From Acidimicrobiaceae bacterium (GTDB taxonomy: Bacteria > Actinomycetota > Acidimicrobiia > Acidimicrobiales > RAAP-2), in the NCBI GenBank assembly GCA_003164095.1, contig PLRX01000053.1:1-42163 (forward strand): a stretch of DNA of 42,163 nt, read 5' to 3'. A program made the translations under genes and the position numbers. How positions within the stretch are numbered: the stretch's first letter is position 1; each line of letters opens with the position of its first letter. Below the pieces are notes generated by a model. The model saw only the letters and a program-made list of their open reading frames with translations, ran no database searches and was not told where the DNA came from. Below, one piece after another: positions 1-42,163 of this stretch.

Positions 1-1362
1 ATCGACCTCATCGACGAGGCCGGCAGCCGCCTGCGCATCCGTCGGATGACGACCCCCCCGGCCTACAAGAAGCTGGAGGAGGAGGTCACCCGCCTGCGTG
101 CCGACAAGGAGGCCGCGATCGAGAAGCAGGCCTTCGACCAGGCCAAGAAGCTGGCCGAGCAGGAGAAAGACCGCCTTGACGCCAAGGAGGCCATGGAGGC
201 CGAGTGGCGTGCCGAGGGCGTCGACCTGTTCGACGTCGTCGACGAGGAGGTCATCGCCGAGGTGCTGGCCAACTGGACCGGCATCCCGGTCTACCGCCTC
301 ACCGAAGAGGAGACGGCCCGACTGCTCCGCATGGAGGACGAGCTGCACAAGCGGGTGATCGGCCAGGAGCAGGCCATCGCTGCGCTCGCCCGCTCCATCC
401 GCCGGACCCGGGCCGGTCTCAAGGATCCCAAGCGCCCCAGTGGCTCCTTCATCTTCCTGGGCCCGACGGGCGTGGGGAAGACGGAGCTGGCCAAGACGCT
501 CGCCGAGTTCCTGTTCGACGACGAGGACGCCCTGATCCAGCTCGACATGTCCGAGTACATGGAGAAGCACACGGTGAGCCGCCTGGTCGGTTCGCCCCCC
601 GGGTACGTCGGGTACGAGGAGGGCGGCCAGTTGACCGAGGCCGTGCGGCGCAAGCCGTTCTCGGTGGTCCTCTTCGACGAGGTCGAGAAGGCGCACGCCG
701 ACGTGTTCAACACCCTGCTGCAGATCCTGGAGGACGGTCGTCTGACCGATGCCCAGGGCCGCTCGGTCGACTTCAAGAACACGGTGCTGATCATGACGTC
801 CAACCTGGGAACGGCGGACCTCCGCAAGACGTCCGTGGGCTTCGCCCAGAACTCGGGGGCCGTGACCTACGAGCGGATGAAGGCGAAGGTCAACGAGGCG
901 CTGAAGGCGCACTTCCGTCCCGAGTTCCTCAACCGGATCGACGAGGTCGTGGTCTTCCACGAGCTGTCCAAGGTCGAGGTGATCGAGATCGTGGACCTGA
1001 TGATCCAGCGGGTGTCCAACCAGCTCGAGCTTCAGGGTCTGAGTCTCGCCCTGACGCCGGAGGCCAAGACGTTGCTGGCCGACAAGGGCTACGACCCCCA
1101 GCTCGGTGCCCGACCCCTCCGCCGTGCCATCCAGCAGATGGTCGAGGACCCGCTGTCGGAGCGGATCCTGTGGAAGGAGTTCCGAGTCGGCCAGACCATC
1201 TTCGTGGACGTGGAGACCATCACGCCCGAGATGGCCGAGGCCTATGACGTGAGGGGGGCGCCGCCCCTCGTGGTGGGGGACTCGCAGCTGACCTTCACGG
1301 CCATCGAGGGAATCGAGCCTCCCCCGATGGAGCTGGCCGGAGCGGATTCCTCCGCCGACTGA
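1..1362 (+). CDS. clpC: ClpC-type AAA+ ATPase, C-terminal part (5' end outside window)
   Basis: C-terminal half of a ClpC/ClpA-type Hsp100 unfoldase, the ring ATPase that feeds proteins to ClpP. The reading frame is open from base 1 ([16 protein letters not shown], typical of the end of the D1 module), so the ATG at 46 is internal. A UVR-like helical middle segment ([17 protein letters not shown]) precedes the D2 AAA+ module, which has Walker A GPTGVGKT, Walker [12 protein letters not shown], and the substrate-pore motif [14 protein letters not shown] sensor/arginine-finger region ([11 protein letters not shown]) and the D2 small domain ([11 protein letters not shown]) follow. The last 40 residues are a variable acidic tail. 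In mycobacteria clpC also lies close to radA-disA-carD, so the context fits. Function is certain at family level; the N-domain and D1 cannot be checked here. Confidence 0.97.
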
Positions 1363-1402
1363 CCTACGGCTGAGCGGAGCGACCCGCGACAGCGTGCGAA
1401 CC

Positions 1403-1429
1403 GAGGCCCCACTCTTGCGGTGGGGCCTC
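1403..1429 (+). terminator. Hairpin downstream of clpC
   Basis: Perfect 10-bp stem (GAGGCCCCAC at 1403-1412, GTGGGGCCTC at 1420-1429) with a 7-nt loop, 40 bp after the clpC stop. No U-tract follows, which is common for actinobacterial terminators. Inferred to end the clpC transcript. Confidence 0.7.
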
Positions 1430-1663
1430 GCCGCGTGTCGGGGCCGTCCCGTCCGACAACACAGGTGGCCGACGGACCGAGTGGGCGGCAACGCAAGCGA
1501 AACCGAGGTTGCAGTGGCCGTTTCGGGACCTTCGGCTCTAATGGAACGGTGACGATCCGCGCTGTACTGGTTCTTGGCGGGGATTCTCCAGCGGCAGGCG
1601 ACCCGTTCGTCGGTCCCAGACCCTGCGCCCGATCGGTCCTCCCCCCGGACCCGGATCGGGAAT

Positions 1664-1697
1664 GCAATGCCCCTCCGGCCCCCCGGAGGGGCATTGC
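1664..1697. terminator. Perfect 15-bp hairpin between clpC and radA
   Basis: GCAATGCCCCTCCGG (1664-1678) pairs without mismatch with 1683-1697 around a CCCC loop. It lies 97 bp upstream of the radA -10 box and well after the first hairpin. It has no T-run on either side. It may be a second terminator insulating radA, or another structured element. The remaining sequence of the 1363-1805 gap shows no convincing gene: open frames there lack coding-like composition and start signals. Confidence 0.6.
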
Positions 1698-1793
1698 GCG
1701 TACCGGGCCGTGGCGACCACCACCCCGTGCCTCCAGCTCGAGCACCCTGGCCCGCCCGGCGGCGCGATCGCACCGGATGGCACACCCGGTCCC

Positions 1794-1799
1794 TACCAT
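1794..1799 (+). promoter_or_regulatory. -10 box of a leaderless radA promoter
   Basis: TACCAT followed by exactly 6 nt and the radA ATG. There is no Shine-Dalgarno in between, so transcription would begin at or beside the start codon. The same spacing recurs at several genes in this window. No clear -35. Confidence 0.55.
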
Positions 1800-1805
1800 C
1801 GGTGC

Positions 1806-3197
1806 ATGGCAAAGACGGCCAAGCGCCACCGCTGCATCGACTGCGGCTCGACCACCGCACGATGGGCGGGCCGGTGCCCCACCTGCGGCGAGTGGAACAC
1901 CCTGGTCGAGGAGTCGGCACTGGGTCCGCTGGTCCGAGCCGTCGACGAACTCGACCTGTCCGGGCTACCGGTGCCGCTGTCCTCGGTCGACGTCTCGGAG
2001 GCGGCGGCAGTGCCGACCGGCGTCGAGGAGTTCGACCGGGTGCTGTCCGGAGGCCTCGTGCCCGGCTCGGTCACCCTCCTCGGTGGCGAGCCCGGAATCG
2101 GCAAGTCGACCCTACTGCTCCAGGTGCTGGCCGCCCGTGCCGACGCCGGTCACCGGGTACTCCTCGTGTCGGCCGAGGAATCGGCCCACCAGGTCCGTCT
2201 GCGCGCCGAACGGCTCGGACCGATCCCACCGGGGCTGCTGATCCTGTCGGCCACCGATGTGGGTCAGGTCATCAACGCCGTGGTCGAGTCCGAACCCGAA
2301 TTGGTGGTCATCGACTCCATCCAGGCGGTGGCGGTGGGACCGGCCACCCCGGGTGAACGTCGGGCCACCGGGGTCCCCGGGTCGATCGGTCAGGTGCGAG
2401 AGTGCGCGGACCAGCTCGTCGGCCTGGCCAAGGCCCGACAGGTGGCCACCGTGTTGGTGGGACACGTCACCAAGGACGGCTCGCTCGCCGGTCCGCGGGC
2501 CCTCGAGCACATGGTCGACACCGTGCTCAGCTTCGAGGGTGACCGTCACCACGCGCTCCGCCTGTTGCTTGCCGTGAAGCACCGGTTCGGCCCGACGGGC
2601 GAGCTCGGCCTGTTCGAGATGGGGGACCAGGGTCTGAACCGGGTCGACGACCCGGGCCGCCTGCTGCTCGGTGACCGGCTGACCGGCGTGCCCGGCGGGG
2701 TGGTGCTTCCCGCCCTGCAGGGCCGGCGGACGCTGATGGTCGAGCTCCAGGCGCTGGTGGCACCCATGGGACAGGCCCAACCCAAACGCTCTGTCGTCGG
2801 CCTGGACGGCGGTCGGCTGGTGATGACACTCGCTGTGTTGGCCCGCCACGCCGGGCTCCCGATGCACGCAGTCGACGTGTTCGCATCGGTCGCCGGTGGC
2901 ATCCGGGTGACCGAGCCGGCGGCCGACCTAGCTGTGGCCCTGGCTGTCGCGTCCGCCTCGACCGGGGTGGCCCTACCGGCCGACCTGGCCGCCGTGGGCG
3001 AGGTCGGGCTGTCCGGCGAAGTGCGCCAGGTCACCAATCTGCCGCGTCGCCTCGAGGAGGCGGCCCGACTCGGTTTCGGCCGGGTCGTGGTGCCGGCCTC
3101 CGCTCCCGACGGACCGCCGGGAGTGGAGCTCATCCGGACGGACACGGTGGGTGAGGCGGTGGGCCGCTTCGGATGTCTCGACGCTCACGGAGGGTGA
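1806..3197 (+). CDS. radA: DNA repair protein RadA (Sms)
   Basis: 463-residue RecA-like ATPase that drives branch migration during recombinational repair. N-terminal C4 zinc finger (C10, C13, C24, C27: CIDCG...CPTCGEW), Walker A GEPGIGKS at about 94-101, the RadA-specific KxRFG motif present as KHRFG, and a C-terminal Lon-protease-like domain (AVALAVASASTG..., GEVGLSGEVRQV). The start at 1806 is chosen because the zinc finger begins 10 residues later and a TACCAT box stands 6 nt upstream; an in-frame ATG at 1662 would add 48 low-complexity residues that run through the 15-bp hairpin. disA follows closely, as in Firmicutes and mycobacteria, where RadA and DisA are functionally linked. Confidence 0.97.
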   Translation: MAKTAKRHRCIDCGSTTARWAGRCPTCGEWNTLVEESALGPLVRAVDELDLSGLPVPLSSVDVSEAAAVPTGVEEFDRVLSGGLVPGSVTLLGGEPGIGKSTLLLQVLAARADAGHRVLLVSAEESAHQVRLRAERLGPIPPGLLILSATDVGQVINAVVESEPELVVIDSIQAVAVGPATPGERRATGVPGSIGQVRECADQLVGLAKARQVATVLVGHVTKDGSLAGPRALEHMVDTVLSFEGDRHHALRLLLAVKHRFGPTGELGLFEMGDQGLNRVDDPGRLLLGDRLTGVPGGVVLPALQGRRTLMVELQALVAPMGQAQPKRSVVGLDGGRLVMTLAVLARHAGLPMHAVDVFASVAGGIRVTEPAADLAVALAVASASTGVALPADLAAVGEVGLSGEVRQVTNLPRRLEEAARLGFGRVVVPASAPDGPPGVELIRTDTVGEAVGRFGCLDAHGG

Positions 3198-3231
3198 CGC
3201 CGGCACCCCTGTGGCCGCGGACGGTGCCGGG

Positions 3232-3237
3232 TACGAT
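3232..3237 (+). promoter_or_regulatory. -10 box of a leaderless disA promoter
   Basis: TACGAT, then 6 nt, then GTG at 3244. This spacing argues for GTG 3244 as the disA start rather than earlier in-frame codons. No Shine-Dalgarno is visible before 3244. Confidence 0.5.
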
Positions 3238-3243
3238 TCCGGG

Positions 3244-4335
3244 GTGACCACACGGCAGAACGCGGCCATGAGCGATGCACTGGCCATGGTGGCCCCGGGC
3301 AGGCCCCTGCGGGACGGTCTCGACCGCATCCTCCGGGCCAAGCGTGGTGGGCTCGTGGTGGTCGGCGACGGGCCCGACGTCCTGTCGATCTGCTCCGGCG
3401 GCTTTCTGCTCGACGCCGAGTTCAGCCCCCAGCGCCTCTCGGAGTTGGCCAAGATGGACGGTGCGATCATCCTGGCCTCCGATGCGTCCCGCATCGCCCG
3501 GGCCAACGTCCACCTGATGCCGGATCCGTCGATCCCGACCACAGAGACCGGTACCCGGCACCGGACGGCCGAGCGAGTGGCCCGATCTATCGACGTGCCC
3601 GTCCTGTCCGTGTCGGCAGCCATGTCGGTGATCGCCGTCTATCGCAACGACCTCAAGCACACGGTCCAGCCCACCGGTTGGCTCCACGATCGCACCGATC
3701 AGGCGCTGGCCACCATGCAGCGCTTCCGCAGCCGGTTCGACGTCGCTCTCGGGAACCTGTCGATCCTCGAGGTGGAGGACACCGTGTCGGTCGGGGACGT
3801 CGTGCATGTGATCCAGACCGCGGAGATGGTCCTGCGAATCGGCGAGGAGGTCGACGGCTACCTGGTCGAGCTCGGCGAGGACGGCCGGCTGGTCAGCCTG
3901 CAGTCGGCCGAGCTGTCGGACGGGGTGGCCCGGGCTCTCGACCTGGTCATCCGCGACTACGCCATGATGACCCGCGACGAGGCCGCCGACCGGCCGGCGT
4001 TCGAGGAGTGGGTGGTCCAGCAGCTGGCGGACCTCACCTCGGATGAGCTGCGCAACCCGATCCGGGTGGCGGCGGTCCTGCGGCTTCCGGCCGTCCTCAA
4101 CGACACCGAGTCAGGCATCGAGCCCCGCGGCTACCGCCTCCTGCACCACCTGCCGCGGTTGTCCGACCTGATCATCGAGCGGGTGGTCGACCGGTTCGAG
4201 AACCTCCAGCACATCATGCGGGCCTCGATCGCCGAGCTCGAGCAAGTGGAGGGGGTCGGCCAGGCCCGCGCCGCCTCGGTCAAGGAGGGTCTGGCCCGCC
4301 TGGCCGAGGCCAGCATCTTCGAGCGCTACCAGTAG
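3244..4335 (+). CDS. disA: DNA integrity scanning diadenylate cyclase DisA
   Basis: Makes cyclic di-AMP from two ATP and binds branched DNA. The DAC domain carries both signature motifs, DGA (about residues 72-74, KMDGAIIL) and RHR (about 105, GTRHRTAER). A long helical linker and a C-terminal helix-hairpin-helix DNA-binding domain (LEQVEGVGQARAASVKEGL) follow. 363 residues from GTG 3244, normal for the family. ATG at 3268 is a possible alternative start; the frame is open further upstream into the end of radA but that part is not coding-like. Adjacent radA and downstream carD match the conserved actinobacterial order. Confidence 0.96.
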   Translation: MTTRQNAAMSDALAMVAPGRPLRDGLDRILRAKRGGLVVVGDGPDVLSICSGGFLLDAEFSPQRLSELAKMDGAIILASDASRIARANVHLMPDPSIPTTETGTRHRTAERVARSIDVPVLSVSAAMSVIAVYRNDLKHTVQPTGWLHDRTDQALATMQRFRSRFDVALGNLSILEVEDTVSVGDVVHVIQTAEMVLRIGEEVDGYLVELGEDGRLVSLQSAELSDGVARALDLVIRDYAMMTRDEAADRPAFEEWVVQQLADLTSDELRNPIRVAAVLRLPAVLNDTESGIEPRGYRLLHHLPRLSDLIIERVVDRFENLQHIMRASIAELEQVEGVGQARAASVKEGLARLAEASIFERYQ

Positions 4336-4401
4336 GCACGGGTGTCCGCCGGACCTCCGGACGGCGCCTGGCGGCCCGCCGGAGGACCTCCCCACAGCTG
4401 G

Positions 4402-4407
4402 TAGAAT
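4402..4407 (+). promoter_or_regulatory. Probable -10 box of the carD operon
   Basis: TAGAAT in the 143-bp disA-carD gap, giving a transcript with a leader of about 65 nt. No good -35 at 17-18 bp. The leader ends in a consensus Shine-Dalgarno AGGAGG (4469-4474) 4 nt before the carD GTG. Confidence 0.5.
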
Positions 4408-4478
4408 AGGTTGCTCTCCCCAGCAGACCGGATGTCGCTCACCAGCCCCGGTTCCGCACCGCAACGCCAGGAGGAACG

Positions 4479-4955
4479 GTGTTCGACATCGGTGACAAGG
4501 TCGTCTATCCGCACCACGGCGCGGCAGTAGTCGAACGACGCGAGACCAAAGAGGCCTTCGGCAAGAAGCAGGAGTACCTCGTACTCCGGCTCGCCTACGG
4601 CGACCTCACCCTCATGGTGCCGGCCGACAACACGGACGGTGTCGGCCTGCGCGAGGTGATCAACGACGAAGAGGTCGAGGAGGTCTTCGCCGTGCTCCGC
4701 AAGAAGGAGGCACGGATGCCGACCAACTGGTCCCGTCGCTACAAGAACCACTCCGAGAAGCTGCGGTCGGGCGACATCTACCAGGTGGCCGAGGTCGTGC
4801 GGAACCTGTCCATCCGCGACAAGGACAAGGGCCTGTCGGCCGGCGAGAAGCGCATGCTGAGCCGGGCCCGGCAGATCCTGGTGTCCGAGCTGACCTTCGC
4901 CCTCGGGGTCGACGAGGAGACCGCGGAGGTCCGCCTCAACGAGGCGCTGCCCTGA
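4479..4955 (+). CDS. carD: CarD family transcriptional regulator
   Basis: 158-residue RNA polymerase-binding protein that stabilises the open promoter complex, notably at rRNA promoters. N-terminal Tudor-like RNAP beta-interaction domain (FDIGDKVVYPHHGAAVVE) and helical C-terminal DNA-binding domain with the expected conserved tryptophan (PTNWSRRYK) and SAGEKRMLSRARQILVSEL. Start GTG 4479 follows a strong AGGAGG. It heads the carD-ispD-ispF-rlmB cluster, as in mycobacteria. Confidence 0.96.
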   Translation: MFDIGDKVVYPHHGAAVVERRETKEAFGKKQEYLVLRLAYGDLTLMVPADNTDGVGLREVINDEEVEEVFAVLRKKEARMPTNWSRRYKNHSEKLRSGDIYQVAEVVRNLSIRDKDKGLSAGEKRMLSRARQILVSELTFALGVDEETAEVRLNEALP

Positions 4956-5656
4956 GCCGAGCGGGGCCCGTCTGGGCCATCGTGGTGGCCGGCGGCTCGG
5001 GCCGTCGGTTCGGCGGTCGCAAGCAGTTCCTCCCCCTTGCCGGGCACCCGGTTGCGTCCTGGTCGGTGCGCGCCGCCCGGACGGTCGCTGACGGTGTTGT
5101 CCTGGTCGTGCCTGCGGGCGGTCCCGAGGACCCGACCGGGGCCCTCGATGCGCTGCCGGCAGCCGGGGCGGAGGGCGATGCCGCGCTCGGTGCCACCACG
5201 GTGGTGACCGGCGGCGCCACGCGGGCGGACTCGGTCCGGGCGGGACTGGCGGCCGTGCCCACCGATGCGGCGGTGGTGGTTGTGCACGACGCCGCCCGGC
5301 CCCTGGCCGGCGCAGAGCTGTTCGCCGCCGTGGTCGAAGCCGTCCGGTCGGGGGACGTGGACGGCGCCGTCCCGGTGGTGCCGGTGGCCGACACGCTGAA
5401 GCGGGTCGACGAGGGTCGTGTGGTGGCGACACTGGACCGCGGCGACCTCGTGGCGGTCCAGACCCCGCAGGCCTTTGCCGCCACGGCGTTGCGTGCCGCC
5501 CACGCCGCAGGCGGCGACGCGACCGATGACGCCGGCCTGCTCGAGGCGGCCGGGCTGACCGTGGGCACCGTGCCGGGAGACACGCGCAATCTCAAGCTGA
5601 CGCGTCCGGAGGACCTGGCCCTTGCCGAGGCGCTACTGGCGGGGGCGCCGGCATGA
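4952..5656 (+). CDS. ispD: 2-C-methyl-D-erythritol 4-phosphate cytidylyltransferase (start uncertain)
   Basis: Third enzyme of the MEP isoprenoid pathway: MEP + CTP to CDP-ME. Contains the CTP-binding loop AGGSGRRFGGRKQF, the conserved VVVHDAARP, and the C-terminal TPQAF and DDAGLLEAAG segments. The first ATG/GTG/TTG in frame is GTG 4982, but starting there would remove the first beta strand (VWAIVVAGG). Reading back, the frame stays open to CTG 4952, which overlaps the carD stop as CTGA and gives a normal N-terminus (SRAGPVWAIVVAGG). I give the CTG as start with low certainty; ATC 4979 is another non-canonical option. The 3' end overlaps ispF by 4 bp (ATGA). Confidence 0.9.
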   Translation: MSRAGPVWAIVVAGGSGRRFGGRKQFLPLAGHPVASWSVRAARTVADGVVLVVPAGGPEDPTGALDALPAAGAEGDAALGATTVVTGGATRADSVRAGLAAVPTDAAVVVVHDAARPLAGAELFAAVVEAVRSGDVDGAVPVVPVADTLKRVDEGRVVATLDRGDLVAVQTPQAFAATALRAAHAAGGDATDDAGLLEAAGLTVGTVPGDTRNLKLTRPEDLALAEALLAGAPA

Positions 5657-6216
5657 GCGACGCACCGGCCCTCCGGGTCGGCCAGGGAATCGACGTCCAC
5701 CCGTTCAGCGACGATCCCGAGCGTCCACTGGTCCTCGGGGGCGTGGTGATCGGCGGCGAGGGGGTGCGCGGGCTGGACGGTCACTCCGACGCCGACGCAG
5801 TGGCCCACGCCATAGGCGACGCGGTGCTGGGCGCGGCGGGACTGGGCGATCTCGGTGGTCATCTGCCGGACACCGACCCGCAGTGGGCGGGGGCCGATTC
5901 GATCGAACTCCTCCGACGTGTGGTCGGGCTGGCGGCGGCTGCGGGCTGGGTGCCTGTCAACGCCGACTGCACCGTCGTTGCCGAGCGGCCCCGCCTCGCC
6001 CCGCACGTCGCCCGCATGGCCGAGCGCCTGGGCGGCGCACTCGGCGCTCCGGTCAACGTGAAGGCCACGCGGGCAGAGGGACTCGGTGCGCTGGGTCGGG
6101 CCGAGGGTATCGCCTGCACCGCAGTGGTGCTGCTGACCGCGGTGCCCGGTGCCGGGCGTCCGGATGGTTCCGAGCAGTCCGGGGGCACGGCTCCCGGGGA
6201 CGGGGAGGTCCGATGA
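5653..6216 (+). CDS. ispF: 2-C-methyl-D-erythritol 2,4-cyclodiphosphate synthase
   Basis: Converts CDP-ME 2-phosphate to MEcPP in the MEP pathway. 187 residues with the zinc-binding GIDVHPF (D14, H16) and GLDGHSDADAVAHAIGDA, then LPDTDP and KATRAEGLGALGRAEGI, all family hallmarks. The last 25 residues are an extra Gly/Pro-rich tail beyond the usual end. ATG overlaps the ispD stop and the stop overlaps the rlmB ATG, so translation is probably coupled across the three genes. Confidence 0.97.
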   Translation: MSDAPALRVGQGIDVHPFSDDPERPLVLGGVVIGGEGVRGLDGHSDADAVAHAIGDAVLGAAGLGDLGGHLPDTDPQWAGADSIELLRRVVGLAAAAGWVPVNADCTVVAERPRLAPHVARMAERLGGALGAPVNVKATRAEGLGALGRAEGIACTAVVLLTAVPGAGRPDGSEQSGGTAPGDGEVR

Positions 6217-7226
6217 GTGCGGCTCCGGCAGGCGGCGGCAGGGGGAAGCGCTCACGTGCACCGGCCCCGAAGGGCGGCGCACGTGGGGGATCCAAGCCCA
6301 CGGGACGCGAGGCCAAGGCGGCCTGGATGAAGGCCAAGGATGCCTCGGGCGGCCGCGGCGGCAAGGGTGTGTCGCCGGCGAAGGGTGCCGGCCGCGCTCC
6401 GGTCAACGACCGCGGCCGGGGCCCGGGCGGGGCCAAGGAGGCTCCGGTCCGCCGTGGCCCGAAGAACGTGGGACTCGGCGGCGATCAGGTCGAGGGCCGG
6501 CAGGCCGTGCGCGAACTGCTGAGCGCCGGACGTCGACCGATCACCACGCTGCTGATGGCGGAGGGCATGGACGCCGCCGAGATCCTCGACGACATCGAGG
6601 CGCTGGCCGCCAAGCGCCGGGTCAAGGTGGAGTACGTGTCCCGCAAGCGGCTCGATGCCGCTACCCGGACCGACGGCTCACAGGGCGTCGTCGCCCTCGC
6701 CCGGCAGATCGAGGAGACGGCGCTCGACGACCTCTGCCAACCCACCAAGCGGGGTCGGGTGCCGTTCCTCCTGGTCCTCGACGGAATCACCGATCCCCAC
6801 AACCTCGGCGCGGTCCTCCGCAGCGCCGAGTGCGCCGGCGTGACCGGCATCGTCCTGCCCCGGCACCGTTCGGCCCACCTGTCGCCCACCGTGGCCAAGG
6901 TCGCCGCCGGCGCCGTGGAGTACCTGCCCATGGCCCTGGTGGCCGGGATCCCCACCGCGCTGCAGCAGCTCTCGGCGTTGGGCGTGGTCACGGTCGGGCT
7001 GGTGGGGGAGGCACCGACGTCGCTGTACGACCTGCCGCTGGGCGACCAACCGGTGGCGTTGGTGCTTGGTTCGGAGGGGTCGGGCCTCGCCGCGCTCACC
7101 AGGCGCCGGTGCGACGAGCTGGCGGCCATCCCGCAGCACGGGACGCTCTCGTCGCTCAACGTGGCCACGGCCGGCGCCATCGCCTGCTTCGACGTGTCCC
7201 GGCAGCGCTCGGCCGCCGGTAACTAG
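6213..7226 (+). CDS. rlmB: 23S rRNA (guanosine-2'-O)-methyltransferase RlmB / TrmH family
   Basis: SPOUT-class 2'-O-methyltransferase. After a basic, Gly/Lys/Ala-rich N-terminal extension of about 85 residues comes the substrate-binding domain (VEGRQAVRELLSAGRRPITT), then the three SpoU motifs: NLGAVLRSAECAG, LVLGSEGSGL and LSSLNVATAGAI, which form the knotted SAM site. 337 residues. The long disordered basic extension is common in actinobacterial RlmB and probably aids rRNA binding (inference). In many actinobacteria cysS sits between ispF and rlmB; it is absent here. Ends 22 bp before the convergent DUF427 gene. Confidence 0.94.
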   Translation: MSAAPAGGGRGKRSRAPAPKGGARGGSKPTGREAKAAWMKAKDASGGRGGKGVSPAKGAGRAPVNDRGRGPGGAKEAPVRRGPKNVGLGGDQVEGRQAVRELLSAGRRPITTLLMAEGMDAAEILDDIEALAAKRRVKVEYVSRKRLDAATRTDGSQGVVALARQIEETALDDLCQPTKRGRVPFLLVLDGITDPHNLGAVLRSAECAGVTGIVLPRHRSAHLSPTVAKVAAGAVEYLPMALVAGIPTALQQLSALGVVTVGLVGEAPTSLYDLPLGDQPVALVLGSEGSGLAALTRRRCDELAAIPQHGTLSSLNVATAGAIACFDVSRQRSAAGN

Positions 7227-7248
7227 GCCGCCGGGACGGATCCGACGG

Positions 7249-7539
7249 TCAGACCTCCTCGACCGTCACGCCTTTCCAGAAGGCCACGCGGTCGGTGATC
7301 TCCTTGGCGGCGTCCTTGGGCTCCGGGTAGTACCAGGCTGCGTCATCGTTCCGGGTGCCGTCGACCACCACGGTCCGGTAGCTCGCGGTGCCCTTCCACG
7401 GGCAGACGGTCTGGGTGCCACTGGGCTCGAAGTACTCGTCGCGCACGTCCGCCGGGGGGAAGTAGTGGTTCCCCTCGACGACCACTGTCGCATCGCTCTC
7501 GGCCAGTACAGCGCCGTTCCATGTCGCTCGGATCGTCAT
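7249..7539 (-). CDS. DUF427 family protein
   Basis: 96-residue DUF427 protein: ATWNGAVLAESDATVVVEGN, YFPPADV, CPWKGTASY and AWYYPEPKDAA are characteristic. The family forms a small beta-barrel and its role is not established. The start ATG 7539 gives the standard length; the open frame continues upstream into egtD without coding value. It lies 61 bp downstream of egtD on the same strand and may be co-transcribed with egtBD. Confidence 0.9.
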   Translation of the reverse strand: MTIRATWNGAVLAESDATVVVEGNHYFPPADVRDEYFEPSGTQTVCPWKGTASYRTVVVDGTRNDDAAWYYPEPKDAAKEITDRVAFWKGVTVEEV

Positions 7540-7600
7540 GCCGCGTACAACGCCGTGAGAGACCGGCGTGTTCCCGTAAGTCCAGGGGCGCCGGCGACGC

Positions 7601-8581
7601 TCAGGGGCGTCGGGCCAGGGTGAGGACGAACTCGTCGTCGTCCGCCACCCAGGAGTCCTCCACGGCCAGGCCGCACGCCTCGAGCTCGTCGCGCAGGGCA
7701 TCACGGGAGAACTTGGTACTCAGCTCGGTCAGCATCTCCTCGCCCGCAGCGAAGTCCACCTCGAGGTCGAGGTCGGCCACACGGACCCGGCAGTCGTCGA
7801 GGGAGCGGAGCCACATCTCGATGCGGTGGTCGGATTCGTTCCACCGGGCCACGTGCTCGAACCGGTCCGGCGCGAAGTCGGCGCCGAGGTCGCGGTTCAG
7901 GACGTGGAGGACGTTGCGATTGAACTCCGCCGTCACCCCTGCGGCGTCGTCGTATGCGGCCACCAGGCGCCCCTGGTCCTTGATGACGTCGGTGCCGAGC
8001 AGCAGGCAGTCACCGGGGCGCATCGTCCGGGCCAGGCCGTCCAGGAAGGCGGCCCGCTGGTCCGACGTGAAGTTCCCCACCGTCCCGCCGAGGAAGGCGA
8101 AGAGCTTGCGCCCGGGACCATCGAGCTGACCGAGGTGCTGGTGGAAGTCGCCCACGACGGCCCGCACGGTCAGGCCCGGGTACTCCTCGGACAGGGCGGT
8201 CGCCGCCTCCCACAGGGTGGTGTCGCTGACGTCCAGCGGCACATAGGTGCCGAGCCGGCCGCTGTCGCGCATGGCGTCGAGCAGGACGCGGGTCTTGTCG
8301 CAGGTGCCGGCACCCAACTCCACCAGGACGTCGGCCCCCGCTTCGGCCACTATGTCCTTGGCATGGGCCTCGAGGATGGAGCGCTCGGCGCGGGTCGGGT
8401 AGTACTCCGGAAGACGGGTGATCTCGTCGAACAGCCGGCTGCCTCGGTCGTCGTAGAAGTAGACCGGCGGCAGCTGCTTCGGCACGGAGGTCAGGCCGGA
8501 CCGGACGTCGGCCTCCATGGCGGCCCGCAGGTCGGCCGGGGTGAGGTGCACGTCGATGGTGGGGGGGATCACGGTGTCCAT
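7601..8581 (-). CDS. egtD: L-histidine N(alpha)-methyltransferase EgtD
   Basis: Trimethylates histidine to hercynine with SAM, the first committed step of ergothioneine synthesis. 326 residues with the EgtD landmarks: KQLPPVYFYDDRGSRLFDEIT near the N-terminus, EYYPTRAE, the SAM-binding LVELGAGTCDKTRVLLDA, YVPLDVS, and LFAFLGGTVGNF. The histidine-binding C-terminal region includes EFNRNVLHVLNRDLGADF and ends in DDEFVLTLARRP. Starts 59 bp after the egtB stop on the same strand, so the two probably form an operon. Confidence 0.96.
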   Translation of the reverse strand: MDTVIPPTIDVHLTPADLRAAMEADVRSGLTSVPKQLPPVYFYDDRGSRLFDEITRLPEYYPTRAERSILEAHAKDIVAEAGADVLVELGAGTCDKTRVLLDAMRDSGRLGTYVPLDVSDTTLWEAATALSEEYPGLTVRAVVGDFHQHLGQLDGPGRKLFAFLGGTVGNFTSDQRAAFLDGLARTMRPGDCLLLGTDVIKDQGRLVAAYDDAAGVTAEFNRNVLHVLNRDLGADFAPDRFEHVARWNESDHRIEMWLRSLDDCRVRVADLDLEVDFAAGEEMLTELSTKFSRDALRDELEACGLAVEDSWVADDDEFVLTLARRP

Positions 8582-8640
8582 GGGCTCCGGTGGGGTCGGG
8601 GACGTACGGGCTCGGCGGATCTGCCGTCCCGGTCGACGGG

Positions 8641-9906
8641 TCAGTCGTTACGGGCCAGTCGCAGCCCGCTGAAGGCCCAACGGGCCGAAGGTGGGAAGAA
8701 GTTCCGGTAGGTGGCCCGGACGTGGTCGGCCGCCGTGGCGCACGAGCCGCCTCGGAGGACGTACTGGTTCACCATGAACTTGCCGTTGTACTCGCCGACG
8801 GCCCCTTCGGCGGGGGCGAACCCCGGATAGGGGCTGTAGGCGGACGAGGTCCACTGCCACACGTCACCGAACGGTGGGGTCGAGCCGCCGGTGGCCGGCG
8901 AGGGATGGAGGACATCGGTGTCGAGGAGGTTGCCGGTCGTGGTCGTCTCGGCTGACCTGGCGGCGCTCACCACCTCCCACTCGGCCTCGGTCGGCAGGCG
9001 GTGGCCGGCCCACCGGGCGTAGGCGTCGGCCTCGTAGTAGCTCACGTGGCACACCGGACGGGTCGGATCGACCGGCACGTCACCGGCCAGGGTGAACTCG
9101 CGCCGGCCGTCGTCGCCGCGGGCCCAGTAGAGCGGGGCGTCCCAGCCGCCGGACTCGACGGCGCCCCACCCGTCGGACAGCCACAACTCCGGTCGCCGGT
9201 AGCCGCCGTCATCCATGAATGCGAGCCACTCGCCGCAGGTGACGGACCTGTCCGCCAGAGCGAACGACTCGAGGTGGGTGAGGTGGCGGGGGAACTCGTT
9301 GTCGAACCCGAACCCGCCCCCGGCGTGGCCGATGGGGACGGTCCCGCCCGGGTGCGACGACCAGGAGGTGGGGGCGCCGTCGCCTGGGCCCGGGAGCTCC
9401 AGCGGGGCGTAGGCGGGCAACATCGGGTTCCGGGACAGCACGTGCTTGATGTCCATGATCAGCAGCTCCTGGTGCTGCTGCTCGTGCTGGATGCCGAGCT
9501 CCACCAGGGCGGCCGTGGGGCGGTCGGGCCCCCGGTCGAGGAGCTCGGCCATGCCGGCGTCGACATGCCGGCGGTAGTCAGCCACCTCGACGATGCCGGG
9601 CCGGGACACGAGGCCCCGGTCCGGTCGCGGGTATCGGGGGCCCGCCCCGAGGTAGTACGAGTTGAAGAGGAAGCCGAACCCCGGATTGAACAGTTCGTAG
9701 CTGGGCAGCGACGGCGCCAACAGGAAGGTCTCGAAGAACCAGGAGGTGTGGGCCCGGTGCCACTTGGTGGGGCTCACGTCGGGCATCGACTGCACGGTCT
9801 GGTCCTCCGCCGAAAGGGGAGCCGCCAGTTCCTCGGTGAGTCGACGGGTCGCCTCGAACCGTTCGGCCAGCACCTGGTCGTCCACGGTGGTCAGGAGGTC
9901 GGACAT
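8641..9906 (-). CDS. egtB: Ergothioneine biosynthesis sulfoxide synthase EgtB
   Basis: Non-haem iron enzyme joining hercynine to a thiol donor (gamma-glutamylcysteine in mycobacteria, cysteine in some other bacteria). The DinB-like N-terminal domain supplies the iron histidines (WHRAHTSWFFE near 49-59; HEQQHQE at 131-137). The C-terminal formylglycine-generating-enzyme-like domain carries VWQWTSSAY, GEYNGKFMVNQYVLRGG and TYRNFFPP. 421 residues from ATG 9906, which follows AAGGAG (9917-9912) at 5 nt. An in-frame GTG at 9972 would add 22 Pro/Gly-rich residues. No egtA, egtC or egtE is in the window, so the sulfur donor is open. Confidence 0.95.
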   Translation of the reverse strand: MSDLLTTVDDQVLAERFEATRRLTEELAAPLSAEDQTVQSMPDVSPTKWHRAHTSWFFETFLLAPSLPSYELFNPGFGFLFNSYYLGAGPRYPRPDRGLVSRPGIVEVADYRRHVDAGMAELLDRGPDRPTAALVELGIQHEQQHQELLIMDIKHVLSRNPMLPAYAPLELPGPGDGAPTSWSSHPGGTVPIGHAGGGFGFDNEFPRHLTHLESFALADRSVTCGEWLAFMDDGGYRRPELWLSDGWGAVESGGWDAPLYWARGDDGRREFTLAGDVPVDPTRPVCHVSYYEADAYARWAGHRLPTEAEWEVVSAARSAETTTTGNLLDTDVLHPSPATGGSTPPFGDVWQWTSSAYSPYPGFAPAEGAVGEYNGKFMVNQYVLRGGSCATAADHVRATYRNFFPPSARWAFSGLRLARND

Positions 9907-9976
9907 CCCCGCTCCTTCCGGTTCGCCTGAGGGATCCACGGTCACCGTCCCGGCGGGCCGGTCCGGGACCACTGAG

Positions 9977-9982
9977 AACTTA
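9977..9982 (-). promoter_or_regulatory. Possible -10 box for egtBD
   Basis: TAAGTT on the minus strand, 71 bp upstream of the egtB ATG, in an otherwise GC-rich gap. It stands 4 nt before the alternative GTG 9972. The rest of the gap to 10185 shows nothing I can assign. Confidence 0.3.
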
Positions 9983-10185
9983 CCCGGAACGGTCCCGGAT
10001 CATGCCGTTCACCCCATCGACGCGTTCGCCGACATCCGGGTACCCCGTTCAGCCAGGGCCACGGACTCGGCGGTCAGTCCGACCTGCGGACCCGGTGGCA
10101 TGCAGGCTCGGCAGGGCCGACGCCGGACCTCGTTTGCTACCGGGCGGTGCCGGGTAGGGGCACGTCAGACGATCGAGGAGGTCAG

Positions 10186-10404
10186 ATGCCCACGCCCGAC
10201 GACCACACCGAGCCCATCGACGACGGCGCCGAGGCGGAGCGCACCCCTCACGTCCCCGATTCGCCGCCGACCGACGGCGAGACACACGCTGCTGACGTGT
10301 TCCTGGAGGAGCAGGACCCGGCCGACGTCGAGCGGGTAGCTGCGCACCACCGGGAGATGGACAGGATCGGGGCCGAGGCGAAGGGCGAAGGCGAGATCGC
10401 CTGA
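10186..10404 (+). CDS. Small acidic hypothetical protein
   Basis: 72-residue soluble, strongly acidic protein, no recognised domain. The N-terminal half is rich in Asp, Glu and Pro (PTPDDHTEPIDDGAEAE) and likely disordered; the C-terminal half looks helical (ADVERVAAHHREMDRIGAEAKGEGE). Support for being real: a strong GAGGAGG Shine-Dalgarno (10175-10181) 4 nt before the ATG and coding-like composition. Its promoter is not obvious. Function unknown. Confidence 0.6.
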   Translation: MPTPDDHTEPIDDGAEAERTPHVPDSPPTDGETHAADVFLEEQDPADVERVAAHHREMDRIGAEAKGEGEIA

Positions 10405-10566
10405 GCGGGCGTGGGGCTGCTGCGGGTGGGTCGGTAGAGGCGGGATCGCCGAGCGCTGTCGTGGGACCGATGGGACGGCGTCCTCGAGGGAGCAGCACGG
10501 GGCCGGGTCCCGCGTGCCGGCGGTCGACGGCGGTCGTCTCGCGCGGCCGTAGGGTACGGCGATCGG

Positions 10567-10639
10567 AGCCGGCGGTGGGAATCGAACCCACGACCTGACG
10601 ATTACAAATCGTCTGCTCTGCCAACTGAGCTACACCGGC
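10567..10639 (-). tRNA. tRNA-Thr (anticodon UGU)
   Basis: 73-nt cloverleaf on the minus strand. Acceptor GCCGGTG pairs with CGCCGGC (one G-U), D-arm AGCTCAGTTGGCAGAGC, anticodon stem GACGA/TCGTC with loop TTTGTAA (anticodon TGT), T-arm GTGGGTTCGATTCCCAC. Discriminator U; no CCA is encoded. Reads threonine ACA and wobbling ACN codons. Confidence 0.96.
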
Positions 10640-10669
10640 GAGGCCTCCGGGCTCGGAGCGTCCGGAGCA

Positions 10670-10675
10670 AGTGTA
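10670..10675 (-). promoter_or_regulatory. -10 box of tRNA-Thr
   Basis: TACACT on the minus strand about 30 bp upstream of the mature tRNA 5' end, giving a short 5' leader. The -35 region is weak. Confidence 0.5.
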
Positions 10676-10739
10676 CGGGCAGCGACGGGCCTCACGGGAG
10701 TGCTTGCTTATCGACCCGGCAGTTGGCAGGCTGACGCGA

Positions 10740-11324
10740 GTGGACGATCCCTCGGCGCCCGAACACCAACCTCCGGAGCGTTCGGGGCCAGGAGTACCCG
10801 TCGACCGGGCGGCCATCCTGCTCGGGCTCTTCATCCTGGCGACTGTCCTCCTCCTCGGCAGGATCCACAACGGGCCACCGCCCTCGTCGACCGCCGCGTC
10901 CGTGGTGTCGACCACCACGACGACCGTGGCGGGCGGGTCGACGACCACGACGACGGCCGCTCCTGCCACCACGACGACCATCCCCAAGGCCAAGAGCGAC
11001 GTCCCGGTGCTGGTGGTGAACGCTTCGGGCAAGACGGGCGCCGCGGCGACGGTCACCAATGAACTGCAGGTGGCCGGCTGGAGCGTCCAGACGCCGATGA
11101 ACGCCACGGCCAACGTGTCCACGTCGGCGGTGTACTACGTGTCCGGGCAGAAGGCCGCGGCCGATGCCGTGGCCACCACGCTCCACCTGCCCGCGTCGGC
11201 CGTGCTCCCGTACACGACGGCTGCTCCGGTCAGCACCATCGGCACGGCCGAGGTGCTGGTGGTCGTTGCGCCGGACCTGGCGACGTCGGCGTCCGCCGCG
11301 ACGACCACGTCCTCGGGCACCTGA
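10740..11324 (+). CDS. Membrane-anchored LytR_C-domain protein
   Basis: About 194 residues: short cytoplasmic N-terminus, one transmembrane helix (AAILLGLFILATVLLLG, about 24-41), a Thr-rich linker with runs of T, then an extracytoplasmic LytR_C-type domain (DVPVLVVNASGKTGAAATVTNELQVAGWSVQ). LytR_C domains occur at the C-terminus of LCP cell-wall ligases and in stand-alone proteins of unknown role; no LCP catalytic domain is present here. The start is uncertain: GTG 10740 is used, but GTG 10671 is also in frame and overlaps the tRNA promoter. otsB starts 11 bp downstream, so they are probably co-transcribed. Confidence 0.8.
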   Translation: MDDPSAPEHQPPERSGPGVPVDRAAILLGLFILATVLLLGRIHNGPPPSSTAASVVSTTTTTVAGGSTTTTTAAPATTTTIPKAKSDVPVLVVNASGKTGAAATVTNELQVAGWSVQTPMNATANVSTSAVYYVSGQKAAADAVATTLHLPASAVLPYTTAAPVSTIGTAEVLVVVAPDLATSASAATTTSSGT

Positions 11325-11335
11325 GCAGTCCAGCG

Positions 11336-12193
11336 GTGCCCGCCGGGATCGGACCCGACGCCCTGCCCGTCGGGGCAGAGGTCCTGCTGTCCCCGTTGGT
11401 GGTCGACCCGGGACGGACCGCGCTGCTCTGCGACTTCGACGGCACCCTCGCGCCGATCGTCGAGGACCCGGCCTCCGCCCGACCGCTCGGGATCGTGCCG
11501 GCACTGCTCGCCGGACTGGCCCGCCGGTTCGCCACCATGGCCGTCGTGTCCGGTCGACCTGCGACCTTCCTGGCTGACCGGCTGATCCTGCCGGTGGGTG
11601 GTGACGACGGGGGAGGCGGTCCTGCACCGCTGCGCCTCGTCGGGCTCTACGGGATGGAGTCGGTGGACCGCGACGGGAACGTGCGCCCCGACGAGCGCGT
11701 CGCTCCGTGGCTGGCGGTGGTGGCCGAAGCAGCGGACCGGCTGCGCGACGGCGCACCCGCCGGCGTCCTGGTGGAGGTGAAGGGATCGGCGGTCACGGTG
11801 CACTGGCGGCGGGCGCCCGACGCCGGCGGTTGGGCGACGGCCCGGGTGGCCGAGGAGTCCGACCGCACGGGCCTCGTCCCCCATCCGGGCCGGCTGTCGG
11901 TCGAACTGCGTCCTCCGCTGGCGATCGACAAGGGGACCGTTGTCGAGCAGCTGACCAGCGGGTGCTCGGCGGCCTGCTTCCTCGGTGACGACCTCGGTGA
12001 CCTGCCGGCATTCGCCGCTCTCGGTCGTCTGGCTGCGATGGGGGCGATGACGACGGTGGGTGTGGCGGTGCAGGATGCCGAGACGGCGCCCGAGGTGGCC
12101 GCGGCGGCCGACCTGGTGGTGGACGGCCCGGAGGGAGCAGTGGCCGTCCTGGCCTGGCTGGATGCCGCCGGAGGTGCGACGGGCCTGCGATGA
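11336..12193 (+). CDS. otsB: Trehalose-6-phosphate phosphatase OtsB
   Basis: HAD-superfamily phosphatase removing phosphate from trehalose 6-phosphate. 285 residues with HAD motif I LLCDFDGTLAPI (nucleophile D33, D35), motif II VVSGRP, the OtsB KGSAVTVHWRRAP segment, conserved ELRPPLAIDKGTVVE, and motif IV FLGDDLGDLPAF. Converges with otsA (stops 51 bp apart), so the two trehalose steps are encoded tail to tail rather than in an operon. Confidence 0.93.
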   Translation: MPAGIGPDALPVGAEVLLSPLVVDPGRTALLCDFDGTLAPIVEDPASARPLGIVPALLAGLARRFATMAVVSGRPATFLADRLILPVGGDDGGGGPAPLRLVGLYGMESVDRDGNVRPDERVAPWLAVVAEAADRLRDGAPAGVLVEVKGSAVTVHWRRAPDAGGWATARVAEESDRTGLVPHPGRLSVELRPPLAIDKGTVVEQLTSGCSAACFLGDDLGDLPAFAALGRLAAMGAMTTVGVAVQDAETAPEVAAAADLVVDGPEGAVAVLAWLDAAGGATGLR

Positions 12194-12244
12194 CGGCCCG
12201 GTCGTCGCCACGACCCCGCCGCCCGCGCCAGCGGCCCGGTAGCG

Positions 12245-13678
12245 TCAGCGGGCGGCGTCCATCTGGTCGGCGAGCCAGTCGGCCGGGCTCCGCGCCAGGA
12301 TCGCCTCACGCAGCGCCCGTGCCCGTGCCGCCCGCTCGTCGGGGCCGAGTGCCAGGGCCTCGGACAGCACGGTGGCTGTCCCGGTCACGTCGAAGGGGTT
12401 GACCTCGAGGGCGCCGACCGCCAGCTCGTCGAACGCACCCGCCTCGCGTGACAGGGCCAGGACGCCGTCACGGGCGTTGATGACCGGTCCCTCCTTGGCC
12501 ACGAGATTGAGCCCGTCTCGCACCGGGTTCACCAGTAGGACGTCGTAGCGGGTGAGTGCGGCCAGCGAGCGGGGGTAGTCGTCCTCCACCTCGAGGACGA
12601 CCGGTGTCCACCCCGGTGTGCCCCATCGCTCGTTGATGCGGGCGACCGTGGTCTCCACCTCCTCCTGGTACGCGAGATACTCCGGAAGGCCCTGGCGCGT
12701 CGGGTAGGCGAGCGCCACGAAGACCACCCGCTCCCGGTGGGCCGGCTCACGCTCGAGCAGTTCGTCGAAGGCCCAGAACCCGCGCAGCAGGTTCTTCGAC
12801 AGTTCCATGCGGTCCACCCGCACGATGACGGCGCGGTCGCTCCCGCCGACGGAGTCCTCGATCCGGGCCAGGGCCGGGGCCACGTCGGGTCCGGCGGCGG
12901 AGGCCCGCAGCCGGTCGGGGTCGATCGACAGCGGCGAGACGAACGTGGCCGTGCCGGAGCCGTCGATGCCCGCGGTGGCCAGGCCGGCCCGGTAGGAGGC
13001 CGCCCAGCGCTCGGAGTGGAAGCCGCATGCGCCGAACCGGGCCATCGCCGACAGGAGCTCGTCACCCACGGCGGTGGGCAGCATGCGGAGCACCGACGGG
13101 TCGGCGAAGGGCGTGTGCGAGAAGTGGACCGTCGACAGGTCGGGACGCAGGTCGGCCAGCGCCGGTGCCATCAGGGCGAGGTGGTAGTCCTGGACCAGCA
13201 CCCGGGCACCCTCGGGCGCCACCTTCGCCACTCGCTCGGCCATCAGACGGTTGTAGGTGCGGTAGCCGTCCCACGCGTCCATCCACCGGTGGTCGGTCCG
13301 TGGTCGCCGGGCCGAGTCGAACAGGTGGTGGTGGCAGAACCACAGGGTCGCGTTGGAGACGACGTTGTAGGCCAGGTTGTAGACGTCGGGCTCCGGTTCG
13401 ACCAGTTCGATCCGGAGGCCGTCCGCCGTCATCAGGCCGTGTGCGGCGGCCAGGCGGTCGGCTTCGCTCATGGACGAGGCGACCCAGGTGGCGCCCGTTC
13501 CCTCGACGAGTGGGTAGAGCGAGCCGGCCAGGCCCCCTCCCGAGGCCGCCGGAACCGGACGGCCGTCCTCGAGTCGGAAGGCGAGGGGCCCCCGGTTGGA
13601 GACCAGGACGACATCGGACGTCGAATGGTCAGGTCCGGAAAGGTGGCCGCCAGGGGTGGGAGCGTCGGCGGGGGCCAT
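12245..13678 (-). CDS. otsA: Trehalose-6-phosphate synthase (GT20 family), OtsA-like
   Basis: Retaining glycosyltransferase expected to make trehalose 6-phosphate from UDP-glucose and glucose 6-phosphate. 477 residues. N-terminal LVSNRGPL and GGGLAGSL, the WVASS segment, VQDYHLALM, the nucleotide-sugar arginine/lysine motif RVDRMELSKNLL, and PVRDGLNLVAKE near the C-terminus mark GT20. The acceptor-side stretch reads HFSHTPFADPSVLRMLP where classical OtsA has HIPFP(P/T)xE, so this is a divergent clade; another acceptor cannot be excluded. The adjacent phosphatase supports a trehalose role. A TAGCGT box sits 6 nt before the ATG. Confidence 0.88.
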   Translation of the reverse strand: MAPADAPTPGGHLSGPDHSTSDVVLVSNRGPLAFRLEDGRPVPAASGGGLAGSLYPLVEGTGATWVASSMSEADRLAAAHGLMTADGLRIELVEPEPDVYNLAYNVVSNATLWFCHHHLFDSARRPRTDHRWMDAWDGYRTYNRLMAERVAKVAPEGARVLVQDYHLALMAPALADLRPDLSTVHFSHTPFADPSVLRMLPTAVGDELLSAMARFGACGFHSERWAASYRAGLATAGIDGSGTATFVSPLSIDPDRLRASAAGPDVAPALARIEDSVGGSDRAVIVRVDRMELSKNLLRGFWAFDELLEREPAHRERVVFVALAYPTRQGLPEYLAYQEEVETTVARINERWGTPGWTPVVLEVEDDYPRSLAALTRYDVLLVNPVRDGLNLVAKEGPVINARDGVLALSREAGAFDELAVGALEVNPFDVTGTATVLSEALALGPDERAARARALREAILARSPADWLADQMDAAR

Positions 13679-13684
13679 TCACGG

Positions 13685-13690
13685 ACGCTA
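13685..13690 (-). promoter_or_regulatory. -10 box of a leaderless otsA promoter
   Basis: TAGCGT on the minus strand followed by 6 nt (CCGTGA) and the otsA ATG at 13678. No Shine-Dalgarno fits in between. Confidence 0.55.
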
Positions 13691-13751
13691 CCCCGTTGAC
13701 CCCTTCCTGGCCTGCGCGTTTCCGGTTGCGCATGGCGGTTCGGCTTGGAGC

Positions 13752-13780
13752 TTGACAGGTAGTGAGTGAGCACTCACAAT
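13752..13780 (+). promoter_or_regulatory. TetR promoter with embedded palindromic operator
   Basis: Consensus -35 TTGACA (13752-13757), 17-bp spacer, -10 CACAAT (13775-13780). The spacer holds the inverted repeat GTGAGTG-AG-CACTCAC (13762-13777), a typical TetR-family operator placed to block RNA polymerase. The -10 ends 7 nt before ATG 13788, so the transcript is probably leaderless. Confidence 0.8.
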
Positions 13781-13787
13781 GGACCGC

Positions 13788-14414
13788 ATGATGGTATCGA
13801 CCCGGATGACCGCCTCGGAGCGCCGCACCGCAGTCCTGGCGGCGGCCATCACCGAGTTCGCCCGCGCCGGATACGCGGGCACGTCCACCGACGCCATCGC
13901 CAACCGTGCCGGCATCTCGCAGCCCTACCTGTTCCGTCTGTTCGGCACGAAGAAGGAGCTGTTCATCGCCACCTACGAGCTCGTGTCGGACCGCATCATC
14001 GCCGCGATGACCCGGGCCGGCACCGGGCTCGAGGGCGAGGAGGCCCTGGCGGCCATGGGCCAGGCATACATCGAGCTCCTCGAGGACCCCGAACTGCTCC
14101 AGGTGCAGCTCCACGGATTTGCCGCGGCTCCCGGTGACCCGGACCTGGCCGCCACGTGCCGTCGCACCTTCGAGGTGCTGTGGCAGCTGGTTCACGAGCG
14201 GACCGGGATCACCGACGACGAGATCCGTCAGTTCTTCTCGATGGGGATGATGATGAACGTCATATCCGCCATCGACCTCCTGTCCATCCCCCAGCACTGG
14301 GCCCAGAGCTTCTGCCCGATGCCCGAGAAGATCACCGCCATCCAGGCGGCCAGCCAAGCCATCAGGGATCAGCGCGTCGCCGAGCTGACCACCGTCAAGG
14401 AGGAATCCGCATGA
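13788..14414 (+). CDS. TetR/AcrR family transcriptional regulator
   Basis: 208-residue TetR-type repressor. N-terminal helix-turn-helix: RRTAVLAAAITEFARAGYAGTSTDAIANRAGISQ, with recognition helix region QPYLFRLFGTKKELF. The C-terminal half is the variable ligand/dimer domain. Start chosen at ATG 13788 because the promoter's -10 box ends 7 nt upstream; ATG 13779 lies inside the -10 box and could not be on that transcript, and ATG 13791 is also possible. It very likely represses itself and the downstream MFS gene, with which it overlaps by 4 bp (ATGA). Confidence 0.92.
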   Translation: MMVSTRMTASERRTAVLAAAITEFARAGYAGTSTDAIANRAGISQPYLFRLFGTKKELFIATYELVSDRIIAAMTRAGTGLEGEEALAAMGQAYIELLEDPELLQVQLHGFAAAPGDPDLAATCRRTFEVLWQLVHERTGITDDEIRQFFSMGMMMNVISAIDLLSIPQHWAQSFCPMPEKITAIQAASQAIRDQRVAELTTVKEESA

Positions 14415-16090
14415 ACCAGTCAGTCGTCCCCCTTTTTTTGACCCAGCAAGGTAGTGATCGCTCACAACTCATCGAGTGGTCCACGGTCAAGGACCGGCGC
14501 CGGAGCTGGTTCCCGGCGGCGCACCGCTCCACCCGGGCCTCCGACGGAGGGTCTCCTGACGGGCTCACGTCCGACGTGGCGGCGTCCGGTGGAGCTGCTC
14601 CGCCGGCAGTCGGTGCGCATGCGCCGTCCGGTGCGGCGACCCCGGCGCCCGACTCCCGCCCGAGGTCGCGGGCTGCGTGGGCCGTGGTCATCACCGGACT
14701 GGCGCTGTTCATGGCCTCGCTCGACAATCTCGTCGTCTCGACGGCGCTGCCCGTCATCCGCGTGCACCTCCACGCCGGCCTGTCGGGCCTCGAGTGGACG
14801 GTCAACGCCTATACGCTGACGTTCGCCGTCCTCCTGCTGTCGGCAGCAGCTCTCGGCGAGCGATTCGGCCGTCGGTGGATCTTCGTGGCCGGCATCGCCC
14901 TGTTCACCGCGTCATCCGCGGCCGCCGCGCTGGCACCCAGCATCGGCATGCTGATCGCGGCCCGGGCGCTCCAGGGCGCCGGCGGGGCGATGATCATGCC
15001 ACTGTCGCTCACGTTGCTGAGTGCGGCCGTGCGGCCGGAGCGTCGCAATGCTGCGCTCGGCATCTGGGGTGCCATCGGCGGCTGTGCAGTGGCCATCGGC
15101 CCGCTCGTCGGTGGGGCGGTGACGAGCGGTTGGGCCTGGCAGTACATCTTCTGGCTCAACGTGCCCGTCGGCCTGGCCCTGCTGCCGATGGCCCGGTGGC
15201 GCCTGTCCGAGTCGCGCGGCGCCGCCGACCCACTCGACCTGGCCGGAGTCGGACTCGTCAGCGTCGGGCTCTTCGGGGTCGTGCTCGGCCTCGTCCGGGG
15301 CAACGCCCACGGGTGGACGTCGACGTCCGTCCTCGCCTCGTTCGTCGTGGGCACGCTGATGCTCGCCACCTTCGTGGCCTGGGAACTGCGGATCGACCAC
15401 CCGATGCTCGACATCCGGCTGTTCGCCCACCGGGGCTTCACCGCCGTGAACCTGACCGCACTGTTGTTCAGCTTCGGGATGTTCGGCTCGATCTTCTTCC
15501 TCACGCAGTTCCTCCAGACCGTCCAGGGCTACTCGCCCCTGGCGGCGGGCATCCGGGTCCTGCCGTGGACGGCCATCACCATGCTGCTGGCCCCGGTCGT
15601 GGGGCAGCTGGCCGAGCGCTGGGGAGGCAAGCGCCTGGTGGCGACCGGTCTCGTCCTCCAGGCGACCGGTCTGGCCTGGCTGGCCTCGATGCTCACGCCC
15701 ACCACCCCCTACGGCGACATGGTGGCCCCGTTCGTCCTGTGTGGCATCGGCATGACGCTGTTCTTCGTGCCGCTCGCCTCGGTGGTCCTGGGCACGCTTC
15801 CCAAGGCGCTCGAGGGTGTGGCGTCGGGTGCGAATGCCGCCTTCCGTGAGCTCGGTGGCGTCCTCGGCATCGCCGTCCTCGGCGCCGTGTTCAGCTCGAG
15901 GGGTGGCTACGCCTCTGCCCAGAACTACGTCTCCGGTCTGGTGCCGGTGGTCGGCGTGGGAGCTGCGGTGGTGGCGGTCGGCGCACTGTGCGCACTCGCC
16001 CTGCCGGGTCGCCGACAGCTGCGTGCGCCGGTCGACCTGGCCGACGTGCCGGTGCTGGTGGGCGAGCCCGCGGCGCCGGTGGTGGCCTGA
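14411..16090 (+). CDS. MFS drug:H+ antiporter, DHA2 (EmrB/QacA) family
   Basis: 559-residue major facilitator transporter, probably an exporter of the 14-helix DHA2 type. The first helix carries LFMASLDNLVVSTALPVI; loop 2-3 GERFGRRWIFVAG; motif C-like GPLVGGAVTSGWAWQYIFWLNVPVG. Roughly 75 low-complexity hydrophilic residues precede helix 1, which is unusual. ATG 14411 follows AAGGAGG at about 6 nt and overlaps the tetR stop, so this start is well supported. Codons 8-11 contain a run of seven T, and a second operator-like sequence lies in codons 14-19. Substrate unknown; regulation by the adjacent TetR is inferred. Confidence 0.92.
   Translation: MNQSVVPLFLTQQGSDRSQLIEWSTVKDRRRSWFPAAHRSTRASDGGSPDGLTSDVAASGGAAPPAVGAHAPSGAATPAPDSRPRSRAAWAVVITGLALFMASLDNLVVSTALPVIRVHLHAGLSGLEWTVNAYTLTFAVLLLSAAALGERFGRRWIFVAGIALFTASSAAAALAPSIGMLIAARALQGAGGAMIMPLSLTLLSAAVRPERRNAALGIWGAIGGCAVAIGPLVGGAVTSGWAWQYIFWLNVPVGLALLPMARWRLSESRGAADPLDLAGVGLVSVGLFGVVLGLVRGNAHGWTSTSVLASFVVGTLMLATFVAWELRIDHPMLDIRLFAHRGFTAVNLTALLFSFGMFGSIFFLTQFLQTVQGYSPLAAGIRVLPWTAITMLLAPVVGQLAERWGGKRLVATGLVLQATGLAWLASMLTPTTPYGDMVAPFVLCGIGMTLFFVPLASVVLGTLPKALEGVASGANAAFRELGGVLGIAVLGAVFSSRGGYASAQNYVSGLVPVVGVGAAVVAVGALCALALPGRRQLRAPVDLADVPVLVGEPAAPVVA
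14449..14465 (+). promoter_or_regulatory. Second operator-like site inside the MFS gene start
   Basis: AGGTAGTGA followed by TCGCTCAC: the first nine bases are identical to the tetR operator region (13757-13765), and GTGA...TCAC forms a shorter palindrome (14454-14465). A TTGACC stands at 14438-14443, but the matching -10 is poor. May be a secondary TetR site. Confidence 0.4.
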
Positions 16091-16120
16091 GGGACTTCCC
16101 GTCCGGCCCGGTCAGTCGCC

Positions 16121-16936
16121 CTACACGAGCGGCGACCGGGCCAGGGCGGCGGCCAGGATGTCGGTGGCCTGTGGTCGGAGCTCGGACAGCGGTCGGTTCC
16201 GGTGGACCCGGACACCGAGGTCGACCTGTGCGACGGTCTCCACCCCGAAATGGGAGGCGGCGTCGATCAGGAGTGCGAGCTCCACGGCATAGCCGTCGGC
16301 CGGGACGCACTTCTCGAAGACCCAGCGTGGTGCCGCCGTCTCGCCGGCCAGTGGCTGTCGGATGACGGCCAGCGCCGGATAGAGGAGATCGATCACAGGT
16401 CGGGCCATGAGCTCGGTCACCCGGCCACCACCGTCGGGTGCCCCGTTGAGGGGCCGCTGGTAGAAGCCCTTCACCACCGTGGTGGTGTCGTCCGTCAGCA
16501 GTGGTCCGAGGAGTCCGGTCACGAAGTGGGGACCGAAGTTGGTGACGTCGCCGTCGATGAAGGCGACGAGGTCACCCTGGGCCTCGCGCAGGGCGACCCG
16601 CATGGCTTGGCCCTTGCCCCCACTCGGGGTGTCGCCACCGATGACCCGGGCACCCGCCCGGGTGGCGATGGCGCCGGTGTCGTCGGTCGAGCCGTCGTCG
16701 ACGACGATGACCTCGTCGACCAGGGGGAGTCCTCCGCCGCCGGCGGTCAGGCCGGCGACGATGCTGTGGACGATGGGACCGATCGTTGCCGCCTCGTTGC
16801 GGGCCGGGATGCAGACCGACACGGTGCGACCGGCCTTGGCTGCGGCCAGTTCCGCCGCGTCGAAGTCGCCATGGGCGAACACCCGGGCCTGCTCGTCGTC
16901 CGGGACCCGTCCTGGCATCCCTCCATCTTCCCTCAC
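16121..16936 (-). CDS. gpgS: GpgS-like glucosyl-3-phosphoglycerate synthase (GT-A family)
   Basis: GT-A-fold glycosyltransferase predicted to transfer glucose from an NDP-sugar to 3-phosphoglycerate. 271 residues: VCIPARNEAATIGPIV, EVIVVDDGSTDDT, GGKGQAM, a metal-binding DGD in LVAFIDGDVTNFGPHFV (about 128-130), VKGFYQRP, the ELMARPVIDLLYP acceptor-site stretch, and RVHRN (H235). This matches the glucosyl-3-phosphoglycerate synthase family, though it is shorter than the mycobacterial enzyme. Start is GTG 16936 or ATG 16918. The glucosylglycerate phosphatase is not nearby, so the end product (glucosylglycerate or methylglucose polysaccharide primer) cannot be told. Confidence 0.85.
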   Translation of the reverse strand: MREDGGMPGRVPDDEQARVFAHGDFDAAELAAAKAGRTVSVCIPARNEAATIGPIVHSIVAGLTAGGGGLPLVDEVIVVDDGSTDDTGAIATRAGARVIGGDTPSGGKGQAMRVALREAQGDLVAFIDGDVTNFGPHFVTGLLGPLLTDDTTTVVKGFYQRPLNGAPDGGGRVTELMARPVIDLLYPALAVIRQPLAGETAAPRWVFEKCVPADGYAVELALLIDAASHFGVETVAQVDLGVRVHRNRPLSELRPQATDILAAALARSPLV

Positions 16937-16965
16937 CGGTCAGCCGGTCGTCGCGGGCACCGCAT
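16933..16965 (-). CDS. Candidate 10-codon leader ORF upstream of gpgS
   Basis: ATG 16965 opens MRCPRRPADR and stops at a TGA that overlaps the gpgS GTG (GTGA). A TACGCT -10 box (16978-16973, minus strand) lies 7 nt before this ATG, so it would be translated leaderless and could couple translation into gpgS. Short and possibly fortuitous. Confidence 0.35.
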   Translation of the reverse strand: MRCPRRPADR

Positions 16966-16972
16966 GCCTGGG

Positions 16973-16978
16973 AGCGTA
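16973..16978 (-). promoter_or_regulatory. -10 box upstream of gpgS
   Basis: TACGCT on the minus strand, 7 nt before the leader ATG 16965 and 36 nt before gpgS GTG 16936. Confidence 0.45.
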
Positions 16979-17012
16979 GGGGGAGCCGTCGACCGGGCGG
17001 GCTGAGACCACG

Positions 17013-17043
17013 TTGACGCGTCCCGGCGCAGTTGGCCTACAAT
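17013..17043 (+). promoter_or_regulatory. Promoter of the riboswitch-thrC transcript
   Basis: -35 TTGACG (17013-17018) and near-consensus -10 TACAAT (17038-17043), spacing 19 bp, which is long. Predicted start is at about 17050, just before the aptamer. Confidence 0.65.
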
Positions 17044-17050
17044 GGACCCC

Positions 17051-17160
17051 ATCATCCAGAGCAGCTGAGGGACCGGGCCCTGTGACGCTGCGGCAACCAG
17101 AGCACCGACGTCCACCCCAGCGGGGGACGTCGGTTCCAGGTGCCAATGCCCGAGCGATGA
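17051..17160 (+). ncRNA. SAM riboswitch (SAM-I/SAM-IV clan)
   Basis: The conserved core is readable: P1 strands TCATC (17052-17056) and GATGA (17156-17160), AGAGCAGCTGAGGGACCGGG with the kink-turn-like GAGGGA, P2 GCAGC/GCTGC (17061-17065, 17087-17091), the invariant CGGCAACC, and GGTGCCAAT before P4. P3 is a strong hairpin (ACCGACGTCC, 17104-17113, with 17125-17134). P1's 3' strand ends directly at the GGAG Shine-Dalgarno (17161-17164) of the GTG at 17171, so SAM binding probably blocks ribosome access. I cannot decide between SAM-I and SAM-IV by eye. Confidence 0.87.
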
Positions 17161-17170
17161 GGAGACTGCT

Positions 17171-18430
17171 GTGGACTTCGTTTCAGGCTTGCGCTGTCGT
17201 GAATGCGGCCGCACCTACCCTGCGGAGGCGCTCCATGTGTGCGACTTCTGCTTCGGACCCCTCGAGGTCACCTACGACTACGAGCGGGTGGCCGCCACCA
17301 TCTCGCGTGAGCGGATCGAGTCCGGGCCACGGTCGATCTGGCGCTACGCCGACCTCCTGCCGGTGCGTGACGCCGCCCCGGTGGACCTCGGTGCAGGGTT
17401 CACACCCCTGGTCCGCGCCGACCGCCTGGCCGCCGAACTGGGTCTCGGCGAGTTGTGGATCAAGGACGACACGGCCAACCCGACCGGCTCGTTCAAGGAC
17501 CGGGTGGTGTCCGTCGCTCTGACCAAGGCCCGCCAGCTCGGCTTCAAGGTCGCCGCCTGCGCCTCGACCGGGAACCTGGCCAACTCGGTGGCCGCACATG
17601 CCGCCCGGGCGGGCATGGACTCGGTCGTGCTGATCCCGCACGACCTCGAGAAGGCCAAGGTCACGATGACCTCCGTCTACGGCGGTCGCGTGTTCGCCGT
17701 CCAGGGCAGCTACGACGACGTCAACCGGCTGTGCGCCGAGCTCACGAGCGAGCAGCCCGAGTGGGCGTTCGTCAACGTGAACGTCCGCACCTACTACGCC
17801 GAGGGCTCGAAGACCCTGGCCTTCGAGGTCGCCGAACAGCTCGGCTGGCAGGCGCCCGACCACGTCGTGGTGCCGATCGGCTCGGGCAGTCAGCTCACCA
17901 AGGTGGCCAAGGGCTTCGCCGAGCTGTACACGGTCGGTCTGCTGGACGAGGAGCCGTCGGTGCGGGTGTCCGGCGCCCAGGCCGCGGGGTGCTCGCCGGT
18001 GGCGACCGCCTTTGCCGAGGGCACGGACGTCATCCGGCCGGTCAAGCCGGACACGATCGCCAAGTCGTTGGCCATCGGGAACCCGGCCGACGGCTGGTAT
18101 GCGCTGGACACGATCCGCCGTTCCGGTGGTGCCTGTGCAGCCGTGACCGACGCCGAGGTCCTCGACGGCATCCGCCTGCTGGCCCGCACGGAGGGGATCT
18201 TCGCCGAGACCGCCGGCGGGGTCACCATCGCCACCCTGGCCAAACTGGCCGCCGAGGGCGTCATCCGCTCCGACGAGCGGGTGGTGGCGATGATCACCGG
18301 CCACGGCCTGAAGACGGTGGAGGCGCTCGCCGACGTGGTCGGCCCGACCGCGACCATCGCACCCACACTCGACTCGTTCGCCGAGGCCATGGCGGCCGAC
18401 GCAGCATCCACCCTGAGGAGTTCCCTGTGA
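17171..18430 (+). CDS. thrC: Threonine synthase-like PLP enzyme under SAM riboswitch control
   Basis: 419-residue fold-type II PLP enzyme. N-terminal zinc-ribbon-like CRECG...CDFCFGPL (C9, C12, C24, C27), then the threonine-synthase core: FTPLVRADRLA, PLP lysine in NPTGSFKDR (K109), ACASTGNLANSVAA, PIGSGSQLTK and TAGGVTIATLAKL. Threonine synthase makes threonine from O-phosphohomoserine. A SAM riboswitch in front and an overlapping (GTGA) sulfur-carrier gene behind are unexpected for plain threonine synthesis. They suggest that it, or the pair, may instead place sulfur on an activated homoserine, by analogy with CysM-CysO. Family assignment is strong; substrate is inference. Confidence 0.9.
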   Translation: MDFVSGLRCRECGRTYPAEALHVCDFCFGPLEVTYDYERVAATISRERIESGPRSIWRYADLLPVRDAAPVDLGAGFTPLVRADRLAAELGLGELWIKDDTANPTGSFKDRVVSVALTKARQLGFKVAACASTGNLANSVAAHAARAGMDSVVLIPHDLEKAKVTMTSVYGGRVFAVQGSYDDVNRLCAELTSEQPEWAFVNVNVRTYYAEGSKTLAFEVAEQLGWQAPDHVVVPIGSGSQLTKVAKGFAELYTVGLLDEEPSVRVSGAQAAGCSPVATAFAEGTDVIRPVKPDTIAKSLAIGNPADGWYALDTIRRSGGACAAVTDAEVLDGIRLLARTEGIFAETAGGVTIATLAKLAAEGVIRSDERVVAMITGHGLKTVEALADVVGPTATIAPTLDSFAEAMAADAASTLRSSL

Positions 18431-18699
18431 TCAAGGTCCGTATCCCCGCGCAGCTGCGCACGCTCACCGGAGGGGTCGGTGAGGTCCCGATGGAGGGCGC
18501 CACAGTGGGCGAGGTGCTCAAGGGCCTCGACGCCGCACATGCCGGTTTTGCCGAGCGGATCTTCGACGCCGACGGCGGTCTCCGCCGCTTCGTCAACGTC
18601 TTCCTCGACGAGGAGGACGTGCGGTTCCTCGACGGGCTCGGCACACCGGTCACCGACGGCCAGACGCTGTCGATCGTGCCGGCCGTCGCCGGAGGCTGA
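18427..18699 (+). CDS. MoaD/ThiS-family sulfur carrier protein
   Basis: 90-residue ubiquitin-fold protein ending in Gly-Gly (VPAVAGG), the diagnostic terminus that is adenylated and converted to a thiocarboxylate. Sequence begins IKVRIPAQLRTLTGG and contains FVNVFLDEEDVRFLDGLGTPV and DGQTLSIVPAVAGG, close in style to CysO and MoaD2-type carriers. GTG start overlaps the thrC stop; GAGGAG lies 6 nt upstream. It shares the SAM-riboswitch transcript, which ties it to methionine/sulfur metabolism rather than molybdopterin or thiamine. No E1-like activating enzyme (MoeB/ThiF) or Mec-type protease is in the window. Confidence 0.9.
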   Translation: MIKVRIPAQLRTLTGGVGEVPMEGATVGEVLKGLDAAHAGFAERIFDADGGLRRFVNVFLDEEDVRFLDGLGTPVTDGQTLSIVPAVAGG

Positions 18700-18706
18700 C
18701 CCCGAC

Positions 18707-18724
18707 CGGCCGTCGGGACGGCCG
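18707..18724 (+). terminator. Hairpin after the thrC-moaD pair
   Basis: Stem CGGCCGT/ACGGCCG (7 bp) with a CGGG loop, 7 bp after the carrier-gene stop. No U-tract. Confidence 0.45.
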
Positions 18725-18749
18725 ACGAGGCCGCCGACGGGCTCACCGG

Positions 18750-18755
18750 TACACT
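18750..18755 (+). promoter_or_regulatory. -10 box upstream of the Bax inhibitor-1 gene
   Basis: TACACT 31 bp before the ATG, leaving a short leader with AGGAG (18777-18781) 5 nt from the start codon. No clear -35. Confidence 0.45.
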
Positions 18756-18786
18756 GGGGATCCACGCTGACCACCCAGGAGCGACC

Positions 18787-19686
18787 ATGACCTCGAACCA
18801 AGGATCCACCCCCGGCGCCCCCTCGGGGGGCAGGCCCACCGGTGGAACCGCCACGAGGACCCGGACCACGGGCGGGTCGTTCGGCACCATGTCCAACTTC
18901 AACCGGATGGCGACCACGTTCGTGGGGGACACGGGGACGACGCCCGCCCCCGCCAACTGGAAACAGCAGCCCGACGGCAACTGGTGGCTGTGGGACGGCT
19001 CCACCTGGCATCTCCAGCCGCAGGGCCCGCCACCCGCGCCCCCCGTGGCGGGCGGCACGTCACGGTTCACGGCCGACGGCGCACTGAACAAAGCGGGCCT
19101 GCTGGGCCTGATCGCCCTCGTGGTGGGTGCGGTCGCCTACATCGCCAACGCGCCGATCGGCCTCGCGTGGATCGGCATGTTCGTCGGGCTGGGCGTGGCG
19201 CTGTGGTGCTCGTTCTCGCCGCGCCGTGCACCGGTCCTCGCCCCGATCTTCGCCGTGGTGGAAGGCGGCGTCCTCGGAGTGATCTCCAGGTTCTACGCCG
19301 GGCAGAGCACACACGTGGTCACCCTGGCGATCGTCGGCACCGTGGCCGTCGTGGCGGCCGTGTGGGCGGTCTACCGCACCGGGCTCGTCCAGGTCGGCCC
19401 CCGGTTCTTCAAGATCACGCTCGTGGCCGGTGTCGGCATGATCGCCGTGATGCTGACCGCCATCCTGACGGGGTGGGGCCTCAGTGGCATCGGCGGCTTC
19501 CTGATCTTCGGCGTGCTCTACCTGGTCCTCGCGGTCATGAACCTGTTCGTCGACTTCAGCTTCGTCGACCGGGCGGAGGCGGCCGGGCTCGACGCCGACG
19601 CCGAGTGGTTCTCCGCGTTCATGCTCCTGCAGTCGTCGATGATGGTCTACCTCGCCCTCCTGCGGATCTTCGGCGGGCGCAGCTGA
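18787..19686 (+). CDS. Bax inhibitor-1/YccA family membrane protein with DUF2510-like N-terminus
   Basis: 299 residues. The cytoplasmic N-terminal region of about 95 residues is Gly/Thr/Pro-rich and contains a DUF2510-like WDG segment (QQPDGNWWLWDGSTWHL). Six to seven hydrophobic helices follow (for example LLGLIALVVGAVAYIANA, FAVVEGGVLGVISRFYAG, GGFLIFGVLYLVLAVMNLFVDFSFVD). The pattern matches the actinobacterial Bax inhibitor-1-like family (BaxI_1). Homologues are linked to calcium/proton leak and stress, but the bacterial role is unclear. Start supported by AGGAG. Confidence 0.85.
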   Translation: MTSNQGSTPGAPSGGRPTGGTATRTRTTGGSFGTMSNFNRMATTFVGDTGTTPAPANWKQQPDGNWWLWDGSTWHLQPQGPPPAPPVAGGTSRFTADGALNKAGLLGLIALVVGAVAYIANAPIGLAWIGMFVGLGVALWCSFSPRRAPVLAPIFAVVEGGVLGVISRFYAGQSTHVVTLAIVGTVAVVAAVWAVYRTGLVQVGPRFFKITLVAGVGMIAVMLTAILTGWGLSGIGGFLIFGVLYLVLAVMNLFVDFSFVDRAEAAGLDADAEWFSAFMLLQSSMMVYLALLRIFGGRS

Positions 19687-19716
19687 CCCTCCAGCGGGGG
19701 AGCGCGGGCGACCGAG

Positions 19717-19771
19717 GGCCGTGTGTGGCTCAGGCCGCCAGGCCGTGTGTGGCTCAGGCCACGAGGCCGTG
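19717..19771. repeat. 24-bp tandem repeat, 2.3 copies, at the tetR 3' end
   Basis: Units at 19717-19740 and 19741-19764 share the first 20 bases (GGCCGTGTGTGGCTCAGGCC), followed by 7 matching bases of a third. The unit is eight codons long and includes the stop codon of the minus-strand TetR gene, so a second in-frame stop lies 24 bp after the first. Confidence 0.85.
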
Positions 19772-20374
19772 CAGGATGAAGTCCACGGTATCCGCTGCGG
19801 TCCGTGACCGGTCCTGGGGTGCCGGCTCGCCGGCCCGCACCGCCATGACCCCGTAGACCTGCTGACCGATGAGGGTGGTGGCCAGGTCCGGATCGATCTG
19901 ACGGAGCTCACCGCGCTCGATCCCTTCGACGACCAGGTCGCGGATGAGCCCGGCGATGGCGAGACCGATGAGGGCGAGCTCGCTCCCGACGGCCTCGGCG
20001 CCGCCCGTCGGCGCGCCCTGGGTGACCAGGGCGAGACGGAAGAACGCCGGGCTGTCGTCCACCCGGGCCAGCATCTCCTCGATGAGGCGTGCCAGCCGGT
20101 GGGACGGGTCACTGTCCTCTCGCCACGTCTGGGCAACGGCCTCGACGAGTTGGCTGTGCATGCGCTGCAGGCAGGCGCGCAGTAGCTCGTCCCGGTTGGC
20201 GAAGTAGACGTAGACCGTCGAACGGGCCACGCCGGCCTCGGAGGCGATCTCGTCCATCGAGACGTCGGTCGTGCCGCGCTCGCCGAACAGCCTGCGGGCG
20301 ACGTCGATGACCTGGTCGCGACGGAAGTCCCGGATGACCTCCTTCAGATCGTCGGAGGTCCTGCGAGCGACCAC
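19754..20374 (-). CDS. TetR/AcrR family regulator of the P450 operon
   Basis: 206-residue TetR repressor. HTH: DQVIDVARRLFGERGTTDVSMDEIASEAGVARSTVYVYFANRDELL (residues about 20-65), with TVYVYFANRDE matching the family's recognition helix end. The C-terminal domain is variable. Its GTG start directly abuts the TAG stop of the P450 gene (no gap), so it is the second gene of that operon and translation is probably coupled. Likely binds the TCGGAC/GTCCGA palindromes upstream of the P450 gene. Confidence 0.92.
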   Translation of the reverse strand: MVARRTSDDLKEVIRDFRRDQVIDVARRLFGERGTTDVSMDEIASEAGVARSTVYVYFANRDELLRACLQRMHSQLVEAVAQTWREDSDPSHRLARLIEEMLARVDDSPAFFRLALVTQGAPTGGAEAVGSELALIGLAIAGLIRDLVVEGIERGELRQIDPDLATTLIGQQVYGVMAVRAGEPAPQDRSRTAADTVDFILHGLVA

Positions 20375-21628
20375 CTATCCGGCGATGCGCGGGCCGGCGG
20401 GAAAGGAGATCGGGATGTGCTTGACGCCGCTGATGAAGGCTGACTGGAGGCGCTGGACGTCGCCCGAGAGTTCCATGTCCGGCATGCGGTCGAGCAGGTG
20501 CTCGAACATCACCCGGATCTCCATGCGGGCCAGATTGGCCCCGAGGCAGAAGTGCGGGCCCCCGGCGCCGAACGCCATGTGCGGGTTGGGATTGCGCGTG
20601 ATGTCGAAGGTCTGCGGATTCTCGAACGCCAGCTCGTCGCGGTTCGCGGAGATGTGGAAGAACACCACCTTGGAGTCGGCCTCGATCTTCTGGCCGCCCA
20701 GTTCGATGTCCGACGTCGTCTGACGCCGGAAGTTCATCACCGGGGTCACGTACCGCAGCATCTCCTCGACGGCGTCAGGCAGGAGTGAGCGATCGTCGCG
20801 CAGCTTGTCCCACTGTTCCGGGTTCTCGAAGAAGGTGGCCATGGCACCCGAGATTAGGTTCCGGGTCGTCTCGTTCCCGGCGACGGTCAACAGGAGGAAG
20901 AAGAGCTCCAGCTCGAAGGACGACAGCTGCTCGCCCTCGATCTCGACCTGGGTGAGGATGCTCATCAGGTCGTCATGCGGGTCGATGCGCTTCTTGCCGA
21001 ACAGCTCTGACGCGTAGGCGTAGAGCTCCATGGAAGCCATCTGGGCGGCCTCTCCCGCCGTCTGGTACTCGGGGTCGTCGGACCCGATCATGCGGTTGGA
21101 CCAGTCGAACATCCGGTGCCGGTCCTCGTTCGGGACGCCGAGGAGCTCGGCGATGACCACGAGCGGGAGCTCGGCGGCGATGTCGGTCACGAAGTCGGCC
21201 GAGCCCTGCTCGATCACCGAGTCGATGATGTCGTCGGTGGCGACGTGGATTCGCTCGTGGAGCTGGTTGACCATCCGGGGGGTGAAGCCCTTGTTGACCA
21301 GGCGCCGGTAGCGGGTGTGCAGCGGCGGGTCCATGTTGAGCATGACCAGCTGTTGGGCCACGAGGTCGTCCTCGGCCAGATCCCAGAGGTAGGTGGCCTT
21401 CCTGGCCGACGAAAAGTGCTCGTAGTCGCGATTGACCTGCGTGGCCTCGGCGAGTGTGGTCACGGCCCAGAAGCCCGGGCCGTCCTCCTCGTCGTGCCAG
21501 GACACCGGGGCGTTCCGGCGCAGGAAGGCGAACCACTCGTGGGGCACCCGTTCGGCGAAGACCGTCGAGTCGAGCAGGTTGATGTCGTCGAAGCTGATCC
21601 CGCTGATGTCCAGTTCCGTCTGACTCAT
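20375..21628 (-). CDS. Cytochrome P450
   Basis: 417-residue soluble bacterial P450. I-helix oxygen-binding motif AGNETT (250-255), K-helix ExxR (E289-R292), haem loop FGAGGPHFCLGA with the thiolate C361. The VAGNETTRN helix and overall look resemble the CYP125/CYP142/CYP124 steroid and lipid hydroxylase group, but the substrate cannot be read. Redox partners are not adjacent. Start ATG 21628 has AGGAGGGGG about 8-12 nt upstream and a strong promoter (TTGACA-17-TACGAT). Confidence 0.95.
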   Translation of the reverse strand: MSQTELDISGISFDDINLLDSTVFAERVPHEWFAFLRRNAPVSWHDEEDGPGFWAVTTLAEATQVNRDYEHFSSARKATYLWDLAEDDLVAQQLVMLNMDPPLHTRYRRLVNKGFTPRMVNQLHERIHVATDDIIDSVIEQGSADFVTDIAAELPLVVIAELLGVPNEDRHRMFDWSNRMIGSDDPEYQTAGEAAQMASMELYAYASELFGKKRIDPHDDLMSILTQVEIEGEQLSSFELELFFLLLTVAGNETTRNLISGAMATFFENPEQWDKLRDDRSLLPDAVEEMLRYVTPVMNFRRQTTSDIELGGQKIEADSKVVFFHISANRDELAFENPQTFDITRNPNPHMAFGAGGPHFCLGANLARMEIRVMFEHLLDRMPDMELSGDVQRLQSAFISGVKHIPISFPAGPRIAG

Positions 21629-21650
21629 GTCGGACGCCCCCTCCTATTGA

Positions 21651-21704
21651 TCGGACACGGCGTCCGAAAAAGAGGATCGTACGTCCGACGTAGGGGGGTG
21701 TCAA
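21651..21704 (-). promoter_or_regulatory. P450 promoter with two palindromic operators
   Basis: Minus-strand -35 TTGACA (21704-21699), 17-bp spacer, -10 TACGAT (21681-21676). Operator 1: TACGTC-C-GACGTA (21680-21692), overlapping the spacer and -10. Operator 2: TCGGAC-ACGGC-GTCCGA (21651-21667), just downstream of the start site. Both contain the GTCCGA box, which appears again next to the ATG. Most likely bound by the TetR protein of the same operon. Confidence 0.8.
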
Positions 21705-21763
21705 CGCCCGATCGCCCTTCGGCGGGTGCCCTGGGGAGTGGAATCGGGGATCTGGAGGCGCTA

Positions 21764-21777
21764 CGTCGGGTCCGACG
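21764..21777. promoter_or_regulatory. Distal operator-like palindrome
   Basis: CGTCGG-GT-CCGACG, related to the operators in the P450 promoter and about 60 bp upstream of its -35. Possibly a third TetR site. Confidence 0.4.
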
Positions 21778-21807
21778 GCCCTAGGTGACTGCCGTGACGG
21801 TCGACGG

Positions 21808-22173
21808 CTACTCCGACCAGTCGACCGTGCCGTCGATGATGATCCGGGGCTCCTCGGTCAGGACGACCTCGAGGCAGTCGGTGTCCAGGAACTTGGCGAT
21901 GTCATCCATCATGGCGGGGAAGTCGTCCTCGGTCATGTGGGCGTAGTACGCGTCCATCGACGCGAACCACTGCACGGTCACGCCGTCGTAACCGGAGCGG
22001 TCGTCGTCGTCCCGGTAGTCACTGAGCGGGCGCGGGTTCTGCTCGTAGCGGATGACGTACTTCGCGGCGCTCGAATTGGCGATGAGCGGGCCGTGGTGGT
22101 CGCGCCAGTACTCGTGGAACTCGGCGGGGGTCAGCCCCTCCTTGCGACGGAGCAGGCAGGTCAGCTTGATCAT
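21808..22173 (-). CDS. EthD-domain (dimeric alpha-beta barrel) protein
   Basis: 121-residue protein with the EthD signature: MIKLTCLLRRKEGLTPAEFHEYWRDHHGPL, then GYDGVTVQWFASMDAYYA and DFPAMMDDIAKFLD. Members form ferredoxin-like alpha-beta barrels; some take part in degradation pathways (EthD of the ether-cleaving P450 cluster) and others are cyclases or of unknown role. Nearness to a P450 is suggestive. Start ATG 22173 with AAGGGAA upstream. Downstream of the methyltransferase on the same strand, 104 bp apart, with a 6-bp hairpin (22248-22266) in the gap. Confidence 0.85.
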   Translation of the reverse strand: MIKLTCLLRRKEGLTPAEFHEYWRDHHGPLIANSSAAKYVIRYEQNPRPLSDYRDDDDRSGYDGVTVQWFASMDAYYAHMTEDDFPAMMDDIAKFLDTDCLEVVLTEEPRIIIDGTVDWSE

Positions 22174-22277
22174 GGTCGGTTCCCTTTCCCGGTGGCGGGT
22201 GCCGGTGACGGTCGTGGATGGTCCCCGACCCGGACCAGAGGTTGCCCTGCCCGGCCACCGCGGGCAAGCCCGTCGGC

Positions 22278-23087
22278 TCAGCGGATGGTGGCGCAGAAGA
22301 TGTCGGCGATGTAGGACAGGCCGATCGGCTCGTCGTGGCTGTCGGCGAGGTCCGCCACCGCGCCGAGGATGTCCTGCCGGCGGTCCTCGGGGAGCACGGC
22401 GATGTAGCTGCGGGACGCCACCTGCTCGACGAAGGCGACCCGGTCGAGCTGTTGGACGAACCGGAGCCTGGTGCGCTCGACCGGTCCGAAGAGCTCCGAT
22501 GCGTCGATGACCGGTCCGAAGTCCTTGCCCACCGGGTACGGCTGGTGTACGTCCCACTTGCTGATCCGTGTGAGCTCTGCGACGAGGGGGTCCGACTCGT
22601 CGCGCTCGTTCCAGATCAGACAGAGGCCGCCTCCGGGACACAGTACCCGGGCGATCTCGGCCAGGGTCGTGGGGCTGTCGAACCAGTGGAACGCCTGGGC
22701 CACGGTGACGGCGTCGAAGGAGTCGTGGGCGAACGGCAGGTCCTCGGCGGTGGCGCCGACCTGGGACGTGCCCGGCACCGCCGAGGCGAACACCTCGCGC
22801 ATCGAGGCCGACGGCTCCGACGCGACGACCGTTGCACCCCTGGCCACCAACTCACGGGTCAGTTTGCCGGTGCCTGCCGCGATGTCGAGCACCCGACGGC
22901 CGGGCCCGATGCCGAGCGCGGCCGCGAGGTGGTCGACCGTCTCGTTGGTGTAGCCGGGACGCGCCCGTTCGTACAGTGCCGAGCCGGAGGCGAACCCGGA
23001 CCGTCCGAGGAGGCTCTTGTCGGCCAGGACCCGGTTGACCTCGGGCCCCAGACCGTCACCCAGGGCTGCGGCGTTGTCGTCGCTCAC
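22278..23087 (-). CDS. Class I SAM-dependent methyltransferase
   Basis: 269 residues, Methyltransf_11-type. Motif I VLDIAAGTGKLTREL (about 66-80), acidic residue in VVASEPS, GATAEDLPFAHDSFDAVTVAQAFHWF and VLCPGGGLCLIWNERD. The start ASGSALYERARPGYTNETVDHL is typical of small-molecule methyltransferases. The substrate is not identifiable. Start GTG 23087 is preceded at exactly 6 nt by TACGAT, so it is probably leaderless. Confidence 0.88.
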   Translation of the reverse strand: MSDDNAAALGDGLGPEVNRVLADKSLLGRSGFASGSALYERARPGYTNETVDHLAAALGIGPGRRVLDIAAGTGKLTRELVARGATVVASEPSASMREVFASAVPGTSQVGATAEDLPFAHDSFDAVTVAQAFHWFDSPTTLAEIARVLCPGGGLCLIWNERDESDPLVAELTRISKWDVHQPYPVGKDFGPVIDASELFGPVERTRLRFVQQLDRVAFVEQVASRSYIAVLPEDRRQDILGAVADLADSHDEPIGLSYIADIFCATIR

Positions 23088-23093
23088 AACTCC

Positions 23094-23099
23094 ATCGTA
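23094..23099 (-). promoter_or_regulatory. -10 box of a leaderless methyltransferase promoter
   Basis: TACGAT on the minus strand, 6 nt (GGAGTT) before GTG 23087. Confidence 0.55.
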
Positions 23100-23167
23100 G
23101 GAGGAGGGTGCCGTCGGTGCCGTGTGTCCGACGGCGGGTCGGATCGTCGGGGATGCCGTCGGTCAGA

Positions 23168-23173
23168 TACCGT
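23168..23173 (+). promoter_or_regulatory. -10 box of a leaderless acyltransferase promoter
   Basis: TACCGT, 6 nt before GTG 23180. It lies about 70 bp from the divergent methyltransferase promoter. Confidence 0.45.
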
Positions 23174-23179
23174 CGCGGG

Positions 23180-23959
23180 GTGAGCGCAGCGAGCCCGTAC
23201 CCCGACCATGGGGCCGATGTCCCCGTGACACCCGGTGTGCGCCCGCCGGTCGCTGGCGTGTCGCCGCGTCCGGTGGCCACCCCGACCCGCGACCTGCGCC
23301 GACTCCGCCATCGCGTGCTCCATGCGCTCGTCCACGGTGGGTGGGACTGGATGACCCGCCAGGGCGCCACCGGTCCGGGCGACCGTCTCGCCGATCGGTT
23401 CGGGGCGTTCGGACGCGGCAGCTGCCTGGCCTTCCCGACAGGGGCGATCTTCGGCGAGGAGTGGATCCGCATCGGCGAGGACACGCTGGTCGGTCCGTAC
23501 GTGAGCCTGTCGGCCGGCATGGTCCCGGGCCAGAAGATGGTGACCGACCCGGTCGTGCGGATCGGCGACCGGAGCATGATCGGCCGTGGGAGCCACATCG
23601 TCGGGCACTTCTCCATCAAGATCGGCAGCGACGTCCAGACCGGCCCCTACGTGTACATCACCGATCAGAACCACGGCTACGAGAACCCCGACGAGGTCGT
23701 CCACGTCCAATGGCCGCACGACGTGCCCGTGGTCATCGGCGACGGCAGTTGGCTGGGGACCGGCGTGGTGATCCTGCCTGGCACGGAGCTGGGCCGGAAC
23801 GTCGTGGTGGCCGCCGGTGCAGTGGTTCGCGGCACGTTCCCGGACCACTGCGTGATCGCCGGTGTGCCCGCAAGGATCGTCCGTCGCTACGTGCCGGGCT
23901 CGGGCTGGGTGACAGGGCCGGAGGCGGCGGACACGGACGGCGCCGCGCCCTCGAGCTGA
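23180..23959 (+). CDS. Left-handed beta-helix (hexapeptide) acyltransferase
   Basis: 259 residues. After about 60 variable residues the hexapeptide repeat helix begins: FPTGAIFGEEWIRIGEDTLVGPYVSL, VRIGDRSMIGRGSHIVGHFSIKIGSDVQTGPYVYITDQNHGYENP, VVIGDGSWLGTGVVILPGTELGRNVVVAAGAVVRG, and the terminal VIAGVPARIVRRY. The D-x-N-H-G-Y segment holds the catalytic histidine of xenobiotic/maltose-type O-acetyltransferases. Acceptor unknown. Start GTG 23180 is chosen for its TACCGT box; in-frame ATG 23153 and GTG 23108 are alternatives. The last 73 bp overlap the convergent patatin gene. Confidence 0.88.
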   Translation: MSAASPYPDHGADVPVTPGVRPPVAGVSPRPVATPTRDLRRLRHRVLHALVHGGWDWMTRQGATGPGDRLADRFGAFGRGSCLAFPTGAIFGEEWIRIGEDTLVGPYVSLSAGMVPGQKMVTDPVVRIGDRSMIGRGSHIVGHFSIKIGSDVQTGPYVYITDQNHGYENPDEVVHVQWPHDVPVVIGDGSWLGTGVVILPGTELGRNVVVAAGAVVRGTFPDHCVIAGVPARIVRRYVPGSGWVTGPEAADTDGAAPSS

Positions 23960-25200
23960 CCGGTGGATTCTGCAGCGGTACCGGCAGCGGTATCGGCAGC
24001 GGTGGGCTCCGGTTTTCGGATCGTCGGGTCGACCAGGGGATCGAAGCCGTCCGAGTCCTCCGACTGATCTGAGCCGTCCGGCTGGGCCGGGCCGTCTGAG
24101 CCGTATGGCTGGGCCAGGCCCTCGGTCGGGTCTGACGCGGCTGGGACCGGCAGGGGAGGTGCCGGGTAGGGGATGGTGCCCAGTCCGTAACGACGGACGA
24201 TCTCCGACGCCTCGCTCCGACCGATGGCGATCAGGTGCTCGGTGGTGGAGAAGTCGTCGAAGTCCCGGGTGGCGCCCTCCGGCCCGACGCAGAGGATGAC
24301 CTCGACGCCCTCGGGCAGGTGGGACATGTCCCGGACGAAGCGGGCGTGGATGGCGATGAGGAGGGCATTGACCATCCCTTCCACGGGACGCTTGGACGGC
24401 TGGGGCGTGACGATCGGCGGCGAGCACAGGAGCACCACGATGCGCGTGGCGCCGGCGTCGATTGCCCGCTGGATCGGGACGTTGTCGACCACGCCGCCGT
24501 CGATGTACCGCTCGCCGTCGATCTCGACCGGGGGGAAGATGGCCGGCATGGCCGAGGAGGCCAGGATGGCGTCGACGGCCGGACCCTGGGTGAACCATCG
24601 CTCACCTCCGTCGGTCAGTGAGGTGGCCACCACCTCGAGCGGGAGCTCCGCTTCCTCGAGCCGCTCGTGGGGAAACCCGTCGGTGATGATCTTCTGGAGC
24701 CCGGAGTTGGCATAGACGGCATCGCGCTGCTGGAGGTAGAGCCACGGCCCGTGCAGCCGACCCTGTGGGTAGACGTCCTCCCGGCGGAGCCCCAACCAGA
24801 TCTGGGCCATGCGCTCGACGCCCTCCCGGGTCGGGTCGGCGGCGAACCCGGCACCGTTGATGGCGCCGACCGATGCGCCGTAGACGCGGTCGGGGACGAA
24901 CCCGTGCTCGGCCAGGACCTGGAGCATGCCGATCTGGATGGCGCCCCGCGTGCTCCCGCCGGCCAGGACCAGGGCGGTCATGTCCTGGTCGGGCTCGTCC
25001 TCGTCGTCCTCGTCGGGTTCGGCTGCAGCGGTGTCGCCGGCATCGGTCGATCCGGTGGACCGTCCGGCGAGCCATGTCGCCCGGGAGCGGCGTGCCTGGC
25101 CGACGGTGAACCGCAGGGTGAGGACGACGAGGGCCAGCGCAGCCACTACGAACACGGTGAAGACGACGGCGAAGAGAGGTGACGAGGACGCGACGGTCAT
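23887..25200 (-). CDS. Patatin-like phospholipase, membrane anchored
   Basis: 437 residues: N-terminal transmembrane helix (about 8-30), a short acidic linker (EPDEDDEDEPDQD), then a patatin domain with oxyanion loop LAGGSTRGA, nucleophile elbow GASVGA (S110) and catalytic aspartate in YIDGGVVDN (D234). Patatins hydrolyse acyl ester bonds of lipids. The C-terminal tail of about 100 residues is Asp/Ser/Pro/Ala-rich and repetitive, and its last codons overlap the acyltransferase gene on the opposite strand. Start ATG 25200; TAGCCT stands 8 nt upstream, again suggesting a leaderless transcript. Confidence 0.9.
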   Translation of the reverse strand: MTVASSSPLFAVVFTVFVVAALALVVLTLRFTVGQARRSRATWLAGRSTGSTDAGDTAAAEPDEDDEDEPDQDMTALVLAGGSTRGAIQIGMLQVLAEHGFVPDRVYGASVGAINGAGFAADPTREGVERMAQIWLGLRREDVYPQGRLHGPWLYLQQRDAVYANSGLQKIITDGFPHERLEEAELPLEVVATSLTDGGERWFTQGPAVDAILASSAMPAIFPPVEIDGERYIDGGVVDNVPIQRAIDAGATRIVVLLCSPPIVTPQPSKRPVEGMVNALLIAIHARFVRDMSHLPEGVEVILCVGPEGATRDFDDFSTTEHLIAIGRSEASEIVRRYGLGTIPYPAPPLPVPAASDPTEGLAQPYGSDGPAQPDGSDQSEDSDGFDPLVDPTIRKPEPTAADTAAGTAAESTGQLEGAAPSVSAASGPVTQPEPGT

Positions 25201-25208
25201 CACGGGAG

Positions 25209-25214
25209 AGGCTA
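25209..25214 (-). promoter_or_regulatory. Possible -10 box of the patatin gene
   Basis: TAGCCT on the minus strand, 8 nt before ATG 25200. Confidence 0.4.
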
Positions 25215-25269
25215 CCGGCGCGGCCCGGATGGCACGGGTCGTGTGACACCCGAGGTCCACACTGTGGCC

Positions 25270-26412
25270 ATGAGAACGACGACGGCCCCGAGGGGAATAC
25301 GACCGGTACGGGGCGGGGCACCTCGGGACAGGTCCGGTACGAGGGGAGACGGTGCGACGGACTGGAGCGGTCCGTCCCGCCCATTGGCCGGAGCCGGACT
25401 GCTCGAGCGCCTGCGGATGACCGGTCGGGCACGTCCGGGCGCCGACCCGGAGTTCGTCGCCGACCTGCGTGCGTTCGTCGAGGACGGGCTCGACGACGTG
25501 GCGGGACGGACCACGGTCGACAGCGGTCGGCTGGTCGTGACCAAGGACCGCCTGACGCGGGCGCTGGCCTGCCCGGTCCACCGGTCGGTCGACCGGTGGA
25601 CCGGGCAACCGGACGACCGGCAGCACGGAGGGGCCGACGGACAACAGGACGGGCGCTCGTTCACCACGCCCCTGGCCTGTGGCGCTCTGGTCGGTGCCCT
25701 GTTCCGGCAGGTGGTGATCGTCGGCACCGTCGACGATCCGATGGACGACGCCCTCGGGGCACTCGCACTGGACGATCACCAGGCACCGTTGGTGGCGTGG
25801 ATCGAGGCGATGCCGGCGGCCGAGCGGTCCGAACTCCGGGCCGAGGTCGACAGGCAGGCAGGAGGTCTCCTGGAACGGTGGCCGTCCTTCGAGGCGTCGT
25901 GGCTACCACGCACGAACGAGACGGTGCGGGTCCCCGTGGCCGGGGGGGCCGTCGAGCTCTGCGCACGTGTCGACTTCGCGGTCGGCCGCCCGGACCGCGA
26001 CAGGGCGTCAGTCGCCCTGGTCGACGTGGTCACCGCTTCCCGCCGGCCCGAGCACCGGGACGGCCGACGGTTCGACGCCCTCGTGGAGACCCTGCGGAGC
26101 CATGTGCCGCCGTTTGCCGCGGCGACCTACTACTCCCGCACGGGTGAGTTGGACGTGGATCCCGTCGATCACGAGTTGCTGATTGAGGCAGCGCGACGGA
26201 CCCTGGCCGGTGCACGCGTGCTCCTGGGCGCAGTGCAGTCCGCGAGCGACGGCTCGTCGTGTGCGGTGTGCCGCGCCCTGCTCCGTCGCCCTCCGGTGGT
26301 CGTCGCCCTGGACACCGTCGACCCGGTCGGCCCGGATGCCGATCCGGCCCGCACCGGAGGGCCAGACCCGGTCGCGCCCGTTGTCGCCTTCCCCGAGGGT
26401 GTGGCGGCATGA
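25270..26412 (+). CDS. Degenerate PD-(D/E)XK (RecB-like) nuclease-fold protein
   Basis: 380 residues, no firm family by eye. The stretch LCARVDFAVGRPD...VALVDVVTASRRPEHRDGRRFDALVETLRSHVPPFAAATYYSRTGELDVDPV has the layout of actinobacterial RecB-type PD-(D/E)XK proteins: an acidic residue, then the strand normally ending (D/E)xKTG, then a QxxxY-like helix. Here the lysine position reads VVTA, so the nuclease is predicted inactive. Cysteines in LACPVH and SSCAVCRALL recall Fe-S RecB nucleases but are too few for that cluster. ATG 25270 is used; GTG 25243 is also in frame. Overlaps the next gene (ATGA). Homology is inferred from pattern only. Confidence 0.7.
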   Translation: MRTTTAPRGIRPVRGGAPRDRSGTRGDGATDWSGPSRPLAGAGLLERLRMTGRARPGADPEFVADLRAFVEDGLDDVAGRTTVDSGRLVVTKDRLTRALACPVHRSVDRWTGQPDDRQHGGADGQQDGRSFTTPLACGALVGALFRQVVIVGTVDDPMDDALGALALDDHQAPLVAWIEAMPAAERSELRAEVDRQAGGLLERWPSFEASWLPRTNETVRVPVAGGAVELCARVDFAVGRPDRDRASVALVDVVTASRRPEHRDGRRFDALVETLRSHVPPFAAATYYSRTGELDVDPVDHELLIEAARRTLAGARVLLGAVQSASDGSSCAVCRALLRRPPVVVALDTVDPVGPDADPARTGGPDPVAPVVAFPEGVAA

Positions 26413-27275
26413 CCCGGTTCGAGGGGAACCCGGGCACGGCGCTGCTCGCGAAGGTGTCCGCCTTGGTCCCTCCCGAGGCGCTCGACCGGGTGCGCGATCG
26501 GCTGGCGGCCGGGCTCGACGACGCGGCGGCCGGGCTCGACGCCGGTGCCCACCTGGAGATCGGCCTGCCGCAACTCCGGCGGGCGCGCTACCGGTCCGAG
26601 CTGCTCGGTCTGCCCGACGAGCCCTTCGCCTGGAAGCCGGTGTTCGTGCGCCGGTCACTGGGAATCGCCTCGCTGCGGGCCTGCGCCGACGGGCGGTTCC
26701 GCGGGCCGGCGGAGGCCGTGGGACCGGTGGCCGATCAGGCGGTGGAGGACTGGCGGCGGACGGGTTGGAGGACGTTCCACTGGGAGCCCTGGTACGCCGG
26801 GCTCGGCGCCGGTGGACGGGCGGCAGTCCTGGCCGAGGCCGCCACGTGGGCCACGCCGGTGTGGAGCGCACTCGACTGGTCCGCGGTGGCACCGGTGGCC
26901 GAGCTCGGACGGCCTGACGACCGCTGGCCCGTGGCCTGCGTCGCCGGCGTCCACCTGCGCGGCCGGTTCGAGGCCCGCGTCGCGGTGACCGGACCGGGAG
27001 GCACCCCAGGTGGCGCATCGGCGCTGTTTTCGGTCGCCGGGGGGCGACCGGGAGACGGATGGCACGACGAGCTCGCGTTCCTGGCCATGGTGGCCGGGTT
27101 GGCGTCATCGTCCCGGGTCTTGCCGGCGCGGGTGGTGGGTCTCTGGCCCGAGGCGGGGGCGCTGCGGGTGGCCGAAATCGACGTGGCGGCACTCACCGGT
27201 GCGGTCGACCGGGTCGTGGACACCGTGGCGGTCACGGTCGATGCTGCAGTCGTCCCGGTGTCCACGGGCGCCTGA
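26409..27275 (+). CDS. Hypothetical protein, probable divergent paralogue of the upstream nuclease-fold protein
   Basis: 288 residues, no recognised domain. The second half runs parallel to the upstream protein: GRFEARVAVTGPG...ASALFSVAGGRPGDGWHDELAFLAMVAGLASSSRVLPARVVGLWPEAGALRVAEIDVAAL. The order is a beta strand, a G-rich strand at the (D/E)xK position reading SVAGG, a helix beginning HDELAFLAMVAGL, and a final strand-helix. The catalytic acidic and lysine residues are missing. I infer a duplicated, inactive PD-(D/E)XK-like fold working with its partner. The gene start overlaps the upstream stop, so the two are co-translated. Confidence 0.7.
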   Translation: MTRFEGNPGTALLAKVSALVPPEALDRVRDRLAAGLDDAAAGLDAGAHLEIGLPQLRRARYRSELLGLPDEPFAWKPVFVRRSLGIASLRACADGRFRGPAEAVGPVADQAVEDWRRTGWRTFHWEPWYAGLGAGGRAAVLAEAATWATPVWSALDWSAVAPVAELGRPDDRWPVACVAGVHLRGRFEARVAVTGPGGTPGGASALFSVAGGRPGDGWHDELAFLAMVAGLASSSRVLPARVVGLWPEAGALRVAEIDVAALTGAVDRVVDTVAVTVDAAVVPVSTGA

Positions 27276-27289
27276 TCCCGCCTGATCCT

Positions 27290-27309
27290 CCGGACCGGGT
27301 GGGGTCCGG
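27290..27309. terminator. Hairpin between convergent genes
   Basis: CCGGACC (27290-27296) pairs with GGTCCGG (27303-27309), 6-nt loop, in the 51-bp gap between two convergent genes. Could serve both directions. Confidence 0.5.
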
Positions 27310-27326
27310 GGTGCCGGCGACCGCGA

Positions 27327-28958
27327 TCAGAAGAGGGCCTTGGCCGCCTTGGTGTCCGGCTTGCCCGCAGCGGTCAGGGGGATCTCGTCGACCAGGAGCA
27401 GCTGGCGAGGGACCTTGTAGCCGGCCACATGACTCCGGCAGTGGTGGCCGAGGTCGTCGAGGCCCAGACCCCCGGCACCGTCCCGCAGGCGCACCACGGC
27501 GGCGACGCGCTCGCCGAAGCGCTCGTCGGGCAGTCCGACCACGATGGCGTCGTAGACGTCGGGATGGGCCTTGACCGCAGCCTCGACCTCCTCCGGAAAG
27601 ATCTTCTCGCCACCGGAGTTGATCGAGGCCGAGCCACGACCGTGCACGGTGATGACCCCGTCGGGAGCGATCGACGCCAGGTCCCCCGGCACCGACCAGC
27701 GGACCCCGTCGGCATCGGTCGGGAACGTGGCCGCCGTCTTGGCATCGTCCTTGTAGTAGCCGACCGGGATGCGCCCGGTCCGGGCAAGACGCCCGATCCT
27801 GCCGTCACCCGGGGCGAGGGGGCGGAGGTCGTCGTCGAGCACGGCGGTGTCGTCGCTCATGACGAACGTGGGACCGCTGGCCCCGACCTCGACCGCACCC
27901 TGGGCACCGGCCTCGCTCGAGCCGAACCGGTCCATGATCATGGCGCCGGGCAGCTGTGCGGCCAGGTCCGCCTTCACCGTGGCGGACAGCATGGCGCCTC
28001 CCGACCCGATGACCAGGAGGGTCGACACGTCATAGGTGCCCGGTACCGCGGCGGCCAGGGACTCGGCCAGCGGACGGGCCATGGCGTCCCCGACGAGCGC
28101 CGACGAGACGACGCCTTCGTCACCGATCAGTCGGAGGATCCGGTCGGGATCGAAGTGGTGCTGGGTGTAGAGCACGGTCGTCCCGGCCATCATGAACGCG
28201 TTCCACATGGCCCACTGGGCGTTGCCGTGCATGAGCGGACCCACCACCAACATGGGGATGCGTCCGGTCTCGTCGGGATTCAAACGGCCGGCGAGCTCGT
28301 CGGCCGAGTCGATCGGTTCGGCACCCCAGCCGCCTCCCCCCATGGCGGCAAAGAAGATGTCCTCCTGACGCCACATGACGCCCTTGGGCATACCGGTGGT
28401 GCCTCCGGTGTAGAGGATGTAGAGGTCGTCGGGCGACCGGGGGGCGAACCCTCGCCCGTCGTCGGCCCCACGCAGTGCGTCCTCGTAGCGGGTGGGCACG
28501 GTTCCACTCGCACCCGCCACCGGGTCGGTGTCAGGTACGCCGTCGCCGTCGTCGATGACCAGGAGGTCGAGGGGACGGTCGCGGGCCGCGCCCTCCAGCG
28601 AGTCGGCCACCAGTTGGGACAGCTCCTGCTCGTAGACCAGGGCCTCGAGATCGGCATTGTCCACCACGTAGCGGAGCTCGGGGGCGACGTAGCGGAAGTT
28701 GAGGTTGACCGGGACGGTGCGGGCCTTGTAGCAGCCGACCATCGACTCGACCCACTCGGCCCGGTTGCGGGCCAGGATGCCGACGTGGGCACCGGGCGCG
28801 AGGCCCACGGACTCCAGGTGATGGGCGAGACGGTTGGCCCTGGCGTCGAGTTGGCGGTAGGTGAGGCGTACGTCACCCGCAACCAGCGCCAGGCGGTCGG
28901 GCACGGTGTCCACCACCAGCTCGAACAGGTCGGCCAGGTTGAACTGTCGGTCGGTCAC
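27327..28958 (-). CDS. Acyl-CoA synthetase (AMP-binding, FadD-like)
   Basis: 543-residue adenylate-forming ligase activating a carboxylic acid to its CoA thioester. P-loop YTGGTTGMPKGV (183-194), A5-type DRFGSSEAG, motif GDLASIAPDGVITVHGRGSASINSGGEKIFPEEVE, and the C-terminal catalytic lysine in TAAGKPDTKAA. The sequence resembles actinobacterial FadD proteins acting on fatty or sterol-side-chain acids; the exact substrate is unknown. Start GTG 28958 follows GAGGAGAG at about 7 nt; the open frame upstream is not coding-like. Divergent from the SDR gene. Confidence 0.93.
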   Translation of the reverse strand: MTDRQFNLADLFELVVDTVPDRLALVAGDVRLTYRQLDARANRLAHHLESVGLAPGAHVGILARNRAEWVESMVGCYKARTVPVNLNFRYVAPELRYVVDNADLEALVYEQELSQLVADSLEGAARDRPLDLLVIDDGDGVPDTDPVAGASGTVPTRYEDALRGADDGRGFAPRSPDDLYILYTGGTTGMPKGVMWRQEDIFFAAMGGGGWGAEPIDSADELAGRLNPDETGRIPMLVVGPLMHGNAQWAMWNAFMMAGTTVLYTQHHFDPDRILRLIGDEGVVSSALVGDAMARPLAESLAAAVPGTYDVSTLLVIGSGGAMLSATVKADLAAQLPGAMIMDRFGSSEAGAQGAVEVGASGPTFVMSDDTAVLDDDLRPLAPGDGRIGRLARTGRIPVGYYKDDAKTAATFPTDADGVRWSVPGDLASIAPDGVITVHGRGSASINSGGEKIFPEEVEAAVKAHPDVYDAIVVGLPDERFGERVAAVVRLRDGAGGLGLDDLGHHCRSHVAGYKVPRQLLLVDEIPLTAAGKPDTKAAKALF

Positions 28959-29068
28959 GTCGTCTCTCCTCTGTCCCCGTGTGGTCCTGCGGTGCGCCCG
29001 GGCGCACTCGGCCGGGTGCGCCCGGGAACGGCCCGACCCCCGGTCGCTTTGCCGCACCTCCGCGTCCG

Positions 29069-29074
29069 TAGCAT
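29069..29074 (+). promoter_or_regulatory. Possible -10 box of the SDR gene
   Basis: TAGCAT 94 bp before the SDR start in the divergent fadD-SDR gap (28959-29168). No good -35. Confidence 0.35.
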
Positions 29075-29168
29075 GCTGCTCCAGAACCCGGAACGGTAGC
29101 CACTCCGGCCGCCGCGGGCACCGCACGACGACGACGGGTGGCACCAGCGACCCAGGGAAGGACGACCA

Positions 29169-30023
29169 GTGACCGAAGCCACGGGAACCACGGCGGGAAT
29201 TGCCGGCTACACCGCACTCGTGACGGGAGGGGGAAGCGGCATCGGGCTCGGCACCGCGACGCGGCTGGTGCGGGACGGCGCGCACGTGACGATCTGCGGC
29301 CGCACCGAGGACAAGCTGGTGGCCGCGGTCGCGGGGTTGCAGCAGGTCGCCTCGGAAGCCGACACAGCGGGGTCGGCAATGTACGTGGTCGCCGATGTGA
29401 CGGTAGAGGAGCAGGTCGCCGCCGCCGTCACCGAGGCCGCCGGACCGCGCGGGCACCTCGACATCCTGTTCGCCAACGCCGGTGGCTCGCACACCATGGG
29501 TCCCATCGCCGAGGCCGACCTCGAGGGTGTCCGGGCGACCGTCGACCTGAACATGATCGGTACGTTCCTCTGCATCAAGCACGGCGCACCGCTGATGGCA
29601 GCCGGCACCGGGGAGGGCGTCGGTGGCACCCCGGCGCCCGGTGGCTCGATCATCGGCATGTCCTCCGGGGCCGGCCACTTCCCCCACCGGTACCTCTGGG
29701 CCTACGGCTCGGCCAAGGCGGGCATCGACATGATGTGCAAGTACGCGGCCGAGGAGCTGGGCCATACGGGGGTGCGGGTCAACACGGTGCAGCCGGGGAT
29801 CGTGGACGACGAGCTGATGTCGTTCATCACGGCCGGCGGTCCGCTGCTCGACGACTACCTGGCGGAGATGCCCGTCAGCCGCCTCGGGACCGTCGAGGAC
29901 ATCGCCGCGGCCGTGCGCTTCCTCGCGGGGCCCGAGTCGGGCTGGATCACCGGTGAGGCACTGGCCGTCGATGGTGGCCACCACCTTCGCCGAGGTGCCA
30001 ACTACGGGCTGCTGTTCGGCTGA
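29169..30023 (+). CDS. Short-chain dehydrogenase/reductase (SDR)
   Basis: 284-residue classical SDR with NAD(P)-binding TGGGSGIG (residues 19-26), NAG (FANAGG), catalytic serine in GMSSGAG and YGSAK (Y179, K183), and the post-catalytic RVNTVQPGIVDDE. ICGR at the end of beta-2 is compatible with NADP preference, but this is weak. Oxidises or reduces an alcohol/ketone that cannot be named. Start GTG 29169 with AAGGA about 6 nt upstream. Near an acyl-CoA synthetase, so lipid metabolism is plausible. Confidence 0.93.
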   Translation: MTEATGTTAGIAGYTALVTGGGSGIGLGTATRLVRDGAHVTICGRTEDKLVAAVAGLQQVASEADTAGSAMYVVADVTVEEQVAAAVTEAAGPRGHLDILFANAGGSHTMGPIAEADLEGVRATVDLNMIGTFLCIKHGAPLMAAGTGEGVGGTPAPGGSIIGMSSGAGHFPHRYLWAYGSAKAGIDMMCKYAAEELGHTGVRVNTVQPGIVDDELMSFITAGGPLLDDYLAEMPVSRLGTVEDIAAAVRFLAGPESGWITGEALAVDGGHHLRRGANYGLLFG

Positions 30024-30056
30024 GGCCGCGAGCTATCGCTCCCGCCGGGCGCCCGG

Positions 30057-30062
30057 TAGCGT
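30057..30062 (+). promoter_or_regulatory. -10 box upstream of the secreted IPT protein gene
   Basis: TAGCGT, giving a leader of about 115 nt. The leader contains the palindrome TCCGTACGGA and two copies of ACCGTCCGGA and ends in GGAGG (30173-30177) 5 nt before the ATG. Confidence 0.4.
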
Positions 30063-30182
30063 TGTTGGTGCAAGACCGTCCGGAGCCACTTCCGTACGGA
30101 GTTGCGTGCGCCCGTGGGCGTCCCGGAGCAACCGTCCGGACCGCAGGCGCACGTGGGGGTCAGCACCGCACCGGAGGTTTCC

Positions 30183-31859
30183 ATGTCGCGTCCATCCCAT
30201 GTCCGCCCGGCCGTCCGTCGCGCCCTGGCGGCGGCACCGATCGTCGGCGTCGGGCTCCTCTTTGGGCTCACGGTGGCCACCGCTCCCGTCGCGGGTGCCG
30301 CAGGCTCGTCGACGTCGGGTGCCCAGCCCTCGGTGGTGCTCACCGTGCCCACCGCCCTGCACCACGGTTACCGCCACGGCGCCGTGCCCCGCAAGACCCG
30401 CGATGTGCGGGGCGTCGAGGCACTGGGGTTCGCCCCGCAGGTGCCCGGCCAGGAGGCGGTGCGGGCCGCGAGTCGCAAACTCGTCAAGTACGGCGGAGGC
30501 CTGACGGCGGGCGGGCTGACGGGTGCCGGGGTCACCACCGGGCGGCCCAAGGTGTACCTGGTGTTCATGGGTGACCAGTGGGGGACGGAGTCGCCGAGCG
30601 CCGGCCAGGAGCATTTCAGCGCCGACGCCGCCGGATTCGCCCCTGCCCTCCAGACCCTCTACGCGGGCCTTGGCACCGGAGGCGAGAAGTGGAGCGGGAT
30701 CATGACGCAGTACTGCGACGGCGCTCCGGTGGGTGCCACGGTCTGCAACGAGGGCGACACCCAGGTCCCGTACCCGACGGGTGGGGTGCTCGCCGGCATC
30801 TGGTACGACACCTCGGGGACGGCCAGCTCGCAGGAGGCGGTAGGCCTGACCGGCCACCAGTTGGCCACCGAGGCCGAGGCCGCCGCCAGTTACTTCGGCA
30901 ACACGGATCAGGCCTCCAATCGGGACGCCCAGTACGTGATCATGTCGCCCTCCGGCACCGACCCCGACGGCTGGGCCGATCCGCGGAGTGGTTACTGCGC
31001 GTACCACGACGACACCCACGACTCCTCGATCGACGGCGGCGGCGCGGTGGCCGGGCCCATCGTCGCCTTCACGAACCTCCCCTACGTGCCCGACGCCGGA
31101 TCCAGCTGCGGTGCCGGCACCGTCAACAACCCCGGCATACTCGACGGCGCCACCGAGGCGGCGGCCCACGAGTACGCCGAGACGCTCACCGACCAGTTCC
31201 CGGAGGGGAGCCCTGTCCCCGGGTGGATCACCAGCGGCGGATCCGAGGTGGCCGACCTCTGCGCTTACGTGTCAACCGGTCCGGGGGCGATGTTCGACCT
31301 GGTCCTCGGCGACGGCACCGTGGCCGTCCAGGGCATCTGGTCCAACAAGGACGCCGCGTGTTCCGACGGTGAGGCGAACTACACGTACACGCCGGTCGTC
31401 TCGGCGATCTCACCGGCCCACGCAACCGTCGGTTCGTCGGTGACGGTCACCGGCGCGAACCTCGGCACCGCCACCTCGGTGCTGTTCAACGGTGTCGCCG
31501 GGACCGTCACCTCGGACGCCCAGGGCGCCGTCACGGTCACCGTTCCGGCCGGGGCGACCGACGGCGTCGTCACGGTCGTCACCACCTTCGGCACCGTGTC
31601 GTCCGTCGCCGTCTTCCACGTGGCACCCACCATCACCTCGTTCGCCCCCACGGCGGTCGCCCGAAGGGGCACGCTGGTCATCACGGGGTCGGGTCTCGGC
31701 TCGGCCAAGAAGGTCGTGGTGGGGGGCAAGAAGGCCGTCGTCACTGCGGACAGCGCGACCCAGATCAGTGTGACCGTGGCGCCGAAGGCCGTGGCAGGGT
31801 CGGTGTCGGTCACCACGAAGTACGGCACCTCGAGCCTCGCCGGACTGACCATCAGCTGA
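30183..31859 (+). CDS. Secreted protein with HEYAE metalloprotease-like motif and IPT/TIG domains
   Basis: 558 residues. Signal peptide: basic start, hydrophobic core VGVGLLFGLTVATA, likely cleavage after AGA around residue 40. The central region contains AAHEYAETLTDQFPEGSPVPGWIT...SEVADLC; HEYAE (329-333) with a downstream E and D recalls zinc metallopeptidases, but the usual HExxH is not present. Two C-terminal IPT/TIG immunoglobulin-like domains follow (VSAISPAHATVGSSVTVTGANLG and ITSFAPTAVARRGTLVITGSG). Probably exported and surface-associated. Function not established. Confidence 0.85.
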   Translation: MSRPSHVRPAVRRALAAAPIVGVGLLFGLTVATAPVAGAAGSSTSGAQPSVVLTVPTALHHGYRHGAVPRKTRDVRGVEALGFAPQVPGQEAVRAASRKLVKYGGGLTAGGLTGAGVTTGRPKVYLVFMGDQWGTESPSAGQEHFSADAAGFAPALQTLYAGLGTGGEKWSGIMTQYCDGAPVGATVCNEGDTQVPYPTGGVLAGIWYDTSGTASSQEAVGLTGHQLATEAEAAASYFGNTDQASNRDAQYVIMSPSGTDPDGWADPRSGYCAYHDDTHDSSIDGGGAVAGPIVAFTNLPYVPDAGSSCGAGTVNNPGILDGATEAAAHEYAETLTDQFPEGSPVPGWITSGGSEVADLCAYVSTGPGAMFDLVLGDGTVAVQGIWSNKDAACSDGEANYTYTPVVSAISPAHATVGSSVTVTGANLGTATSVLFNGVAGTVTSDAQGAVTVTVPAGATDGVVTVVTTFGTVSSVAVFHVAPTITSFAPTAVARRGTLVITGSGLGSAKKVVVGGKKAVVTADSATQISVTVAPKAVAGSVSVTTKYGTSSLAGLTIS

Positions 31860-31962
31860 CGCCCGCGCCGCCTCGGCCAGCGTGCGGAACCGGCCGGGTT
31901 GCTTGCCGGCGCGGCCACCTGACGCGTCCCGGCCTGACTACCGGCGCCCGACCGGGTGACGG

Positions 31963-31968
31963 TAGCGT
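31963..31968 (+). promoter_or_regulatory. -10 box upstream of the SCO1-fusion gene
   Basis: TAGCGT, 7 nt before GTG 31976, which opens an 8-codon ORF, and 30 nt before ATG 31999. Confidence 0.45.
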
Positions 31969-31975
31969 GACCCGG

Positions 31976-32002
31976 GTGACCGTGCCCAGGGGACGTCGAT
32001 GA
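31976..32002 (+). CDS. Candidate 8-codon leader ORF before the SCO1-fusion gene
   Basis: GTG 31976 (read VTVPRGRR) ends in a TGA overlapping the next ATG (ATGA). With TAGCGT 7 nt upstream it would be translated leaderless. May provide translational coupling for a gene that lacks a good Shine-Dalgarno. Could be chance. Confidence 0.35.
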   Translation: MTVPRGRR

Positions 32003-34026
32003 CCGGGATGGGCGGCCCGTCGGGGCCGGGCGACTCGTCCATCGTCTCCGAGTTCCACCATGCGCTGGCCGCCCAGGGCGCATTGATCCTGGTCCTTCTG
32101 GCCGTCCTGTTCATCGGATGGAACCAGCTCCGGTCGATGCAATACCGCCGGGCCGCTGCACGGGGTGAGCCGTTCGGACAGGCCTCGCCGGACCTTCCGC
32201 CGGAGCCGTCCGGCCGTAGGTTCCTCCGCATCGCCTTCGGTCTGTTGTGGCTGTTCGACGGCCTGTTGCAGCTTCAGTCGGGCATGCCACTCGGGCTCCC
32301 GTCCGGGGTCATCCGCCCCGCGGCGGCCACGTCGCCCGAGTGGGTCCGTCACCTGGTCGACAACGGCCTGAACCTGTGGACGAACCATCCGGCAGCCGCT
32401 GCGGCGTCCACGGTGTGGATCCAGGTGGGCATCGGGATCCTGCTGCTCGTGGCACCCCGCGGGCCGTGGAGCCGCGGGGCCGGCGTCGTCAGTGTCGTCT
32501 GGGGACTGGTGGTGTGGTCGTTCGGCAACGCCTTCGGCGGGATCCTGGCCCCCGGCCTGACCCTGCTCTTCGGCGCGCCCGGCGCCGTGCTGTTCTACGT
32601 GGTCGCAGGTGTCCTCGTCGCCCTGCCCGACCGCATGTGGGTGGGTCGCAGGATCGGGCGGCTCACTGTCGGGGGGACCGGCGTGCTCCTGCTCGGCTTC
32701 GGGGTGCTCCAGGCCTGGCCCGGCCGGGGGTTCTGGCAGGGTTCGATCGGCTCGACTCCCGGCACCCTCACGGCGATGGTCGACCAGATGGCGCAGACCT
32801 CGCAGCCGAGCCCGCTGTCATCCATCGTGTCGTCGTTCGCATCGTTCGACCGCTCCCACGGATGGGGCGTCAATCTGGTGGCGGTCGTCGTGATGCTGGC
32901 CCTCGGCGGCGTCCTACTGGCGATCGCGGTGGGCGCCCGTGGCGATCGCGGTGATGTGAACGGGAGCATCGGCTCAGGTGACGGAGCCGGAGGCGGCGGG
33001 ATCGGTGGTGCGTTCGGACGACTCCTCGACCCATCCATGATCGTGCTCGCCGTCGTCTGCGTGGCCGACTGGGTGCTCATCGAGGACTTCGGCTTCTGGG
33101 GCGGGGTCGGGACCGACCCGAACTCGATGCTGCCCTTCCTGTTCGTGGCCTTCGGCGGCTACCTGGCACTCACCCGGCCGTCGTCACCGGCAGGGGCGGA
33201 CGCGGCCGGCGTGGGCGTGGCGTCGACGCCCGTCGCATCGGCCGCCCGCTCGGCTGAACCAGCCGTGGAGCCCGAGGCGACGCCCGTCGCTGCCGGGTCC
33301 TCCGTGGCGGCCGACGCACCGGCCCCGGGTCCCCCGGCACAGCGGTCCTGGTGGGAGGGGATCGACTCCCGGCGTGCCGGCCGGATCGCCGCCACGGTCG
33401 GTGCGCTCGGGATACTCCTGGTGGGTGTCGCCCCGATGGCCGCCGCCGCTGCCAGCCGATCGGCAGATCCCCAGATCGCCATCGCGGAGGACGGGGCGCC
33501 GAACGTCACGTCCGGTCCGGCCCCGGCCTTCAGTCTCACGGCACCCGACGGCGCCACCGTGTCGCTCGCCTCCTTGCGCGGCTCCACCGTGGTCCTCACC
33601 TTCCTCGACCCGGTCTGCACCACCGACTGTCCGATCATCGCCCAGGAACTGCGCGTGGCCAACACGCTCCTCGGCGCGGAAGCGGCCAAGGTCCGCTTCG
33701 TGGCGATCGTGGCCAACCCCGTCTACCGCTCGACCCAGAACGTGATCGACTTCAATCGCCAGGAAGGGCTCGACGCCCAGCCGAACTGGCTCTTCCTGAC
33801 CGGGTCGCTGGCCCAGCTCCAGAAGGCGTGGAACGACTACGGCGTGACCGTGCAGGCGGCGCCGGCAGGCGGGATGGTCGCGCACGCCGACATCGTCTAC
33901 GTCATCGACGCGCACGGTTCGGTCCGGCGCATCATCAACGCCGACCCGGGGTCAGCCGACTCGTCGACCGAGTCCTCCTTCAGCGGCCTCGTGGCCGCAC
34001 AGGTCACCCAGGTCATCCACCAGTGA
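31999..34026 (+). CDS. Polytopic membrane protein fused to a SCO1/SenC copper chaperone domain
   Basis: 675 residues. N-terminal 390 residues form about eight to nine membrane helices with a DoxX-like look (FGLLWLFDGLLQLQSG). An Ala/Pro-rich linker and one more helix (VGALGILLVGVAPMAAAAA) lead to a thioredoxin-fold SCO domain: APAFSLTAPDGATVSLASLRGSTVVLTFLDPVC with the copper-binding CxxxC (C540, C544; CTTDC) and the conserved histidine in MVAHADIVYVID. SCO proteins deliver copper to the CuA site of oxidase subunit II, which is encoded 3.7 kb downstream. The fusion to a large membrane domain is unusual. Confidence 0.88.
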   Translation: MTGMGGPSGPGDSSIVSEFHHALAAQGALILVLLAVLFIGWNQLRSMQYRRAAARGEPFGQASPDLPPEPSGRRFLRIAFGLLWLFDGLLQLQSGMPLGLPSGVIRPAAATSPEWVRHLVDNGLNLWTNHPAAAAASTVWIQVGIGILLLVAPRGPWSRGAGVVSVVWGLVVWSFGNAFGGILAPGLTLLFGAPGAVLFYVVAGVLVALPDRMWVGRRIGRLTVGGTGVLLLGFGVLQAWPGRGFWQGSIGSTPGTLTAMVDQMAQTSQPSPLSSIVSSFASFDRSHGWGVNLVAVVVMLALGGVLLAIAVGARGDRGDVNGSIGSGDGAGGGGIGGAFGRLLDPSMIVLAVVCVADWVLIEDFGFWGGVGTDPNSMLPFLFVAFGGYLALTRPSSPAGADAAGVGVASTPVASAARSAEPAVEPEATPVAAGSSVAADAPAPGPPAQRSWWEGIDSRRAGRIAATVGALGILLVGVAPMAAAAASRSADPQIAIAEDGAPNVTSGPAPAFSLTAPDGATVSLASLRGSTVVLTFLDPVCTTDCPIIAQELRVANTLLGAEAAKVRFVAIVANPVYRSTQNVIDFNRQEGLDAQPNWLFLTGSLAQLQKAWNDYGVTVQAAPAGGMVAHADIVYVIDAHGSVRRIINADPGSADSSTESSFSGLVAAQVTQVIHQ

Positions 34027-35243
34027 GCCGCCTGGCGTGGCTCGTGGTCGGCGGCCTCGTCGTCATCGCGGTGGTGTTGGTGGTGCTCCTCGTGTCGGCG
34101 TCGGGCACGCCGACCGTGACCGTCCCGACGGTGCCGCTCCAGGGCCCACCGGTGCCGTCGTCGTCGACGACCCCGGCCCTCGCCACCGCTGTCCTCGCCA
34201 TGGGTCAGTTGTCGGACCCGGCGAACACGTTCTACGAACTGTTCGACCGGCCGTCCGGTGCGTCCGGCTGGACGCTCGCCACGCCGCCCGGGGTGGCCGA
34301 TAACGGCGGGCTGGTCGTGGGCCCGTCGTCCAACGGTGCCGTCACCGCCGGTTTTCTTCCGGCGGCCGACCTCACGTTCTCGGTGCTCGCCACCCGACCT
34401 GCGGGCTCGACGCAGTGGTCAGCGGGCGACGCGCCCGGGACATTGGCCGCCGAGCCGGACGCGCTGGCCACCGGCCCGTCCGGTCAGATCGCGGCAGTGC
34501 AGTCCGGGACCGGCACGCCCGTGGAGGCCCAGGCGCCGGGCGCGACCTCCTGGCACCGTGTTACGACAGCTGCCGAGCTGACCGGCGCATCGGGCGGTTG
34601 CCGGGTGACCCGGATCAGCTCAATAGCCGTCACGGCGTCCGGTGTCCCGTACGTCGGCACCCGGTGCACCGGGACCGAGGTCGGGATCTTCGTCCCGGAT
34701 GACCCGTCGGCAGCCTCGACACCGGGGCTCACCGCTCCCACGGGCGGCTGGGCCCGGCTCGGCCCCACCCTCGGTGCGTCGGGCGTGTCGGCCACCACCG
34801 TCCTCCGTCTCCAGGCCGACGGTGGCGGTGTCACCGGCATGGTGGAGGGGAGTGGTCCGGGACGCTCTTCGCTCGTGGGCGTCTGGAGCGCGACGGGCTC
34901 GGGCATCGTCGCCTCGTCGCCACTGACCGTCCCGAGCGGTTGGTCGGTCCGGGGGACTGCGACCGGTGGCGCAGGCGGCACCGGCAACCAGGGGATCGCG
35001 GTGCTTCTCGGGTCGTCGTCCTCGTCCTCGCTGCGAGTCACCGGCGTGGCCGGTCCCGGCCGACCGTGGGTGCCGTATGCCACGCCTCCTGCCGGGACCA
35101 CGGCCGTCGCACTCGTGGGCGACGAGGTCGACGCCTTCGTGCCGTCGAGCTCCACCCTGCACGTGTGGGCCGCCAACGGCACGGGGCCCTGGCACCAGGT
35201 GGCCCACCTCACCGTCCCGATCCAGTACGGCTCGTCGAGCTGA
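34023..35243 (+). CDS. Exported hypothetical protein, probable beta-propeller-like
   Basis: 406 residues. N-terminal membrane anchor or signal (LAWLVVGGLVVIAVVLVVLLVSA), a Pro/Thr/Ser linker, then a secreted domain rich in Gly, Ser, Thr and Val with recurring short strands and W residues (GWTLATPPG, TSWHRVTTA, GGWARLGPT, RPWVPYATP, GPWHQVAHL). The spacing of these Trp-containing blades suggests a repeat beta-propeller or BNR-like fold; this is inference. GTG start overlaps the stop of the SCO1 fusion (GTGA), so it is co-translated with it and may assist oxidase biogenesis. No known family recognised. Confidence 0.8.
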   Translation: MSRLAWLVVGGLVVIAVVLVVLLVSASGTPTVTVPTVPLQGPPVPSSSTTPALATAVLAMGQLSDPANTFYELFDRPSGASGWTLATPPGVADNGGLVVGPSSNGAVTAGFLPAADLTFSVLATRPAGSTQWSAGDAPGTLAAEPDALATGPSGQIAAVQSGTGTPVEAQAPGATSWHRVTTAAELTGASGGCRVTRISSIAVTASGVPYVGTRCTGTEVGIFVPDDPSAASTPGLTAPTGGWARLGPTLGASGVSATTVLRLQADGGGVTGMVEGSGPGRSSLVGVWSATGSGIVASSPLTVPSGWSVRGTATGGAGGTGNQGIAVLLGSSSSSSLRVTGVAGPGRPWVPYATPPAGTTAVALVGDEVDAFVPSSSTLHVWAANGTGPWHQVAHLTVPIQYGSSS

Positions 35244-35290
35244 GCCCCGGTCGGCGGCCCGCCCGGGAGGGGGACCCGGCCCGCCACCGC

Positions 35291-35296
35291 TAGCAT
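35291..35296 (+). promoter_or_regulatory. -10 box of ctaG
   Basis: TAGCAT 25 bp before the ctaG ATG; the short leader contains AAGGA. Confidence 0.4.
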
Positions 35297-35321
35297 CGGG
35301 CCGTCACGGAAGGACGGCCCG

Positions 35322-36179
35322 ATGGAGCTCCCCCAGTTCTGGCAGATCACCCCGATCGCCATCGGCGCCCTGGTCGTCGGGACCGCCCACGAGGTCGGTC
35401 GCCAACGTTTGGCACGGCGCCAGACCGATGCCCACCGACGGGCACGCTGGCACCGGTCCCTCGCGTTCTACACAGGCCTGGTGCTGCTGGCGCTGGTCGC
35501 CTCGGGCCCACTCAACCGCTGGTCGATGTCGTGGCTGAGCATCCACATGGTCATGCACGTCCTCGAGATGTTCTACCTGCCGCCGCTGCTGATCCTCGGG
35601 GCACCCTGGGTGCCGCTGCTGTTCGCCACTCCAGCGGGCCGTCGGCGACAGTGGCTCCGGTGGTACCACCTGTCGAGGTCCGGTGCCCTGCTGCGTGGCC
35701 CGGCCGCCGTGCTCACCAACCCCGTCGTCGCCATCGTCCTCTTCAACGGGACGATGATCCTGTGGCACCTGCCGGCGGTGTACGACTGGGCGTCATGGCA
35801 CCAGTGGGCGATGGACTGGGTGATGGCGCCGATGTTCGTCGTCACCGGCTACCTCTTCTGGAGGGTCATCCTGCCGTCGCACCCGGTCGGGCCGCGTGGC
35901 TCCACGAAGATCCAGGTGGCGGCCGTCGTCGTGACGGCGTTCGAGATGCTCGTGCTGGCCATGTCGATGGCCATCTTCACCAAGACCCCGTGGTACTCGA
36001 TGAACATCGCCATGGACGGACCGGTCGCCGCACTACGTGACCAGCGCTGGGGTGCCGGGATCCTCTGGATCTGCGGCGACTTCTGGGCCGTCCCCGCACT
36101 CGTGCTCATCGCCTACCGCCTGTACGGTGCCGAAGGCGGCGTGTCCGCCTCGTTCGAGCGGGCACTCGGCAGGGTCTGA
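35322..36179 (+). CDS. ctaG: CtaG/Caa3-type cytochrome c oxidase assembly factor
   Basis: 285-residue polytopic protein of the caa3_CtaG family, needed for copper insertion or assembly of cytochrome c oxidase. Conserved histidine motifs are present in the membrane: SIHMVMHVLEMFYLPPLL and TMILWHLPAVYDWA, plus a C-terminal GILWICGDFWAVPAL. About seven helices. Start ATG 35322 with AAGGA at 8 nt. It lies between the SCO1 fusion and the oxidase structural genes, which matches its role. Confidence 0.92.
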   Translation: MELPQFWQITPIAIGALVVGTAHEVGRQRLARRQTDAHRRARWHRSLAFYTGLVLLALVASGPLNRWSMSWLSIHMVMHVLEMFYLPPLLILGAPWVPLLFATPAGRRRQWLRWYHLSRSGALLRGPAAVLTNPVVAIVLFNGTMILWHLPAVYDWASWHQWAMDWVMAPMFVVTGYLFWRVILPSHPVGPRGSTKIQVAAVVVTAFEMLVLAMSMAIFTKTPWYSMNIAMDGPVAALRDQRWGAGILWICGDFWAVPALVLIAYRLYGAEGGVSASFERALGRV

Positions 36180-36205
36180 TCCTCCAGGGCCCGGTGGCCC
36201 GAGCG

Positions 36206-36655
36206 TCAGCCGACCCCGTCCTCCCGGGCCTGACGGCGCTCGTCGGCCTCCATCGTGCGTAGGTAGGCCTGCCAGGCAGCGAGCTCGGGGTCGTCGACCG
36301 TCGGCGCGGGCGCGGAGCCGGCGCCCACGGCGGCCGGGTCGTCCGTGGTCGTGGCGGCGTCACCGACCGGCTCCGCCGACCGGCGCCGGGATCGGCCGCC
36401 GTCCGGGTCGTGCAGCAGGTTCCACCACATGTACACGGCGAACACGGCGAAGATCGGCCACTCGAAGACGTAGGCCCAACTCAGTGAGTTGCCGCCGAGT
36501 GCCCGCCCCACCTCGATGATGAAGGCACCGATGCAGAGGGTCAGGCCGGCGGCCAATGTCAGGTGCAGCTTGACCGCCGACGCCCCGCGCAGGCGCCCGT
36601 CGTCCGTGGCGTCCGCCTGATCGGCGGGCACGTCGTCATCGTGCCGTGGGGCCAC
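36206..36655 (-). CDS. Small membrane protein, function unknown
   Basis: 149 residues with two hydrophobic helices (LHLTLAAGLTLCIGAFIIEVG and YVFEWPIFAVFAVYMWWNLLH) and charged flanks. The C-terminal half is acidic and Ala/Thr-rich, ending in a helical ELAAWQAYLRTMEADERRQARE. No known domain. Located on the opposite strand within the oxidase locus. Start GTG 36655 has TAGGGT at exactly 6 nt, so it is leaderless; that supports it being a real gene. Confidence 0.8.
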   Translation of the reverse strand: MAPRHDDDVPADQADATDDGRLRGASAVKLHLTLAAGLTLCIGAFIIEVGRALGGNSLSWAYVFEWPIFAVFAVYMWWNLLHDPDGGRSRRRSAEPVGDAATTTDDPAAVGAGSAPAPTVDDPELAAWQAYLRTMEADERRQAREDGVG

Positions 36656-36661
36656 GGCGTC

Positions 36662-36667
36662 ACCCTA
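36662..36667 (-). promoter_or_regulatory. -10 box of a leaderless promoter
   Basis: TAGGGT on the minus strand, 6 nt (GACGCC) before GTG 36655. Confidence 0.55.
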
Positions 36668-36769
36668 CCGACCATCGTGGGAGATGCGGGTACGCCGCCG
36701 GATCCGGGTCGGGAGCGCGCCACGGCCCGAGCGCCAACGCCGGTTGCGGGTTGTGCACCTAAGAGATGG

Positions 36770-36835
36770 ATGAATTCCTGCTGTGAATCGGCTATGAAGT
36801 GTCGGGGGAACGGCATCCGGGAGTGGCCCGGGTGA
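36770..36835 (+). CDS. Candidate cysteine-containing 21-codon leader ORF
   Basis: ATG 36770 opens MNSCCESAMKC and ends in a TGA at 36833-36835 that overlaps a GTG (36832) in frame with the CuA-like gene. It sits in the only conspicuously AT-rich stretch of the locus (about 36750-36810). No clear Shine-Dalgarno. Three cysteines upstream of copper-protein genes are suggestive of a metal-responsive leader peptide, but this is speculative. Confidence 0.3.
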   Translation: MNSCCESAMKCRGNGIREWPG

Positions 36836-36912
36836 CGAGTCGGCCGAAACCGACACGCCCGAGGGGGACCCGTCGTGGCCCTCCGGACGTGCGTCTGCGG
36901 GAAGTGAGGGTC

Positions 36913-37692
36913 GTGACAGAGCCTGAAGCGTCGACACAACCAGGGGGGACGGCACCAGCCGATCCACCCTCGACGAGGGTGAGGCCATTGGGCATCCTCC
37001 TCACGTTCGTGGTGGCCCTCGTGGCCATCGGTGGGGTGGCCGCCTTCTTCATCTCGCAGAGCTATACCTCGCCGAACTACCCCAACGGGGTCCAGGTCGC
37101 CCAGCCGCTCGGCACCGCGGTCGTCAACGGGCAGTCGGTCCCGCACGTCGCCCTCCAGTTCCAGACCTACCCGGACTCGACCGGATCGGTCGCCGGGAAG
37201 CAGGTCCATCCGAGTGGCAACCCGGCCTGGCCCGCCTACGGCCTGTCGAACCAGTACCAGGTGCCGGCCCACTCGCTCGTCACGGTCACGATCCGGCAGT
37301 ACGACTCCGGGGGCTCGCTGAACAACCCGTGGTTCGCCAAGGTGAGCGGCACGGTCGGGGGTGTGGCCACGTTCACCTCACCGGACGGCAAGACGGTGAC
37401 GACGAACCACGTCGACCCGGACAACATCGGCCACACCTTCACCATGCGCAGTGCACCGGGGGTCGACTCGGCGTTCTTCCTCAACGTGCCGCTGCCGACC
37501 AACGCTAACCTGCCCAACAACCAGACCAACCCCGACGCCGGGCAGTACTACACCGTCAAGTTCAGCTTCCTGTCGGGCGCTAAGGGGGTCTACGCCTGGA
37601 ACTGCGAGTTCCCGTGCGGACAGATGGTGGCCAGCTTCGGTGGCGTCATGGGTGCCTACGGATTCATGTCGGGGTTCGTCCATGTCGTTTGA
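36913..37692 (+). CDS. Membrane-anchored cupredoxin, CuA-domain-like
   Basis: 259 residues. One N-terminal helix (LGILLTFVVALVAIGGVAAFFI), then a periplasmic-side cupredoxin fold. It carries H174 in DNIGHTFTM and a C-x3-C in YAWNCEFPCGQM (C231, C235), the arrangement of a CuA loop. The histidine that follows the second cysteine in canonical subunit II is absent, so a complete binuclear CuA site is unlikely. Gene overlaps coxB by 11 bp. May be a copper donor or an accessory electron-transfer subunit. Start GTG 36913 is used; GTG 36832 in frame would add 27 Arg/Pro-rich residues. Confidence 0.8.
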   Translation: MTEPEASTQPGGTAPADPPSTRVRPLGILLTFVVALVAIGGVAAFFISQSYTSPNYPNGVQVAQPLGTAVVNGQSVPHVALQFQTYPDSTGSVAGKQVHPSGNPAWPAYGLSNQYQVPAHSLVTVTIRQYDSGGSLNNPWFAKVSGTVGGVATFTSPDGKTVTTNHVDPDNIGHTFTMRSAPGVDSAFFLNVPLPTNANLPNNQTNPDAGQYYTVKFSFLSGAKGVYAWNCEFPCGQMVASFGGVMGAYGFMSGFVHVV

Positions 37693-38530
37693 GGAAGAAG
37701 TAGACGAGATCGAGGCGAACACCCTCCTCGGCGGCGCGCCGTTCTTCTCGCGGCCCGGCGGGAAGATCTTCATCATCTGGCTGGTGTTCACCGTCATCGG
37801 CGTGCTGATCGGGTTCTATGCCCCCCATCACCTCCTGCCGGTCATGCAGTCACCCGAGGGTGGCGACGTCTGGGCGACGATCGTGTTCTTCACGGTCCTG
37901 GCCGCTCCGGTGGCGGCACTGGTCTACGCGATCGCCTTCTACAGCCTCTTCGCCTGGCGACACCGCTCGGAGGACCCCGACGTGCCGCCGCCGGACGCCG
38001 AGCCCCAGCGGGGCAACGGACCGGTCACGGTGGTGTGGTTGGCGGTGTCCACCGTCCTGGTGGTCGTGCTCCTGTTCTGGGGCATCGCCGTGTGGAGCGC
38101 CCAGCAGGTCAGCCACCCGAACGCCTTGCAGGTGAACGTCACCGGCCAGCAGTGGCTCTGGACCTACAGCTACCCGGGCACGGGCGTGGAGACCCGGACG
38201 CTCGATCTGCCGGTCAACCGTCCCGTCCAGTTCAACGTCACCTCGGTCGACGTGACCCACGGCTTCTGGCCGGCAGTACTCGGCGTGCAGGTCGACGCCA
38301 ACCCGGACGTCGTGACCGTCATCCGGACGACGCCCAACAAGCTGGGCAAATTCATCGTGCAGTGCAGTCAGCTGTGCGGCCTCTACCACGCCTTCATGAA
38401 CAACACGGGCGACGTGGTCACCTCGCAGCAGTTCGACACGTGGCTGCAGAGCAACGGCGCCACGCCGACGGCCGCGGCGACGGCCGCCGGCACGTCGTCC
38501 AGCGGGTCGACCACCGCGATGGGTAAGTAG
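37682..38530 (+). CDS. coxB: Cytochrome c oxidase subunit II
   Basis: 282 residues. Two transmembrane helices (FIIWLVFTVIGVLIGFYA preceded by a short N-terminus and, further on, VVWLAVSTVLVVVLLFWGIAVW), a third hydrophobic stretch between them, then the CuA domain. It contains QQWLWTYSYPG, DVTHGFWPAVLGV (first Cu histidine), and FIVQCSQLCGLYHAFMNN with two cysteines, H and M. All CuA ligands are present. A Thr/Ser/Ala tail ends the protein. No haem c motif is present. Start ATG 37682 overlaps the preceding gene. Confidence 0.95.
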   Translation: MSFEEEVDEIEANTLLGGAPFFSRPGGKIFIIWLVFTVIGVLIGFYAPHHLLPVMQSPEGGDVWATIVFFTVLAAPVAALVYAIAFYSLFAWRHRSEDPDVPPPDAEPQRGNGPVTVVWLAVSTVLVVVLLFWGIAVWSAQQVSHPNALQVNVTGQQWLWTYSYPGTGVETRTLDLPVNRPVQFNVTSVDVTHGFWPAVLGVQVDANPDVVTVIRTTPNKLGKFIVQCSQLCGLYHAFMNNTGDVVTSQQFDTWLQSNGATPTAAATAAGTSSSGSTTAMGK

Positions 38531-38546
38531 CGGCGGAGGGACGGTC

Positions 38547-38600
38547 ATGAACTCCGACGGCAGTATCTCAGGACGCAGCACCGAAAGGGTACGAACGTGA
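38547..38600 (+). CDS. Candidate 17-codon ORF between coxB and ctaD
   Basis: ATG 38547 encodes MNSDGSISGRSTERVRT and stops at a TGA overlapping the ctaD GTG (GTGA). GGAGGG (38535-38540) lies 6 nt before its ATG, an excellent Shine-Dalgarno and the only one immediately after coxB. Likely translated; either a leader that couples ctaD translation or a genuine small peptide. Confidence 0.5.
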   Translation: MNSDGSISGRSTERVRT

Positions 38601-40561
38601 CGACAGCTGTGGCTCCACCGCTCCTCGAGGACACCCAGCTCGGGCCCAAGGCCGGTGGCTTCTACCGGTACCAGAACATCTGGACGGGCCTCGGGTTCGG
38701 CATCTTCCTGGGCTTCGTCGCCTGGCTCGTGTCCCACGCGACCGTCCAGGGCTCCAACTGGGGTACGGACATGGTGGTCACCTGCACCATGGTCGCCTGG
38801 GTCGTGGGCTTCAACATCGGGATGGGCACGTTCAACGCCCCGATCCACTGGATACTGGGCCACGACCAGACCCACGAGGACGAACTCTACGCCGCCGGTG
38901 TCGGCCAGGGCAGCTCGCGCTACCTGAAGTTCTGCACGGACCACAAGGTCGTCGGCACCCAGTACCTCGTCCTGGTGATGGTGCTCTTCGGTGTGGGCGG
39001 CACCCTGGCCATGATGATCCGCACCCAGCTGATCACCCCGCACTCGTCGTTCCTCGACCCGCAGACGTACAACGCCATCGTGACCATCCACGGCATGGTG
39101 ATGATCATCGCCACCATCATCATGGTGTCGGGCCCCTTCGCCAACTTCATCATGCCGATCATGATCGGCGCCAAGGACATGGCGTTCCCCCGGCTCAACG
39201 CCATGAGCTTCTGGGTCGTGGTCTCCGCTGTCCCGTGCCTGCTGGCGACGTTCTTCCTCGGTGGCGTCAATGCCGGCTGGACCACCTACGCCCCGCTGTC
39301 CGTGCAGGCACCGGCGGCCATGGACGCCTTCGCCATGACCATCATCACCTTCGTGGTGTCGGTGACCGTCGCCGGGGTCAACACCATCGTGACCGTCGTC
39401 ACGATGCGGGCCAAGGGCATGACCATGGGGCGTCTACCCATCTTCACCTGGGGGACGGTCGTCGGCGGGGCCCTCGGGCTCTACGCCATGCCGGCCTTCC
39501 TGGCGGTCATGACCATGATGATCACGGACCGGGCGACCGGCACCTCGTTCTTCGTCCCCGAGGTGGGCGGGTCGCAGTGGCTCTACGAGAACATCTTCTG
39601 GATCATGGGCCATCCCGAGGTCTACGTCATCCTCCTACCGCCGGTCGCGGCCGTGTTGGAGATCGCCAGCACCTTCGCCCGTAAACCGGTGTTCGGCTAC
39701 AAGGTGGCCATCGCCGGGTTCGTGGCCATCGCCGCGCTGTCGATCATGGTGTGGGCGCACCACATGTTCACCACCGGATGGGCGCCCAACCTGGCCGCGC
39801 CGTTCATGCTCACGACCGAGCTGATTTCGATCCCCACCGGCATCATCTTCCTCTGCACGATCGGGACGTTGTGGAAGGGCAGTATCTGGACCCGATTGCC
39901 GATGTGGTTCGTCTACCTCTTCGTCTGGAACTTCATCATCGGTGGTGTGACGGGCATCTATCTGTCCGACGTGCCGGCCGACCAGTTCTTCCACGGCGAC
40001 ATGTTCGTGACCGCCCACTTCCACTACACGTTATTGGGCGGCGCCATGATCGGGGCGACGGCTGCGGTCTGCTACTGGTTCCCGAAGGTCAGCGGCCGAA
40101 TGCTCAACGAACGGGTCGGCAAGGTGGCCTTCTGGATGATCGCCATCGGAATCCAGGTGACGTACTTCGGCCAGTTCTGGGAGGGCTTCCAGGGCATGGC
40201 CCGCCGGATCGCGTACTACAACCCGCACTACGAGACGGCCAACCAGATGTCGACGGCCGGCGCCTACCTGCTCATGGCGGGGTGGCTCGTGTTCCTCTAC
40301 ATGATGATCAACGGCTGGCGGCACGGGAAGATCGCCCCCGCCAATCCGTGGCACGCGAAGACGCTCGAGTGGAAGGTGCCGACCCCGGTGCCGCTCGAGA
40401 ACTTCCTGGTCGACCCCGTTGTCACCTCCGATCCCTATACCTATGGCGAAGGCGTGCCGGACGGGCAGGAGGTGCCGGAGTCGGCGCCCGCTCCCGAACC
40501 GGAGCTGGTGCCGGCAGGCTCGGCCCCGGGTGACCAGATCGATGCCGGAGGAGCGAGCTGA
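38597..40561 (+). CDS. ctaD: Cytochrome c oxidase subunit I
   Basis: 654-residue catalytic subunit of a haem-copper oxidase, 12-plus helices. Haem a ligand in VTIHGMVM (H165) and HFHYT (H474/H476), CuB ligands in GHPEVY (H339, cross-linked Y343) and WAHHM (H388, H389), D-channel glutamate E341 and aspartate in AKDMAFPRLN. This is A1-type by HPEVY. Against the canonical PTGVKIFSW, the sequence reads PTGIIFLCT, so the K-channel lysine is I417. The usual serine-histidine pair after the CuB helix reads LE (E355). The C-terminal 60 residues are Pro/Glu-rich. AAAGGG precedes GTG 38597 by 7 nt. Overlaps ctaE by one base. Confidence 0.96.
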   Translation: MTTAVAPPLLEDTQLGPKAGGFYRYQNIWTGLGFGIFLGFVAWLVSHATVQGSNWGTDMVVTCTMVAWVVGFNIGMGTFNAPIHWILGHDQTHEDELYAAGVGQGSSRYLKFCTDHKVVGTQYLVLVMVLFGVGGTLAMMIRTQLITPHSSFLDPQTYNAIVTIHGMVMIIATIIMVSGPFANFIMPIMIGAKDMAFPRLNAMSFWVVVSAVPCLLATFFLGGVNAGWTTYAPLSVQAPAAMDAFAMTIITFVVSVTVAGVNTIVTVVTMRAKGMTMGRLPIFTWGTVVGGALGLYAMPAFLAVMTMMITDRATGTSFFVPEVGGSQWLYENIFWIMGHPEVYVILLPPVAAVLEIASTFARKPVFGYKVAIAGFVAIAALSIMVWAHHMFTTGWAPNLAAPFMLTTELISIPTGIIFLCTIGTLWKGSIWTRLPMWFVYLFVWNFIIGGVTGIYLSDVPADQFFHGDMFVTAHFHYTLLGGAMIGATAAVCYWFPKVSGRMLNERVGKVAFWMIAIGIQVTYFGQFWEGFQGMARRIAYYNPHYETANQMSTAGAYLLMAGWLVFLYMMINGWRHGKIAPANPWHAKTLEWKVPTPVPLENFLVDPVVTSDPYTYGEGVPDGQEVPESAPAPEPELVPAGSAPGDQIDAGGAS

Positions 40562-41277
40562 TGTCCTTCACCGAAACCGACCACGGGTCGGAGGGGCACG
40601 GGGCCCACGGCCACGGCGCAGCCGTGCCCGGTGCCGAGAACCCGGGTGGCGAGCACGAGACGGCCTTCAAGAGGGACCAGAAGGAGCGGCTGATGCTGTG
40701 GCTGCTCATCGGTGGTGACGGGCTGTTCCTCGTCCTCGAGCTCTTCACATGGTTCTATCTGCGGGCACTCAACACGAGCGGCCTGTGGAACGGGGCCAAG
40801 TGCTCGAAGGCCAACCCGTGCACCGACGGCCTGGGGAACCCGATCAACGGGCCGATCCAGAAGGCGGATCCCAAGCACGCCATCATCATTGCCGCCTGCA
40901 CCGTGATCGCTGCGGGGTTCGTGTGGATCGCCGAGTCGGCGGCCCGCCGGGACGCCGGCAAGCGGGCCGTGTCGACGGCAGCCGGGGTGGGCTTCCTGTT
41001 CCTCCTGGTGGCGCTCGGCTGGCAGATCTACCAGTTCCAGGTGCTCCCGTTCACGACCATCGACGGGGCCTACGCCTCGACGTACGAGTTCTTCATGGGC
41101 TCGACGCTGGCGCACCTGATCCTGCTCGGCTTCATCATGCTGGGGCTGTGGATCAGGGCGTCGAAGGGCCGCTATGCAGGTGCAACCTGGTACCGGGTGC
41201 GCCTGATCCGGTTCTTCGCCGTGTGGATCGCCGTGTCGACGGTCATCCTGGTCGCCGTCGGGGCGCTCTTCTACTGA
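40561..41277 (+). CDS. ctaE: Cytochrome c oxidase subunit III
   Basis: 238 residues. A His/Gly-rich N-terminus (HGSEGHGAHGHGAA) is followed by five hydrophobic helices typical of the short subunit III: LMLWLLIGGDGLFLVLELFTWFYLRAL, AIIIAACTVIAAGFVWIAE, VGFLFLLVALGWQIYQF, STLAHLILLGFIMLGLWI, RFFAVWIAVSTVILVAVGALF. A polar insert with two cysteines (AKCSKANPC) lies after helix 1. The last gene of the oxidase operon; start shares one base with the ctaD stop (TGATG). Confidence 0.93.
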   Translation: MSFTETDHGSEGHGAHGHGAAVPGAENPGGEHETAFKRDQKERLMLWLLIGGDGLFLVLELFTWFYLRALNTSGLWNGAKCSKANPCTDGLGNPINGPIQKADPKHAIIIAACTVIAAGFVWIAESAARRDAGKRAVSTAAGVGFLFLLVALGWQIYQFQVLPFTTIDGAYASTYEFFMGSTLAHLILLGFIMLGLWIRASKGRYAGATWYRVRLIRFFAVWIAVSTVILVAVGALFY

Positions 41278-41290
41278 TCGCCGGCTGACC

Positions 41291-41330
41291 GGCACTCGTC
41301 CCCTTGGAGACCGCTCCCAGGACGAGTGCC
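41291..41330. terminator. Strong bidirectional hairpin after ctaE
   Basis: Perfect 11-bp stem GGCACTCGTCC (41291-41301) and GGACGAGTGCC (41320-41330), 18-nt loop that can form a small inner stem. Located between the convergent ctaE and kdpE genes, without a U-tract. Confidence 0.75.
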
Positions 41331-41377
41331 GCCTTGCGGCCGTATGCCGGCGATTGCTCAGCCGCCGGCGATGGTGC

Positions 41378-42091
41378 TCAGGGCTCGAAGCGGTAGCCCA
41401 TGCCGGGCTCGGTGATGAAGTGGTGCGGCCGGGAGTGGTCGTCCTCGAGCTTGCGGCGCACGCGGCCCATGAGGACGCGCAGGTACTCCGTCTCCGTCTC
41501 GTACTGGGGTCCCCACACCTCGTGGAGGAGCTGCCGTTGCGACACCAGGCGGCCCGGGTTGCGGATTAGCACCTCGACGATGTCCCACTCCTTCGGCGTG
41601 AGGTGCACCTCGGCGCCGTCCTTCACCACCCGCTTGGTGTCGAGGTCCACGGTGAAGCCCTCGGCCTCGACACGGGGGTCCTGGTCGGCGCCGGGTGCCC
41701 GGCGGAGTGCGGCCCGGATGCGGGCCAGCAGCTCGTCCATCCCGAAGGGCTTGGTCACGTAGTCGTCGGCCCCGAGGTCGAGGGCCTCGACCTTGCTCAT
41801 CGACTGGTGGCGGGCCGACAGGACCAGGATCGGGACCTCGTTCCACCCCCGGATGCCCCGGATGACCTCGACACCGTCGATCCCGGGCAGGCCGAGGTCG
41901 ACCAGCACCAGGTCGGGGTGCCAGTGGGCCACCCGGTCCAGGCCCTCCTCGCCGGTGCGGGCGCCGGTCACCTCGTAGCCACGGGCGCCGAGGCTGATGG
42001 TGAGGGCCCGGAGCAACGACGGGTCGTCGTCGATCACGAGCACCCGGGACCCGGCGGCGGTCCCTTCCGGCGCACTTCCGGGCGCGGTCAC
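41378..42091 (-). CDS. kdpE: OmpR-family response regulator, KdpE-like
   Basis: 237 residues. Receiver domain with VLVIDDDPSLLRAL, phosphoacceptor D65 in LVLVDLGLPG, and YVTKPFGMDELLARIRAALRR; winged-helix effector domain with HLTPKEWDIVEVLIRNPGRLVSQRQLLHEVWG and YLRVLMGRVRRKLED...ITEPGMGYRFEP. The wording is typical of KdpE, which activates the kdpFABC potassium-uptake operon. The kdp genes themselves are not in the window. GTG 42091 overlaps the stop of the upstream gene, as usual for kdpDE. Confidence 0.9.
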   Translation of the reverse strand: MTAPGSAPEGTAAGSRVLVIDDDPSLLRALTISLGARGYEVTGARTGEEGLDRVAHWHPDLVLVDLGLPGIDGVEVIRGIRGWNEVPILVLSARHQSMSKVEALDLGADDYVTKPFGMDELLARIRAALRRAPGADQDPRVEAEGFTVDLDTKRVVKDGAEVHLTPKEWDIVEVLIRNPGRLVSQRQLLHEVWGPQYETETEYLRVLMGRVRRKLEDDHSRPHHFITEPGMGYRFEP

Positions 42092-42163
42092 GGGCGCACC
42101 TGTGCATCGTCCGCCGCAGCCTCGGCCGCATCATGGTGCGCTTCCTCGGCCGCTTCCTCGGCC
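42088..42163 (-). CDS. C-terminal tail of upstream gene, probably sensor kinase KdpD (partial)
   Basis: An open frame enters from the window edge, encodes an Ala/Glu-rich tail (AEEAAEEAHHDAAEAAADD...) and stops at a TGA overlapping the kdpE GTG. Identity as KdpD is inferred only from position; the visible residues carry no domain. Confidence 0.45.
   Translation of the reverse strand, partial: AEEAAEEAHHDAAEAAADDAQVRP

Follow-up and report, generated by a model that had tools for sequence, protein, structure and literature searches.

A SAM-I riboswitch-preceded metM-metO operon in an Acidimicrobiaceae genome and its probable role in carrier-dependent homocysteine synthesis

Background

Which product, threonine or homocysteine, is made by an enzyme that resembles threonine synthase and whose gene follows a SAM riboswitch and is itself followed by the gene of a small sulfur-carrier-type protein? 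The question is raised by a locus in a stretch of 42,163 nucleotides from an Acidimicrobiaceae bacterium (hereafter, the window), for which a SAM-repressed formation of homocysteine with a protein thiocarboxylate as sulfur donor had been suggested from the sequence (the original prediction).

Comparable pathways are known. In Mycobacterium tuberculosis, CysM, CysO, and Mec synthesize cysteine with a protein thiocarboxylate as sulfur donor, and in Wolinella the HcyS route yields homocysteine from a protein thiocarboxylate, the carrier being matured by a protease. The mycobacterial system has in common with the proposed MetM-MetO system a PLP enzyme of the same superfamily and a Gly-Gly protein thiocarboxylate as donor, but it differs in its product, cysteine, and the source genome of the window possesses a separate cysO-cysM-mec set of its own on contig C127. 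The Wolinella route differs in that its enzyme is of the MetY/MetZ type, not of the ThrC type.

The idea of a homocysteine-making route of the kind considered here is already in print for Streptomyces; a member from Acidimicrobiia is new. In Streptomyces, MetM has been described as a synthase of homocysteine, which it forms from O-phosphohomoserine, and cyanobacteria possess homologues (Hasebe 2024, cited in PMC12172450); the excerpted text of PMC12172450 places a SAM riboswitch upstream of metM in S. albulus and likens metO to a sulfur-carrier gene. The same excerpts describe a Microcystis ThrC that shares 51.6% identity with S. albulus MetM, with a metO-like neighbour and no riboswitch; in vitro, this homologue exhibited threonine synthase and threonine deaminase activity, with threonine formed from O-phosphohomoserine, and treated Microcystis cells showed no increase in methionine (PMC12172450). 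Going by these excerpts, S. albulus and the window share a ThrC-like enzyme, a neighbouring sulfur-carrier gene, and an upstream SAM riboswitch, whereas the window differs in that it comes from another class (Acidimicrobiia), in the GTGA overlap of the two genes, and in an additional metY-metX pair in its genome. Among the open papers listed by literature searches, no report on MetM appeared besides PMC12172450. Among the best 40 of 72 matches of the Nonomuraea enzyme in plasmid records there was no Streptomyces MetM, the next match after Nonomuraea reaching at most 37% identity.

Results

The enzyme and the carrier

The metM-like gene (17171..18430, + strand, GTG start) codes for 419 amino acids. 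Its product belongs to the PALP family (PF00291, 259.2 bits) and passes the NCBIfam cut-offs for threonine synthase, the name that these models give it (NF006050, 311.9 against 303 bits; TIGR00260, 304.7 against 167.1 bits); the five solved relatives that match it best likewise belong to the threonine synthases (2zsj, E 4e-64). With ThrC as represented by PDB 2zsj, 1uim, and 2d1f it shares the enzyme family and the PLP lysine motif, the lysine K109 being common to all 143 rows of an alignment whose rows are related and in a few cases come from one genome, and in which L125 and L152 had been cut at a motif beforehand. At the N-terminus (17195..17251, +) four zinc-ribbon-type cysteines (C9, C12, C24, and C27) are situated, as had been predicted for this ThrC-like PLP enzyme; all 130 MetM rows have cysteine at these four positions, and the stretch weakly matches the NinF model PF05810 (29.8 against 27.5 bits).

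Nine further positions are invariant in all 130 MetM rows (L136, A137, R206, Y209, S213, K244, C274, G350, and T382), whereas the six ThrC rows uniformly carry T, S, N, R, Q, A, A, A, and D there. The first five of them correspond to T94, S95, N163, R166, and Q170 in the numbering of the genome's own ThrC, and we take the positions of this signature to be in contact with phosphate and cofactor in ThrC structures. Judged from the alignment, the change from NPxR to RxYY and the invariant Cys274 would be the first candidates in which we would look for a switch from water to sulfur.

Concerning the relationships of the enzyme, we obtained a tree of 81 of the 143 aligned rows, comprising the window, Nonomuraea, 18 of the 80 remaining rows of Acidimicrobiia type, 48 MetM rows from the wider sampling, and the 13 rows that are not MetM. 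In this tree, which carries a long-branch warning, the MetM rows are split from the ThrC of the source genome and from five further ThrC with a support of 100/100. The window MetM, 55.5% identical to its orthologue in Nonomuraea gerenzanensis, groups with the latter and with presumed Streptomyces orthologues, separately from ThrC (100/100). One row labelled as a paralogue (L161, G464:C125:1957-3072) falls on the MetM side on a branch of 2.22; it is a very divergent ThrC/MetM-like gene, which shares its contig with a MetM gene and has neither aptamer nor metO.

The metO-like gene (18427..18699, +) overlaps the metM stop codon with its start in the motif GTGA (18427-18430). Its product of 90 amino acids belongs to the ThiS family (PF02597, 57.2 bits; NF041918, 60.8 bits against a cut-off of 60) and ends in PAVAGG, in agreement with the GTGA-overlapping ThiS/MoaD-type protein of the original prediction. 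Its closest solved relative is CysO of M. tuberculosis (3dwg_C, E 1.6e-20).

Between 1 and 20 residues follow the Gly-Gly in 9 of 82 MetO carriers of the first locus set described below (L055, L060, L069, L071, L072, L076, L077, L079, and L086) and in 14 of 38 of the wider set (L115, L125-L128, L132, L133, L137, L139, L147, L148, L152, L170, and L173). Such tailed carriers would need trimming to Gly-Gly, for which a Mec-type protease would be the natural candidate.

The SAM-I aptamer and its closing helix

A SAM-I riboswitch aptamer (S box) is situated at 17049..17163 (+), where a scan of the whole window with RF00162 gave 57.4 bits (gathering threshold 44.4; E 7.8e-11). Our own model R1, built from 29 leaders with the window leader among its rows, gave 89.3 bits. 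Predicted as a member of the SAM-I/IV clan, the aptamer turns out to be of the SAM-I kind; SAM-IV was rejected, RF00634 having no match at E <= 0.001 anywhere in the genome.

The 3' strand of the closing helix P1 (GAUGA) passes directly into the Shine-Dalgarno sequence (17156..17164, +). The latter (AGGAG, 17160-17164) abuts the 3' end of the aptamer, as had been noticed before, and is separated by 6 nt from the GTG start at 17171. Since the aptamer ends 7 nt ahead of this start codon, no space is left for a separate expression platform, and we infer that at the window locus the closing helix exerts translational control. The P1 strand fused to the Shine-Dalgarno sequence (GATGAGGAG) is found ahead of the metM start in 64 of the 81 loci compared (the window and L011-L090), and the looser form GATGNGG in 70, the remaining 11 showing a few added bases or a different spacing. 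This layout is not general, since in some other families the aptamer is more distant from the gene (e.g., in L126, aptamer at 215-335, enzyme match from about 601).

A possible promoter (TTGACG and TACAAT, 19 nt apart; 17013..17043, +) was recognized by eye; this weak candidate would place the RNA start at about the first aptamer base. A consensus scan restricted to spacers of 16-18 nt yielded no promoter, and no terminator-like site was found by a scan within 16930-18800. Without ligand, the minimum-energy fold calculated for the leader differs from the aptamer, exhibits no clear switch, and is not unusual in its stability (z -1.53).

The pairing of the helices is well preserved among 47 leaders, including the genome's two other ones, in an alignment fitted to the model, with P1 and P4 outside of it. 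For P2, P2b, and P3, cells with both sides changed numbered 102 against a shuffled mean of 29.5, and 96.4% of pairs were standard against at most 44.1% when slid.

Altogether, the genome contains three SAM-I sites. The other two (C97:29942-30032, - strand, that is L007 9943-10033; C114:3073-3163, - strand, that is L008 3073-3163) have 84 bp in common at 96.4% identity, which is the sole blastn similarity between the two fetched stretches, and each precedes a different small ORF for which no Pfam match was found at E <= 0.1; one aptamer has been copied and placed before unrelated genes. The idea that these two leaders bind another ligand, raised by their CCGCAACC/GGUGCGAA core, was dropped: the core is a compensated basal P3 pair, which is C-G in 6 of the 47 leaders, and the variant is present ahead of other metM genes too. 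A search for leaders of this type in viral contigs gave no match.

Conservation of the gene order

How often the order of aptamer, enzyme gene, and carrier gene recurs was determined from 82 loci, i.e., those of the 80 best-matching relatives out of 214 (identity 74-94%; two of them, L019 and L046, on the same contig), the window, and Nonomuraea gerenzanensis (L091). One of these loci, L061, is the metM-metO locus of an isolate, Aciditerrimonas ferrireducens MV1. All 82 possess a metO-like ORF downstream of metM (one cut by a contig end) and a SAM-I aptamer directly upstream (each at E <= 1e-19 with R1, for which nine of these loci had been among the 29 building leaders), so that the arrangement proposed for comparison is constant in this set. 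The ten best enzyme relatives (88-94% identity) all belong to metagenome-assembled Acidimicrobiaceae or Acidimicrobiales, and N. gerenzanensis has the aptamer (68.7 bits), the enzyme, and the carrier.

Within the phylum, 197 of 396 genomes contain an enzyme match at E <= 1e-60, a count that includes paralogues of about 38-43% identity. Among the matches listed, 40 MetM loci (54-68% identity) were taken from families outside the class, and 31 of them have a SAM-I aptamer; none was found in the other nine (L128, L129, L130, L131, L141, L142, L148, L149, and L151), L149 having just about 70 bases upstream before the contig ends. A further 20 loci comprised eight MetM loci, all with SAM-I, and seven paralogues and five canonical ThrC, none with it. 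The carrier gene adjoins metM in 38 of the 48 wider MetM loci and the enzyme gene in none of the 12 paralogue and ThrC loci; hence the five canonical ThrC loci differ from MetM in having neither adjacent carrier gene nor aptamer. Of the ten MetM loci without adjacent metO (L123, L124, L141, L142, L144, L145, L146, L150, L153, and L162), eight still have the aptamer. In genus g104 of family f54, presumed to be Streptomyces (genomes of 6.1-9.9 Mb, 100% complete), aptamer and carrier occur in nine of nine loci fetched.

The remaining parts of the pathway in the source genome

The source genome is a draft of 3.72 Mb in 163 contigs, 95.5% complete. The second thrC sought according to the original prediction exists: on contig C89 a gene whose product is 39% identical to MetM lies in the order lysA-hom-thrC-rho-prfA (all but thrC named by eye from translations), so that the metM-like gene had to be rejected as the sole thrC of the genome. 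This ThrC reaches 323.1 bits with TIGR00260 and has no zinc ribbon. ThrB is encoded on C85 (187.6 bits against a cut-off of 168.25). The activating partner of the moeB/thiF kind that had been asked for is found as one strong E1, a rhodanese-ThiF protein (C55, L106 7611-6376, - strand), beside a second, weaker ThiF match on C109 (55.6 bits). In the strong E1 the rhodanese domain precedes ThiF, opposite to mycobacterial MoeZ, in which ThiF is ahead of rhodanese. A mec partner is likewise present, although not at the locus itself, since the Mec-type protease sits together with a CysO and a CysM-like ORF on C127 (the latter two named by eye), this CysO having ten residues after its Gly-Gly. A ThiS-like ORF occurs on a separate contig, C123. 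With the second thrC, thrB, the E1, and the Mec-type protease, the genome contains the parts needed for the proposed reaction. Elsewhere in the window, a tRNA gene is located at 10567-10639 (- strand; RF00005, 71.8 bits).

MetM is not the organism's only route to homocysteine, since metY and metX are adjacent on C56, a finding by which the notion of a sole route was refuted. MetY scores 776 against 703 bits (NF005872) and MetX 535.2 against 475 bits with NF047917, but only 429.6 against 500 bits with TIGR01392. The 13 kb around metY-metX gave no Rfam match at E <= 0.1.

Distribution against the classical homocysteine synthases

The canonical homocysteine route is commonly missing in Streptomyces, which is not strictly defining for MetM-MetO. 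In Acidimicrobiia we compared 120 genomes, each at least 85% complete, as drafts in which genes may be missing. MetM orthologues occur in 49 of them, namely in the source genome and in 48 others at 61-78% identity (G028 and G040 with fragments), other listed matches reaching at most 45%.

MetX is present in 22 of the 49 genomes with MetM versus 49 of the 71 without it (Fisher p 0.014). These counts rest on a threshold of our own choice (>= 250 bits), the weakest counted match having 274.6 bits and the next listed 93.3; the curated cut-off of 500 bits is reached by none of the 120. A strong match to PF01053, the Pfam family of MetB, MetC, MetY, and MetZ, is absent from 18 of 49 genomes with MetM versus 2 of 71 without (p 1e-6, kinship ignored), strong meaning a best E <= 5e-74 and weak E >= 1e-9. 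At the Pfam cut-off of 27 bits, 113 of the 120 genomes match, so that 13 of the 20 genomes without a strong match still have weak ones, which we take for distant relatives. Neither MetX nor a strong PF01053 match is found in 18 of the 49 MetM genomes versus one of the 71 others; a strong PF01053 enzyme is kept by 31 MetM genomes, the source genome among these. PF01837 was found in none of the 120 genomes, and homocysteine formation via this HcyBio family was rejected for them. MetM thus tends to occur in genomes that lack the classical synthases, which would suit a role as their substitute. The single other genome (G079), lacking MetM, MetX, strong PF01053, and PF01837 matches, may be an auxotroph, be incomplete, or use another route.

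Discussion

Three other explanations of the locus have to be weighed. The enzyme could be a second, true ThrC by which SAM tunes the branch point between threonine and methionine, as its passing of the NCBIfam threonine synthase models, its best five solved relatives, and the threonine synthase activity of the Microcystis homologue (in the excerpts of PMC12172450) might lead one to expect; however, another ThrC adjoins hom in the same genome, at least 43 of the 49 MetM genomes contain a second match of 37-45% identity without zinc ribbon, and a shut-off at high SAM would, by our reasoning, not spare homoserine for methionine. As the carrier gene and the nine substituted residues would moreover be left unexplained, we regard a true ThrC as improbable. 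Little likelihood is also given to a bifunctional enzyme that makes both threonine and homocysteine from O-phosphohomoserine in proportions that depend on how much MetO thiocarboxylate is available: the substrate would be the same, and the Microcystis homologue, in the excerpted text, combines threonine synthase with threonine deaminase (PMC12172450), but the separate ThrC and the invariant residue changes of the clade suggest specialisation.

The carrier, in turn, could serve another pathway (as CysO for CysM, or in molybdopterin or thiamin synthesis) and merely lie beside a threonine-synthase paralogue, a thought to which its closest solved relative, mycobacterial CysO, gives rise. This we consider highly improbable, given that mec-cysO-cysM and a ThiS are encoded elsewhere in the same genome, that enzyme and carrier genes are adjacent in 82 of 82 loci, and that the window carrier is nearer to Nonomuraea MetO (50 of 89 residues identical) than to the genome's own CysO (43 of 89).

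By analogy with Streptomyces, the window very probably contains a metM-metO operon for the SAM-gated, MetO-dependent synthesis of homocysteine from O-phosphohomoserine, and this main reading of the sequences is supported by homology, context, and distribution. Speaking against it are the metY-metX pair in the same genome, the strong PF01053 enzyme kept by 31 of 49 MetM genomes, the scores above the NCBIfam threonine synthase cut-offs, the in vitro behaviour of the Microcystis homologue, the wider MetM loci that lack an adjacent metO or the aptamer, the ligand-free fold of the leader, and the position of L161 in the tree. The rhodanese-ThiF E1 would activate the C-terminal Gly-Gly of MetO to the thiocarboxylate, in line with the Streptomyces MetO, which is reportedly thiocarboxylated and donates sulfur. 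ThrB would supply O-phosphohomoserine, from which MetM, as a PLP enzyme descended from threonine synthase, would eliminate phosphate, and at the gamma carbon it would take the sulfur of MetO rather than adding water, which would give threonine, such that homocysteine would result. Homocysteine may be released directly or via a MetO adduct cleaved by a Mec-type protease; both this mode of release and the assumption that the window protein performs the same reaction as its Streptomyces homologue are drawn from analogy. At high SAM the SAM-I aptamer would be bound, and because its closing helix ends in the Shine-Dalgarno sequence, we propose that MetM and the translationally coupled carrier would then not be made. 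Of the SAM-repressed, carrier-dependent route originally predicted, the version with O-phosphohomoserine is thus retained, by analogy with Streptomyces MetM-MetO as excerpted in PMC12172450, whereas O-acetylhomoserine, the other substrate considered, is not a reported one in that text.

A more extended picture is possible, and we put it forward tentatively and with some doubt as to whether all of it holds together. MetM-MetO would be the only de novo homocysteine route in 18 of the 120 sampled Acidimicrobiia and elsewhere a SAM-gated branch beside MetX-MetY; one E1 and Mec would be shared by MetO and CysO-CysM, Mec-type proteases would trim the tailed MetO, and P1 would cover the Shine-Dalgarno sequence with no separate expression platform.

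Conclusions

With the locus read as a metM-metO operon, the methionine route of Streptomyces would extend to Acidimicrobiia and to other families of the phylum. MetM can be told from a real threonine synthase by the nine residues, the riboswitch, and the neighbouring gene, but not by the NCBIfam models. The operon offers an explanation of how methionine may be synthesized in genomes without MetX and without an enzyme of the MetB/MetC/MetY/MetZ type, and the source genome would possess two sulfur-carrier pathways side by side, one for cysteine and, as we infer, one for homocysteine.
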